Source: Hyphomicrobiales bacterium (GTDB lineage Bacteria; Pseudomonadota; Alphaproteobacteria; Rhizobiales; Beijerinckiaceae). Taken from it: a DNA stretch of 50,662 nucleotides. Made by a program: the position numbers and the translations under genes. The notes under the pieces are model-generated. The model was not told the origin of the DNA and searched no databases. It saw nothing but the letters and a program-made list of their open reading frames with translations. How positions within the stretch are numbered: the stretch's first letter is position 1; each line of letters opens with the position of its first letter. This document shows positions 1 to 50,662 of this stretch, piece after piece. Location: assembly GCA_947454055.1 (NCBI GenBank), contig CANGIS010000019.1, forward strand, positions 1 through 50,662, written 5' to 3'.

Positions 1-304
1 GGTTGTAATTTTTATTCCAATTTTTTATTAGTTGTGTCATTTAAAATTTGCAGATTTTACGGTGATTATTAGTAAATCCCGAACATTTTATACCCGTTTG
101 AGCCTATTTCAATTGTGACGCCACATTCAAGGTTAGAATGATTTTTAGCGTGAAAATTCATTTAACCTCGCGCCTAAAATGATAAAAAAAATGTTTAAAA
201 ATTTGAATTAAAAATTGACTATAGATATGTTCCGTTCAGTAAGATACAGCGGTGGCTTGTCGAGAAATCGATGAGATCAAGGCTCTTCATTGATTGGGAT
301 AACC
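1..304. other. AT-rich non-coding leader upstream of the TolC-like gene
   Basis: No gene was found in this stretch. It is visibly richer in A and T than the rest of the window, with several A-runs and T-runs, and ends just before the TolC-like start codon. It probably holds the promoter of that gene, but no sigma-70 pair with acceptable spacing and no GGAAC/CGTT pair could be identified. The left part may belong to the intergenic region of a gene outside the window. Confidence 0.5.
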
Positions 305-1918
305 ATGAACGTTACGTCAGGACGGGGCTCCGGATGGCTTGTGCGATGGGCTGTCTGGGGTGGTATCATCCTAGGTGGCGCCGTTATTTCCGGGGGGATG
401 ACCCGTACGGAGGCCGCTCCCTGTGTGGCGATCAAAGGCGTAGCAACGGCCAAGAAGGACTGTGTCGCCAAGACGTTGTCCGCTGAAAAACACGATATTG
501 AAAAGGCCATTCCCGAGACGTTTCGGGAAGTGGTGGCTTACGCTCTGGATGTAAATCCGCAAATTGCTTTTGCCCGCAGCCAGCTTGCGGAAGCGCGCGC
601 GGGAATAGCGGTGGCCGAGGCCAATAACGGGTTCCAGCTCGATACCAGCCTGGCCGCCGGCTATGGGGCCCAAGGCACGGATACGTCCGAATTCGGGGTC
701 GAATTACTGCAAGATCCCAATTTCACCCGAGCCAAGCGCTATATTGCCACGGTGAGCAGCAAGAAACTGCTCTATGATTTCGGGGCAACCGACGCAACCA
801 TCAGCCGCGCGGTGAAGCTGACGGAATCGCAACAATTGGCGCTTGAGGCAAAGGTCAATGAAGTCGGCTACGGCATTGCCGATGCGTATTTGCGCGTATT
901 CGAGACCCGCGAACTCTCGAAGCTGAATGCGGACAATATAGCGGCGCTGGAAAAGATTCAGAATCTGGTTCAGGCGAATGAATCGAACGGCAACGGGACA
1001 TTGGCCGACGTCAAGCGCGTCGAGGCGCGGCTGGTTGATGCGCGCGCGGTGAGTGCGGATACGGAAGCCGAACTGCAAAACGCGATCGATTCGTTTCGGC
1101 GGTTGGTAAAAAGTGATCCGGGGGAACTCAAGCCCGCCCCCGACCTCTCAGGCTTTGCGCCATCGGACGCGACGAAGGGGCTTGAGATTGTGAAACAGAC
1201 CAGCTCGCACCTCAAATCCATTGACGCGACATTGAAGGCGGCCAATCTCGAGCTCGAGGCCAAGAAGGCGAGCCTCAAGCCACAATTTCTTCTGCAGGCG
1301 GACTCAACCTCGAAGTCCTATGCCAGCGTCAATTGGAACAACCTCGATGCTCAGGCGATTGTGAGCATGTCCTATAAGCTGATGGATGGCGGGTTGGCCC
1401 AAGGGCAAATCAGCCAATTGCTCGCGCGTATCGCGCAGGAGGAACAGCACTACACCAATGATCGGGATCAGGCCGAGGCCGATATCCGGAAATTTTATAC
1501 AACGATCGAGGCGGCTCGCTCCAAAACGCAAAGCCTGCAGGAAGGCGTCGATGCGAGTGCCAAGGCGCGGGACCTCTATACCGAGCAGTTCAGCGGCGGC
1601 AAGCGCACTTTGTTCGAATTGCTCGATATTCAGGCGTCGTATTTCAACGCCGAGCGGGCGGCCATTCTCAACATGTTCGAAGAGCGGCGGGCGATGTATT
1701 CGGTCTTGCAAACGCTCGGCCTGTTTGTGCCTGCCGTGAATGGCGACAAGAGCCCGCTGGTGGCCGATGCCTCAGCCTCGACAATGCCCGATCCGTTGGT
1801 CAAGGCAAAATCTTCGTCCACCCACACGGGAATAAAGAAGCCTTCTCCTTCAGCAAGGGCCAAAAAAAAAACTCCGCCGAAGGGCGTTCCGGCTAGTGAT
1901 CCGCCGGCTGCGCCGTAG
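305..1918 (+). CDS. TolC-family outer membrane efflux/secretion protein
   Basis: This is probably the outer-membrane channel of a type I secretion or multidrug efflux machine, working with an inner-membrane pump and a periplasmic adaptor that are not in this window. A signal peptide covers about residues 1-37 (hydrophobic WGGIILGGAVISGG, cleavage near TEA-AP). Two outer-membrane-efflux repeats follow, with the family-typical LYDFG segment and a later DGGLAQGQISQ segment, and long helical stretches. The last 45 or so residues are a Lys/Pro/Ser/Ala-rich tail unusual for the family. The ATG at 305 has GGGA five bases upstream; a TTG at 290 in the same frame is the alternative. The 3' end overlaps the convergent ecfG gene by 26 bases. 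Confidence 0.85.
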   Translation: MNVTSGRGSGWLVRWAVWGGIILGGAVISGGMTRTEAAPCVAIKGVATAKKDCVAKTLSAEKHDIEKAIPETFREVVAYALDVNPQIAFARSQLAEARAGIAVAEANNGFQLDTSLAAGYGAQGTDTSEFGVELLQDPNFTRAKRYIATVSSKKLLYDFGATDATISRAVKLTESQQLALEAKVNEVGYGIADAYLRVFETRELSKLNADNIAALEKIQNLVQANESNGNGTLADVKRVEARLVDARAVSADTEAELQNAIDSFRRLVKSDPGELKPAPDLSGFAPSDATKGLEIVKQTSSHLKSIDATLKAANLELEAKKASLKPQFLLQADSTSKSYASVNWNNLDAQAIVSMSYKLMDGGLAQGQISQLLARIAQEEQHYTNDRDQAEADIRKFYTTIEAARSKTQSLQEGVDASAKARDLYTEQFSGGKRTLFELLDIQASYFNAERAAILNMFEERRAMYSVLQTLGLFVPAVNGDKSPLVADASASTMPDPLVKAKSSSTHTGIKKPSPSARAKKKTPPKGVPASDPPAAP

Positions 1919-2465
1919 GCGGGGAGCCATGCCCGGTTGCCGCCCGCCATTTGGCTTCGGTGGTGAAGTTCTGGCCGCCGTCAAAGGCGAGGAGTTCGGA
2001 GAGGCGGTTGCGGGCCCGGTTGACGCGGCTTTTCATGGTTCCAATCGCACAGCCGCAGATCGATGCTGCATCTTCATAGGAAAGGCCTGAAGCGCCGACA
2101 AGGATGATGGCCTCGCGTTGATCGGCGGGCAATTGTTGCAAGGCGCTGCGGAAATCCAGAAAATCCATATGGCTGTTTTGATCGGGCAAAGTGACGAGCT
2201 GTCCGGCGAGCGCACCATCCGGATCTTCTACCTCGCGACGCTTGCGAAGATAATTCGAATAAAACAGATTGCGCAAGATGGTGAAGAGCCAGGCGGGCAT
2301 ATTGGTGCCCTCGGTGAAGGAGCCGATATGGCTCCAGGCCTTGACGAGGGTTTCCTGCACCAGATCGTCGGCCCTGTCGGTGCTGCCACACAGCGAAATG
2401 GCAAAGGCGCGCAGGCTCGGTATGGCGGCGAGCAGCGCTTTACGGATATCGGGGGCGGGGCTCAT
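1893..2465 (-). CDS. ecfG: EcfG-type general stress response sigma factor
   Basis: An ECF sigma factor of 190 residues with region 2 at about residues 10-75 (DDLVQETLVKAWSHI, then AWLFTILRNLFYSN) and region 4 at about 105-160 (LPADQREAIILVGASGLSYEDAA, a helix-turn-helix, then TMKSRVNRARNRL). EcfG directs RNA polymerase to GGAAC-N16/17-CGTT promoters and is held inactive by NepR. The assignment rests on sequence plus context: its ATG overlaps the nepR stop codon in an ATGA arrangement, phyR is divergent, and matching promoters lie in the next 5 kb. The 3' end overlaps the convergent TolC-like gene by 26 bases. The ATGA overlap implies translational coupling, which would keep sigma factor and anti-sigma factor in balance. 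Confidence 0.93.
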   Translation of the reverse strand: MSPAPDIRKALLAAIPSLRAFAISLCGSTDRADDLVQETLVKAWSHIGSFTEGTNMPAWLFTILRNLFYSNYLRKRREVEDPDGALAGQLVTLPDQNSHMDFLDFRSALQQLPADQREAIILVGASGLSYEDAASICGCAIGTMKSRVNRARNRLSELLAFDGGQNFTTEAKWRAATGHGSPPTAQPADH

Positions 2466-2686
2466 GCCTCGCCCTCTTTTTTGGCGGGCTGTTCATGGTC
2501 TTCGAAGGATTGGATCAGGGATAAAAACCGGTCCGGGATTGGTTCCTCGAGAATCGAGGCGTAAAGTTCCCTAAGTTCTTTGCCAATATGGGAATCAAGT
2601 TGGGCGACGGCAGGCGCGGAGGCTTTACGCTTTTTGGCGGAATTACCGTCCGGCAACCCCTCCGACGTCTGTTTCATTGTGTTCAT
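2462..2686 (-). CDS. nepR: NepR anti-sigma factor
   Basis: A small anti-sigma factor of 74 residues. It binds EcfG and is titrated away by phosphorylated PhyR, whose N-terminal domain mimics a sigma factor. The NepR core is recognisable: an IGKELRELYASILEEPIPDRFLSLI segment (positions roughly 35-60) follows a charged disordered N-terminus and precedes an acidic/Lys-rich tail. The frame is open from an ATG at 2701, but a GGAGGA box at 2691-2696 sits four bases upstream of the ATG at 2686, so 2686 is preferred. It is first in the nepR-ecfG operon and divergent from phyR. Confidence 0.93.
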   Translation of the reverse strand: MNTMKQTSEGLPDGNSAKKRKASAPAVAQLDSHIGKELRELYASILEEPIPDRFLSLIQSFEDHEQPAKKEGEA

Positions 2687-2751
2687 ATCGTCCTCCATCA
2701 TCGCCCATCACTTCAACCATCGCCGAGGGTAAGGCGATTTCCTATCTCTAC

Positions 2752-2776
2752 AATTCAGGACAACACCGTAAGTTCC
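2752..2776 (-). promoter_or_regulatory. Possible EcfG-type promoter of nepR-ecfG
   Basis: On the minus strand a perfect -35 element GGAAC (2776-2772) is followed after 16 bases by AATT, which keeps only the TT of the CGTT -10 consensus. It faces nepR and lies about 70-90 bases upstream of its start. Autoregulation of the sigma factor is common in this system, so a weaker version of the promoter is plausible, but the -10 match is poor. Confidence 0.35.
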
Positions 2777-2782
2777 ATTACG

Positions 2783-2807
2783 GGAACCATTTCTTTTTAT
2801 ATGCGTT
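2783..2807 (+). promoter_or_regulatory. EcfG-dependent promoter of phyR
   Basis: GGAAC at 2783-2787, a 16-base AT-rich spacer, then CGTT at 2804-2807: an exact match to the general-stress promoter consensus. It reads toward phyR and leaves a leader of about 78 bases. It implies that PhyR production is amplified by the sigma factor that PhyR releases. Confidence 0.85.
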
Positions 2808-2890
2808 ATAACGTCAGGCTCGTATTGTGTAGGCTGTTTAGTCCAAATTGGGCAGGGTGACGGGCCGGTAACAGAAAGTGAGAGATCGTT

Positions 2891-3697
2891 ATGGGATTGT
2901 CACGCCATATCCTTGCAGAATTGCCGATGCTTCGGCGTTTTTCGCGTGCGGCCACGGGTAGCCAGGAAGCCGGCGATGCCTATGTCGAGGCAGCACTATC
3001 CAACCTTCTGGCCATGCCGGAACTGGCAGCCGACGAAGAGGATCTCAAGATTGTTCTGTATAAATTACTGGTGGCGGCGATGCGGTCGCTGGACCCCAAG
3101 CAGCGCCCCGGCGACGACGAAACGCCCACCAAGGCCGCGGCCAATCGCCATCTGATGCAGGTGCCAACCCGCCATCGCACGGCGTTTTTGTTGAAATCGC
3201 TCGAAGGCTTCGCGCTTTCGGATATTGCCCGCGTGCTCGATTGCTCGGTACCAGAAGCCGAAAATCTGGTTGCCGCCGGCAGCCGTGCGATTGCCGAGCA
3301 TTTAAAGACCGATGTGCTGATCATCGAGGACGAGCCGATGATTGCGATGGATCTCGAAGATCTGGTCGCCGAACTCGGCCATCGGGTGATCGGCGTCGCC
3401 CGTACCCATGCCGAGGCGGTGCGGATGATCGGCAAGCGCAAACCCGGACTGGTGCTTTCCGATATCAAATTGGCCGACGGATCGTCAGGCCTGAATGCGG
3501 TCAACGAGATTCTGGAAGCCAATAATGTTCCGGTAATTTTCATCACCGCCTATCCGGAGCGGTTTTTAAAGGGCGACAAGCCCGAACCGGCTTTTCTGGT
3601 CACCAAGCCCTATCTGCCGGAAACGGTAAGGGCGTTGATCAGTCAGGCGTTGTTTTTTGACCGGCGGGCGGGACGCCGTCAGGACACCGCGGCTTAG
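2891..3697 (+). CDS. phyR: PhyR general stress response anti-anti-sigma response regulator
   Basis: PhyR switches on the general stress response. When its C-terminal receiver is phosphorylated, the N-terminal sigma-like domain is exposed and binds NepR, freeing EcfG. The 268-residue protein has a sigma-like half (about residues 1-135, region-4-like segment MQVPTRHRTAFLLKSLEGF followed by a helix-turn-helix) and a receiver half (about 140-255). Receiver residues are intact: acidic pair E146/D147, phospho-acceptor D191 (LSDIKLADG), T219 (VIFITAYPE, typical of PhyR) and K239 (VTKPY). An EcfG-type promoter precedes it and nepR-ecfG is divergent. No partner other than PhyR has this domain order. 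Confidence 0.96.
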   Translation: MGLSRHILAELPMLRRFSRAATGSQEAGDAYVEAALSNLLAMPELAADEEDLKIVLYKLLVAAMRSLDPKQRPGDDETPTKAAANRHLMQVPTRHRTAFLLKSLEGFALSDIARVLDCSVPEAENLVAAGSRAIAEHLKTDVLIIEDEPMIAMDLEDLVAELGHRVIGVARTHAEAVRMIGKRKPGLVLSDIKLADGSSGLNAVNEILEANNVPVIFITAYPERFLKGDKPEPAFLVTKPYLPETVRALISQALFFDRRAGRRQDTAA

Positions 3698-3704
3698 CGC
3701 CCGG

Positions 3705-3730
3705 GGAACTAAACCTTCCTTGTTGGCGTT
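3705..3730 (+). promoter_or_regulatory. EcfG-dependent promoter of the DUF892-KGG unit
   Basis: GGAAC at 3705-3709, a 17-base spacer and CGTT at 3727-3730, exact consensus, starting eight bases after the phyR stop codon. It drives the DUF892 gene, and probably the KGG gene after it, independently of phyR read-through. Confidence 0.85.
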
Positions 3731-3797
3731 TTCCCAAGACAGGCAATTAGGACATTGCAGATAATTAGGAAATTACACGCAACAAGGGAGTTCGATC

Positions 3798-4289
3798 ATG
3801 CCAGTCAAGACACTGAACGACCTGTTTCGCCGCACGTTGCAGGATGTTTTCTATGCGGAACAGCAGGCTTTGAAAGCCAACGACTCTTTCGTCAAAAAGG
3901 CGACGCTGCCGCAGCTCAAAGCGGTGCTCAAGCAAAATAAAGCGGATATCGAGAAGCGAATCGGGAGGCTGGAAGCGGTATTCCTTTCGCTGAAAATGCC
4001 CGCGGAACCGCATAAGGCTGCGGGCATCGACGGTATACTATCGGAAGCTGATACGCTGGCGCGCGAGATTGCCGATGCCGATACGCGCGATGCCGGATTG
4101 CTCGCCGCCATTCAGGAAGTCGAGCATTACGCCATCAACCGCTATGGCACGTTGCTAGCGTGGGCGGGACAGCTCGGCCTGAAGGACGCGACGCCGGGCT
4201 TGAAAGAAAACCTCAGCATTTCCAAAGAGCGCGATAAGGCGCTCAGTACGGTGGCCGAGACCAGCGTCAACCGGATGGCCGCGGCCTAA
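3798..4289 (+). CDS. Ferritin-like DUF892 (YciE/YciF family) stress protein
   Basis: A cytoplasmic helical protein of 163 residues from the DUF892 ferritin-like family, whose members (YciE, YciF) are stress-induced and proposed to bind metal in a four-helix bundle; the biochemical role is not settled. The family opening TLNDLFRRTLQDVFYAEQQA (residues 5-24) and the later IQEVEHYAINRYGTLLAWA are clear, with Glu and His residues of the bundle retained. An AGGGAG ribosome site precedes the ATG. An exact EcfG promoter lies 68-93 bases upstream, so it should belong to the general stress regulon. The KGG-repeat gene follows after 68 bases. Confidence 0.93.
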   Translation: MPVKTLNDLFRRTLQDVFYAEQQALKANDSFVKKATLPQLKAVLKQNKADIEKRIGRLEAVFLSLKMPAEPHKAAGIDGILSEADTLAREIADADTRDAGLLAAIQEVEHYAINRYGTLLAWAGQLGLKDATPGLKENLSISKERDKALSTVAETSVNRMAAA

Positions 4290-4357
4290 CCGACCATCTT
4301 TTGCTTATCCCACTAGACGAAACGCTCCCCCGACTTGTTGACCGAGAGGATCAGAGC

Positions 4358-4630
4358 ATGTCGAAGGATCAGGACCAAACGCCACCTCGGTTGCGCGGCT
4401 TTGCGGCCATGGATGTGGAACGCCGCCGTGCAATCGCGCGCAAGGGCGGCGAGAGCGTGCCGAAAGAAAAGCGCAGCTTTTCGCGCAATCCCGATCTCGC
4501 CGCCGAAGCCGGCCGGAAGGGCGGGCAGAATGTGGCGCCCGAAGACCGTAGCTTTTCACGCAACCATACGCTTGCTGCACGCGCGGGCCGAAAGGGCGGC
4601 GAGACGTCCCATGCGGTGCCTAGAAAATAG
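4358..4630 (+). CDS. KGG-repeat general stress protein
   Basis: A hydrophilic 90-residue protein with three KGG-type repeats (ARKGGESVPKEKRSFSRNP, AGRKGGQNVAPEDRSFSRN, AGRKGGETS), the repeat of GsiB/Con-10-like stress proteins associated with desiccation and starvation tolerance. The frame is open from 4301, but GAGAGGA at 4344-4350 is seven bases before the ATG at 4358 and all recognisable repeats lie after it. It has no EcfG promoter of its own and is probably transcribed from the one before the DUF892 gene. Basic residues and the lack of hydrophobic segments suggest a disordered, possibly nucleic-acid- or water-binding protein; this is inference. Confidence 0.9.
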   Translation: MSKDQDQTPPRLRGFAAMDVERRRAIARKGGESVPKEKRSFSRNPDLAAEAGRKGGQNVAPEDRSFSRNHTLAARAGRKGGETSHAVPRK

Positions 4631-4722
4631 GGCTTTGAGGGTATCTTTGCCGGCATTGTTGGATCCCTCTGTCCTGAACGGGCCGAGGGAACGCGTTTGG
4701 GCGCTGCCGATCTCGCTGCCGG

Positions 4723-5721
4723 TCAGACGGGCCGGTTGAGCGCAGCTGTTGCGAGCTGCTTTTCCCAGGCGAGGGCATCAGCCACGATGACGCCAAGATC
4801 GTCAAAGGCGGGCGCCCAGCCCAGCAAAGCGCGGATTTTTTCACCCGTTGCAACAACCTCCGGCGGATCGCCCGCGCGGCGCTCGGTGAGGCTGACGGGA
4901 AAGTCGACACCCGATGCCTGCTTCACTGCCTTGATAACCTCCATCACCGAGGATCCGTGGCCATAGGCGCAGTTGAGCACGGTTCCCTTACCACCCGCGC
5001 GCATAAAATCGAGCGACAAGCGATGGGCCCGCGCCAGATCGGAGACATGAATATAATCGCGGATACAGGTGCCGTCGGGGGTATCGTAATCGGTGCCGAA
5101 GACGCTCATGCCGTTGCGTTTGCCGGTAGCCGCTTCGCACGCCGTTTTGATGAGATGCGTTGCCCGCGGCGTCGATTGTCCGGACCGGCCCGCATGATCG
5201 GCCCCCGCCACATTGAAATAGCGCAAGACCATAGCATTGAGGCCATAGGCACGGGCGGCATCTTCCAGCATCCATTCCACCATCAGCTTCGAGCGCCCAT
5301 AGGGGGAGACGGGCGCGGGCGGCGTGTTCTCGGTGACGGGCATCTCGCCCGCCTCGCCATAGACGGCGGCCGTGGATGAAAAGATGAAATTTTTAATGCC
5401 GCTTTCAACGGCAGCCTCGATCAGCGTGCGCGCCTTGGCCGTGTTGTTGAGATAATAGCCGAGCGGATCGGTCATCGAGTCGGGCACCACGATCTTTGCG
5501 GCGAAATGCATGATCGCATTAACGCCATAATTCTCGATCACACTTTTAACCAAGGGCTTATCGCCGATATCGCCTTTGACCAACGGCACGATGGCGGGCA
5601 CCAGACCGGTAAATCCGGTCGACAAATCATCAAGGACGACGATTTTTTCGTTGGTAGCCAACAGATCGAGTACCATATGGCTGCCGATATAGCCGGCACC
5701 TCCCGTGATCAGAATGGTCAT
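4723..5721 (-). CDS. galE: UDP-glucose 4-epimerase
   Basis: An NAD-dependent short-chain dehydrogenase/reductase of 332 residues that interconverts UDP-glucose and UDP-galactose for surface polysaccharide. The Rossmann motif TGGAGYIGSH is at residues 6-15, followed by LDDLSTGF, the catalytic Ser region FSSTAAVYGE and the YGRSK pair. The frame continues upstream to 5823, but the Rossmann strand starts immediately at the ATG at 5721, which is preceded by AAGGGAG, so the longer start is rejected. It lies inside the stress island but has no GGAAC/CGTT promoter on its side of the intergenic region. Confidence 0.95.
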   Translation of the reverse strand: MTILITGGAGYIGSHMVLDLLATNEKIVVLDDLSTGFTGLVPAIVPLVKGDIGDKPLVKSVIENYGVNAIMHFAAKIVVPDSMTDPLGYYLNNTAKARTLIEAAVESGIKNFIFSSTAAVYGEAGEMPVTENTPPAPVSPYGRSKLMVEWMLEDAARAYGLNAMVLRYFNVAGADHAGRSGQSTPRATHLIKTACEAATGKRNGMSVFGTDYDTPDGTCIRDYIHVSDLARAHRLSLDFMRAGGKGTVLNCAYGHGSSVMEVIKAVKQASGVDFPVSLTERRAGDPPEVVATGEKIRALLGWAPAFDDLGVIVADALAWEKQLATAALNRPV

Positions 5722-5768
5722 GGTCGCGTCTCCCTTCAGCGATGGCGCATTTCGATAATGATGAGGGT

Positions 5769-5793
5769 GGAACGGCCGGGTCAACCCGGCGTT
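5769..5793 (+). promoter_or_regulatory. EcfG-dependent promoter of the small protein at 5828, with palindromic spacer
   Basis: GGAAC at 5769-5773, 16-base spacer, CGTT at 5790-5793: an exact general-stress promoter reading toward the small gene at 5828. The spacer is itself nearly all palindrome: GCCGGGT at 5775-5781 and ACCCGGC at 5784-5790 around a two-base centre. This could be an operator overlaying the promoter, or a coincidence of GC-rich sequence. Confidence 0.78.
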
Positions 5794-5827
5794 GGGTCTA
5801 AAGGGTGGATGAAAAAGGGACAAGCGT

Positions 5828-6040
5828 TTGAAACACGATCCCGATTTTGTGATGCGTCAAGCCGAATGTGCAACCATGCTGGTGGCGGTTGCGCGGATGT
5901 TGCTCGATAGTGATGATCATAGCTTTGCCCAATGGTTGCGGATGATGGCCGATGACATCGAGGCCAAGGGAATCGAGCGCGGGTTGAATATGACGCTGGC
6001 GGCCAATGATGACGAGCAGCCCTGTGGTTCTAAATCCTAG
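5828..6040 (+). CDS. Small uncharacterised protein, predicted general stress regulon member
   Basis: A 70-residue protein that I do not recognise. It begins at a TTG with AAGGGA (5815-5820) seven bases upstream. It is rich in Met and acidic residues, contains no membrane segment or signal peptide, and its central part (ATMLVAVARMLLDSDDHSFAQWLRMMADDI) looks like two amphipathic helices. The exact EcfG promoter ending 35 bases before the start, the ribosome site and the fact that its stop overlaps the convergent kinase gene by only four bases support a real gene. A helical adaptor or regulator of the neighbouring kinase is one possibility, but function is unknown. Confidence 0.7.
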   Translation: MKHDPDFVMRQAECATMLVAVARMLLDSDDHSFAQWLRMMADDIEAKGIERGLNMTLAANDDEQPCGSKS

Positions 6041-7794
6041 ACGCTGAGGCGTTCGACGGGCTCTCTGGTCTGGACGACGGGATCGGGCCAAGGACACCGC
6101 ATGCGCCATTTGATGCCGCCGGGATAGGTGACCAGACTGGCATTGCCGCCAAGCGCGCGTGGCAGCGTATGTTCCAGCATGCCCAGCCCGAAGCGACGAT
6201 GGCTGATGGTGGGGACATGATCGGTGCCGTCGGTTTCGTACCACACGAAGAACAATTGACTTGAACCGAACAGGTCGGTCTCGACCCACCAATCAATCTG
6301 GACCGTGCCGTTGGGTTGGGAAAACGCGCCATGCTGCATGGCGTTCTGGGTCAGCTCGTAAATCGCATTGCCAAGGGCTTCGGCGGTGGCCGGTTCGGCG
6401 AGGGTGGTAAGTCCGGTCAAGGTAACGCGATCCAGAAGCGTAGAATCCACCGCTGCGATTTGCGAGCGGATGAGATCGTCGAGCGGGACGCCCAGCCAGT
6501 CCTTTTTGACGATCAGATCGAACGAGCGTGAAATGGCCTGGAGGCGAGCGGAAAAGCCGGCTTCGAATTCCGCAAGCGAATGGCTCGTGCCGATCATGCG
6601 GCGGGCCGTCGCGGCGACGACCGCCAGAAGGTTCTGGTTGCGATGGACAAGCTCGGAGGCCAGCGCCTCGATCTTGGCCTCGCGCATCCGCCGCTCGGTG
6701 ACATCAAGCGCAACGCCGATGATGCCGATCACTTTGCCCTGCTCAAATATGGGGTCGATCTGCATCCATTTATCAACGATTTGGCCGTTGTGGTGATAGG
6801 AATATTCGAGATGGGTTCCGATGCCGGATTCGATAACCTTCATCTTGGTTTTCACGGTTTGCAGCGATGCTTCAAGCGGCATGAATTGCTCGTCCCGACG
6901 GCCGATCAACTCGTTCGCCGTGCCGAATTTCGGATTATGGATCCATGAAACCGCGAGCTGGGTGTCCTGGATAAACATCGTCATATTGGAGGCGGACAGC
7001 GATGATTTGAAAAGGGTTTCGACGCGGTCGAGTTTGACCGCTTGCGTATCGAAGGCGGTGCGCAGGCGATGATTGTCTCCCGAGAGCGCCAGACGGCTCT
7101 CGGCCAGTCCGCGTACCCTGCGGCGATGGATAATAAAAAGGGCAACACCGATGATCACCAAGCCGACCTCGACGCTGGCAATGGCGAACCACATCTGTGT
7201 GCTGGTTTGCTTGAAATCGGCTTCCGCTTCGTCCGATGTTGTGCGGGACAAAGTGGATAGGTTCTGAAGCGGTTGATATAGAAGAGCGATTGGAGCGTTA
7301 TCGAAAAGCGTGCGATCACGCAGCCCGTCGGCATCCGGTTTGCTGTTCATCATCCGGTTGTGGTGGTCGTCCAAGCGCAGGGCGAGCTGACCAAGTAGGT
7401 GTTTGGCATCCTCGTTCTGCTCCGTTTCCAGAATTTTAGTTAAAGCCAGCATTGTGTTGTGCAGAATGCGGCGCACATCCACAAACTCGTCGTTCAAGCC
7501 GGTTTCGGCAAAGCGCTGCTCGGCGTGTTCGAGATTGCCGAGGGCTGACGTAAGCTCGAAGGCGCGGCGAGCAGTGGCGGATGCTTCCGAGAAGCGTTCA
7601 AATGCCTTATTATGGAACGAGACCAGAAAATAGCCGTAAACGGACGCGACCAACACCAAAGCCGCGCCGAGGGCCAAAAGGGATTTGGCCGCCGAGCTGG
7701 AAGGCAGGGTCCGGCTGCTTTCCTCCTCGGAGAGGTTGAGGGCGGCGTGCGCCGGCGCTCTCCCGCTGAAGCTTTCGTTAAAAAAATCGACCAT
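6037..7794 (-). CDS. Membrane HWE-family sensor histidine kinase, candidate PhyR kinase
   Basis: A 585-residue sensor kinase. Order: TM1 about residues 39-58, a helical extracytoplasmic CHASE3-like region to about 200, TM2 about 201-223, PAS domain about 254-369 (ending IIGVALDVTERR), HWE/HisKA_2 phospho-acceptor helix with H384 in ELVHRNQNLLAVV, and an ATPase domain with N484 (ELTQNAMQHG) and the signature W518 and E520 (FVWYETDG), then RRFGLGMLEH. HWE/HisKA_2 kinases of this layout (PhyK) phosphorylate PhyR in relatives. The frame opens at 7857, upstream of an exact EcfG promoter on this strand; the ATG at 7794 has GGGAG upstream and lies downstream of the promoter. Partner specificity is inferred, not shown. 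Confidence 0.9.
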   Translation of the reverse strand: MVDFFNESFSGRAPAHAALNLSEEESSRTLPSSSAAKSLLALGAALVLVASVYGYFLVSFHNKAFERFSEASATARRAFELTSALGNLEHAEQRFAETGLNDEFVDVRRILHNTMLALTKILETEQNEDAKHLLGQLALRLDDHHNRMMNSKPDADGLRDRTLFDNAPIALLYQPLQNLSTLSRTTSDEAEADFKQTSTQMWFAIASVEVGLVIIGVALFIIHRRRVRGLAESRLALSGDNHRLRTAFDTQAVKLDRVETLFKSSLSASNMTMFIQDTQLAVSWIHNPKFGTANELIGRRDEQFMPLEASLQTVKTKMKVIESGIGTHLEYSYHHNGQIVDKWMQIDPIFEQGKVIGIIGVALDVTERRMREAKIEALASELVHRNQNLLAVVAATARRMIGTSHSLAEFEAGFSARLQAISRSFDLIVKKDWLGVPLDDLIRSQIAAVDSTLLDRVTLTGLTTLAEPATAEALGNAIYELTQNAMQHGAFSQPNGTVQIDWWVETDLFGSSQLFFVWYETDGTDHVPTISHRRFGLGMLEHTLPRALGGNASLVTYPGGIKWRMRCPWPDPVVQTREPVERLSV

Positions 7795-7828
7795 CGTTTT
7801 AGGCTCCCGGCCTTTGTGCTTGTCGGAT

Positions 7829-7853
7829 AACGTCCGGCAAGCCGTCCGGTTCC
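7829..7853 (-). promoter_or_regulatory. EcfG-dependent promoter of the HWE kinase
   Basis: On the minus strand GGAAC (7853-7849), a 16-base spacer and CGTT (7832-7829), exact consensus, about 35 bases upstream of the kinase ATG at 7794. Its position rules out the longer kinase start at 7857 and places the kinase in the stress regulon. Confidence 0.83.
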
Positions 7854-7952
7854 GCACAACTACGCTCGAAAAAGACCCGAGGGGCAGTTGGGAAAATAAT
7901 GGATGGCCCGTCCGGCCTCGACAGAAACCGGCGACACGGCCTAAAAGACCTT

Positions 7953-8861
7953 ATGAATGAAGCTCTTTCTTTTGATCACAGCGATGTCGGCCCCCATGGA
8001 ACGGCGGTGGCGATCAGCCCGCTGGTGCGGCGTCTTGTCGCGCCGAATGGCGGGCCTTTCACGTTTACGGGGACGTGCAGCTATCTTGTCGGTAACGAGG
8101 AGCTGGTCATCATTGATCCGGGCCCCGAAAGCGATGCGCATTTCGACGCGCTGGTCGCTGCGATCGGGACCGCGACGGTTTCAGGTCTTCTCGTAACCCA
8201 TACCCATAAGGATCACTCGCCTTTGGCCCGAAGGCTGAAGGCGCTGACGGGGGCGCCAATTATCGGATGCGCTCCGCATTGGGCCGCCCGCGCGCTGGGC
8301 GCGGGGGAGGTCAATCGTCTCGAGGCCTCGTCCGATCTCGATTATGTGCCCGATCGCGTGCTGGGTGAGGGCGATGTGGTGGAGGCCAAAGGCTTGACGT
8401 TGGAGGCCGTACCAACGCCCGGCCATACCATGAACCATCTGGCCTTTGCACTTTTGCAGGAAAAGGCGCTGTTTTCGGGCGATCATGTGATGGCCTGGTC
8501 GACGAGCATTGTGGCACCGCCGGACGGTTCGATGGGAGCCTATATGGCGTCGCTCGAACGGCTGATGGCGCGGGATGATGCGATCTATTGGCCAGGCCAT
8601 GGCGGTCCGGTGACGGAGCCGGCGCGGTTTGTTCGGGGGTTGTTGCATCATCGCCGCCTGCGCGAGACAACGATTGCCGAGCGGGTTGCTGCGGGGGACC
8701 GCACGATCGCCGCGATCGTCGAGCGGCTTTATTCGGGGCTCGATCCGAAGTTGAAGGGCGCGGCTGCCCTCAGCGTGTTTGCCCATCTCGAAGAGCTGGT
8801 GGCCCGCGGCGTGGTGCAAACCGAAGGCCAAGCGCGGCTTGATGGCGAGTATTGGGGGTAG
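7953..8861 (+). CDS. MBL-fold metallo-hydrolase (LACTB2-like)
   Basis: A cytoplasmic metallo-beta-lactamase-fold hydrolase of 302 residues. The zinc-binding motif HTHKDH (canonical HxHxDH, in LVTHTHKDHSPLARRL) is intact, followed by the PTPGHTMNHLAF and FSGDHVMAW segments carrying the other metal ligands. The C-terminal part, LKGAAALSVFAHLEELVARGVV, is the winged-helix tail of the LACTB2-like subfamily. Relatives hydrolyse thioesters or RNA, but the substrate here cannot be predicted. Family alignment favours the ATG at 7953; an in-frame ATG at 7899 with TGGGA upstream is the alternative. It is divergent from the kinase and ends just before a palindromic repeat. Confidence 0.88.
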   Translation: MNEALSFDHSDVGPHGTAVAISPLVRRLVAPNGGPFTFTGTCSYLVGNEELVIIDPGPESDAHFDALVAAIGTATVSGLLVTHTHKDHSPLARRLKALTGAPIIGCAPHWAARALGAGEVNRLEASSDLDYVPDRVLGEGDVVEAKGLTLEAVPTPGHTMNHLAFALLQEKALFSGDHVMAWSTSIVAPPDGSMGAYMASLERLMARDDAIYWPGHGGPVTEPARFVRGLLHHRRLRETTIAERVAAGDRTIAAIVERLYSGLDPKLKGAAALSVFAHLEELVARGVVQTEGQARLDGEYWG

Positions 8862-8877
8862 GGTAGGGATTACCAAA

Positions 8878-8999
8878 CCGTCATTGCGAGCGAACGCGAA
8901 GCAACCCAGCTGATGGTTATCGCGTGGGGTGGAGTGTGTCCGATGCCGCCCTTTGGCTTTCCACTAGCTGGGTTGCATCGCTCTCGCTCGCAATGGCGG
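8878..8999. repeat. Dispersed palindromic repeat, copy 1
   Basis: A 122-base element with 34-base imperfect inverted ends: the left arm begins CCGTCATTGCGAGCGAACGC and runs to AGCT near 8911; the right arm runs from AGCTGGGTTGC at 8966 to CAATGGCGG at 8999. The interior is not palindromic. It fills the space between the convergent metallo-hydrolase and acyl-CoA synthetase genes. A second copy with the same arms and a different interior lies at 45903-46023, and a short relative at 15877-15905. No coding capacity. It resembles REP/MITE-like elements common in alphaproteobacteria. Confidence 0.85.
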
Positions 9000-9071
9000 A
9001 GTAAAGGGATATTTTTGTTGGGCGTTCTTCGTTCCGCGAACCGCTCTTCGCTTCATCATGATGGTTCTAGT

Positions 9072-10691
9072 TCAGCTGAACCTGAAATCCTTCAACTGAT
9101 CCCTCAGCGTCTTTTTCGAAATCTTGCCTGTCGCCGTGTGGGGAATTTCGTCGATGAACTGAACGTCGTCCGGCAACCACCATTTGGCGATCTTGCCCTC
9201 CATGAAGGCCAATATGTCTTCTTTCGACGGCGTGCGGTCCGGTTTGCGCACGATCAGCAAGAGGGGGCGCTCGTCCCATTTCGGATGCGGAATACCGATC
9301 ACGGCAGCCTCTGCCACATCGGGATGGCCGACGGCGAGATTTTCCAGCTCGATCGAGGAGATCCACTCGCCGCCCGATTTGATCACATCCTTGGCGCGGT
9401 CCGTGATGTTCATATAGCCGTTCGCATCGATGGTGGCGACATCGCCGGTGTCGAAATAGCCTTCCTCGTCGAGGATCGTTTCGTCCAGACCGAAATAGGC
9501 CTTCGAAACCGCAGGCCCCCGGACCCTGAGGCGGCCGAAGGTGGTGCCGTCCCATGGCAAGGCTTTGCCGTCATCATCGGTGATTTTCATATCCACCGTG
9601 AACGGCGCAACCCCCTGCTTCTGCTTGAGATCATAGAGGGCAGCGCCCTCAAGGGCGGCCGTTTCCGGCTTCGGTGTGCAGAACGAGCCCAGCGGGCTCA
9701 TCTCCGTCATGCCCCAGGCATGCGACACGGTTACGCCATATTTGGTTTCGAACGTTTCTGTTACGGCCCGCGGGCAGGCCGAGCCGCCAATGGTGACGCG
9801 CTTTAACCGTGTCAGGCGCTCGCCCGTGCTCTCCAGATGCTGCAACAGGCCGAGCCAAACGGTCGGCACGGCGGCAGACATGGTGACGCCTTCCTCCTCG
9901 ATCAGCGAGAAAATCGAGGCACCATCAAGCTTCGGGCCGGGCATCACGAGGGCGGCACCCGTCATGGGGGCGGAAAACGCCAGAGACCAAGAATTGGCAT
10001 GGAACAGGGGCACCACCGGCATCACGACGTCGCGCGAAGCGAGCGCCAGATAATCCGGCATGCTGGCGGCCATGGCGTGCAGCAGATTGGACCGGTGCGA
10101 ATAGACAACGCCCTTCGGATGTCCCGTGGTGCCGGACGTGTAACACATGCCGGCGGCTGTGTTTTCATCCAGCGACGCCCAGCGGAAATCGCCATCCGCT
10201 TCCGCGATATAGTCCTCATAGGCCACGGCCTTTTTGAGCGTGGTTTGGGGCATATGGGCCGCGTCGGTGAAGATCACATAGCGCTCGATAGAGGGTAGAC
10301 GATCGGCAATTTTTTCGGCGAGGCCTACAAAACTCAGATCGAGAAACATCATCCGGTCGGCAGCGTGATTGGCGATGTAGACCAGTTGGTCCTCGAACAG
10401 GCGCGGATTGAGCGTGTGGTAGATCGCGCCGACGCCCGTAATGCCGTACCAGCTTTCAAGATGACGCGCGGTGTTCCACGCCAAGGTGGCCACGCGATCG
10501 CCAATGCCGATTCCGTCGCGCTCGAGCCGTTGCGCCAGTTGCAAGGAACGCTGGCGGATGGCGTGATAGGTCGAGCGGTGCAGGGGGCCTTCCACCGAGC
10601 GGGAGACGACGGTGCGGTTGGGGTGTTGCACCGCCGCGTAATCAATCACGCGGTGGATCAGTAACGGCCAGTCCTGCATCAGACCAAACAT
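9072..10691 (-). CDS. Fatty-acid-CoA ligase (AMP-forming acyl-CoA synthetase)
   Basis: An acyl-CoA synthetase of 539 residues that activates a fatty acid with ATP to an acyl-AMP and then to acyl-CoA for beta-oxidation. The adenylate-forming motifs are complete: [52 protein letters not shown] and the C-terminal catalytic lysine in TATGKISKK. Length and motif spelling match the FadD/AlkK-type medium- or long-chain branch. Chain-length preference cannot be read from sequence. It is a single-gene unit, convergent with the metallo-hydrolase across the palindromic repeat and followed upstream by the HAD phosphatase gene about 120 bases away. Confidence 0.93.
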
Positions 10692-10810
10692 GCGGTTTTC
10701 TCCCCCTTAGCCGTGTCTTTGGCGACAGGCCTTGTGGGAGACAATAGCGGATGAGGCGCGGAAAGGAAGATGGTCCATTGGGGGATAGACCGCGGCTCGA
10801 CCCGTGGCGT

Positions 10811-11512
10811 TTACAGTCCGGCCACCAGAGCGGGCAGATCGGCGATCGAGGCGATGACATGATCGGCGTGGGGTTCGAGCTCGGCGCGGCTGGCGGGGCC
10901 GCTCAGAACCGCAATGGCCACGGCACCTGCGGCACGGGCGGCGTGCAAATCATGGGTTGAATCGCCAACCAGCGCGATCTCGTGGGCCGAGTGGCCGGTG
11001 TGGCGTGCAAAGGCCTCCACCATGCCGGGATCGGGCTTTCTGCCATGACCGGAATCGTGCCCGACGATAAAATCGAGATGCGGTACCAGACCCATGATTT
11101 CGGCTTGCTGCAGGGCTGCGGCTTCGGAATCATTGGTCGCGATGCCCAGTTGATAGCCCTTGGCTGCGAGGCCGGACAAAATAGCGAGCGGATCATCGAG
11201 CTGGACGAGGTAATCGGGCGCCAGAGCCATGAACAGCGTGTCGATTTCCTGAGCGACCGCGGCATGATCGTTCCGCTCCAGCGCCTCAGCCCAAAGCGGG
11301 CCGATCTCGTCGAGCGAACTGGCGACCATGGCGGAGCTTGGCAAATAGACGCGCGCTGCCACATCGTAATGGGTCGCATCGACCAGACGGTCGAAATGGG
11401 TGTCATCGCCGCGCGCCATGGTTTTCATGACGTGATAGCCGGCAGCCCCCCAAGTGAGGTCAAAATCGAGCAGGGTTCCATCTTTATCGAACAGAATGGC
11501 TTTCAACGGCAT
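10811..11512 (-). CDS. HAD-family hydrolase (phosphoglycolate-phosphatase-like)
   Basis: A haloacid-dehalogenase-superfamily phosphatase of 233 residues. Motif I is FDKDGTLLD with nucleophile D9 and acid/base D11, motif II is IATND, the motif III lysine lies in GRKPDPGM, and motif IV is LVGDSTHDLHAARAAG. A helical cap is inserted after motif I. This is the arrangement of Gph-type phosphoglycolate phosphatases and related sugar-phosphate phosphatases; the true substrate is not determinable. It stands alone on the minus strand, divergent from the small gene at 11695. Confidence 0.9.
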   Translation of the reverse strand: MPLKAILFDKDGTLLDFDLTWGAAGYHVMKTMARGDDTHFDRLVDATHYDVAARVYLPSSAMVASSLDEIGPLWAEALERNDHAAVAQEIDTLFMALAPDYLVQLDDPLAILSGLAAKGYQLGIATNDSEAAALQQAEIMGLVPHLDFIVGHDSGHGRKPDPGMVEAFARHTGHSAHEIALVGDSTHDLHAARAAGAVAIAVLSGPASRAELEPHADHVIASIADLPALVAGL

Positions 11513-11694
11513 GGCGGTATCCGGTGTTGATCAATCAAGTCTGAAGTCGTGCGGATGGATTTACCCTTCCTTAAGGTCGATGTCACAATAAATTAAATAA
11601 AATGCACGGTAGCGCGAGCGTTGCCATGATTTATCCATAAAGTGTCGATTATTCGTGACATCACGAGAGCCCGAATAGTCCAAGGAGAAACACC

Positions 11695-11913
11695 ATGTCG
11701 CGTGAGACCGAGGCAGCCTTCCAGACCAGCGCCCAGCAGAGCGGCCAGATGAATGCGGCCATGGCCGGTAACCAACGCTCTCCTTCCACGCCGTCGATTG
11801 CGGGCTTCGGCCGGATCGGTATTCCAGCGGTGGCAGCTGCCGCCGAAGTGATGCGCGTCAAGAAGCCTACGGAAAAGCCGATCCACGCTTCGTTCTATCT
11901 TGGCAGCGATTAA
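11695..11913 (+). CDS. Small uncharacterised protein upstream of the HDAC-like gene
   Basis: A 72-residue protein that I do not recognise. AAGGAG lies about eight bases before the ATG. It has no signal peptide or membrane segment; the first half is Gln/Ser/Ala/Asn-rich and probably disordered, and the rest contains a Pro-Ala-rich IPAVAAAAEV segment and ends HASFYLGSD. Its stop codon is only 18 bases before the start of the histone-deacetylase-like gene, so the two are probably co-transcribed. The 182-base upstream region contains an AT-rich stretch but no recognisable stress promoter. Confidence 0.65.
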   Translation: MSRETEAAFQTSAQQSGQMNAAMAGNQRSPSTPSIAGFGRIGIPAVAAAAEVMRVKKPTEKPIHASFYLGSD

Positions 11914-11931
11914 GCGGGCCGGTCACAGGTT

Positions 11932-12870
11932 TTGAGCACCCTTCTCGTCAGCCATCCCTGCTTTGCCGGCCATCAGACGCCATCGGGCCATCCCGAACGG
12001 CCCGATCGTATTCGGGCGGTGGACAAGGTGTTGTCTGACGCGCGTTTTGCCGCGCTGATCCGCGAGGAAGCGCCGGAAGTGGATCTCGCTGCCGTGCTGC
12101 GCTGCCATCCGTCCGATTATGTCCATGCGATCGAGGAGGCCAATCCGCGTGGCGGTCTGGTGCAGCTTGATGCCGATACCTCGATGTCGCCCGGCACTTG
12201 GGAAGCGATATTGCGCGGCGCGGGTGCATCGACGCGCGCGGTCGACGCCGTTTTGGGCGGCGAGGCCGACAATGCCTTCGCCGCCATTCGCCCGCCGGGG
12301 CACCATGCCGAGAAACAAACGGCGATGGGATTTTGTTTCGTCAACAATGCGGCCGTCGCCGCCCGCCATGCGCAGAAGGTGCATGGGGCAGGGCGTGTTG
12401 CGATTGTCGATTGGGATGTGCATCACGGCAATGGTACGCAGGATATTTTCTGGAGCGATGCGTCGGTGATGTATTGCTCGACGCATGAAATGCCGCTTTA
12501 CCCTGGCACCGGTGCCAAAGACGAGCGCGGGGATTTTGACACCATCGTAAATGCGCCGTTAAAGGCGGGCGATGGGGGGGAGGCGTTTCGGGAAGCGTTT
12601 ACTAACCTCATTCTGCCGCGCCTGATGGCCTATCGCCCGGAACTGGTGATCATTTCAGCGGGTTTTGACGCGCATTGGCGTGACCCCTTGGCCAATATCA
12701 ATCTCGATGAAGCCGATTTTGCCTGGGCCACGGCCCAATTGATGGATGTGGCGGCAAGCTCGGCGGGTGGGCGTCTCGTGTCGTTGCTCGAAGGCGGTTA
12801 CGATTTGCAGGGACTGGCGGGCTCCGTCGGCGCTCATGTTGGCGTGCTTATGAGCGGGCTGGCCGGGTAG
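11932..12870 (+). CDS. Histone deacetylase family (acetylpolyamine/AcuC-like) hydrolase
   Basis: A zinc amidohydrolase of 312 residues in the arginase/deacetylase fold. The catalytic His pair is H124-H125 (RPPGHHAEKQTAMGFC), zinc ligands D162 and H164 lie in VDWDVHHGNGTQ, and the later ISAGFDAHWRDPLA supplies the third ligand. Bacterial members remove acetyl or longer acyl groups from polyamines, lysines or small molecules; the substrate is not predictable here. Translation seems to begin at TTG 11932 (the next residues STLLVSHPCFAGHQTPSGHPE match the family N-terminus). It follows the small unknown gene closely and is probably in its operon. Confidence 0.9.
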   Translation: MSTLLVSHPCFAGHQTPSGHPERPDRIRAVDKVLSDARFAALIREEAPEVDLAAVLRCHPSDYVHAIEEANPRGGLVQLDADTSMSPGTWEAILRGAGASTRAVDAVLGGEADNAFAAIRPPGHHAEKQTAMGFCFVNNAAVAARHAQKVHGAGRVAIVDWDVHHGNGTQDIFWSDASVMYCSTHEMPLYPGTGAKDERGDFDTIVNAPLKAGDGGEAFREAFTNLILPRLMAYRPELVIISAGFDAHWRDPLANINLDEADFAWATAQLMDVAASSAGGRLVSLLEGGYDLQGLAGSVGAHVGVLMSGLAG

Positions 12871-13114
12871 GCCACGGTTTGCCAAGACAATCGGGCTATC
12901 GTCCAGCCTATTGCGGTATTTAAATCCATTTATTTCATAAAAACGGGCGGTCTGAGCGTTGTATAGTGGCGCCTTTCAGCGTTAAAAAAGAAAGCTGAAA
13001 GGTTTGTCCATCTTGTCCGATGGCATACCCATTGTGCAGTTTTAAGTAATTTGGTATCAGAATCTCCAAATCGGTTGCTATGCAGGATGGCTAACCTAAA
13101 AAGGGACATTCGCT

Positions 13115-13816
13115 TTGAAAAAGTTAGCTGCGCTATTAGCTTTTGTGCCTTTAACCGTCGCGTCAAAGCAGGTTTTAGCAGCGGATGCGTCCGCCCAAGA
13201 TGGTAAGCGCTGGAGCGGTGTTCATGCCGGCGTCGGTGCGGGATACCAATGGGCGAATGCTCAGGTCGAAAGCCATTATGATTATTACGGCGACTGCCCC
13301 GATTTTTCGTGCTCAAGCACGTCAAACGGCAGCAGCCAATTAAATGCTGCGATTTTTGCCATTGATGTTGGTGCAGACTATCAATTTGCAAACAATGTCG
13401 TGATCGGTGCCGGTGCTGATTATACGACAGGTCAAAGCTCCGAAGAAAAAATCGTGGTGACCGATATGGCATCGACGCATCAGGTCAAGAATACCTGGTC
13501 GGTGTACTCACGCCTTGGCTATGCTTTCAATGATCGTTTCCTTGCCTATGGTTTGCTGGGTTGGACAAACGCTCAGGTCAACGAATCCTATGATCTGACG
13601 ACGCCTGCGGTGCAATACACCTATTCGGATTGGCGCCACGGTCTGACGACGGGTGCGGGGCTCGAGACGGCCATCACGCCGAAGGTATCGCTAAAAGTGG
13701 AATATCGTTTCACGCCGCTGAACGGTGCCGATCACGCCAACGCAACCTATGGATTCGGTTCAGCGGATGATGTGTCGCTGCATCGCGTGCAGGTAACGCT
13801 GAATTACAAATTCTGA
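13115..13816 (+). CDS. Outer-membrane beta-barrel protein (Omp25/Omp31-like)
   Basis: A predicted eight-stranded outer-membrane barrel of 233 residues. A signal peptide covers about residues 1-23 (KKLAALLAFVPLTVASKQVLA). Alternating aromatic/hydrophobic strands follow (HAGVGAGYQWANAQV, IDVGADYQF, VYSRLGYAF, YGLLGWTNAQV, LKVEYRF) and the chain ends in VQVTLNYKF with the terminal Phe recognised by the BAM machinery. The start is TTG at 13115 with AAGGGA upstream. Rhizobiales carry many such barrels, which stabilise the envelope. A two-cysteine insert (GDCPDFSCSS) in the first long loop could form a disulphide. The 244-base upstream region is AT-rich and holds no identified motif. Confidence 0.87.
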   Translation: MKKLAALLAFVPLTVASKQVLAADASAQDGKRWSGVHAGVGAGYQWANAQVESHYDYYGDCPDFSCSSTSNGSSQLNAAIFAIDVGADYQFANNVVIGAGADYTTGQSSEEKIVVTDMASTHQVKNTWSVYSRLGYAFNDRFLAYGLLGWTNAQVNESYDLTTPAVQYTYSDWRHGLTTGAGLETAITPKVSLKVEYRFTPLNGADHANATYGFGSADDVSLHRVQVTLNYKF

Positions 13817-13827
13817 GGCGCACGCCC

Positions 13828-15285
13828 TTAGCGTGGCTCATCCGCTGCTACGATGACGGAGCCTGTAGCGAGTGCGCGCAGGGCTTTGCCATTGGCATTG
13901 CGCGGGATTCTGGTGACGCGGTAATAACGCGCAGGCGTCCGGCTTTTACCAAGCTTTTCGGAAATTTGCGCCGATACATGCTGGAAGATGGCGTTGTCAT
14001 CGGTGCCGTCGTCGAGCATGACCAGCGCCGCCAAACGATCATATCCGTCGGGTGTTTTTTCAATGAAAGATACGGCATCCCTGACGTGAGGGTGGCTCGT
14101 GATGACTTCATCGACAAGGGAGAGGTTCACTTTTGTGCCGCCGATGTTGACGGCATCGGAAGCGCGCCCCGTTACCACCAATTCCGAGTGCTCGTCCAAA
14201 TAGCCGATATCGCCGGTATAATACCAGCCGTCTTGAAAAAAACGTGCCGTTGCGTCTTTGTCGCCGAGATAGCCGGTGACGAGCCAAGGGGCGCGCATTC
14301 GCAACAGGCCTTCCCCGCCGGTTGAAACTTCCTGTCTCCGATCATCAACGACCTGAAGCGCGCATCGCTCATCAATCTGGCCCAGTTTGGTCGGGCCGTC
14401 GGTCCAGTTTGATCGTGTGATCTTTTTGGCCGACACGATCCCGACTTCGGAAGCGCCATAGGTGACGTGAACCGACTTGAAAAGACGCAACAGATCGTTC
14501 AGCTGAGCGGCGTAAATAGGCCCACCGCCAATCCATGCATTTTCAAGGCTGGGTGCCTTTTGGGCTAAAATGAAATCGCGATCGAGCAGATAATGGGCAG
14601 GTGATCCGATGACGTAGGTTGCTCCGGCCTTTGCCCAATCCGTAAGCGTTCCATCGCACACATACATTCCGCCCTTTCGCAAAACACGGAGGATATTCCA
14701 CATATTGCCTTGGTGTAGGGGGTGAAAATAGGAAGCAACGACGGGGACATCGCTTTGATCCAACAGATTGGCCGGATCACTGCGGGACGCTGCATTTTCG
14801 GCAGAAATCGCCATCAATTTAAGGGTGCCCGTGGTGCCCGATGATTGCGCAATCATGAAGGTTTGCGATGCCTGGTTGAAGCCCTCAAAGGTCAATGACG
14901 GTGTCGGTTCGTGACCGGCAGGCGGTTTCAACCAATCGGCATCGACATAAAGCACATTGGCCATGCCAAAATGCCGCCCCATTTGATCGGTCACCAGAAA
15001 GTTGACCGGGCTCGCCTCGGAATTCAGCGCTTCCCGGGTCGCATGAACCCACAATGCGCCCAGAGCCCCTGCAGCCAAAGACAGGGCAATGGCCATGATA
15101 GGGTTCTCGACATCCAGCGCTAAAGTGAACTTTTCGCGCACCCCCCTGTTTCGCAAATGAAGGGCAATCGCCGTCACCATGAGGCGTAGGCCGTGATAAG
15201 AGATTTCGGCTCCAGAAGCCCGAAGGGCGCTCCGCTTCGGGAATGATGCGGCAGACCGGAAAATATCGGATAGAATAACGTTCAT
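13828..15285 (-). CDS. Orphan AMP-forming adenylating enzyme with atypical motif
   Basis: A 485-residue member of the adenylate-forming superfamily. The core signature is SSGTTGTLKLMAIS: the lysine is kept but the usual PKG is LKL. Later motifs YGASEVG, YYTGDIGYLDEHSELVVTGR and the C-terminal lysine in NANGKALRA are present, so adenylation chemistry is plausible. The N-terminal part is short compared with acyl-CoA synthetases. No acyl-carrier protein, condensing enzyme or CoA-pathway gene is adjacent, so the substrate is unknown. The frame opens at a TTG at 15333; the ATG at 15285 is preferred. The 3' end is 11 bases from the convergent beta-barrel gene. Confidence 0.8.
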   Translation of the reverse strand: MNVILSDIFRSAASFPKRSALRASGAEISYHGLRLMVTAIALHLRNRGVREKFTLALDVENPIMAIALSLAAGALGALWVHATREALNSEASPVNFLVTDQMGRHFGMANVLYVDADWLKPPAGHEPTPSLTFEGFNQASQTFMIAQSSGTTGTLKLMAISAENAASRSDPANLLDQSDVPVVASYFHPLHQGNMWNILRVLRKGGMYVCDGTLTDWAKAGATYVIGSPAHYLLDRDFILAQKAPSLENAWIGGGPIYAAQLNDLLRLFKSVHVTYGASEVGIVSAKKITRSNWTDGPTKLGQIDERCALQVVDDRRQEVSTGGEGLLRMRAPWLVTGYLGDKDATARFFQDGWYYTGDIGYLDEHSELVVTGRASDAVNIGGTKVNLSLVDEVITSHPHVRDAVSFIEKTPDGYDRLAALVMLDDGTDDNAIFQHVSAQISEKLGKSRTPARYYRVTRIPRNANGKALRALATGSVIVAADEPR

Positions 15286-15404
15286 GGATGGTGTTTTCCC
15301 GATTACGATTTCGCCCGAGTAGCGCTCGCCCAATTACGGGTAATGCAGGCGATGCTCAAGGGTGACCGATATATCTAAACGCTCAAAATGGCGTCGAGCG
15401 CCGC

Positions 15405-15851
15405 CTAAAGCTTCACATCGTAGGTTACCCATTTGGTCTTGTCGGCTGCTTTATCGTAGAGACTGCGGGCGCGGTAATTGTCTTCCGCCGTGATCCAGCG
15501 GATGACCGTCCAGCTACGCTTTTTGCCTTCATTTGCCACCGCGTCGATCAGCGCCTTGGCAGCCCCCGAGCCGCGCGCAGCGGGCATGACAAACAGGTCA
15601 TCCAGAAAGCCGCCGGTGGAGGCCGAAAGGGGCCGCGCAAAGGGGCGGTAATGGGTGAGGCCGATCAGTGTGCCGGTGCCATCTTCCGCCACAAAACCAT
15701 TGGTTTCATGGGCCGGATTATGGAGCCATGACCAGACGGTGTCCCGCATTTCCGGCGTTTGAGCGACGTTGTAGAACGCGGCGTAACCGGCATAAAGCGC
15801 GTCCCAAGCGGCGCGATCTTTGGGGGCAACGGGTCGGATGATGAGAGACAT
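15405..15851 (-). CDS. GNAT-family N-acetyltransferase
   Basis: An acetyl-CoA-dependent acetyltransferase of 148 residues. The acetyl-CoA-binding loop is visible as MPAARGSGAAKALIDAV, preceded by the DDLFV strand and followed by the ITAEDNYRARSLYDKAAD segment with the conserved Asn and Tyr of motif B. The N-terminal IIRPVAPKDRAAWDALYAGY is family-typical. Substrate unknown; relatives acetylate small amines, drugs or protein N-termini. It is downstream of mutL on the same strand, separated by a short palindrome at 15877-15905. Confidence 0.88.
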   Translation of the reverse strand: MSLIIRPVAPKDRAAWDALYAGYAAFYNVAQTPEMRDTVWSWLHNPAHETNGFVAEDGTGTLIGLTHYRPFARPLSASTGGFLDDLFVMPAARGSGAAKALIDAVANEGKKRSWTVIRWITAEDNYRARSLYDKAADKTKWVTYDVKL

Positions 15852-15876
15852 GATGGCGGTTCCTGATGTGATTATA

Positions 15877-15905
15877 AACCGTCATTGCGCTTCGCTATGA
15901 CGGTT
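15877..15905. repeat. Short palindrome related to the dispersed repeat
   Basis: AACCGTCAT and ATGACGGTT form a perfect nine-base inverted repeat around an 11-base centre. The centre and arms (CGTCATTGCG, GCTTCGC) match the outer part of the two long repeats at 8878 and 45903, so this looks like a deleted or minimal copy. It sits between mutL and the acetyltransferase gene and could act as a weak terminator, though no T-run follows on either strand. Confidence 0.65.
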
Positions 15906-15912
15906 CAGAGGG

Positions 15913-17730
15913 TTATGAACGCCCAAACAGGCGCTCGATATCGCTGAGCTTGAGCTCCACATAGGTCGGTCGACCATGGTTGCATTGGCCCGAATTGGGG
16001 GTCGCTTCCATTTCGCGCAAGAGCGCGTCCATCTCTTCTGGCCGGAGCCGCCGTCCGGCGCGAACCGAATGGTGGCAAGCGAAGGTGGCGAGCACATGGT
16101 CGAGGCGGTCTTCGAGCGCCAGCGTTGTGCCCCATTCCTCCATGCTGTCGATGAGGTCATGGACGAGGGCTGCGACATCACTGTCACCCAGCGCAGCCGG
16201 CACTTCGGAAACCGCAACCGCGCCTGGCCCGAATGGTTCAATGACGAGGCCCAATTCGGCGAGCACTTGCGCTCGGTCGATCAGCTTTTGCGCATCCGAC
16301 GGATCAAGATCAATCACCGCAGGGATCAACAGCATCTGGCGGGCGATGGCACGGGTGGCGCGCTCGCGTTTGAGGCGCTCATAGACCAGTCGCTCATGGG
16401 CGGCGTGCTGATCAACGATGACAATGCCGTCGCTTGTCTGCGCTACTACATAGGTACCGTGAAGCTGCGCGCGGGCCGCGCCGAGCGGGTGGGCCGTGTC
16501 AGTAAGCGAGGGTTCTTGAGAGGCGCCCCGTTGATCGACGGATGGGGTGGCGAGGCCCGCAAAGGTGGCTTGCGCTGCTTCCGAGAAGCCTTGCGGGAGC
16601 GAGGGCGAGTGTCGCCAATCCCACGGTGCCGAGCGAGGTTCCGGACGGTATGACGCGCCGGCATACGATGCGCCGCTGTGCGGGCGCAGGGCATCCAGCG
16701 TGCGCGAGGCAACGGTGGAAGAAGCGCGGTGGCCGGCTCCTGCCAGCGCATCGCGGATCGAACCGATGATCAATCCGCGGATCAGGCCGGGATCACGAAA
16801 CCGCACTTCGCTTTTGGCAGGGTGGACGTTCACATCGACGAGATGGGGCGGCACCTCGATAAAAAGGGCGGCGGCCGGATGGCGGCCATTCGGCACATGG
16901 TCCTGATAGGCGGCTTTGATGGCGCCGACCAGCACCCGGTCACGCACGGGGCGGCCATTCACATAGAGATGCGCGCCATTCGCCGTGGGGCGGTGATAGG
17001 TACCGAGGCCCGCAAGGCCATAGAGGCGGACATCTTCGCGCAGGGCATCAATGGGCAGTGCGTTGTCAGTAAAATCCTTGCCCATGATGCGACCAATGCG
17101 GCGGGCCAGAGCCGACGCATCGTTTGCCCCTTCAATCGGATAATCGATGAGTGTGCCGCTTTCCTGGGCCAGCGTGAAGCGGATATCGGGGTGCGCCATG
17201 GCGATGCGCTTGATCATATCGGCAATCGCTTGCACTTCAGCGCGATCGGTTTTGAGGAATTTCAGCCGCGCCGGGGTGGCATAAAACAGATCGGCAATTT
17301 CAACCCGCGTGCCACGCTCGAAGGAGGCGGGTTTGACCGCGTGTTTGTGCCCGGCATCCACAAGGATCGAGGAGCCATGCGAGGCATCGGCGCGCCGCGT
17401 CGTGATGGTGAGCCGCGCCACCGCGCCGATGGACGGCAACGCCTCGCCGCGAAACCCAAGCGTGTGGATGGCCAGCAAATCGCCATCGGGGAGCTTGGAG
17501 GTTGCGTGGCGTTCGACGGCCAAAGCGAGGTCGTCGGGACTCATGCCCGAACCGTCATCGGTGACGCGGATCAGGGTGCGCCCCCCCGCTTCAATCACGA
17601 TTTCAACGCGGGACGCACCCGCATCAATCGCATTCTCGACAATTTCTTTGACTGCCGATGCGGGACGCTCCACAACTTCGCCAGCCGCGATACGGTCGAT
17701 CAGGATCGGGTCGAGGCGGCGGATGGTCAT
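15913..17730 (-). CDS. mutL: DNA mismatch repair protein MutL with endonuclease motif
   Basis: MutL, 605 residues, couples mismatch recognition by MutS to downstream repair. The N-terminal GHKL ATPase is intact: KEIVENAIDAGA (residues 28-39), DDGSGMS (about 58), and GFRGEALPSI (about 93). A Ser/Pro/Ala-rich linker of about 100 residues follows, then the C-terminal dimerisation domain. Near residue 440 the segment DQHAAHERLVYE fits the metal-dependent endonuclease motif DQHAx2Ex4E, so this MutL probably nicks the daughter strand itself, as expected in organisms lacking MutH. It lies at the downstream end of the minus-strand block after the M16 peptidases. Confidence 0.96.
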   Translation of the reverse strand: MTIRRLDPILIDRIAAGEVVERPASAVKEIVENAIDAGASRVEIVIEAGGRTLIRVTDDGSGMSPDDLALAVERHATSKLPDGDLLAIHTLGFRGEALPSIGAVARLTITTRRADASHGSSILVDAGHKHAVKPASFERGTRVEIADLFYATPARLKFLKTDRAEVQAIADMIKRIAMAHPDIRFTLAQESGTLIDYPIEGANDASALARRIGRIMGKDFTDNALPIDALREDVRLYGLAGLGTYHRPTANGAHLYVNGRPVRDRVLVGAIKAAYQDHVPNGRHPAAALFIEVPPHLVDVNVHPAKSEVRFRDPGLIRGLIIGSIRDALAGAGHRASSTVASRTLDALRPHSGASYAGASYRPEPRSAPWDWRHSPSLPQGFSEAAQATFAGLATPSVDQRGASQEPSLTDTAHPLGAARAQLHGTYVVAQTSDGIVIVDQHAAHERLVYERLKRERATRAIARQMLLIPAVIDLDPSDAQKLIDRAQVLAELGLVIEPFGPGAVAVSEVPAALGDSDVAALVHDLIDSMEEWGTTLALEDRLDHVLATFACHHSVRAGRRLRPEEMDALLREMEATPNSGQCNHGRPTYVELKLSDIERLFGRS

Positions 17731-17802
17731 AATTGGATCGGAGCTCGCGAATCGAAGGCTACTAGACGCGAGGATAGAGACCGTCTGTCGTTGTTAATAG
17801 CC

Positions 17803-19077
17803 TCACATCCCGATTGGACGTCCGACAACCGTTACGAAGAGCTTGCCATCCCCATATAAACGCTTTGCCACGCGGGCGGCGTCCTCGCGCGTTACCGCAT
17901 CGATCAGTCCGTTGCGGCGGTCCATATAATCGCGGCCCAGATTTTCGACCTGCATATGGGTGAGCTGACCTGCAAGCTTGGTGGAGGTGTCAAAGCGCAG
18001 CGGATACGAGCCGATCAGATATTTTTTGGCGATGTCGAGTTCTTCGTCATTCGGGCCGTCTTGGGCGAGCGAGGTGATTTCAGCTTCGATAATGGAAAGC
18101 GATTCGGCCGCGCGTTCGTTCTTCGTCGAGGTGCCGCCCATATGCAGCGGGCCATGATCGAACGGGGCCAATTGCGAGGAGACGGAGTAGGCCAGCCCGC
18201 GCTTCTCGCGTACTTCGCGGAAGAGGCGCGAGGAGAACACGCCGCCACCCAGAATATGGTTCAGCACGCTGGCGGTAACGAAATCAGGATCGCTTTGCAG
18301 CAGACCCGCTGCACCAAAGCGGATCGAGCTTTGCGGAATGTCGAAATCGATCAGTTTGCGCGTGCCGACCGCTTGCGGGGTTGCGACGGGAACCGGCGTC
18401 AGCGTCGCTTTAGCCGGCAGGGCGCCGAAGACCCGTTCGAGTTCAACGGCAAGGGTTGCGGCATCTATGGCACCGACAACGGCAATTTTGAGCGTTTCCC
18501 GGGCGAACACTTTGCTGCGATAGGCGACAAGGTCGTCGCGCGTGATCGTGGGAAGGGTTTCGAGGGTCCCTTTGGAGGGGCGTCCATAGGGGTGCCCTGC
18601 AAAAGCGGTCGCAAACCAAGCGCGATTGGCCATGGCATCGGGGTCATTGGCCTCGTTGCGGACGGAGGCGATCAACTGCGCGCGGACACGCTCGATCGGC
18701 TCGGCATCAAGACGAGCCTCGTTGAGCGCCAAACGGAACATGTCGAAGGCTTCTTCGCGATGGCGCGCCAAGGTCCGGAGCTGGCCGGAAATCTGGTCGC
18801 GCGAGGCCGAAAAACCCAGTTCGATGGCGAAATCGTCAAGCCGGTCATGGAAGTCGGACGACTCATAGGGGCCGGCGCCTTCATCGAGCAGGCTGGCGAG
18901 GAAAGTCGCCGTGCCGGGCTTGGTCTCGGGATCTTGCGACGAGCCGCCCAGCATCGCGACTTCCATCGCGATCAGGGGAACCGTGTAATCCTCGATCAGC
19001 CATGCTTCGATACCCGAGGCCGAGCGGACCACTTGAATGCGGGAAGCAAGGCTTGCCTTGGTAGAAAGATCATTCAT
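17803..19077 (-). CDS. M16-family peptidase-like protein, non-catalytic partner
   Basis: A 424-residue member of the M16 (pitrilysin/mitochondrial processing peptidase) family. The zinc motif HxxEH is missing: the equivalent place reads TATFLASLLDEG. The rest of the fold is kept, including the LDEGAGPYESSDFHDRLDD region and the C-terminal REVREKRGLAYSVSSQL segment that contacts substrate. In such tandem pairs the inactive subunit partners the active one, as in mitochondrial processing peptidase alpha/beta. Its ATG overlaps the stop codon of the upstream active gene (TGATG), implying coupled, near-equal synthesis. Confidence 0.92.
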   Translation of the reverse strand: MNDLSTKASLASRIQVVRSASGIEAWLIEDYTVPLIAMEVAMLGGSSQDPETKPGTATFLASLLDEGAGPYESSDFHDRLDDFAIELGFSASRDQISGQLRTLARHREEAFDMFRLALNEARLDAEPIERVRAQLIASVRNEANDPDAMANRAWFATAFAGHPYGRPSKGTLETLPTITRDDLVAYRSKVFARETLKIAVVGAIDAATLAVELERVFGALPAKATLTPVPVATPQAVGTRKLIDFDIPQSSIRFGAAGLLQSDPDFVTASVLNHILGGGVFSSRLFREVREKRGLAYSVSSQLAPFDHGPLHMGGTSTKNERAAESLSIIEAEITSLAQDGPNDEELDIAKKYLIGSYPLRFDTSTKLAGQLTHMQVENLGRDYMDRRNGLIDAVTREDAARVAKRLYGDGKLFVTVVGRPIGM

Positions 19078-20372
19078 CAGGCAGCCTCATCTTTTATGAG
19101 ATAACCCGTCACCACATGGCGGCGGTTGAGCCATTGTTTGGCAGCCGCCTGCACCGCTTCGGCCGTTACGGCCTCAATCGCTTCGGGCCATTCGACGACG
19201 TCTTTCAGGCTTGAGCCGGTGGCCAGCGCCGAGCCATACATGCGGGCGAGCGAGGATTGGCTGTCTTGCGCATAGATGGTGTCGGCGATCAGGCGCGTTT
19301 TGGCGCGGCGCAGTTCTTTATCCTCCACACCCTTGGCAACCAGATCGGCAATGACCTGCTCGACGGCGACTTCCAGCGCTTCGAGCGTGCCTTCCGGATG
19401 AGGCAGGGCATAGACCATGAGCCGCGAACGATCGACCGCAGTGCTTTGATACCACGCGCCTGCCGCAACCGCGATTTTCTGATCCATCACCAGCTTGCGA
19501 TGCAGCCTTCCGGTGCCATGCGCGGAGAGGATTTGCACGAGCACTTCCAGCGCTTCAGCCACGCCTTTATCGGCGGTCTTGTAGCTGGGCACGATCCAGG
19601 CCAGCTGCAGCGAGGGCTGTTCGACCTTGGGATCTTCCAGCACCACGCGACGGGCAGAACGCGCATCCGGCTCCTGCGGGCGCTGCCGCTCGGGCTTTTG
19701 GCCGCGCGAGGGCAGCCGACCATAGGTCTCCTCGGCTAGCTGGACGACTTCGGCTTGCGTGACATCGCCAGCCACCACCAGAATGGCGTTTTCCGGCGTG
19801 TAGAATCGGCGATAATAGGCCAAGGCGTCTTCGCGGTTGAGCCCCTCGATTTCGTGCATGAAGCCGATGATCGGCTTGCCATAGGGATGATGGGTAAACA
19901 GCGTGGAGGCCAGCGACTCGCCAAGCTGGGCTGAAGGGTCCGTATCCGTGCGCATGCGGCGTTCTTCAATCACCACGTCGCGTTCGGGATCAACCACCTC
20001 GTCGGAGAGGACGAGGCCGGTCATGCGGTCGGCCTCAAATTCCATCATGGTTTTGAGATGCTCGCGCGAGACGCGCTGGAAATAGGCGGTGTAGTCATAC
20101 GAGGTGAACGCGTTTTCCTGCCCGCCCAAAGCGGTGACGACATCTGAAAACTCGCCTTGCGGGTGTTTATCGGTGCCTTTGAACATCAGATGTTCGAGAA
20201 AATGCGCGATACCCGACTTTCCCATAGGATCATCCGCCGAGCCGTTCCGATACCAGACCATGTGGGTCACGACGGGCGTCCGATGGTCCGGAATCACGAC
20301 GATTTCGAGCCCGTTCTTCAGGGTGACATGGGCAATATCCGGCCCTTTAAGCGAATGCGGCTCTGCGGTCAT
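19077..20372 (-). CDS. M16-family zinc peptidase, catalytic subunit
   Basis: A 431-residue zinc endopeptidase related to pitrilysin and the mitochondrial processing peptidase beta subunit. The inverted zinc motif HFLEH is at residues 57-61 (GIAHFLEHLMFKGT) and the downstream metal-ligand helix (SREHLKTMMEFEADRM) is present, as is the substrate-binding QNAFTSYDYTAYF segment. No signal peptide is evident, so it probably acts in the cytoplasm or needs other export; many relatives have a signal peptide, which is a small oddity. It forms a translationally coupled pair with the inactive M16 gene downstream. Confidence 0.94.
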   Translation of the reverse strand: MTAEPHSLKGPDIAHVTLKNGLEIVVIPDHRTPVVTHMVWYRNGSADDPMGKSGIAHFLEHLMFKGTDKHPQGEFSDVVTALGGQENAFTSYDYTAYFQRVSREHLKTMMEFEADRMTGLVLSDEVVDPERDVVIEERRMRTDTDPSAQLGESLASTLFTHHPYGKPIIGFMHEIEGLNREDALAYYRRFYTPENAILVVAGDVTQAEVVQLAEETYGRLPSRGQKPERQRPQEPDARSARRVVLEDPKVEQPSLQLAWIVPSYKTADKGVAEALEVLVQILSAHGTGRLHRKLVMDQKIAVAAGAWYQSTAVDRSRLMVYALPHPEGTLEALEVAVEQVIADLVAKGVEDKELRRAKTRLIADTIYAQDSQSSLARMYGSALATGSSLKDVVEWPEAIEAVTAEAVQAAAKQWLNRRHVVTGYLIKDEAA

Positions 20373-20433
20373 AGAAAATTACCTTAAAAAGTGATACCGT
20401 GCCTGCCTGGAACAGGAACAGCAAACGGCGGGT

Positions 20434-20910
20434 CTATTGCCAGAACTGATACCAAGCCTTGTCGGGTGCCGTAGCAGCGCGGGTGGCAGCTTCGATCTCT
20501 GGCGTGATCGTGGCCTTTTTCGCAACCACGGCTGGCGGATCCGTCAGATAATGCTTGGGATCTTTAGGCGCGGTATTTTGATTGATGAAATCGGCGAAGG
20601 CGGTGCCTGGTACATAAGGCTCGTCTTCTTTTGCCTTCTTTTTAACGAGATCCTGATCCTTCACCCAGTTAGGATCGCCCACTTCGGCCGTCTTTTTCGG
20701 CTTTGGCAGCTTGGTGTTGGGCGGAACTACGAGCGGCGCGCGCTCGGGATATTTATTGGTGTCTTCGTCAGGATTCAGGCCTAACATGCTCAAAACGCCT
20801 TCGACCGTGCCATCGGCACGCGCTGGAACGCTGCCGACAAGGCTCGACAGAAGCAGGGCGGCCAACGCGTAGACAGGAAGCGTGGCGGTGAACGGGGATG
20901 TCAGTTTCAT
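20434..20910 (-). CDS. Conserved exported protein of unknown function
   Basis: A 158-residue protein with a Sec signal peptide (about residues 1-32, hydrophobic YALAALLLSSLVGSV, cleavage after ARA). The mature part is hydrophilic, rich in Lys, Pro and Asp, contains KLPKPKKTAEVGDPNWVKDQD and ends in a hydrophobic WYQFWQ. No catalytic motif or lipobox is seen. Its ATG overlaps the lspA stop codon (ATGA), and in alphaproteobacteria a protein of this type recurs between lspA and M16 peptidases. I cannot assign a function; an envelope role is likely from its export. Confidence 0.85.
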   Translation of the reverse strand: MKLTSPFTATLPVYALAALLLSSLVGSVPARADGTVEGVLSMLGLNPDEDTNKYPERAPLVVPPNTKLPKPKKTAEVGDPNWVKDQDLVKKKAKEDEPYVPGTAFADFINQNTAPKDPKHYLTDPPAVVAKKATITPEIEAATRAATAPDKAWYQFWQ

Positions 20911-21416
20911 AGCGATGGATCCTTTACGGTATCAGGCTCTACCGGATGGGCATTACCTAACCATGAATCGTACAAAAGCAAGGCAACGCCGAAAACGATG
21001 GCTGCATCGGCGATGTTGAAGACATACCAGCGCCATTCGCCCCAGTGCAGCAGAATGAAATCCACCACCGCCCCGCGAATGAGACGGTCAAGCCCATTAC
21101 CGATCGCGCCGCCCGCCAATAGCCCGATGGCGAGCGCCGGTACAAAGCGGTGGGTGCGCCAGAGCCATAGGCCGAAACCAATTGCCGCTCCTAGCGACAG
21201 TCCAACCAGAACATAACGTCCAAAATCGGCATTTTGCTGAAACAGGCCATAGGAAATGCCGCGATTCCACACCAGCACCAGGTCAATCATCGGAGAGAGT
21301 GTCAACGGCCCCGAAAATTCGAGATCGAGCACGCCCAACGCATAGAACTTGCTCGCTTGATCGGCGAGAAGAATAATGAGCGCGACGAGCAATCCGAGGG
21401 AACGGGCTTTAGGCAT
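20907..21416 (-). CDS. lspA: Lipoprotein signal peptidase (signal peptidase II)
   Basis: LspA, 169 residues, cleaves the signal peptide of prolipoproteins in the inner membrane after lipidation. Four transmembrane segments are visible: [21 protein letters not shown], the [19 protein letters not shown] and [19 protein letters not shown] regions, and [16 protein letters not shown]. The catalytic aspartates lie in [16 protein letters not shown] and [11 protein letters not shown]. The open frame extends to 21758, but that extension is antisense-like and overlaps ileS; the ATG at 21416 begins the family N-terminus and overlaps the ileS end by only eight bases. It overlaps the exported-protein gene in an ATGA arrangement. 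Confidence 0.95.
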
Positions 21417-24351
21417 GCACAGAGCCTGAATCCCATTCGCGCAACGCATCGGCATCACGCGGGGTGACATCGGGATAATCCTTGACCGTGCCCACATCGG
21501 TTGAATAGCGCCAGGAACGGGCGCATTTCTGACCCGGTGCTTTTTCGCTGACCACAGCAACCCCATGCACATCGTCGAGCTTGAAGGCGTCAACGGGGGC
21601 GTCTCCGTCGACGATCGTGATACCGGACGTAATGCAGATATCGGCGAAATCGACGCTGCGGACGAGATCGCCCAGATCCTTGTCGGCGATATACACCTTG
21701 GGCGCGGATTCAAGCGAGGAGCCGATGCGCTTTTGCGCGCGTTCGATTTCCAAGGCACCCGTCACGACACGGCGGACCTTGCGGATGGTCGACCACCGTG
21801 CGGCAAGCGCATCGTCCTGCCATTCTTGCGGAATAGTGGGGAAAGTTTCGAGATGCACCGATTCAGCCTCAGGATAACGCGAGAGCCATGATTCCTCTGC
21901 CGTGAAGACGAGAATCGGGGCCAGCCAAAGCGTCACGCTGCGGAAAATTTCCTCGATGCAAGTGAGCGAAGCGCGACGAGCCAGGCTCGATTTCGGATCG
22001 CAATAGAGCGTGTCTTTGCGAATGTCGAAATAGAAGGCCGATAGCTCGGTGTTTAAAAAGGCCGACAACTCGGTGATCACCTTGCGATAATCATAGGTCT
22101 CATAGGCCTTGCCGATGATGGGTGCGAGTTCGCTCAAGCGATGCAGCATCAGGCGTTCGAGCTCGGGCATGTCCGCAGGCTTGATGCTGTGGGCTGCGTC
22201 GTAATGGGCCAGCGTGCCCAGCATCCAGCGCAGTGTGTTGCGCAGTTTGCGGTAGGTTTCGACGAAGGTTTTCAGAATTTCAGGCCCGATGCGCAGATCG
22301 TCCGAATAATCGGCGGCGGCAACCCAGAGGCGCAAGATATCGGCGCCGGAGTCTTTGATGATGTCTTGCGGCGCCGTGACATTGCCCAAGGATTTGGACA
22401 TTTTTTGGCCTTTCTCATCGAGCACGAAACCGTGGGTGAGAACGACATCAAACGGTGCGCGGCCGCGTGTGCCGCAGCTCTCTAACAGGCTCGACTGGAA
22501 CCACCCGCGATGCTGGTCGGAGCCTTCCAGATACATCACGCGGTCTTGCCCGCCATCAACGATACGTTTGATGCCAGAAAGGGTGGGGAAATGTTTTGGC
22601 GTGTTGAGCACATAGGAATGCGTTGAGCCTGAATCAAACCACACATCGAGTACGTCCATGACCATATCGTAGTGGTCAGTGCTATGACCGAAGGGGGTGA
22701 GGAAACGCGATTTTGCGCCTTCCGCGAACCACGCATCACCGCCATCGGTTTCAAAGGCTGAGGCGATGGCCTCATCGACCTTTGCATCGTGCAGGAGTTC
22801 TTTCGTTTCCTTGTTCACGAACACGGCAATCGGCACGCCCCATGCGCGCTGGCGTGACATGACCCAATCGGGCTTGTTCTCGATCATGCCCGTGATGCGG
22901 TTTTCACCGGTTGAGGGAACCCATTCGGTTTGCTTGATCGCGTTGAAGGCGACGTCGCGCAGGCTCTTGTTGCCGAGTTCTGCGGCAGGTTTATCCATCG
23001 CGATAAACCATTGCGGGGTGTTACGGAAAATGACCGGCTTTTTCGAGCGCCAGGAATGCGGGTATTGGTGCTTCAAGCGGCCGCGGGCAACGAGATTGCC
23101 TTGGTCGATGAGCGCTTTGATGACGGCTTCATTTGCATCGCCCTTGTCGCCCTTCTCGGTAATGACGCGCTTGCCCTCAAAGCCCGGAGCTTCCTTGGTG
23201 TAGACGCTGTCGTCATCAATGGTGAACGGGATACGCGTGTCGATGCCGCGCTCGGTGAGCTGGCGGCCATTCGCCATCCAGATTTCAAAATCCTCGCGGC
23301 CATGCGACGGAGCCGTGTGGACAAAGCCAGTACCCGCGTCATCGGTAACGTGATCGCCGTCGAGGAGGGGAATGGGGAAAGTGTAGCCGAGATGGGCAAG
23401 CGGGTGGGCGCAGACCATAGTCTCGAACGCGTCAGCGGGGATATCCGATATATGCGCGAGCATGATCTTGGCCGAACTTGCAACCGCTTCCACGAGCTTG
23501 TTGGCGAGGATGTATTTTTCGCCCACCTTAGGCCCAAAATCACGCTCATTGGCGGTGACTTCATAGAGGCCATATGAAATTTTATGCGAGTAGGAAATCG
23601 CGCGGTTACCCGGCAACGTCCAAGGTGTTGTTGTCCAGATCACGACGGATGCGAAACCTGAATGAGTGCCTGCGGTGATCGGAAACTTCACCCAAACCAT
23701 ATCACTCGTATGATCGTGATACTCGATCTCGGCTTCAGCCAGCGCGGTCTTTTCCACCACCGACCACATCACCGGCTTCGAGCCGCGATACAAAAGCCCG
23801 TTGTCCTTGAACTTCATGATCTCGCGCGCGATTTGCGCTTCGGCGTGATAGGCCATCGTGGAATAGGGGTTATCCCAATCGCCCGTAATCCCTAGGCGTT
23901 TGAATTCCTCGCGCTGCACGGAGAGCCAATGCTCGGCGAAGGTGCGGCATTCTTTGCGGAATTCGATAACGGGGACTTCGTCCTTGTTCTTGCCCTTGGC
24001 GCGGTATTGCTCTTCAATTTTCCATTCGATCGGCAGGCCGTGGCAATCCCAGCCGGGGACATAGTTTGAATCAAAGCCGAGCATTTGCTGGCTTCTTGTA
24101 ACCAAATCTTTCAGCACCTTGTTGAGCGCATGGCCGATATGGATGTTGCCGTTGGCGTAAGGAGGGCCATCATGCAGCACAAAGCGCGGGCGACCGGCTG
24201 AGGTTTCGCGCAGGCGCTTATAGAGATCGATCTTGTTCCAGCGCGCTATCAACTCCGGTTCGCGCTGCGGCAGGCCCGCGCGCATCGGAAATTCTGTTTG
24301 CGGCAGAAAAAGGGTCTCGGAATAATCACGCTTTTGGGCGGTGTCGTTCAT
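21409..24351 (-). CDS. ileS: Isoleucyl-tRNA synthetase
   Basis: IleRS, 980 residues, class I, charges tRNA-Ile. The HIGH motif is in [16 protein letters not shown] (about residues 63-78), the KMSKS motif in [14 protein letters not shown], and a full editing domain (CP1) lies between them, including the [15 protein letters not shown] segment. The C-terminal zinc-binding module is degenerate: the first knuckle reads KCARSWRY, with one Cys where E. coli has two, and the second pair is replaced by DVTPRD. It heads the co-oriented ileS-lspA-exported protein-M16 genes. A 94-base gap separates it from ribF. Confidence 0.96.
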
Positions 24352-24445
24352 GGCTTTGGGCTACTCGCGGACAGGAGGCTAAGAAATCAAGATCAGCCGA
24401 ATAGCGCATTCTGGTTTAAGAAGCCATAATCCGATCAAGAAAAGG

Positions 24446-25447
24446 TCACAGTGGCAACAGGCTGGGGGCATCCGGATCTTGCGGGGCAGCCAGAAGGGTG
24501 CGCGCTTCGGCAGCATCTCTGTGCATTTGTTCGACCAAGGCGTCGATCGAGTTAAATTTCAGCTCGCCGCGCTGGCGCTGTACACATTCGACATTCAGCT
24601 TTTTGCCGTAAAGATCGCCGGAAAATGCCATCAGCCATATTTCGAACAAAGGTGCGCCATTATCGAAGGTCGGACGGCGGCCAAAACTGGCGACCCCGTC
24701 ATAGACCGTGCCGTCGACATCGACTCGAACGGCATAAATGCCTTCTTTGAGGCTGTTTTCCGGCGGTAAACGCAAATTGGCGGTTGGAAAGCCGAGCGTT
24801 CGGCCAATTTTCTCGCCATGCAGCACATCGGCCTGAAACAGATAGCGGTAGCCCAGAAGATGGGCGGCATGTGCCATATTGCCGTCAGCCAGTGCCGCGC
24901 GAATGGCCGTGGAGGATACCGGCTCGTCGAAAGCCGTCAGCGGCGGCACGATGACCGAGGCACGGCCCCGCTGTTGTGCGCGTTCGGCGATGAAGGAGGG
25001 CGAGCCTTCCCGTCCTTTGCCGAAATGAAAATCGTGGCCAATGGAAACGCCGGTGGCATTTATCGCGCCGAACAGGATGTGATCGACAAAATCGCCGGCG
25101 CTGGTGGCCGCCATCTTGGCATCAAAGGGCAGGATGATCAGGCCATCGACGCCCCAATGGTTCAAAACAGCCGCTTTTAAGGGATCAGGCGTCAGCCGGA
25201 AAACCGGTTCCTGCTGGCGGAAATAGCTGCGCGGATGCGGATCAAACGTCAAAACGGCAAGCGGCCGACCCTGTTGGGCGGCCAAGGTCCGGCCCGCTTC
25301 GATCACCGCCCGATGGCCGCGATGCAGCCCGTCAAAATTGCCAATGGCCACGACCGGACGGGCCAAAGCCTCCGGAAGGGCGCTAGCCTCCCGACAAATC
25401 AGGATCGGCGGGGTGGTGGCGGGCGATGAAGGCAGGATACCGGACAT
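24446..25447 (-). CDS. ribF: Bifunctional riboflavin kinase / FAD synthetase
   Basis: RibF converts riboflavin to FMN and then FAD. The N-terminal FAD-synthetase domain shows the nucleotidyltransferase motif IGNFDGLHRGHRAVI and FDPHPRSYF, then IGHDFHFGKGREG and SSTAIRAALADG. The C-terminal kinase domain has GRTLGFPTANLRLP, EGIYAV and the FSGDLYGKKLNVE region. 333 residues from the ATG at 25447, the expected length; an in-frame start at 25531 would add an unconserved N-terminus. The gene precedes ileS, a common arrangement of ribF-ileS-lspA in bacteria. Confidence 0.95.
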   Translation of the reverse strand: MSGILPSSPATTPPILICREASALPEALARPVVAIGNFDGLHRGHRAVIEAGRTLAAQQGRPLAVLTFDPHPRSYFRQQEPVFRLTPDPLKAAVLNHWGVDGLIILPFDAKMAATSAGDFVDHILFGAINATGVSIGHDFHFGKGREGSPSFIAERAQQRGRASVIVPPLTAFDEPVSSTAIRAALADGNMAHAAHLLGYRYLFQADVLHGEKIGRTLGFPTANLRLPPENSLKEGIYAVRVDVDGTVYDGVASFGRRPTFDNGAPLFEIWLMAFSGDLYGKKLNVECVQRQRGELKFNSIDALVEQMHRDAAEARTLLAAPQDPDAPSLLPL

Positions 25448-25647
25448 GAGGATCGGGGGACTGGAAACCAAAGGAACGCGTTTGAAACCGTAGTGCCGCG
25501 CGACCGTGACCTTTGAGGGCGGTCGGGTCAAGAGGCGTTGACACGTTTCCCTTGGTCTCTTTGGATCGGATTTGAACGATTTCGGTGCCTCTTGGTTTAC
25601 AGTCCGACGCTATAGCAGGCAAAGAGGGTCAAAATGGGGAAGTGAGG

Positions 25648-26037
25648 ATGGGGCAGTTGGATGAGCATTTTTCGGTCCTGATCGTCGATCCAGGCGAGGC
25701 GGCATCGCCCGTACTCCGACGGATGCTCGGTGAAATCGGAATCAATCGGGTCGAAAGCGTCACCAATGCCATGGATGCTTTGCCGTTGTTGCGGGAAGGC
25801 GCCATCCGCTTGCTGATGATGGATTGGGTGATGGAGCCGATGGGCGGGGAGGAATTGCTCCGCTCGGTCCGTTCGACATCCGAGACGGCATCAACCTCCG
25901 TGATGGTAGTGACGGCCAAAGCCGAGCCAGCCCAGTTTTTCGAGGCGATGGACGCAGGCGTAGATGCCTATGCGGTGGCGCCGTTCTCCACCCGCATTCT
26001 GGCTGCAAAGCTGGCGGCCATCCCCGACGATCGGTGA
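25648..26037 (+). CDS. Single-domain receiver protein with degenerate active site
   Basis: A 129-residue CheY-like receiver with no output domain. The phospho-acceptor D59 is present (LLMMDWVMEPMGG) and so is the switch Thr, T89 (MVVTAKAE), but two conserved features are altered: the acidic pair is D14-P15 (LIVDPGEA) and the invariant lysine before PF is alanine, A111 (YAVAPF). Loss of that lysine usually impairs phosphorylation-driven switching, so it may be a phosphate sink, a pseudo-receiver or act by constitutive binding. The ATG at 25648 follows GGGGAAGTGAGG; a frame extension to 25585 is not family-like. Its stop is one base from the convergent HAD gene. Confidence 0.88.
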   Translation: MGQLDEHFSVLIVDPGEAASPVLRRMLGEIGINRVESVTNAMDALPLLREGAIRLLMMDWVMEPMGGEELLRSVRSTSETASTSVMVVTAKAEPAQFFEAMDAGVDAYAVAPFSTRILAAKLAAIPDDR

Positions 26038-26038
26038 T

Positions 26039-26917
26039 TTACCAGGCCAGCGTGTCGATCGCACAGGTCGGACGGAAGGCCGAGCGGTTGATGAAATCTT
26101 GAAAGGTGCCGTCATGCAGGGCGCCGGTTTCCAGACCGACCTCATGCATGTGGATGCCGCGCAAGACGAATAGCGAGTCGCACCCCATGGCATGGGCCCC
26201 TGCCACATCGGTGCGAATCGCGTCACCGATCATCAGGGTGCGGGAGAGCTCGGGCTTTCGTTTCAAGAGAGAGGCGGCCACGTCCAGCGCCGCATGATAG
26301 ACCGGCGCATAGGGCTTGCCGGAGTAATGCGTGGTGCCGCCCATGGTCTCATAGAGGCCCGCAATCGCTCCGGCGCAATAAATCAGATCGCCACCGCGCT
26401 CGACCAGAATATCGGGATTGGCGCAGAGCATCGGCACCTGCAGCGCGAGCGCTTCGGCGAGAAACTCGCGGTAAGTATCGGGTGTTTCGGTCCGGTCATC
26501 GAAGAGTCCTGTACAGACAATGACATCGGCGCTTTGAAGCGGAGCGGCCTCGATGGGCAGTCCGTCGAACAGGCCGCCATCGCGCTGGGGCCCGAGCCAG
26601 AAATAGCGCTTCCAGCTGCCGTCCGATAGCATGGCGCGCGTCACGTCGCCCGAGGTGACGATGCCGTCATAGGCCGAGCGGGCCACGCCCATGCCATCAA
26701 GCAAGCCAACGACATCGAGGGCGGGACGCGGCGCATTCGACACTAAAATCACCTTGCCGCCCTGAGCGCGATACCGCGTCAGCGCGTCAGAGGCCGAGGC
26801 ATAGGCCTTCAGGCCATTATGCAGAACGCCCCAGATATCGCACAACACGACATCATAATCGGCAGCGCAGGCTGCAAATCCGTCGAGAACCGGAACAGGG
26901 CTGGGAGTCGTGTTCAT
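26039..26917 (-). CDS. HAD-IIA phosphatase of the TIGR01459 type
   Basis: A 292-residue HAD-superfamily subclass IIA hydrolase. The opening motif DIWGVLHNG (nucleophile D27) is the spelling characteristic of the alphaproteobacterial TIGR01459 group, followed by ILVSNAPRP (motif II), a C2 cap, the lysine in YSGKPYAPVY and LMIGDAIRTDVAGAHAMG (motif IV). Relatives dephosphorylate nucleotides or sugar phosphates; the physiological substrate is not established. Single gene, convergent with the receiver protein and 63 bases downstream of the EAL-like gene's end. Confidence 0.9.
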   Translation of the reverse strand: MNTTPSPVPVLDGFAACAADYDVVLCDIWGVLHNGLKAYASASDALTRYRAQGGKVILVSNAPRPALDVVGLLDGMGVARSAYDGIVTSGDVTRAMLSDGSWKRYFWLGPQRDGGLFDGLPIEAAPLQSADVIVCTGLFDDRTETPDTYREFLAEALALQVPMLCANPDILVERGGDLIYCAGAIAGLYETMGGTTHYSGKPYAPVYHAALDVAASLLKRKPELSRTLMIGDAIRTDVAGAHAMGCDSLFVLRGIHMHEVGLETGALHDGTFQDFINRSAFRPTCAIDTLAW

Positions 26918-26980
26918 TCGGGCACTTTCCTTGCGCCGGTGGCGGCGTGCCGCGGCTATCGACCGGGCGGGGCGCGCTTG

Positions 26981-28339
26981 TCAAGCCGAGACGCGGCGCA
27001 AATGGGCGCGAAGGGGCTCGGGAACCGCGGGCTGGCGGGCGGACTCAGGGACGGGATCGAAGGCGACACCGGGTCGCGAGGCAGGTGCGGGCGAAGGACG
27101 CTCGGGACGCATCCTTACGACTTGCGGTCGGGAGCGTTCCTCATTCGGGCGCATTACCAGGTTGATGCCGAGCGAGCGGATGCCCCGCAAGACGCGATCC
27201 GATGTCGGGCGTGTGACCGCCAGATCGATGCCATGGCGATCAAACAGCTGGACGAGATCAGCAGGATGAATTTCGCTTGGCGCATTCCCGTCACGCGTGG
27301 CGAGTATAAGTTCGGCCGTCACGATGGCCAGCACGACGCCACGGCCATGCAGGCTGGCCGGATCGATGCGGATGTCGCTTTCGACCTTGATGGCAAATCC
27401 GCAGCCGGCCCGTGCGATGTCACGCAAGGCTTGCCCCGTTGTGCCGATGTCGAGAAACAACACATCCTCGGTGACCATAAAACACAGATGTTTGGCGATG
27501 CCGGGGCGCCTTGCCAGAAGATCGGAAATTTCTTGCGCCGACGACGGATGGCTGAGTGTTTCGATGGTCAGTGGGCAGACCAGCACGGGACTGTCCGCGT
27601 TGAGAGCCAAGCGGGCGGCGATTTCAAATCCGTGACCAAAGCGAACTTTATCAAACAGCCGAAGCAGATGCGAGGGAACACCTTCGGCACGCAAGCGGGT
27701 TTCGTTTACGGGCAATGCGTCGCCGGCCAGCTCTGCATTGAGCAGGCGATAGGCGGGGCGGCCGGTCGGAAGAGCGACAATATCGCTGGTCGCGATCGCG
27801 ATCTTTCCGGCGAGCAGGGCGTCGCGAAGCACGGCCTCGTTCCGCACCTGGTGTAACGGGTTGAAGGCTGAGGGTTCGGGCTGAGGCGGTGGAGGGGGCG
27901 TGGCTATCGCTGGGGCGATGGGCGCAACGCGAAAGGCTGCCGATGACTTGCGCCGTTCTTCCTCGACAATGGTGGCGATGGTGCCGATGGCGTCCAGCAT
28001 CGGGGCCATTTCGGCGCGGATATGGTCGCGCAAGCCTGTTTCGGCAGCCAAAACGCGGGCGTCGACCGTTCGCATCGAGACTTCAAGGCCTGAGAGGCGG
28101 GAGGAGAGCATCTCTATCGTCTCGCGGTGCTTTTCTGCCGCGTCGGGATGGTTGATCTCGCCCCGCTGGCGGGCGACCGAATAGGCGGCGAGCGCGGAGA
28201 CCGCCAGAAAGGCGGACGATACGATAATGGAAGCCGAAAGCGAAAAAACGCCCAAGCCTGTCATAAAAATTACGGCAAAGACAAGCCCCGTCATCGATTT
28301 CTCGGTGAGCTTGGTCAGGAAGGGGAAAGGACGCTTCAT
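26981..28339 (-). CDS. Membrane protein with degenerate EAL-like domain
   Basis: A 452-residue protein with two N-terminal transmembrane helices (about residues 16-33 and 37-55), a coiled-coil-like stretch (about 65-130), a Pro-rich linker, and a domain (about 165-400) with the layout of EAL phosphodiesterases. Equivalents of the catalytic motifs are eroded: the EAL position reads LLNAEL, the later Asp-Asp-Phe region reads AIKVESDI, and the IAEGVE region reads LAVTRPTSD. Cyclic-di-GMP hydrolysis is therefore unlikely; binding of c-di-GMP or protein scaffolding is possible. The C-terminal 50 residues are Pro/Arg-rich and disordered. The identification as EAL-like is pattern-based. Confidence 0.72.
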   Translation of the reverse strand: MKRPFPFLTKLTEKSMTGLVFAVIFMTGLGVFSLSASIIVSSAFLAVSALAAYSVARQRGEINHPDAAEKHRETIEMLSSRLSGLEVSMRTVDARVLAAETGLRDHIRAEMAPMLDAIGTIATIVEEERRKSSAAFRVAPIAPAIATPPPPPQPEPSAFNPLHQVRNEAVLRDALLAGKIAIATSDIVALPTGRPAYRLLNAELAGDALPVNETRLRAEGVPSHLLRLFDKVRFGHGFEIAARLALNADSPVLVCPLTIETLSHPSSAQEISDLLARRPGIAKHLCFMVTEDVLFLDIGTTGQALRDIARAGCGFAIKVESDIRIDPASLHGRGVVLAIVTAELILATRDGNAPSEIHPADLVQLFDRHGIDLAVTRPTSDRVLRGIRSLGINLVMRPNEERSRPQVVRMRPERPSPAPASRPGVAFDPVPESARQPAVPEPLRAHLRRVSA

Positions 28340-28394
28340 GTCATGCCTTGCGCATCACGAACGGGCTGGCGTGGTGAAAATTACGCAAAACAGA

Positions 28395-28438
28395 CTGGTA
28401 AACCAGATGATTCGACCTACATATTAACCAAGTTGGTT
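28395..28438. promoter_or_regulatory. Pair of small palindromes upstream of the HMA gene
   Basis: CTGGTAAACCAG (28395-28406, five-base arms) and AACCAAGTTGGTT (28426-28438, six-base arms around G) lie in the divergent intergenic region and share the TGGT/ACCA core. Two related palindromes about 30 bases apart could be a binding site for a dimeric regulator of the copper-chaperone-like gene. No regulator is nearby. Confidence 0.35.
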
Positions 28439-28475
28439 CGAAAACACATCCTTCTTGGGAACAGGAGTCGGTTAA

Positions 28476-28694
28476 ATGGTGGACGCAGCGAAGAAAATCG
28501 TCTTGGCGGTCGACGGCATGACCTGCGCGGGCTGTGCGGAAGCGGTCAAACGCGTCATCCGGAAAGCCGATCCAGCGGCCGATATCAGCGTCGCGCTTGA
28601 GACCGGTCGGGTCGAGGCTTTGACGGTAGCCATCGGCGAAGATTTGGCGGCCGCGGTGTCCAAAGCCGGGTATGACGCCAAGGTTGCGGCCTAA
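28476..28694 (+). CDS. HMA-domain heavy-metal-binding protein (CopZ-like)
   Basis: A 72-residue single HMA domain with the metal-binding motif GMTCAGC (C17 and C20), spanning KIVLAVDGMTCAGCAEAV to ISVALETGRVEALT, the beta-alpha-beta-beta-alpha-beta order of copper chaperones such as CopZ or Atx1. It would deliver Cu(I) to a P-type ATPase or bind metal as a buffer. No ATPase or copper regulator is in the window, so it is an orphan. AGGAG at 28463-28467 is nine bases before the ATG. Convergent with the winged-helix/TPR gene. Confidence 0.9.
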   Translation: MVDAAKKIVLAVDGMTCAGCAEAVKRVIRKADPAADISVALETGRVEALTVAIGEDLAAAVSKAGYDAKVAA

Positions 28695-28705
28695 CCCTGT
28701 TCCGG

Positions 28706-30109
28706 TCATTCGATTTTTTCCGCGTCCGCGAGCAGCAACTCGGCGCGGCCCACCCGTCCCGCAGCATTAAGCCTTCGGGCTTGGGAGCGTAGAAAAACCG
28801 GATCATACGGATTGTTTTCCAGCGCCATGTCGCCCATGCGTAGCGCCGCGGCCAGATTTTTGGCCTCCATGAGATCGCTCAATACCTGCATGGCCGTGGT
28901 GTTTTTGGGCTCCAAAGCCAGCGCAAGCCTTGCTTCTTCGCTGGATTTCTCGAGATCTCCTTCCGGTTCGTTTCGGCGCAAATCGGCTGAAAGTGCCAGC
29001 AATATTGCACTATGAGTCGATGTTCGCAGCAGGGAGTCGAGGCATTTTCGCGCCTGTTGCATCAAGGCCTTGTCCTGCGTTTTGATGCCAACATGAACGA
29101 CGGCCAGACAGGCATGGGCGCTGATGCCAGCAGACTGACCCGGGGACGCCTCGGCCAGCGAGTCGGTACGGATAACGCCGTCCCGACCGGCAATTTCAAG
29201 CGCCGCCTTCAACGCCATGGCGGAGATCGCCTCCGCCGCCCCCTGCATCGTGAGCGAACGGGACAGGAGAATCCGGCCTGAAAGCGCATGGATCAGCCGC
29301 AGATCGATCCTTGCCTCGCTGCCTTCGCGGGAGACCCCTTCCAGCGTGTAGAAATCGTCCGGCACCGGATCTGGCGGCAGCATATCCTCATAGACCGCGA
29401 TGCCGTCAAACCGGATCATGATGTTGACGATGTCTTCCATCAACGACTTGGTGATAGCGTCATGTTTGATGGCGACGGCTGCAACTCGCGGCTTCCATCC
29501 TATGATCGGCTTGGCAAGCGCGATGGCGCTGATGGGTTTTGTGGCCTCGGGAGCTGGCCCTGTCGGCAATTGCAAGGACAGCATTACGGGGGCTGCCCCG
29601 TCCTGAACACGGGAGGACCAAAACCACCATCCCACTCCCGCTGCACCGCACGCCAAGAGCACGGCTGCGGTAAAGATCGAGAGGGTCTGCACGGAAAAGC
29701 GGACGTCACGCCGCCGGTCGCGGTCTGGAACGGGGCGGGACGGGGCTGCAGGTCGGTGGTCCAGATCTTCGAAGAGAACGGAATAGGCGCCTTTCGGCAT
29801 CGTGATTCGAATACGGTCCTGCGCCCCGTCGGTGGCGTAATAGCGATCAATCGCCCGCCGCAACCGTGTCGCCTCGACGCGGACAATCGGATCGTTCTGG
29901 GGATCGAAATTGGCGGAGCGGCCGAGAACTTCGGTCGCAATCGTGTAGGCTTTCAGGGATTGGCCTTGGCCTTCGAGCGTCTGGCGAACGGAAAAGGTTA
30001 AAAATGAGGCCAGTTGCGGCGAGGCGGCAAATTCGCCGGATCGGACAATGCTCGAAAGCGCGGCGAAGACCTTGTCTTTTCCGATCCTCTCCGTTTCGGG
30101 TTCGTGCAT
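28706..30109 (-). CDS. Winged-helix / transmembrane / TPR protein
   Basis: A 467-residue protein. Residues about 10-115 form a domain with the pattern FDPQNDPIVRVEATRLRRAI and a following RIRITMPKGAYSVLFE, seen at the N-terminus of many membrane-bound TPR proteins and thought to be a winged-helix module. A single transmembrane helix lies at about 141-163, then a TolB-like periplasmic part (about 190-330) and TPR-like helices at the end (ARLALALEPKNTTAMQVL, ALENNPYDPVFLRSQARRLNAAG). The layout resembles CadC-type one-component regulators, with sensing outside and DNA binding inside. Function and target are unknown. Confidence 0.75.
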   Translation of the reverse strand: MHEPETERIGKDKVFAALSSIVRSGEFAASPQLASFLTFSVRQTLEGQGQSLKAYTIATEVLGRSANFDPQNDPIVRVEATRLRRAIDRYYATDGAQDRIRITMPKGAYSVLFEDLDHRPAAPSRPVPDRDRRRDVRFSVQTLSIFTAAVLLACGAAGVGWWFWSSRVQDGAAPVMLSLQLPTGPAPEATKPISAIALAKPIIGWKPRVAAVAIKHDAITKSLMEDIVNIMIRFDGIAVYEDMLPPDPVPDDFYTLEGVSREGSEARIDLRLIHALSGRILLSRSLTMQGAAEAISAMALKAALEIAGRDGVIRTDSLAEASPGQSAGISAHACLAVVHVGIKTQDKALMQQARKCLDSLLRTSTHSAILLALSADLRRNEPEGDLEKSSEEARLALALEPKNTTAMQVLSDLMEAKNLAAALRMGDMALENNPYDPVFLRSQARRLNAAGRVGRAELLLADAEKIE

Positions 30110-30321
30110 CCTGCCAGTTTCCTACTTTCCACCGCTGAAACCCTCTCGGATGCGACCTGCTCCTAGGACCAATCACGGCAGGATTGGTCCAGACAGTCAC
30201 AACCGTTGGTTACATGCGACAGAGGACTTTCCGCGCCCGGCAAGCGCTGATAGGGTATTTACGCGCCGAATAGGCTTCACGTTACGTTACACAACACATC
30301 AATCAAAATAAGAGGTGCCCC

Positions 30322-31674
30322 ATGTCGCTCGCATTAGACCAAACTCCCCGCCATGACGCGGCGCCGAATGATCTTGAAGCCTGGTGGCTGCCCTTTACCG
30401 CCAATCGTGCGTTCAAAAAAAATCCGCGCATGATTTCCGGTGCCAAAGACATGTATTATTTGACGCCGGATGGCAAGAAAATCATGGATAGCGCTGCGGG
30501 ATTATGGTGCTGCAATGCAGGGCATAACCGCGATTCGATTGTCCATGCCATTCAAAAGCAGGCCGCAGAGCTTGATTTCTCGCCGGCGTTTCAGTTCGGT
30601 CATGCCACTTCCTTTGCGGTAGCTTCTCGCATTGCGGCGCTGGCACCAGACGATCTCGATCATGTGTTTTTCACCAATTCCGGCTCGGAGGCGGTTGATA
30701 CGGCACTGAAAATTGCGCTCGCCTACTGGAATGTGCGCGGGCAGGGCCAAAAAACCCGCTTGATCGGCCGCGAGCGTGGCTATCACGGTGTTGGCTTTGG
30801 CGGCATTTCGGTGGGTGGCATCGTCAATAACCGCAAATTCTTCGGTGGATTGCTGACGGGCGTCGATCACATGCCGCACACCTATAACCGACAGGAGCAG
30901 GCGTTCACCAAAGGCGAGCCGGATTGGGGGGTGCATTTGGCTGACGAGCTGGAGCGGATTGTCACGCTCCATGACGCGTCCACCATTGCCGCGGTGATCG
31001 TCGAGCCAATGGCCGGATCGACCGGCGTTCTGCCGCCGCCAAAGGGCTATTTGAAGCGGTTGCGCGAAATCTGCACCAAGTACGACATCTTGCTGATTTT
31101 TGATGAAGTCATCTCGGGCTTCGGCCGGTTGGGCTATGGCTTTGCCGCCGAGCGCTTCGGGGTAACGCCGGATTTGATCTGCTTTGCCAAGGGTGTGAAT
31201 TCGGGGACGGTGCCGATGGGGGGTGTCGTTGCCAAAAAGGGCATCTATGATGCGTTCATGAAGGGACCGGAGCACGCCATTGAGCTGTTCCACGGCTATA
31301 CCTATTCTGGCCATCCGCTGGCGGCCGCCGCAGCCCTTGCAACGCTCGACCTCTATCGCGATGAAAACTTGTTCGAAAAGACCAAGAATCGCGAGCAGGC
31401 GTGGATGGATGCCGTCATGACGACGCTAAAGCCATTGCCGAATGTGCTCGATATCCGCACGATCGGCCTAGTGGCCGCGATCGACCTTGCGCCGATGGCC
31501 GATGGTGTGGGCAAGCGCGCCTATGAGGCGATGGATCGCGGCTTCCGCGAGCATGGCATTATGATCCGTATCACGGCGGACACGCTGGCGCTGACGCCGC
31601 CTTTGATCATGACGGACAACGAAATGGACGAGTTGCTCGACAAGATCAAAAAGGTGATTTTGGCGGTGGCCTGA
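30322..31674 (+). CDS. Omega-amino acid:pyruvate aminotransferase (class III)
   Basis: A 450-residue PLP-dependent class III aminotransferase, close in sequence pattern to beta-alanine:pyruvate transaminases: it opens with WWLPFTANRAFKKNPRM and contains the cofactor-site motifs TNSGSEAVDTALKIA, LIFDEVISGFGRLG and the Schiff-base lysine K290 in CFAKGVNSG. It would transfer the amino group of beta-alanine or a similar omega-amino acid to pyruvate. AGAGGTG precedes the ATG. It is a single-gene unit followed by a strong intrinsic terminator at 31704-31732 and is divergent from the winged-helix/TPR gene. Confidence 0.93.
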   Translation: MSLALDQTPRHDAAPNDLEAWWLPFTANRAFKKNPRMISGAKDMYYLTPDGKKIMDSAAGLWCCNAGHNRDSIVHAIQKQAAELDFSPAFQFGHATSFAVASRIAALAPDDLDHVFFTNSGSEAVDTALKIALAYWNVRGQGQKTRLIGRERGYHGVGFGGISVGGIVNNRKFFGGLLTGVDHMPHTYNRQEQAFTKGEPDWGVHLADELERIVTLHDASTIAAVIVEPMAGSTGVLPPPKGYLKRLREICTKYDILLIFDEVISGFGRLGYGFAAERFGVTPDLICFAKGVNSGTVPMGGVVAKKGIYDAFMKGPEHAIELFHGYTYSGHPLAAAAALATLDLYRDENLFEKTKNREQAWMDAVMTTLKPLPNVLDIRTIGLVAAIDLAPMADGVGKRAYEAMDRGFREHGIMIRITADTLALTPPLIMTDNEMDELLDKIKKVILAVA

Positions 31675-31703
31675 GCCGTTTCACCGATTTAGGACGAAAT
31701 TGA

Positions 31704-31732
31704 AAAGGCCGGGGAATCCCGGCCTTTTTTTT
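31704..31732. terminator. Bidirectional intrinsic terminator
   Basis: A ten-base-pair stem, AAAGGCCGGG with CCCGGCCTTT, closed by the loop GAAT and followed on the plus strand by an eight-T run. It lies 29 bases after the aminotransferase stop. The minus-strand side also has an AAAA/TTTT flank, so it may stop the vapC transcript too; the T-run overlaps the vapC stop codon at 31731-31733. Confidence 0.92.
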
Positions 31733-32153
31733 ATGCCAAGGCAACGCCAGCCGCCTCGGCAGCGCGCCGGAGATCTTTATCGAGCGTGGCCAAAGGAACC
31801 GAAAGCCGCTTTGCTAGTTCGAGATAGGCCGCGTCGTAAGGTGTCAGGCGGTATTGACGCGCCATTGCGAGCGTATCCCTGAACGCGTGTTCAGCCGTTG
31901 CAAGATCGACAATCACTGGCGCAAGCTGAATTGTGTTTAAAAAATTTTCTGAGGCAGCTTCATCAATGACAGCAAGCCGTTCCGGCCGCAGCATCACATT
32001 TGTGATTTCAAGCGGCCAATGGGACGGCACGTGGATGCGCATCGTCGGATCAAGAAACTGGTCGAGTATATAATTTGCATAGGCAAGGTCGGTGGCACTG
32101 CCGTCTTTCGTTAGCCATCGCATAGTGACCGATGCATCAAGCACGAACGCCAT
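31731..32153 (-). CDS. vapC: VapC-type PIN-domain toxin
   Basis: A 140-residue PIN-domain ribonuclease, the toxin of a type II toxin-antitoxin pair. The acidic metal-binding residues expected of a PIN nuclease are visible: D6 (FVLDASV), the Glu in WPLEITNV, the Asp in TPYDAAYLELA and the Asp in LATLDKDL. Its ATG overlaps the antitoxin stop codon (TGATG), so translation is coupled. The tRNA or rRNA cut by VapC toxins varies and cannot be predicted here. Confidence 0.92.
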   Translation of the reverse strand: MAFVLDASVTMRWLTKDGSATDLAYANYILDQFLDPTMRIHVPSHWPLEITNVMLRPERLAVIDEAASENFLNTIQLAPVIVDLATAEHAFRDTLAMARQYRLTPYDAAYLELAKRLSVPLATLDKDLRRAAEAAGVALA

Positions 32154-32407
32154 CAGCGCCGACCATATTCAATCATCTCTTTTATTTGCTCGGCCGTTAG
32201 CGACGGGCGGTCTTGGCGCTTCATGAAGTCCCGCATCGACTCGACAAATTTTTTGCGGCTGTCTTCTGGCTCGCCCGTAGGTTTCAATTCCGCAACGGGT
32301 TTGCCGCGCAGTGTAATGGTGAAACTTTGTCCTTCCGCCACCTCCCGCAGCAGGCGGGGCAAGTGGGTTTTGGCCTCATAGGCGCCAATTTCGATGTTGC
32401 GTGCCAT
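32153..32407 (-). CDS. Phd/YefM-type antitoxin of the VapBC-like pair
   Basis: An 84-residue antitoxin. Residues 4-45 (NIEIGAYEAKTHLPRLLREV, then FTITLRGKPVAELKP) form the Phd/YefM DNA-binding fold; the charged C-terminus (DSRKKFVESMRDFM to EMIEYGRR) would wrap around the toxin. It precedes vapC and autoregulates the operon in known systems. GGAGGAA lies five bases before the ATG, and a palindromic operator is just upstream at 32423-32440. Pairing a Phd-like antitoxin with a PIN toxin is common in Rhizobiales. Confidence 0.92.
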   Translation of the reverse strand: MARNIEIGAYEAKTHLPRLLREVAEGQSFTITLRGKPVAELKPTGEPEDSRKKFVESMRDFMKRQDRPSLTAEQIKEMIEYGRR

Positions 32408-32422
32408 GGCTTCCTCCGACTG

Positions 32423-32440
32423 GTCTATAGACTAGTCTAT
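32423..32440. promoter_or_regulatory. Palindromic operator of the toxin-antitoxin operon
   Basis: Two overlapping perfect palindromes: GTCTATAGAC (32423-32432) and ATAGACTAGTCTAT (32427-32440). They lie immediately upstream of the antitoxin ribosome-binding site. Two overlapping sites fit cooperative binding of the antitoxin or the toxin-antitoxin complex, the usual autoregulation of this class. Confidence 0.75.
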
Positions 32441-32529
32441 TGGAGCTACGGTTTCAACTCCCTTGCCGCTCCCGCCCTGCTGCGTTAGGACGCAGGTCAT
32501 CGCTTTTCCAACCAGCCAAGGCCAGCCCC

Positions 32530-34038
32530 ATGACCTCGCCCGCCGATACTGCCAAAGACGTCAGCCCCCGCAAGGTGGAGGCGCGGTTGCCGCGCGGGTT
32601 CGGTGATCGGGGTCCGCAAGAACTCGCCGCGATGCGCGGCATGCTGGAGAAGATCCGTACCACCTTCGAGCTTTACGGGTTCGAGGCCGTCGAGACGCCC
32701 TTTATCGAATACACCGAAGCGCTCGGCAAATTTCTGCCCGATCTCGACCGGCCGAATGAAGGGGTGTTTTCCTTCCAAGACGATGACGATCAATGGCTTT
32801 CGCTGCGCTATGATCTGACCGCGCCGCTGGCGCGTTTCGTTGCCGAGCATTTTGATGCGCTGCCCAAGCCCTATCGCTCCTATCGCCACGGCTATGTGTT
32901 CCGGAATGAAAAGCCCGGCCCGGGTCGCTTCCGGCAATTCATGCAGTTTGATGCGGATACCGTTGGCGCCCCCGGCGTTTCGGCGGACGCGGAAATGTGC
33001 ATGTTGATGGCCGATACGTTAGAGGCCGTCGGCATCAAGCGCGGTGATTATGTGATCAAGGTCAATAACCGCAAAGTGCTTGATGGGGTGATGGAAGCCA
33101 TCGGCTTGGCGGGCGACGAGAACGCCGCGCGGCGGCTGATTGTACTGCGCGCGATCGATAAGCTCGACCGTCTCGGGCCGGAAGGCGTTGCCGCGCTGTT
33201 GGGCACGGGCCGCAAGGACGAGAGCGGTGATTTCACCAAAGGCGCGGGGCTCGAGCCGAAGGCGATTGAAACCATTCTGGCCTTTACATCGGCGAAAGCG
33301 GATAGCGCCTTGGACACTTTGGCCAATCTGGGCGTGGTCGTTTCAGGCTCTGCTATTGGCGCTGAAGGGGTGGCGGAGCTGGCCGAGATCGCCTCGCTGG
33401 TTGCCGCGGGAGGCTATGAGGATGGCCGGATCGTGATTGATCCTTCCGTCGTGCGCGGGCTCGAATATTATACCGGTCCCGTGTTTGAAGCCGAACTTAC
33501 GTTTGAAGTGAAGGGCGAGGATGGCAAGCCGGTTCGGTTTGGCTCGGTCGCGGGCGGCGGACGCTATGACGGGCTGGTGGCGCGTTTCCGGGGCGAGCCG
33601 GTACCCGCAACAGGCTTTTCGATGGGTGTATCGCGTCTGCTCTCGGCCCTCTCGGTCCTGGGCAAGCTCGGCGGACAGGCCGAAGCGCAGGGCCCCGTGG
33701 TCGTATTGGTGATGGATAAGGACCAGATCGCGCATTACCAAAAGCTCGTTTCTACCTTGCGTCAGGCCGGCATCCGCGCGGAGCTCTATCTCGGTGGTTC
33801 GGGCATGAAGGCGCAGATGAAATACGCTGACAAGCGCCATTCGTGCTGCGTGGTGATTCAAGGCTCCGACGAGCGCGAAAAGGGCGAGGTGCTGATCAAG
33901 GATTTGATCCTTGGTGCCACGCTGGCGTCAGCACCCGATCGCGAAGCCTATTTGAAAGCGCAGGCCGAGGCGCAATTTGCGGTATCAGAAGCGGGCATGA
34001 TCGAGGCGGTACATAAAGTACTCGCACGGCATGCGTGA
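32530..34038 (+). CDS. hisS: Histidyl-tRNA synthetase
   Basis: HisRS, 502 residues, class II. Motif 2 is [20 protein letters not shown], followed by [10 protein letters not shown]; the histidine-binding motif is [14 protein letters not shown], and motif 3 lies in [13 protein letters not shown]. The C-terminal anticodon-binding domain is present ([29 protein letters not shown]). It is some 80 residues longer than the E. coli enzyme, as in many alphaproteobacteria. The ATG at 32530 is preceded by AAGG; the frame reaches back to 32440 but that part is not conserved. It opens the cluster containing hisZ and hisG, the last two being HisRS-related or histidine-pathway genes. Confidence 0.95.
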
Positions 34039-34111
34039 AGCCGTTTTTATTTTATTGACCTAACGTCAAATTTTGGTTCAGGCTCATTCAAAAATCTGCT
34101 AGTTCGCTGAT

Positions 34112-35134
34112 ATGATGCGAACATGCAAGATGGGCTTACGGTTGCTATGTGTTTGGGGGATGATGGCGTTTTTTGGCCATGCCCTGATCGGCCAAGCCTA
34201 TGCCGGCCAGCCGTTTTCGCTCGGGTTTCCGCTGGAATGCAAACTCGGCGAAACCTGTTTTGTGCAAAACTATGTCGATCATGAGTTAGGCTCCGGCTAT
34301 CGTGATTTTCATTGTGGGGCGATGACCTATGACGGGCACGACGGCACTGATTTCCGGATAGCGTCGATGGCAGAGGAACGCGCTGGCGTTGCCGTTTTGG
34401 CCGCGGCCAATGGCGTGGTGAAACGCGTGCGCGACGGCGTTCCCGACGCTTTGATGACCGCGGCGACAAAGGCGGAAGTGGCGGGCGAGGAATGCGGCAA
34501 TGGCGTCATCATCGACCATGGCGACGGATGGCAGACACAATATTGCCATCTCAGACGCGGTTCTGTCGCGCTCGCGGCGGGGCGCAAGGTCAAGCGGGGG
34601 CAGATGATTGGTCTGATCGGACTCTCGGGGGCCACCGAATTTCCGCATCTGCATCTCACCGTCCGGCATAAAGACGAGGTTGTCGATCCGTTTGCACCGA
34701 CGCTGGCTGTGGAGGCGTGCTCGGAGCAGCAGAGCGCCGCGTTGTTTGATGACCGCAACCAAAATTACCAATACCGCGACCGGATCGTATTGAATTTCGG
34801 CTTTGCTGATGGTCCGGTTCAAACCAGCGAGATCGAGGCGGGCGAGATGGCGGCGCGTGTGCCAGATCGGGCGTCGGGCGTGATCGTCGCCTATGTTCGC
34901 GTCATGGGACTTAATCAAGGCGATGTGCAGACGGTTTCCATCATCGGGCCGGATGGTGAAGTGATAGCGGAGCGGGCCTTTGATCCGCTGGACCGGCCGA
35001 AGGCACAAAATGTCCTTTTTGTCGGCGGAAAACGGCCGAAAGAAGGGTGGAAGGCGGGCATCTATTCGGCGCTCTATTCCGTCCACCACGGCGAAAAAGG
35101 TACCTTCGACAAATGGTTTTTCCTCAAATTTTAA
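34112..35134 (+). CDS. Exported M23-family peptidase
   Basis: A 340-residue predicted murein endopeptidase of the LytM/M23 zinc family. A signal peptide covers about residues 1-31 (LLCVWGMMAFFGHALIGQAYA). The M23 domain has the zinc motif HDGTDF (in GHDGTDFRI), the NGVIIDHGDGWQTQYCHL segment and the second motif HLHLTV. A C-terminal beta-rich domain of about 140 residues (FADGPVQTSEIEAGE to GTFDKWFFLKF) is not recognised. It would cleave peptide crosslinks in the periplasm. It is inserted between hisS and hisZ, which in many relatives are adjacent. Start codon choice among several close ATGs is uncertain. Confidence 0.88.
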   Translation: MMRTCKMGLRLLCVWGMMAFFGHALIGQAYAGQPFSLGFPLECKLGETCFVQNYVDHELGSGYRDFHCGAMTYDGHDGTDFRIASMAEERAGVAVLAAANGVVKRVRDGVPDALMTAATKAEVAGEECGNGVIIDHGDGWQTQYCHLRRGSVALAAGRKVKRGQMIGLIGLSGATEFPHLHLTVRHKDEVVDPFAPTLAVEACSEQQSAALFDDRNQNYQYRDRIVLNFGFADGPVQTSEIEAGEMAARVPDRASGVIVAYVRVMGLNQGDVQTVSIIGPDGEVIAERAFDPLDRPKAQNVLFVGGKRPKEGWKAGIYSALYSVHHGEKGTFDKWFFLKF

Positions 35135-35229
35135 CGGTGTTTGAGGAACGACGCCGTCAAAGCATATTTTTTGTCGCAAGATGGCGCGCGGACTGCTAGA
35201 TAGCGGTCCAATCCTTGGAAGTGCTGCCC

Positions 35230-36345
35230 GTGACGCCATCTCGTAACGCCGAAACCATTCTGTCGGTTTTTGAAGGCGCAGGCTATGCCCGCGTCGAACC
35301 GCCGCTGTTGCAGCCGGCGGATATTTTTCTGGATCTGTCGGGCGAGGAAATTCGCCACCGCCTGTTCGTAACCAGTGACAGCGAAGGGCGCGAATTGGCG
35401 CTCCGGCCCGAGTTTACGATACCGGTGGCGCGCGCCTATCTGGCGTCGGCCGAAGCGGGGTACGCCAAAAATTTCAGCTATTCCGGCCCGGTGTTCCGCG
35501 TTCGCCAAGGCGAGGCGGACGAATTTGTGCAATCAGGCATCGAGTCCTTCGGCCGAACCGATACCGAGGCAACGGACGCCGAAATTCTCGCCCGTGCCTA
35601 TGAGGCGGTCGCCGCCATTGGCGAAACCGCGCTCGATATCAAACTGGGCGATATGGGCCTGTTCAACGCGCTTCTGGCGGCTTTGGGCTTGCAGGCGGTC
35701 TGGCAGCGGCGTTTGAAGCGGGCGTTTGCCAAGGGAGCGCTTGATGCTGCAACGCTCGCAGCGCTTGCCGAGAATGTGCCCGAAGCGATGAAACATGCCG
35801 GCCTCCTGAACGCGCTCGAGGGCCAAGACCCGCGCGCCGCGCGCGCCTTTGTCGAAGATTTGCTGCAGATTGCCGGTATTTCAACGGTGGGTGGACGGAG
35901 TGCCGGTGAAATCGCCGAGCGCTTTCTGGTGCAAGCATCGAATGCTGCCGAGGGGGCTCTACCCGCTGAAGCGTTGGAGGCTTTGGAGCGCTATGCGGCA
36001 ATTGAGGGCGATCCCGATACGGCGTCTGCCGCCCTCAGGGCGCTGGCCGATGATGCCGACCTTGATCTGAATGCAGCGCTTGATGCGTTTGACACGCGGG
36101 CGGGCTTTATTGCGGCGCGGGGTGTCGCGTTGAAAAACGTAGCGTTTTCGGCACGGTTTGGTCGCAATCTCGACTATTATACCGGAGTTGTGTTCGAGTT
36201 TAGGCGCAAGGGGGATGCCGCCGGACGGCCTCTGGTGGGCGGCGGGCGCTATGACCGGTTGCTCGAAACGTTAGGCGCCGGCATGCCGGTTCCAGCCGTT
36301 GGCTGTGCAGTGTTTATCGATCGGTTGCAGGGTGGGGTGGTATGA
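35230..36345 (+). CDS. hisZ: ATP phosphoribosyltransferase regulatory subunit HisZ
   Basis: HisZ is a catalytically inactive HisRS paralogue that associates with HisG and mediates histidine feedback in bacteria with short HisG. The class II fold is recognisable: [16 protein letters not shown], the [27 protein letters not shown] motif-2-like region, [15 protein letters not shown] and [14 protein letters not shown]. No anticodon-binding domain is present, as expected. The frame opens at a TTG at 35215; a GTG at 35230 with GGAAGTG nine bases upstream matches the family N-terminus better. The stop overlaps the hisG start (ATGA), so the two are co-translated. Confidence 0.94.
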
Positions 36346-37328
36346 GCACTTTATCCTCCGCCGAGCCGCTTCTGATTGCTGTGCCTTCGAAAGGCCGGTT
36401 GCAAGAAAACGCCTTCAGCTTTTTTGCCCGTGCGGGGTTGACGCTGACACAGTCGCGCGGGGCGCGGGATTATCGCGGGACGATTGCCGGGCTGCCCGGG
36501 GTTGAAATTCTGTTTTTATCCGCTTCCGAAATTGCCCGCGAACTCGCCTCCGGCGGCGCGCATTTTGGCATTACGGGCGAAGATTTGATCCGCGAATCCA
36601 TTCCGGACGCGGACCAAAAGCTCGATATGCTGACGCCGTTGGGGTTTGGCCACGCCAATGTGGTGGTGGCCGTGCCGCAAGCCTGGATCGATGTCCGCAC
36701 CATGGCGGATCTCGAGGATGTCGCTTCCGCCTTCCGCCAGCGGCATGGCCGGAAAATGCGGGTGGCAACGAAATATATCAACCTTACCCGTCGTTATTTT
36801 GCCGGGCATGGCGTGACCGATTACCGTATTGTCGAAAGTCTGGGGGCGACCGAGGGTGCGCCTGCCTCGGGCACGGCGGAACTGATCGTCGATATCACCA
36901 CGACAGGGGCGACGCTTTCGGCCAATGCGCTCAAAGTGCTCGAGGATGGCACGATGCTGAAAAGCGAGGCCAATCTGGTGGTCTCTCTTGCGGCAGATTG
37001 GAACGAGGCCACGCTGAAAGCGGCCCGCACCATTTTGGCCCGAATTGCGGCGGAAGAGGAAGCGCGGACGCACCGCATGGTGCGCGCGAGCTTCAGCCGC
37101 GTGCCGAAAACCTTGGCCCAGCGCGCCATTGCCGAGTTTGGCGTGGCGGTGATGGGCGAGCAGGTCGACGAAATCGGTTTCCATGTCCGCAAAAACGGCA
37201 TTTTTGCACTCTCGGAATGGTTGGTGGGCGAAGGCGCGCTCAGGGTATCGGTGAGTGCGGCAGATTATGTGTTCACCGCGTCCAATCCGCTGATCGAGAA
37301 GTTAGAGGCAAGGCTGGGTTTGATATGA
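36342..37328 (+). CDS. hisG: ATP phosphoribosyltransferase
   Basis: HisG catalyses the first step of histidine synthesis, joining ATP and PRPP. The opening [24 protein letters not shown] and the [20 protein letters not shown] phosphoribosyl-binding segment are clear. It is 328 residues, longer than the 210-230 residues typical of HisZ-dependent short enzymes; the extra C-terminal 100 residues include [19 protein letters not shown] and a [24 protein letters not shown] ending. Coexistence with hisZ immediately upstream is notable. The start and stop overlap neighbours by 4 bases at both ends, so hisZ, hisG and the META gene are one translational unit. Confidence 0.95.
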
Positions 37329-37789
37329 AAAAGGGTATGACGATGACGATCGCAACCAAGCGGATGATCGCTGCCTTCGCGTTACTAGGCGGGCTGATGG
37401 TGTTGCCGGCGTACGCTCAGCAGGCACCGACAGGTGCCGCCTCCGCCCAGGGCAAGATCTTTCCCGTCAATGTGCAGTGGGAATTGGCCGGCGTAAACGG
37501 CGCGCCGGTGAACAGTGACCGTCCGACCCTCCAACTCGATGGGCAGATGCGGATGCGCGGCTTTGCCGGATGCAATACGTTTTCGGCCACCGCCTATCCG
37601 CTCAAAAATCAGGGCATTACGGTCGGCCCTGTGGCCGTGACCAACAAGCAGTGCGACAAAGCAGCGATGGATGCCGAGAAGACCTATCTTCTGGGCTTGC
37701 GCACCGCCTTACAATGGATGGTGAAGGACGGCCTTCTCTATATGCGCAGTGAAAAGACCGAGCTTAAATTCCAGCGCGCATTGTTTTGA
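37325..37789 (+). CDS. Exported META-domain (HslJ-like) protein
   Basis: A 154-residue protein with a Sec signal peptide (about residues 1-31, cleavage after AYA). The mature part is one META domain: [22 protein letters not shown], the invariant glycine-cysteine-asparagine in [15 protein letters not shown], and the second conserved cysteine in [23 protein letters not shown] proteins such as HslJ are envelope proteins tied to stress or drug resistance. The ATG overlaps the hisG stop (ATGA). The functional link to histidine synthesis is unclear; coupling may simply be opportunistic. Confidence 0.9.
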
Positions 37790-37811
37790 AAAGCCCGCTT
37801 TATCGGCGCTT

Positions 37812-39887
37812 TCACACCCTCACGGCCTGAAACCTGCCTTGGGTAAGCGGTTCCATCCGGATTGCAGCGGTATGGAAGGCTTTCAGCGTCGAACGGTGTC
37901 CGATGGATACCAGCGTGGTGGCTGGGAGATGGGCCTTGATCGCGGTATAGAGGCGGGCTTCACTTTCCTCGTCGAGCGCCGAGGTGGCCTCATCCAGAAA
38001 CAGCCAATCGGGTTTGGCAAGCAGAGCGCGGGCAATTGCGATGCGTTGCTGTTCGCCGCCCGATAGACGTTGCGACCACGCGGCATGATCATCGAGCATA
38101 TCAGTCAGTCGGCCGAGGCCCGATGCGGAAAGGGCTGCGGACAGTTGCGTGTCGCTATAGGCGCCCGCTTCGGCAGGATAGGACACGCATTCCCTAAGGC
38201 TGCCCTGCGGGAGATAGGGCTTTTGCGGCAAGAGCAGCACATTGGCCTCTGAGGGCAGTACGACCTCGCCCGAGCCATAGGGCCAGATGCCCGCGATAGC
38301 GCGAAGCAGCGTTGATTTGCCGGAGCCCGAGGGCCCCGAAACCAGCACGGCCTCGCCGGGCTTAAAGGCGAGATCGGCTTCCACAATGACCGTTCCATCG
38401 GGCAAGGCGAGACGAAGATGGTTGACGCCGAGAGAAGCCTCGTCCAAGCGGCGTTCGGCTATGCCCATCGGTGTTTTGCCGAGATGGCGCGCGGCGTCGA
38501 TGGAGGTGTCAAACCCTGTCAAACGACGGATGACTGCCAGATAGGCGGCGACCGAGGTGTAGGCGTCAATAAAGAAGCTGAGCGACCCTTCGACACGGCC
38601 GAAGGCACTGGCCGTTTGGGTCAGCACGCCGAGCTGGATCTTGCCGATGAAATAGAACGGGGCGGCCACAACATAGGGGATAAGCGGGCTGATCTGGCCA
38701 TAGCCGGAGGTGAAGGCCATTAGAAGCTTGCGGAGCGAAACGATGGACAAAAAGTTGCGGATCACATCACCGAATTTGTCCATCAGCAAGCCGCGCTCGG
38801 CGGGCTCGCCTTTCAGCAAGGCGATCTGCTCGGCATATTCGCGCAAACGCGCCAGCGAGAAGCGGAAATTGGCTTCGAATTTCTGCTGGTCAAAATAAAG
38901 CCCGATCAGCTTGCGGCCGATGAGATGCGTCATCAGCGTGCCAAAACCCGAATAGAGGCAGGCGACCCAGAACAGAAAACCGGGAATGGCAATCTCGGTC
39001 CCGGGAATGGTGAAATTCGCGGAAATGGTCCACAAAATGATTGAGAACGAGACCAGCGAGCTAGTGGAGGATAAAAGCGAGATCGAAAAACTATAGGTGC
39101 GGTTGATGAACTCATCGACATCATCGGCGATGCGCTGGTCGGGGTTATCGGCCCCGCCACCGGCCAGTGCCATGCGGTAATGGCTGCCATGATCGAGCCA
39201 ATCGGAGACGTAGCGCGCCGTCAACCAGCGCCGCCAGCGGATCATCAATTGCGATTGCACCACATATTCGATGATCGCCGAAACGATATAGATCGACGCC
39301 CAAAACAGAAACACCGTGTAAAGCAGAGACCAAAAGGCGTCGCTGTTTTTCTCCTGAATGGCGTTGAACCAATCGCGGTTGAAATAGGACAGCCGCACCG
39401 ATATGGCGACTTGGGCCTGATTGATGACAACGAGGAACACCACACATCCGCGCGCCAGCGTTTGCTCGATCAGGCGGAAGGCGGGAAGCGGCCAGAGGCG
39501 GATCGTGACGCGGTCGCGGCCATCAAAAAAGCGGTCCGCGATACGCATGATGGCGGCAATGCCCCGCAGATGGGAAATCGCGTAAACGATGAGACCGAAA
39601 ACGCCGACGGTAACCGGCAGGCTTTCGGGCAGGGAGAGCGCTTCAAGCGACGCGGGCCAAAGCGCGTGGGCATCAAGCATTAGCACAATGCCGAAGGCTA
39701 AATATTCGGTAGCGAATATGGCAGCGAATATCTGCAGAAAGCGCGACATGGCATGTGCCCGCCATGTGGTGGCCGCCAAAAGCACGCCGACAGTGCCAAG
39801 GCCTATGGCCTGAACATCGCTCTCCGAGACGCCGAGGCCGAGAGAGAGGATGGCGAAAAGGGCAATGGCTATGGCAAGAAGGCGCAT
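37812..39887 (-). CDS. BacA/SbmA-like ABC transporter with fused ATPase
   Basis: A 691-residue ABC half-transporter. About residues 1-455 form the SbmA/BacA-like membrane domain, recognised by LSYFNRDWFNAIQEKNSDAFW and LIRWRRWLTARYVSDWLD-like segments and several helices. The C-terminal ATPase has Walker A GPSGSGKST (about residues 517-525), Q-loop region LLPQKPYLP, signature LSGGEQQRIAIARALL, Walker B WLFLDEATSALDEE and the switch His in VSIGHRS. In rhizobia proteins of this layout (BclA) import peptides such as plant NCR peptides, and others are annotated as YddA-like. The peptide-import role is an inference. It follows a 308-base spacer without genes. Confidence 0.88.
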   Translation of the reverse strand: MRLLAIAIALFAILSLGLGVSESDVQAIGLGTVGVLLAATTWRAHAMSRFLQIFAAIFATEYLAFGIVLMLDAHALWPASLEALSLPESLPVTVGVFGLIVYAISHLRGIAAIMRIADRFFDGRDRVTIRLWPLPAFRLIEQTLARGCVVFLVVINQAQVAISVRLSYFNRDWFNAIQEKNSDAFWSLLYTVFLFWASIYIVSAIIEYVVQSQLMIRWRRWLTARYVSDWLDHGSHYRMALAGGGADNPDQRIADDVDEFINRTYSFSISLLSSTSSLVSFSIILWTISANFTIPGTEIAIPGFLFWVACLYSGFGTLMTHLIGRKLIGLYFDQQKFEANFRFSLARLREYAEQIALLKGEPAERGLLMDKFGDVIRNFLSIVSLRKLLMAFTSGYGQISPLIPYVVAAPFYFIGKIQLGVLTQTASAFGRVEGSLSFFIDAYTSVAAYLAVIRRLTGFDTSIDAARHLGKTPMGIAERRLDEASLGVNHLRLALPDGTVIVEADLAFKPGEAVLVSGPSGSGKSTLLRAIAGIWPYGSGEVVLPSEANVLLLPQKPYLPQGSLRECVSYPAEAGAYSDTQLSAALSASGLGRLTDMLDDHAAWSQRLSGGEQQRIAIARALLAKPDWLFLDEATSALDEESEARLYTAIKAHLPATTLVSIGHRSTLKAFHTAAIRMEPLTQGRFQAVRV

Positions 39888-40195
39888 GGGAATCCGTGGG
39901 GTGCGAGGTATCCGAGGTGGGTATGTTTAGCACGGTTTAGGCCGGACGATGAACCGTGAAAATCAGTCTGACGATGAATGATGTTAGGCAGTGGCTGGTC
40001 GGTATCAGCCAAGGCCGAGCCTCCTCATCCTTGGTATGGGCGGGCAACGCGCGGATTCCGGCAATATCGGCCCGTTTTACCTTCCGGAGCAGAGCGTCTT
40101 TCAAAAGGACCAATCCGGGTCACACCCGTGCTCCGAAGGATACTCTGTGAAGCGGGCAATTAACATGGCGGGAACGGGATAAAGGCCAGCTCCGA
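39888..40195. other. Gene-free spacer with strong folding potential
   Basis: No convincing gene was found here; short open frames exist but none has a family match or ribosome site. The span lies upstream of the ABC transporter start on the minus strand. Within it 40080-40139 can fold as a three-way junction: outer stem CCTTCcGGAGCA with TGCTCCGAAGG (40129-40139), hairpin GTCTTT-CAA-AAGGAC (40096-40110) and hairpin CGGGT-CAC-ACCCG (40116-40128). A further hairpin GGCTG/CAGCC lies at 39993-40010. The CTTTCAAAAGG loop looks like a tRNA anticodon arm but no complete tRNA fits. Confidence 0.5.
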
Positions 40196-41128
40196 CTATT
40201 TTCCAACGCCTTTGAACAGCTTCACCTCGGCCAGCAAACGGGCGAGCGCACAGGAGACGAGACGGCTTTCGAGCGTATCGGCGCGGCTTGTAAGGATCAC
40301 GGGGGCTTTCGCGCCCACCACAAGCCCTGCCGCCTCCGCATGCGCCATGAAGGACAGGGTTTTGGCCAAAATATTGCCGGCAACGAGGTCTGGCACCATC
40401 AGCACATTCGCCTTGCCCGCGACCTTTGAAATAATATGCTTTTGCGTTACCGCCCCGATATTAATCGCATTGTCGAGCGCCAAGGGGCCGTCGAGCAAAG
40501 CGCCTGTGATCTGGCTGCGATCCGCCATTTTACATAAAGCGGCCGCATCAAGCGTGGATTGGATGTTGGGATTGACCGTCTCGGTTGCAGACAAAATCGC
40601 GACGCGAACCTCGGGTAAGCCAATGGCGTGGGCAAGGTCGATGGCGTTTTGCACGATATCGGCTTTCTCCAGCAGGCTCGGCGCGATGTTGATAGCGGCG
40701 TCGGTGACGATCAAGGGCTCGGAGTGGCCCTTCGTCGCCATCACATAGCAATGACTGATGCGCCGCTCGGTGCGAAGGCCAAAGGCCCGATCAATAACCG
40801 CCGCCATCAGTTCATCGGTATGAAGGCTGCCCTTCATCACCGCATCCGCTTTGCCCGAGCGGACCAAGGCGACCGCCGTCTCGGCCGAGGCATGGCTGTG
40901 CGCCGTATCGGTGATCGGCCAAGCGGTGATGTCGATGCCCGCCTCCAAAGCCGCGGCCCGAATTTTTGCCTCTGGACCAACCAGCAACGGCACGATCAAA
41001 CCGGCTTGCACGGCTGCGGCAACGCTCTCAATGGTCAGCGCATCACACGGATGGGCTACTGCCACGCGGATGATCGGCTTAGCTTTTGCCCGCGTCAGTA
41101 AGGCTTCAAAAACCGGATGCAGTGTCAT
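40196..41128 (-). CDS. Phosphate acetyl/butyryltransferase family protein
   Basis: A 310-residue member of the phosphate acetyltransferase/butyryltransferase family, which interconverts acyl-CoA and acyl phosphate. Family segments include IIRVAVAHPCDALTIESV, GKADAVMKGSLHTDELM, SHCYVMATKGHSEPLIVTDAAINI, VAILSATETVNPN, GALLDGPLALDNAIN and VLMVPDLVAGNILAKTLSFMA. It lacks the N-terminal regulatory domain of long Pta. No acetate kinase or butyrate kinase gene lies in the window, so the pathway is unknown; acetyl or butyryl-phosphate recycling is possible. The downstream neighbour is the spacer before the ABC transporter. Confidence 0.88.
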   Translation of the reverse strand: MTLHPVFEALLTRAKAKPIIRVAVAHPCDALTIESVAAAVQAGLIVPLLVGPEAKIRAAALEAGIDITAWPITDTAHSHASAETAVALVRSGKADAVMKGSLHTDELMAAVIDRAFGLRTERRISHCYVMATKGHSEPLIVTDAAINIAPSLLEKADIVQNAIDLAHAIGLPEVRVAILSATETVNPNIQSTLDAAALCKMADRSQITGALLDGPLALDNAINIGAVTQKHIISKVAGKANVLMVPDLVAGNILAKTLSFMAHAEAAGLVVGAKAPVILTSRADTLESRLVSCALARLLAEVKLFKGVGK

Positions 41129-41160
41129 CGTTTCACTTCCTTAGGCCGCACGTTGTCTTC

Positions 41161-41217
41161 TATGCCGCGGCGTTGGTTTTTTTCATGCCGCGGCACTTGT
41201 TTCATGCCGCGGCGCTT
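41161..41217. repeat. Tandem repeat around CATGCCGCGGC
   Basis: Three imperfect copies of ATGCCGCGGCRYTTG, at 41162, 41184 and 41203, separated by T-runs (19-22 base period). The third copy overlaps the 3' end of the GST gene, so its C-terminal residues PSAAA and stop codon come from the repeat unit. Each copy contains the palindrome CCGCGG. Confidence 0.75.
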
Positions 41218-41813
41218 GGCCGTGCCGATACCTCGCAATGCCAACGACGAAGATGTACCATCGCTTCGGGCACCGCGAGGCGGGCGGGTTTCATAAAATC
41301 AATCGCGCATAACGCCGTGATGTCGGCAATGGAAAACGTCTGGCCTGCGACGAAAGGGGTATGCGCCAAAGCCCCGTTCAACAGTTCCATGCCGGCCATT
41401 GCCTTTGGCCTGTTGGCTTCGCTCCATTCGGGAATTTGCGGCACTTCGTGACCTGCCATGCCGGGGTGCCCATGCCGGAAGACATGCGTGATGGGAACAA
41501 AAAGCTCCAGCTCCGCACGCCGGTTCCACATTTCGATCTGTGCTTGTTCAAGCGGTGTCCGGCCAAACAAGGGTGGCTGGGGATGAAGCGCTTCGATGTA
41601 CCGGCAGATCGCAACGGATTCGGTGATCACGGTGCCATCATCGAGTTCGAGCGCGGGCGTACGCTGCAACGGGTTGATCTCCGTGAAGCCCGCCTTGCGA
41701 TGCTCAAAGGCGCCAAGATCGACTGTAATCCTCGGGATATCCAAGACTTTCTCGGCGAGAAAGATCCTTACCCGACGTGGGTTGGGCGCGCGCACGCTGT
41801 CGTAAAGTTTCAT
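41202..41813 (-). CDS. Glutathione S-transferase
   Basis: A 203-residue cytosolic GST. The N-terminal thioredoxin-like domain begins MKLYDSVRAPNPRRVRIFLAEKV and contains the glutathione-binding NPLQRTPALELDDGTVITESVAICRYIEAL. The C-terminal helical domain carries ANRPKAMAGMELLNGAL and the N-capping box motif FSIADITALCAIDF. The substrate is unknown. The frame opens at 41894, but the thioredoxin fold starts at the ATG at 41813, which has AAAGGA upstream. The 3' end runs into a short tandem repeat. Confidence 0.92.
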   Translation of the reverse strand: MKLYDSVRAPNPRRVRIFLAEKVLDIPRITVDLGAFEHRKAGFTEINPLQRTPALELDDGTVITESVAICRYIEALHPQPPLFGRTPLEQAQIEMWNRRAELELFVPITHVFRHGHPGMAGHEVPQIPEWSEANRPKAMAGMELLNGALAHTPFVAGQTFSIADITALCAIDFMKPARLAVPEAMVHLRRWHCEVSARPSAAA

Positions 41814-41919
41814 CGGGGATTCCTTTGAACAGGATCTGACGGTTCCATGCCACAGGCGTGGCGTCAACCGGGATGCGTACCGAGTTGGGTTCAATTTGAG
41901 GTTTTAAGTCAGCGTGAAT

Positions 41920-41934
41920 TTAACCGTCGGTTGA
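41920..41934 (+). promoter_or_regulatory. Possible CtrA-like box upstream of the PleC/DivJ-like kinase
   Basis: TTAA-N7-TTGA, one mismatch from the TTAA-N7-TTAA consensus of the cell-cycle regulator CtrA, 34-48 bases upstream of the kinase ATG. The core also reads as the inverted repeat AACCG-T-CGGTT. The match could be fortuitous in this AT-rich stretch. Confidence 0.3.
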
Positions 41935-41967
41935 TAAGGTTTGAGAGATCGGAGCAGGTATTTATCC

Positions 41968-43455
41968 ATGATCCCGGAATTTAACCGATTGATTGCGAGA
42001 GCCCGGCACGCCACGCGCCTTGCCTTTGGTGCGGGTGGAGCGGCGCTGTCGGTTTCCGGGCTTGCCAATTGGACAGCCAGAAGCTTTGACGACGAACTGC
42101 TGATGACCTTTGCGCGCGCGCGGCCCAAGGCGATTTTGCTTCAGCTGATCATTCTTCTGCCGGTACTCTGCTCAAGCGTTTTGGGCGCGACGTCCTTCGG
42201 CGTGCCGATGGGCGCCTTTCTGATCGGGGTGGGGTTGGCGGCGTCGCTGGTCCTTGCGGATCATTGGCCGAAACTGCGGCACCGCACCGCGGTCAACAGT
42301 TTTCTTGGGCTCGAAGCCTTGCATGGCTTTGGTTGGGCGCTGTTAAGCCAGAACTCACCGCTGCCCCATATTGTTCCGGACATGGCGTTTGCCGTCTTTA
42401 TTCCGGTGGCGCTGGGCGGATCGGCTTTGGTGTTTTCGTCGGCCATCAAAGGCGCGATGGCGGCCCAGCTTTTGCCGATTTTGACCGCAAATGCGATTTC
42501 GCTCGCGATGGATGGCCATCGCTTGCCGAACGATACCTTGTGTCTTTCAATCGTTGTGATCGGCTTTTTTCTTTATCTTGGTGGACGGATTACCGAATCC
42601 ACGCGCGATCATTTGACCATCCGCGCCGAAAAAGATGCGTTGATTGCCGATCTCGAACAGGCCAAGGCCCATTCGGATGAGGCGCGCCGACGGGCGGAGG
42701 AGCTCAATCTCGCCAAATCACGGTTTTTGGCCACGATGAGCCATGAGCTTCGCACGCCGCTGAATGCCATATTGGGCTTTTCCGAAGTGATGGAGGCCGA
42801 GCTTTTGGGGCGTCATCGGGTTAAAGCCTATCGCGCATATGCCCGAGACATTCACGAAAGCGGACAAATGCTGCTGGGGCTGATCGATGAGGTTCTCGAT
42901 CTTTCCCGTATTGAGGCCGGACGTTACGAGCTGGTGGAAGAACCCTGCCAGCTTGCGGATTCCGTTTCCGAATGTGCGCATCTCTTACACATGCGGGCTC
43001 ATTCGCGCGGGATAGTCATGATGATAATGGTTGACCCCGATTTGCCGCCAATTTTGGCCGATGAGCGGGCATTACGCCAGATCACACTGAACTTGCTGTC
43101 CAATGCGATCAAATTTACGCCGGCCGGCGGGGACATTTCGATCCGCGTCGGCGGGGTGCCCAAGGGCGGGCAATTTATTCAAGTCACCGATACGGGGCCG
43201 GGTATTCCGGCACATGAAATACCGATCATTCTCGAAAGCTTTGGGCGCGGCTCGCTTGCGGTCAAGCGCGCCGAGCAAGGCTCTGGCTTGGGCCTGCCGA
43301 TTGTGCGCGGCCTGGTGGCTATGCATGGCGGCGAATTTTCGATCCAGTCGCGCGAAGGCGAGGGAACCTCGGTAACAATCACGCTGCCCAAAGAACGGGT
43401 GTTGACGCCCGCGCCGCTGCGACCGCGGTTGAACCGGACACAGGTGGCCGCGTAA
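41968..43455 (+). CDS. PleC/DivJ-like sensor histidine kinase
   Basis: A 495-residue membrane histidine kinase. The N-terminal 190 residues hold several transmembrane helices, then a coiled coil (about 215-250) rich in Glu/Arg/Ala. The HisKA domain, FLATMSHELRTPLNAILGFSEVM with phospho-acceptor H259, and its continuation LGLIDEVLDLSRIEAGRYEL have the spelling of the PleC/DivJ/PdhS family that phosphorylates or dephosphorylates DivK. The ATPase has N-box NLLSNAIKFTP, DTGPGIP and GSGLGLPIV. No receiver domain is attached. A TTG at 41941 is a possible earlier start. The stop codon abuts the convergent cobT gene. Confidence 0.9.
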   Translation: MIPEFNRLIARARHATRLAFGAGGAALSVSGLANWTARSFDDELLMTFARARPKAILLQLIILLPVLCSSVLGATSFGVPMGAFLIGVGLAASLVLADHWPKLRHRTAVNSFLGLEALHGFGWALLSQNSPLPHIVPDMAFAVFIPVALGGSALVFSSAIKGAMAAQLLPILTANAISLAMDGHRLPNDTLCLSIVVIGFFLYLGGRITESTRDHLTIRAEKDALIADLEQAKAHSDEARRRAEELNLAKSRFLATMSHELRTPLNAILGFSEVMEAELLGRHRVKAYRAYARDIHESGQMLLGLIDEVLDLSRIEAGRYELVEEPCQLADSVSECAHLLHMRAHSRGIVMMIMVDPDLPPILADERALRQITLNLLSNAIKFTPAGGDISIRVGGVPKGGQFIQVTDTGPGIPAHEIPIILESFGRGSLAVKRAEQGSGLGLPIVRGLVAMHGGEFSIQSREGEGTSVTITLPKERVLTPAPLRPRLNRTQVAA

Positions 43456-44484
43456 TCAGGCGATCTTGTCGTCGACCTTGGCTTCGCCAAACGTCGCCAT
43501 GCCATCGTGACAGGCGGCGGCGGCTTTAATCACGCCAATCGCCAGCGCTGCGCCGGAGCCTTCGCCCAAGCGCATACCGAGATCGAGGATCGGCTTTTTG
43601 CCGAGCCGTGTCAGCACGTCACGATGCGCACCTTCGGCCGACACATGGCCTGCCATGCAATGGTCAAGCGCGTGGGGATCAAGGGCATGCAAGATGGCAG
43701 CGGCAGCGGTGGCAACATAGCCATCGATCACGACCGGAATGCGCTCCATACGGGCGGCCAGAATGACGCCTGCCATGGCCGCAATTTCACGGCCACCGAC
43801 GCGGCGCAGCACTTCGAGCGGATCGCCCAGATGCGCTTTGTGGAAGGCGAGGGCGGTTTCGACCGCTGCAATTTTGCGCTTTAGACCTTCATCATCCACG
43901 CCGGTACCACGGCCCACCCAATGGGCAGTATCGCCACCATAGAGCGCGGCATAGATGGCGGCGGCAATTGTCGTGTTGCCGATGCCCATTTCGCCGATGG
44001 CGATAAGATCATGCCCGCCCCCGATGGCTTCCATGCCGAACGCCATCGTGCCAACACAGGTCTTCTCGTCCATAGCCGCTTCCACCGTGATGTCACCCGT
44101 TGGAATATCGAGCGCGAGATCGAAGGCTTTGAAGCCGATGTCGAAGGTTTTGCAAATCTGGTTGATGGCAGCGCCGCCGCCGCCGAAATTGTCGAGCATT
44201 TGCTGCGTGACGCTGGCCGGATAGGGCGATACGCCGCGGGCGGTGACGCCATGATTACCGGCAAAAACGGTAACCAGCGGCCGCATGATAGCCGGACGAG
44301 ATTTCCGCTGCCAGGCGGCAAGCCATTCGACGATCTCTTCCAATCGGCCAAGGCTGCCTGGTGGCTTGGTCAAAAATTGATCACGTGCGCGAACGGCTTC
44401 GACCGAAGTTTGGTCGGCTTCCGGCATCTCGGCAATCAGGCGGCGGATATCGTCGAAAGGAAGCGAGGAAGAGGACGTCGTCAT
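43456..44484 (-). CDS. cobT: Nicotinate-nucleotide-dimethylbenzimidazole phosphoribosyltransferase
   Basis: CobT, 342 residues, makes alpha-ribazole phosphate from nicotinate mononucleotide and dimethylbenzimidazole, a late step of vitamin B12 assembly. Motifs: KPPGSLGRLE, FAGNHGVTARGVSPYP, the phosphate-binding GEMGIGNTT, VGRGTGVDDEG and the catalytic glutamate in LGEGSGAALAIGVIKAA near the C-terminus. No other cobalamin gene is in the window. It is convergent with the sensor kinase with no gap. (The gene is called cobU in the Pseudomonas denitrificans nomenclature.). Confidence 0.95.
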   Translation of the reverse strand: MTTSSSSLPFDDIRRLIAEMPEADQTSVEAVRARDQFLTKPPGSLGRLEEIVEWLAAWQRKSRPAIMRPLVTVFAGNHGVTARGVSPYPASVTQQMLDNFGGGGAAINQICKTFDIGFKAFDLALDIPTGDITVEAAMDEKTCVGTMAFGMEAIGGGHDLIAIGEMGIGNTTIAAAIYAALYGGDTAHWVGRGTGVDDEGLKRKIAAVETALAFHKAHLGDPLEVLRRVGGREIAAMAGVILAARMERIPVVIDGYVATAAAAILHALDPHALDHCMAGHVSAEGAHRDVLTRLGKKPILDLGMRLGEGSGAALAIGVIKAAAACHDGMATFGEAKVDDKIA

Positions 44485-44608
44485 GGCGATACTCGTCAGG
44501 CTAGGATTCAGTTTCGCGCGACCTTAGACGCCTGCTTGCGGTAAATCACAAGCGCAAAAAAGACGGATATGTTCCATTCGCGACAAATGGACGGGAATTG
44601 AAAGGGCC

Positions 44609-45787
<1,179 letters not shown>

Positions 45788-45801
45788 TTATTCGACAGAA
45801 G

Positions 45802-45896
45802 GAATCCTAGGGGTCGCATGGTAAACAGGGCGTTTAACGAGATGAATCAAAGCGCTAGGATTGGATTACCTCGCATTATGGTTACTGCAGGGTTAA
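45802..45896 (-). promoter_or_regulatory. ccrM control region: two GANTC sites and a CtrA-like box
   Basis: Reading toward ccrM on the minus strand: TTAA-N7-GTAA (45896-45882), one mismatch from the CtrA consensus, then GAATC sites at 45844-45848 and 45802-45806, then the ccrM ATG at 45772. In Caulobacter, ccrM transcription is activated by CtrA and depends on methylation of GANTC sites in the leader; the same arrangement here suggests conserved cell-cycle control. Confidence 0.55.
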
Positions 45897-45902
45897 CGCC
45901 CG

Positions 45903-46023
45903 CCGTCATTGCGAGCGAACGCGAAGCAACCTAGCTGATGGTATAGAATTAAGCGAATGGACGAAATTGCATTCCCTTAACCACTGCTAGCTGGGTTGCT
46001 TCGCTCATCGCTCGCAATGACGG
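45903..46023. repeat. Dispersed palindromic repeat, copy 2
   Basis: A 121-base element with the same inverted arms as the copy at 8878-8999: CCGTCATTGCGAGCGAACGC on the left and AGCTGGGTTGCTTCGC to CGCAATGACGG on the right (45989-46023). The interior differs from copy 1 except next to the arms (TGATGG, CCACT). It lies just beyond the rnhB stop codon and next to the ccrM control region, again outside genes. Confidence 0.85.
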
Positions 46024-46041
46024 AGTAGGGATTTAATGCGC

Positions 46042-46662
46042 TCATTTCAACGGTGCAAAGCTCATCCGGTGGAGCGGACACGGCCCGAGCTTTTGGATTG
46101 CTTCGAGATGCAGGGTGGTTCCATATCCCATATGCTGGTCAAAGCCGTAGTCTGGCCAGAAGGATGCGGCGCGCATCATCAGCCGATCACGCGTCACCTT
46201 CGCAAGAATCGACGCGGCGGCAATGGAAACCGAACGTGCATCGCCTTTGATCAGCGCTTCGGCGGGGCAGGGTAAATCAGGTGGCACATCGCGCCCGTCG
46301 ATCAGCGCGAAGGCGGGTTGGATGGATAAAGCGCGCACCGCTTCTGCCATGCCGCGAAGGGTCGCCGCGCGGATATTGATGGCGTCGATGGTTTGCGCTG
46401 AAATGGTGACAATCGCAGCGTGGCCCGTCGCAAGGATCGCCTCATAAAGCGCCTCGCGTTTGGCGGCGTTAAGTTTTTTGGAATCGTTCAGTCCCGATGG
46501 AATGTTTTGCGGGTCGAGAATACATGCCGCCACCACAACAGGACCCGCCAATGGTCCGCGACCGGCTTCATCGACGCCCGCCACGGGACCAAGGCTACGC
46601 GCGATGAGCGCTGCTTCGTGCGTAAAATCGGGGGCGATGGTCGATAAAATAAACTTGGCCAT
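46042..46662 (-). CDS. rnhB: Ribonuclease HII
   Basis: RNase HII, 206 residues, removes RNA from RNA-DNA hybrids, including single ribonucleotides in DNA. The catalytic opening [18 protein letters not shown] (D31, E32), [12 protein letters not shown], the aspartate in ALIDGRDVP and the [21 protein letters not shown] segment are all present. The frame reaches to 46911, but that part lies within the radical SAM gene in another frame; the ATG at 46662 overlaps the stop codon of that gene by one base (TGATG). Association with ccrM downstream recurs in Rhizobiales. Confidence 0.95.
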
Positions 46663-47780
46663 CAGAACAAATTCATCTGGTCGCCCACCCGCTGCGGGCG
46701 CTCGAACAGATCGTTGCGCAGGCGGAGCCTCTGGCGGTTCAGGCCCAATCGCTCGGTCGCGAGTTTGAAGCGTTGGGCGACCAATTCGGCATATGGCCCT
46801 TCGCCCGTCATGCGCTCGCCGAAGCGGGCAACGTAATCCTTGCCACCGCGTGCGGTTTGCACCAGCGATAAGACGTGTCTGAGTTTGCCGGGGTGGTGTT
46901 CCAGCAACCATTCGCGGAAGAGATCGCGGATTTCGAGCGGTAGCCGCAGAAAAATATAATTGGCTTCCAGTGCACCGGCACTGGCCGCAGCTTCCAAAAT
47001 GCGCTCGATCTCATGATCGTTCAGCGAGGGTATGACAGGGGCCACCATTACACCGGTTGGAATACCCGCATCGATCAAGCGCCGAACCGTTTCCAAGCGC
47101 TTGGACGGGGTGGCTGCGCGCGGCTCCATCTGGCGGGCTAGTGTGGGATCGAGCGTCGTGATCGAGAGGTGTACTTTGGCTAAGCCCTGCGCCGCCATGG
47201 GTGCTAAAAGATCGATGTCGCGCGTAATCAATGCCGATTTGGTGACGATGCCGACAGGGTGTTTGTGCTTTGCCAACACTTCCAACAGCGAGCGCATGAT
47301 CTTTTTCTCGCGCTCGATCGGTTGGTAGGGGTCGGTGTTGGTGCCGATCGCAATCATGCGTGGTGTGTAATTGGGGGCGGATAATTCCCGTTCCAACAGT
47401 TCCGCCGCTCCTTCTTTCGCAAAGAGTTTGGACTCAAAATCGAGCCCGGGCGACATCCCCATATAGGCGTGGGTTGGCCGCGCGAAGCAATAGATACAAC
47501 CATGCTCGCAGCCGCGATAGGGATTGATTGAACGATCAAACGGAATATCGGGCGATTGATTGGTGGTGATGATCGTGCGCGGCTTCTCTATGGTAACGCT
47601 GGTTTTGAAGGCGGGTAGTTCAGCAAGCGAGTCCCAGCCATCATCCTCCGCCACGCGCGCGACGGGCTCGTAGCGGCCGGATAGATTGGTGACAGCACCG
47701 CGCCCGCGCCGCCGATCCCGATCAACGCCATCCGTCGCCAACCGTTCGGCGACACGCTCATTTTCATCGGTCAGGGGCAT
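46662..47780 (-). CDS. Radical SAM protein of the PA0069 type
   Basis: A 372-residue radical SAM protein. The cluster-binding motif is CEHGCIYC (C91, C95, C98) in [19 protein letters not shown], preceded by [15 protein letters not shown]. Family segments [21 protein letters not shown] and [12 protein letters not shown] are present. This group is related to spore photoproduct lyase, but its substrate is unknown. It is first in the operon with rnhB, which it overlaps by one base. Confidence 0.9.
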
Positions 47781-47897
47781 CGAATCTCCGAAACAGGAAC
47801 ATTAAGAGAACATCACAAGGCGGGTTTCGAAATCAAGGCCTAAAGCGCGCTTTACCATGCTAAAAACAGAGGCAGGCACTCTTCGCGGACTTATGCT

Positions 47898-48440
47898 ATG
47901 CGAGCGCTTATGTTTTCCGTCATCTTGCCCGCCTTAACTGATGAACCCGCGCTCATCGACACGCTTGCCGTGCTTGTTGAGGGCGTCGCCGAAGGCATTT
48001 TGCGCGATTGCGTAGTGGTGAGTGCCAAGCCTTCCGAACTGTTCGAGCGGTGCGCCGATGCTGCGGGCTGCCTGATGGTGGTTGAAAGCGGCCCGCGTGA
48101 GGCGTTGATCCGACGTGGTGCTGGGTTGGTCCGGTGTGATTGGTCCCTTGTCATAACGCCGGGAATGGTGCCCTCCGGCGAGTGGCTAACAGCGTTGGCC
48201 GATTGGATGGCTGAGCAGCCAAGCGCGCAAGCGGCGGCCTATATTCCCTATCATGCCAAGCGGGGATTTGCGGCTTCGGTGCGGGCTTTTACGATCAATA
48301 GCCAACCGCGCTGGACGGGACGACTGCATCCTTTGCATGGCTTGGTGGTTTCAATTGCTTTGCTGCGGGCGGGCGCATTGCCGCGCCTAACTATGACGGC
48401 GCTAGACGCACGTATGGTCGATCGTCGGGTAGGGACATAG
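47898..48440 (+). CDS. Glycosyltransferase-like protein, short
   Basis: A 180-residue protein whose start, FSVILPALTDEPALIDTLAVLVEGV, looks like the nucleotide-sugar-binding strand-helix of GT-A glycosyltransferases; it continues with SLVITPGMVPSGEWLTALADWM. The catalytic DxD motif of GT-A enzymes is not obvious and the protein is about half the usual length, so it may be a catalytically reduced or incomplete family member. No frameshift is visible in the flanking sequence. It is divergent from the radical SAM gene and ends at a long inverted repeat. Confidence 0.6.
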   Translation: MRALMFSVILPALTDEPALIDTLAVLVEGVAEGILRDCVVVSAKPSELFERCADAAGCLMVVESGPREALIRRGAGLVRCDWSLVITPGMVPSGEWLTALADWMAEQPSAQAAAYIPYHAKRGFAASVRAFTINSQPRWTGRLHPLHGLVVSIALLRAGALPRLTMTALDARMVDRRVGT

Positions 48441-48441
48441 C

Positions 48442-48503
48442 GGACCGCGCGCCTCCCGGCGCGCAATCCTTAAGTAAAATGCGCGCCGCGAGGCGCGCGG
48501 TCC
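48442..48503. repeat. Long GC-rich inverted repeat, probable bidirectional terminator
   Basis: Two 23-base arms (48442-48464 and 48481-48503) match at 22 positions as inverted repeats, beginning GGACCGCGCGCCTC, around a 17-base AT-rich loop. It lies just after the glycosyltransferase-like stop codon and about 70 bases before the convergent OYE gene's end. The sequence is unlike the CGTCATTGCGAG repeat and may be a REP-type element. Confidence 0.8.
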
Positions 48504-48574
48504 ATCAACAGTCTATTCACAGGCTATCACTTAATTATTCAACGCTTTTCCGCAGGCTTGCGAACAGCTTTTCC

Positions 48575-49687
48575 TCACCCGTGCTTCAGCGCTTCACCCG
48601 GCCAGAGCGCTTTCCGCGCCCGGTCATATTGCGGCGGGCGGTGCAGATCGACGCCGAGCGCGTCAGCCGCGTGCCAGCCCCAGCGCGGATTGTCGAGGAT
48701 AGCGCGTCCGAGCGCGATTTGATCCGCCTGGCCATCGACCAAAATCTTCTCCGCTTGCTCGGGTGAAACAATCATGCCGACGGCGCGGGTGACGATGCCG
48801 GTCTGCTTTTTGATCATATCGGCAAAATCGACCTGATAGCCGGGGCCAACCTTGATGCGGGCGGCCGGATCAAGCCCGCCGGAACTGACGCACGCATAGG
48901 CCGCGCCTTTGGCTTTCAAAGCGGCGGTGAGGGTTACAGCATCCGCAACCGTTACACCGCCCTCCATCCAGTCGGACGCCGCAATGCGGATGCCTAGTGC
49001 TACGTTCGCAGGAATAGCCGCTTTCACGGCATCCATCAGATGAAGCGCAAACGCCATCCGCTTCTCAGCGCTGCCGCCCCATTGGTCGGTGCGGGTGTTG
49101 GATAGTGGCGAGAGGAATTGATGCACCAGATAGCCATGCGTCATATGCAGTTCGATGACCTCATAGCCCAAGCGCACAGAACGCTTGGCGGCTTCGACGA
49201 AGGCTGCGACGCTGCGCTCGATACCTGCATCATCTAAGGCTTCCGGCGTGTGCCAATTTGGGCCGAAGGCTTTGGCGGATGCACTGACGGTTTGCCATGG
49301 GTCTTGCTCGGCCAAGAGCGCGCCTCCGCCTTCCCATGGGCGCTGTGACGAGGCTTTGCGACCGGCGTGGCCGAGCTGAATACCGAACAACGTACCGTGC
49401 AAAGCAACCGCGCGCGCTGCCGCCAACACCCGCGCCATGGCGCGCTCATTGGCATCTGAGTAAAGGCCGACGCAACCATGAGAAATCCGCCCGCGGCGTT
49501 CAACGCCTGTGGCTTCCACCATCACAAGGCCCGCGCCCGACATGCCGAGATTCATGAGATGCTGGAGATGCCAATCCGTCATCGAGCCATCATCGGCGGT
49601 GTATTGGCACATCGGCGCTACCGCGATGCGGTTGGGCGCGGTAACGGGTCCGATGGAGAGCGGCGTGAAGAGGTGCGGCTTGGTCAT
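48575..49687 (-). CDS. Old yellow enzyme family NADH:flavin oxidoreductase (YqjM/NamA-like)
   Basis: A 370-residue FMN-dependent ene-reductase that reduces activated alkenes such as enones. The N-terminal LFTPLSIGPVTAPNRIAVAPMCQYTADDG matches the thermophilic-like YqjM subgroup, with C27 in place of the substrate-tuning cysteine. The catalytic pair region is ELHMTHGYLVHQFLSPLSNTR, then RTDQWGGSAEKRM, and the phosphate-binding end AVGMIVSPEQAEKILVDGQADQIALGRAIL. The physiological substrate is unknown. It is a single-gene unit, divergent from mtnP. Confidence 0.93.
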   Translation of the reverse strand: MTKPHLFTPLSIGPVTAPNRIAVAPMCQYTADDGSMTDWHLQHLMNLGMSGAGLVMVEATGVERRGRISHGCVGLYSDANERAMARVLAAARAVALHGTLFGIQLGHAGRKASSQRPWEGGGALLAEQDPWQTVSASAKAFGPNWHTPEALDDAGIERSVAAFVEAAKRSVRLGYEVIELHMTHGYLVHQFLSPLSNTRTDQWGGSAEKRMAFALHLMDAVKAAIPANVALGIRIAASDWMEGGVTVADAVTLTAALKAKGAAYACVSSGGLDPAARIKVGPGYQVDFADMIKKQTGIVTRAVGMIVSPEQAEKILVDGQADQIALGRAILDNPRWGWHAADALGVDLHRPPQYDRARKALWPGEALKHG

Positions 49688-49874
49688 AGACTGTTGGTCC
49701 TTTTAAAGAGGCTTTGACGTGACGTATTTCTACCCTGAAGCGTGTAAATTGCGAAGCGCTCGCTTAGGGGGAGAAACCGCCTGTGCGGAAGAGGATAGTG
49801 GGCCTTGCCAAGGACGTCCATGCTAAGGCCTACTTTACCTGAGGCTTGGTTTGAATTTGAAGCGAGATGATTTC

Positions 49875-50662
49875 ATGACCCCTTCTGTTTTAGGCATTAT
49901 CGGCGGCTCGGGTGTGTATGATTTGCCGGGCCTTGAGAATGTGCAAGAGCTTGCCATTACGAGCCCGTGGGGTGAAACCTCCGATGTGTTGCGAGCGGGC
50001 ACGTTAGGGTCGATAAAAATCGTGTTTTTGCCGCGCCATGGTCGGGGGCATCGGCTTTCACCCTCTGATATTAATTACCGCGCCAATATCGATGCAATGA
50101 AGCGGGCTGGTGTGACGGATCTTGTGTCGCTCTCTGCCTGCGGGTCTTTCAAGGAAGAAATGCCGCCGGGTACTTTTGTTTTGGTCGATCAATATGTCGA
50201 TCGCACGCACAAGCGTGAATCGAGTTTCTTTGGCAAAGGCTGCGTGGCGCATGTCTCGATGGCGCATCCGGTGGGGCCGCGCCTTGTTGACCGCATTGCA
50301 ATGGCGGCGGAGGTGGAACACATCGCCACCATTAAAGGCGGTACCTATGTGTGCATGGAGGGACCGCAATTCTCCAGCCTTGCCGAAAGCCTCTCTTATA
50401 AAGCAGCGGGTTATTCGGTGATCGGCATGACGGCGATGCCGGAAGCGAAATTGGCGCGTGAGGCCGAGATCACCTATGCGACCATTGCAATGGTAACCGA
50501 TTTTGATTGCTGGCATCCCGACCATGACGTCGTGGATGTGCAATCGGTGATCAATGTCATGCACGGCAATACCGAGAAAGCGCGGCGCCTGGTGGCGCGG
50601 TTGGCACGAGATTTTCCAGCCACGCGGGAGGATTGCCCCGTCGGTTCGCATAAAGCGCTGGA
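49875..50662 (+). CDS. mtnP: S-methyl-5'-thioadenosine phosphorylase, 3' end outside the window
   Basis: MtnP cleaves methylthioadenosine, the by-product of polyamine synthesis, to adenine and methylthioribose-1-phosphate for methionine salvage. The first 262 codons are present and open to the window edge. Motifs: LGIIGGSGVYDLPGL, FLPRHGRGHRLSPSDINYRANI, VSLSACGSFKEEMPPG, the substrate-site TYVCMEGPQFSS and the GMTAMPEAKLAREAEI segment, followed by VTDFDCWHPDHDVV. The ATG at 49875 starts the family N-terminus. The gene is complete at its 5' end and shows no defect in the visible part. Confidence 0.94.
   Translation, partial: MTPSVLGIIGGSGVYDLPGLENVQELAITSPWGETSDVLRAGTLGSIKIVFLPRHGRGHRLSPSDINYRANIDAMKRAGVTDLVSLSACGSFKEEMPPGTFVLVDQYVDRTHKRESSFFGKGCVAHVSMAHPVGPRLVDRIAMAAEVEHIATIKGGTYVCMEGPQFSSLAESLSYKAAGYSVIGMTAMPEAKLAREAEITYATIAMVTDFDCWHPDHDVVDVQSVINVMHGNTEKARRLVARLARDFPATREDCPVGSHKAL

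Follow-up and report, generated by a model that had tools for sequence, protein, structure and literature searches.

The window analyzed here, a 50,662-nucleotide stretch of DNA, carries an island that is, on present sequence grounds, very probably a canonical alphaproteobacterial general stress response system (PhyR-NepR-EcfG), present in single copy, with a predicted EcfG regulon; the host is probably a member of the Beijerinckiaceae. The system is of a known type, and the island adds one ordinary, complete, and well-preserved example of it. Among the observations made here, the newest appears to be the joint loss, in relatives, of kinases and of the PhyR phospho-acceptor. The identity and order of the genes and the conservation of the promoters were computed, and our reading of the island draws on family profiles, on similarity to PhyR, NepR, and sigma-factor chains of solved structure, and on promoter conservation across the genus.

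Core regulators and gene content

The ecfG, nepR, and phyR genes lie at one locus, with nepR and ecfG adjoining on one strand and phyR divergent (Table 1). The nepR gene, for which 2701, 2698, and 2686 are candidate starts, runs 4 bases into the beginning of ecfG, and the two thus probably form one operon. EcfG has Sigma70_r2 and r4_2 domains over cut-off, and its top solved match is 5uxx chain A (8e-57). NepR does not reach the narrower NF051865 equivalog model (24.9 of 100 bits). PhyR has PhyR_sigma2, PhyR_sigma-like, and Response_reg domains over cut-off, with the active-site residues E, D, D, T, and K all present. An HRxxN-type (HWE/HisKA_2) kinase, matching HWE_HK with the motif HRNQN, is encoded near these core regulators; PMC8103513 names this motif for kinases of the general stress response system. 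No RNA element in the window reached its Rfam gathering score.

A preliminary description of this DNA listed a sigma factor, an anti-sigma factor, an anti-anti-sigma regulator, a candidate sensor kinase, two effectors of known type, and a small protein, and the profile searches agree with it, recovering an EcfG-type sigma factor, NepR, PhyR, an HWE-family kinase, and DUF892 and KGG proteins. Profiles, solved chains, and genus-wide site conservation likewise support its view that these genes form a general stress response island served by EcfG-type promoters, with dependence on EcfG itself being predicted. The arrangement resembles the PhyR-NepR-EcfG response as presented in PMC8103513 in its probable nepR-ecfG unit, divergent phyR, and nearby HRxxN kinase, as well as in its EcfG-type promoters and autoregulation, which are predicted here. 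It differs in that two effectors, a small gene, and the kinase are also in the locus, and in the degenerate -10 box of nepR-ecfG described below.

Table 1. Features of the island, with positions in the window; genus counts include the window
Feature	Position	Strand	Evidence
PhyR-NepR-EcfG island	all features below		6007 bases, 674 intergenic
ecfG, sigma factor of the general stress response, 190 aa	1893..2465	-	NF009199, 245 bits (cut-off 219)
nepR, anti-sigma factor	2462..2686	-	PF18557, 44.3 bits (cut-off 25.7); 3t0y chain B, 3e-4
nepR-ecfG fifth site, degenerate (GGAAC-N16-AATT)	2752-2776	-	divergent; its -35 box lies 6 bases from that of phyR
phyR EcfG-type promoter	2783-2807	+	exact; kept exact in 9/9 genus loci with the place on the contig
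phyR, anti-anti-sigma response regulator	2891..3697	+	NF006623, 327 bits (cut-off 240); 4g97 and 3n0r matches
DUF892-KGG EcfG-type promoter	3705-3730	+	exact in 10/11 genus loci with KGG
DUF892 (YciF-like) protein	3798..4289	+	PF05974, 131 bits
KGG stress-induced repeat protein	4358..4630	+	PF10685, 66 bits, 3 stretches
Small-gene EcfG-type promoter	5769-5793	+	exact in 9/10 genus loci that carry the gene
Small conserved gene, 70 aa, TTG start	5828..6040	+	10/12 genus genomes, plus G015 and G021
HWE-family sensor histidine kinase, 585 aa	6037..7794	-	HWE_HK, 57.2 bits (cut-off 22.8); motif HRNQN
Kinase EcfG-type promoter	7829-7853	-	exact in 8/8 genus loci with the kinase there

Promoters

Canonical EcfG promoters have CGTT as their -10 box (PMC8103513), and exactly four sites in the window match the full pattern of GGAAC at -35, CGTT at -10, and a spacer of 16 to 17 (Table 1). 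As previously described, they face phyR, the DUF892 gene, the small gene, and the kinase gene; all four fall within the 674 intergenic bases of the island. Dinucleotide shuffles of the window average 0.79 matches, with 2 of 100 shuffles reaching four; a Poisson estimate for four sites in 5071 bases is about 1.5e-6, for a region picked only after the sites were seen. Rarity had earlier been taken to show that the sites are not due to chance, but this argument is weak for the whole genome, which has 49 exact matches against about 42 expected from the shuffle rate and 102 matches to a reversed control pattern. The motif is thus not enriched genome-wide as such, and we have dropped its rarity as proof; position and genus conservation are what distinguish the four sites from chance, and on the sequences compared conservation is the better argument.

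These counts bear on whether some of the four sites are fortuitous, with only the phyR site (and perhaps that of nepR) functioning and the effectors and kinase being transcribed from sigma-70 promoters. The near-chance genome-wide total would favor this, as would the 37 of 49 exact matches that lie inside called genes (12 are intergenic, by a home-made gene caller), but same-gene exact sites recur across the genus despite diverging spacers, which are just 35 to 36% identical on average for the small gene and kinase, and we regard the explanation as improbable. Exact sites facing the same genes are present in 10 of 11 congeneric genomes, giving 36 sites with the window's four, and the spacers of conserved sites average only 35 to 57% identity among the genus loci, window included. 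Conservation of the phyR site is less telling, since its spacer (57%) and upstream flank (52%) are also fairly conserved. Six of the 12 intergenic matches are within 100 nt upstream of a same-strand start, four of them being the island sites and the others L122 (a 96-aa ORF) and L143 (an HTH-cupin regulator-like ORF by eye). A wider regulon built from exact intergenic sites within 100 nt of a start was set aside, as it would add only these two.

G003 is the sole exception for two sites: the exact DUF892-KGG site is absent there, and its small-gene site reads TTAAC in place of GGAAC. EcfG was not found in this genome. The decay of the small-gene site in G003 is a single case. It nonetheless counts against the reading that these sites serve a different ECF sigma factor, one preferring GGAAC at -35, and that the island does not constitute an EcfG regulon, as do the location of the sites on the EcfG locus itself and their CGTT boxes, which are those of canonical EcfG promoters (PMC8103513). 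Two further Sigma70_r4_2 matches over cut-off are present in the genome; judged by eye, the one on contig C3 resembles a LuxR-type response regulator and that on C2 a different type of ECF factor, which could in principle serve such a role. GGAAC-type -35 boxes are common to several ECF groups, but we consider this alternative very remote and retain EcfG as the predicted sigma factor.

The preliminary description was correct in placing four exact sites in the island but overlooked a fifth, weaker site directed divergently toward nepR-ecfG, with 6 bases separating its -35 box from that of phyR. Its -10 box has two mismatches, a tolerance at which a chance match occurs in 153 of 2,000 random pieces. 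Within the genus GGAAC is kept at all nine loci, with a -10 box of AGTT in seven, AATT in two, and exact CGTT in none; by contrast, in the family and order outside this genus, an exact CGTT site points toward nepR at 16 of 20 divergent loci.

Effectors and the small gene

The exact site at 3705 had been assigned to the DUF892 gene, and we amend this to a predicted promoter common to the DUF892 and KGG genes: the KGG gene has no exact site of its own, and in relatives without a DUF892 match, gene order places the promoter of this unit before KGG.

The small TTG-start gene is real as judged by comparison of sequences, with ATG at the place of the TTG in most relatives and dN/dS of 0.05 to 0.19 in six of seven pairs. 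The gene also occurs in G015, which belongs to the same family, but no exact site faces it there. The window's small protein has no Pfam family, nothing convincing among solved chains (best E 0.21), and only a weak NCBIfam match (0.02); one weak match to Amphi-Trp (0.024, in 2 of 12 members) was judged to be chance.

Proposed circuit and the kinase

We propose that the membrane-anchored HWE kinase would sense stress and phosphorylate PhyR, whose sigma-like domain would then be exposed and titrate NepR, freeing EcfG. RNA polymerase with EcfG would transcribe phyR, DUF892-KGG, the small gene, and the kinase gene from the conserved GGAAC-N16/17-CGTT promoters and, more weakly, nepR-ecfG from the divergent GGAAC-N16-AATT site. 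In this circuit, phosphotransfer from kinase to PhyR, dependence on EcfG, the strengths of the promoters, and the transcription starts are predictions. Positive feedback was proposed earlier, with the kinase and PhyR both under EcfG, but the loop would be of mixed positive and negative sign, since NepR would be produced from the ecfG operon. All general stress response regulators are described as autoregulated in PMC8103513.

For the kinase, the ATG at 7794 is the best candidate start; it lies within a longer ORF opening with GTG at 7857. The protein has two hydrophobic stretches, read by eye, and a PAS-like domain (PAS_4 at 20.9 bits, under the cut-off of 23.1; sensory_box over cut-off). Its solved matches are the blue-light-activated HWE/HisKA_2 kinases 6ph4 and 5epv, with which the kinase core aligns over about 210 residues; the window kinase differs in having its N-terminal hydrophobic stretches and PAS-like domain ahead of the core. 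The kinases of G001 and G002 resemble it only from about residue 203, although another alignment took that of G001 from residue 93.

We infer that the island kinase phosphorylates the island PhyR. A second HRxxN kinase, of the HisKA_2 type, is encoded on contig C50, and it or another enzyme might instead be the PhyR kinase, with the linked one having another partner or a tuning role; G002, moreover, retains kinases though EcfG and NepR were not found there. We view this as unlikely, given that linkage and promoter are kept in all eight loci where a kinase gene occupies this position and that the PhyR phospho-acceptor is lost in a clade in which neither kinase family was found. The kinase gene is broken or split in two of these eight loci. 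Co-loss of kinases and acceptor does not discriminate between an HWE and a HisKA_2 kinase.

Relatives in which no HWE or HisKA_2 kinase was found

No HWE or HisKA_2 kinases were found in one clade of four genomes among the genus relatives. In the three PhyR proteins assigned to this clade (one by inference), Glu replaces the phospho-acceptor Asp and one metal-binding acid is lost, whereas both residues are kept in all 128 PhyR loci examined elsewhere, window included, with no Glu at the acceptor among these best-ranked loci. The 128 loci (29, 30 including the window's own, 40 further stretches, and 29) represent at most 123 distinct ones and omit the broken phyR of G009; they are best-ranked matches, with 70 examined from the order, where 195 of 397 genomes matched at 1e-30, and 30 of 32 from the class, where 32 of 385 genomes matched at 1e-25. 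We found no report of a PhyR lacking the acceptor Asp among the top-ranked open-access literature. In the clade member G003 (98% complete), the search with PhyR gave only a weak receiver match, and no EcfG, NepR, HWE, or HisKA_2 kinase was found; this genome thus appears to lack phyR, nepR, and ecfG.

An apparent second PhyR copy in G001 was discounted, as its contig C94 is probably misbinned from G004: C94 and G004 contig C181 have a 10-base end overlap with an agreeing reading frame, and the two genomes share a sample prefix. The overlap is short and A-rich, which makes this assignment tentative.

It is plausible, at slightly short of an even chance, that the stress response of this sister clade has been uncoupled from phosphorylation through loss of the HWE and HisKA_2 kinases, with PhyR having become a pseudo-receiver and NepR sponge. 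PhyR would then titrate NepR stoichiometrically, at a level determined by how strongly EcfG drives phyR and not by a kinase, its receiver evolving fast while the NepR-binding sigma-like domain stays constrained, and the kinase's EcfG-type promoter would be left as an orphan in two genomes. The genus would thereby pass in steps from an intact system (window) to a kinase-free PhyR and on to complete loss (G003).

The window island itself contributes five predicted promoters, recognized comparatively, and adds a new small gene to the predicted regulon. The relatives matter more, as a natural series in which kinase and phospho-acceptor appear to be lost and, at the end, the entire partner switch; this makes directly testable whether PhyR can run without phosphorylation and how pseudo-receivers are activated, the latter being called a mystery in PMC12632262. 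A phosphorylation-independent function, as we propose for the PhyR of the kinase-less relatives, has also been proposed for RT-PhyR' of Rubellimicrobium thermophilum (PMC12148442). RT-PhyR' retains its acceptor Asp (D191) and coexists with another PhyR copy, whereas in the relatives PhyR has Glu, in genomes where an HWE or HisKA_2 kinase was not found. Loss of the acceptor Asp and a metal-binding acid is shared with the pseudo-receivers of PMC12632262, which has zero counted mentions of PhyR, reports Glu at the acceptor place in plant and fungal pseudo-receivers, and describes characterized pseudo-receivers as mostly orphans. In contrast to the pseudo-receivers covered there, acceptor loss in the relatives studied here accompanies loss of the kinase families.

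The general stress response island and its promoters

Profile searches identify EcfG, NepR, PhyR, DUF892 and KGG proteins, along with an HWE kinase, a GalE-like epimerase and a protein of the metallo-beta-lactamase fold. Among solved structures, the closest matches are the PhyR 4g97 (2e-69), the NepR 3t0y (3e-4) and the sigma-factor chain 5uxx_A (8e-57), and the kinase is closest to the blue-light-activated kinase 6ph4 (7e-25); against a narrower NCBIfam equivalog model, the NepR match is under the cut-off (24.9 of 100). With the genus comparison, these searches confirm the preliminary description of a general stress response island, an ordinary and well-conserved one with a fifth, candidate promoter that had been missed. 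Every part of the ordinary PhyR-NepR-EcfG switch is present in the window's species, and the layout is that of the general stress response described in PMC8103513, where both regulator units have GSR-dependent promoters and an HRxxN kinase lies close by. The positive loop proposed earlier would be right as far as it goes but incomplete as drawn, since NepR is encoded together with EcfG. Elsewhere in the genome, contig C50 encodes another candidate stress kinase, of HisKA_2 type and truncated by the locus start; its visible portion has no obvious membrane part by eye.

Positions of features in the window and in loci of relatives or of the window's own genome
Feature	Location	Strand	Remark
Exact site before phyR	window 2783-2807	plus	
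Exact site before DUF892	window 3705-3730	plus	
Exact site before small gene	window 5769-5793	plus	
Exact site before kinase	window 7829-7853	minus	
Candidate nepR-ecfG promoter, GGAAC-N16-AATT	window 2752-2776	minus	phyR-nepR gap
galE-like epimerase gene	window 4723-5721	minus	inside island
Orphan exact site	L049:4135-4160	plus	now directed at 3' end of small gene
Orphan exact site	L083:2084	minus	now directed at 3' end of small gene
Glu-bearing PhyR	L048:4231-5034		G007
Glu-bearing PhyR	L047:2-790		contig C94
Glu-bearing PhyR	L049:6209-6616		G011
Deacetylase-like frame	L049:6620-6844		G011
Interrupted phyR	L044, about 6445-7165		G009
Kinase with stops	L044, about 8690-10330		G009
HisKA_2 kinase	L098:1-1137		own genome
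Further exact site	L122:1543-1568	minus	own genome
Further exact site	L143:1530-1554	plus	own genome

A pattern scan for GGAAC-N16/17-CGTT returns exactly four matches in the window, all at the places first described. Their rarity had been offered as proof against chance, and the count does exceed that in shuffled windows (0.79 on average; four reached in 2 of 100). However, the 2.67-Mb genome (64 contigs, listed completeness 100) has 49 exact matches versus 102 for a reversed control pattern, so exactness by itself is no proof. Twelve of the 49 are intergenic according to a home-made gene caller; six of those have a same-strand start no more than 100 nt downstream, four of them being the island sites. 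Two further intergenic exact sites stand 52 bases ahead of a 96-aa open reading frame (L122) and 27 bases ahead of one resembling an HTH-cupin regulator by eye (L143).

Among eleven congeneric genomes and the window (included in all site counts), the exact site precedes phyR in 9 of 9 loci with that place on the contig, DUF892 or KGG in 10 of 11, the small gene in 9 of 10 (G003 being both exceptions), and the kinase in 8 of 8, for a genus total of 36. The boxes are invariant because exact sites were chosen, and the evidence is the presence of an exact site at that place. Mean spacer identity over pairs of equal spacer length is 57% for phyR, 41% for DUF892/KGG, 36% for the small gene and 35% for the kinase, the last taking in the two orphan sites. 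In the window and G007, DUF892 separates KGG from the promoter; eight genomes (G001, G004, G005, G006, G008, G009, G010 and G011) have neither a DUF892 match there nor any other set gene in that interval. All 12 genus loci have galE, at which no exact site is directed in the window; the small-gene site of G001 is palindromic and reads towards galE as well.

In the fifth site, a candidate nepR-ecfG promoter, six bases separate the -35 box from the phyR one. Nine genus loci preserve both GGAAC and the 16-base spacing; seven of them have AGTT as the -10 box and two have AATT. Among 24 loci of other genera, 20 were scorable (one is not divergent and three lack a NepR or EcfG match within the locus), with an exact nepR-directed site in 16 and an exact phyR-directed site in 10; the nepR-ecfG promoter seems to have been weakened in this genus. 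As 153 of 2000 random 205-base window pieces contain a GGAAC site with two or fewer -10-box mismatches, it is only conservation that makes this site credible.

The 70-aa small protein matches no Pfam family. Counting the window's, 10 of the 12 genus genomes have its gene, as do two family members outside the genus: G021, where an exact site is directed at it, and G015, where none is. A scan with the protein gives 12 loci, nine of them corresponding to genus genomes. The start codon is TTG in the window and ATG at the same place in most relatives. Six of seven pairs give a dN/dS of 0.05 to 0.19, and in the seventh saturation leaves it undefined. The gene is retained in G003, where no EcfG was found, so its usefulness is not through EcfG alone.

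An apparently kinase-less clade with an altered PhyR

Relatives show this system in a more unusual form. Neither HWE_HK nor HisKA_2 was found in 4 of the 12 genus genomes, G003, G004, G007 and G011 (98%, 92%, 83% and 78% complete), and at the last two completeness values missing sequence could conceal a kinase. These four form one group with support of 100/100 in a midpoint-rooted GalE plus MBL tree. G011 and G004 have an EcfG-type site at the kinase-promoter place but no kinase gene following it, and in G007 and G003 that place has no such site.

In the PhyR of G007, G011 and contig C94, the phospho-acceptor Asp is replaced by Glu and the second acid of the pair by Gly or Ser, while Thr and Lys are retained; one metal-binding acid is thereby lost. 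Elsewhere, 128 of 128 examined PhyR loci keep all five active-site residues (at most 123 of them distinct, and counting the window's). The G011 PhyR is the receiver part only, at a contig end, where a polysaccharide deacetylase-like frame seen by eye upstream is probably an assembly chimera. C94 is binned in G001, a genome with normal PhyR and kinase, although end overlap and a shared sample prefix suggest that it belongs to G004.

Between C94 and G007, a pair with saturated synonymous sites, dN is higher in the receiver (0.46) than in the sigma-like domain (0.27); in three ordinary PhyR pairs, it is lower (0.017-0.048 versus 0.060-0.120). Receiver identity to the normal PhyR of G001 is 41% for G007 and 39% for C94, compared with 68-72% for tabulated normal receivers, whereas sigma-like identity (44% and 45%) is not below the normal 37-41%. 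An alternative is that the clade's PhyR is merely on its way to loss, as in G003, in which a genome search gives no EcfG, NepR, HWE_HK or HisKA_2 match and only a weak receiver match for PhyR, the DUF892 match begins only at residue 55, and the small-gene site reads TTAAC (GGAAC in G004, G007 and G011). The residue loss and the contrast between receiver and sigma-like domain argue that phosphate control is very probably gone, with constraint persisting on the domain that faces NepR.

Among the open-access results listed, we found no report of a PhyR without the acceptor Asp. PMC12148442 proposes a phosphorylation-independent function for a PhyR copy that, unlike the Glu-bearing proteins, still has the Asp; pseudo-receivers are reviewed in PMC12632262.

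Apparent decay in other genomes

G002 (98% complete) retains both kinase families and the EcfG-type site of the kinase (L082, contig C32), but searches of it for EcfG and NepR found neither, and the one for PhyR gives a receiver-type match only; an assembly gap is a possible cause, as the contig ends near galE. A frame change breaks the G006 kinase in two. In G009 the genes of this response look broken: a deletion that also changes the frame interrupts phyR, two in-frame stops lie in the kinase, and no small gene was found.
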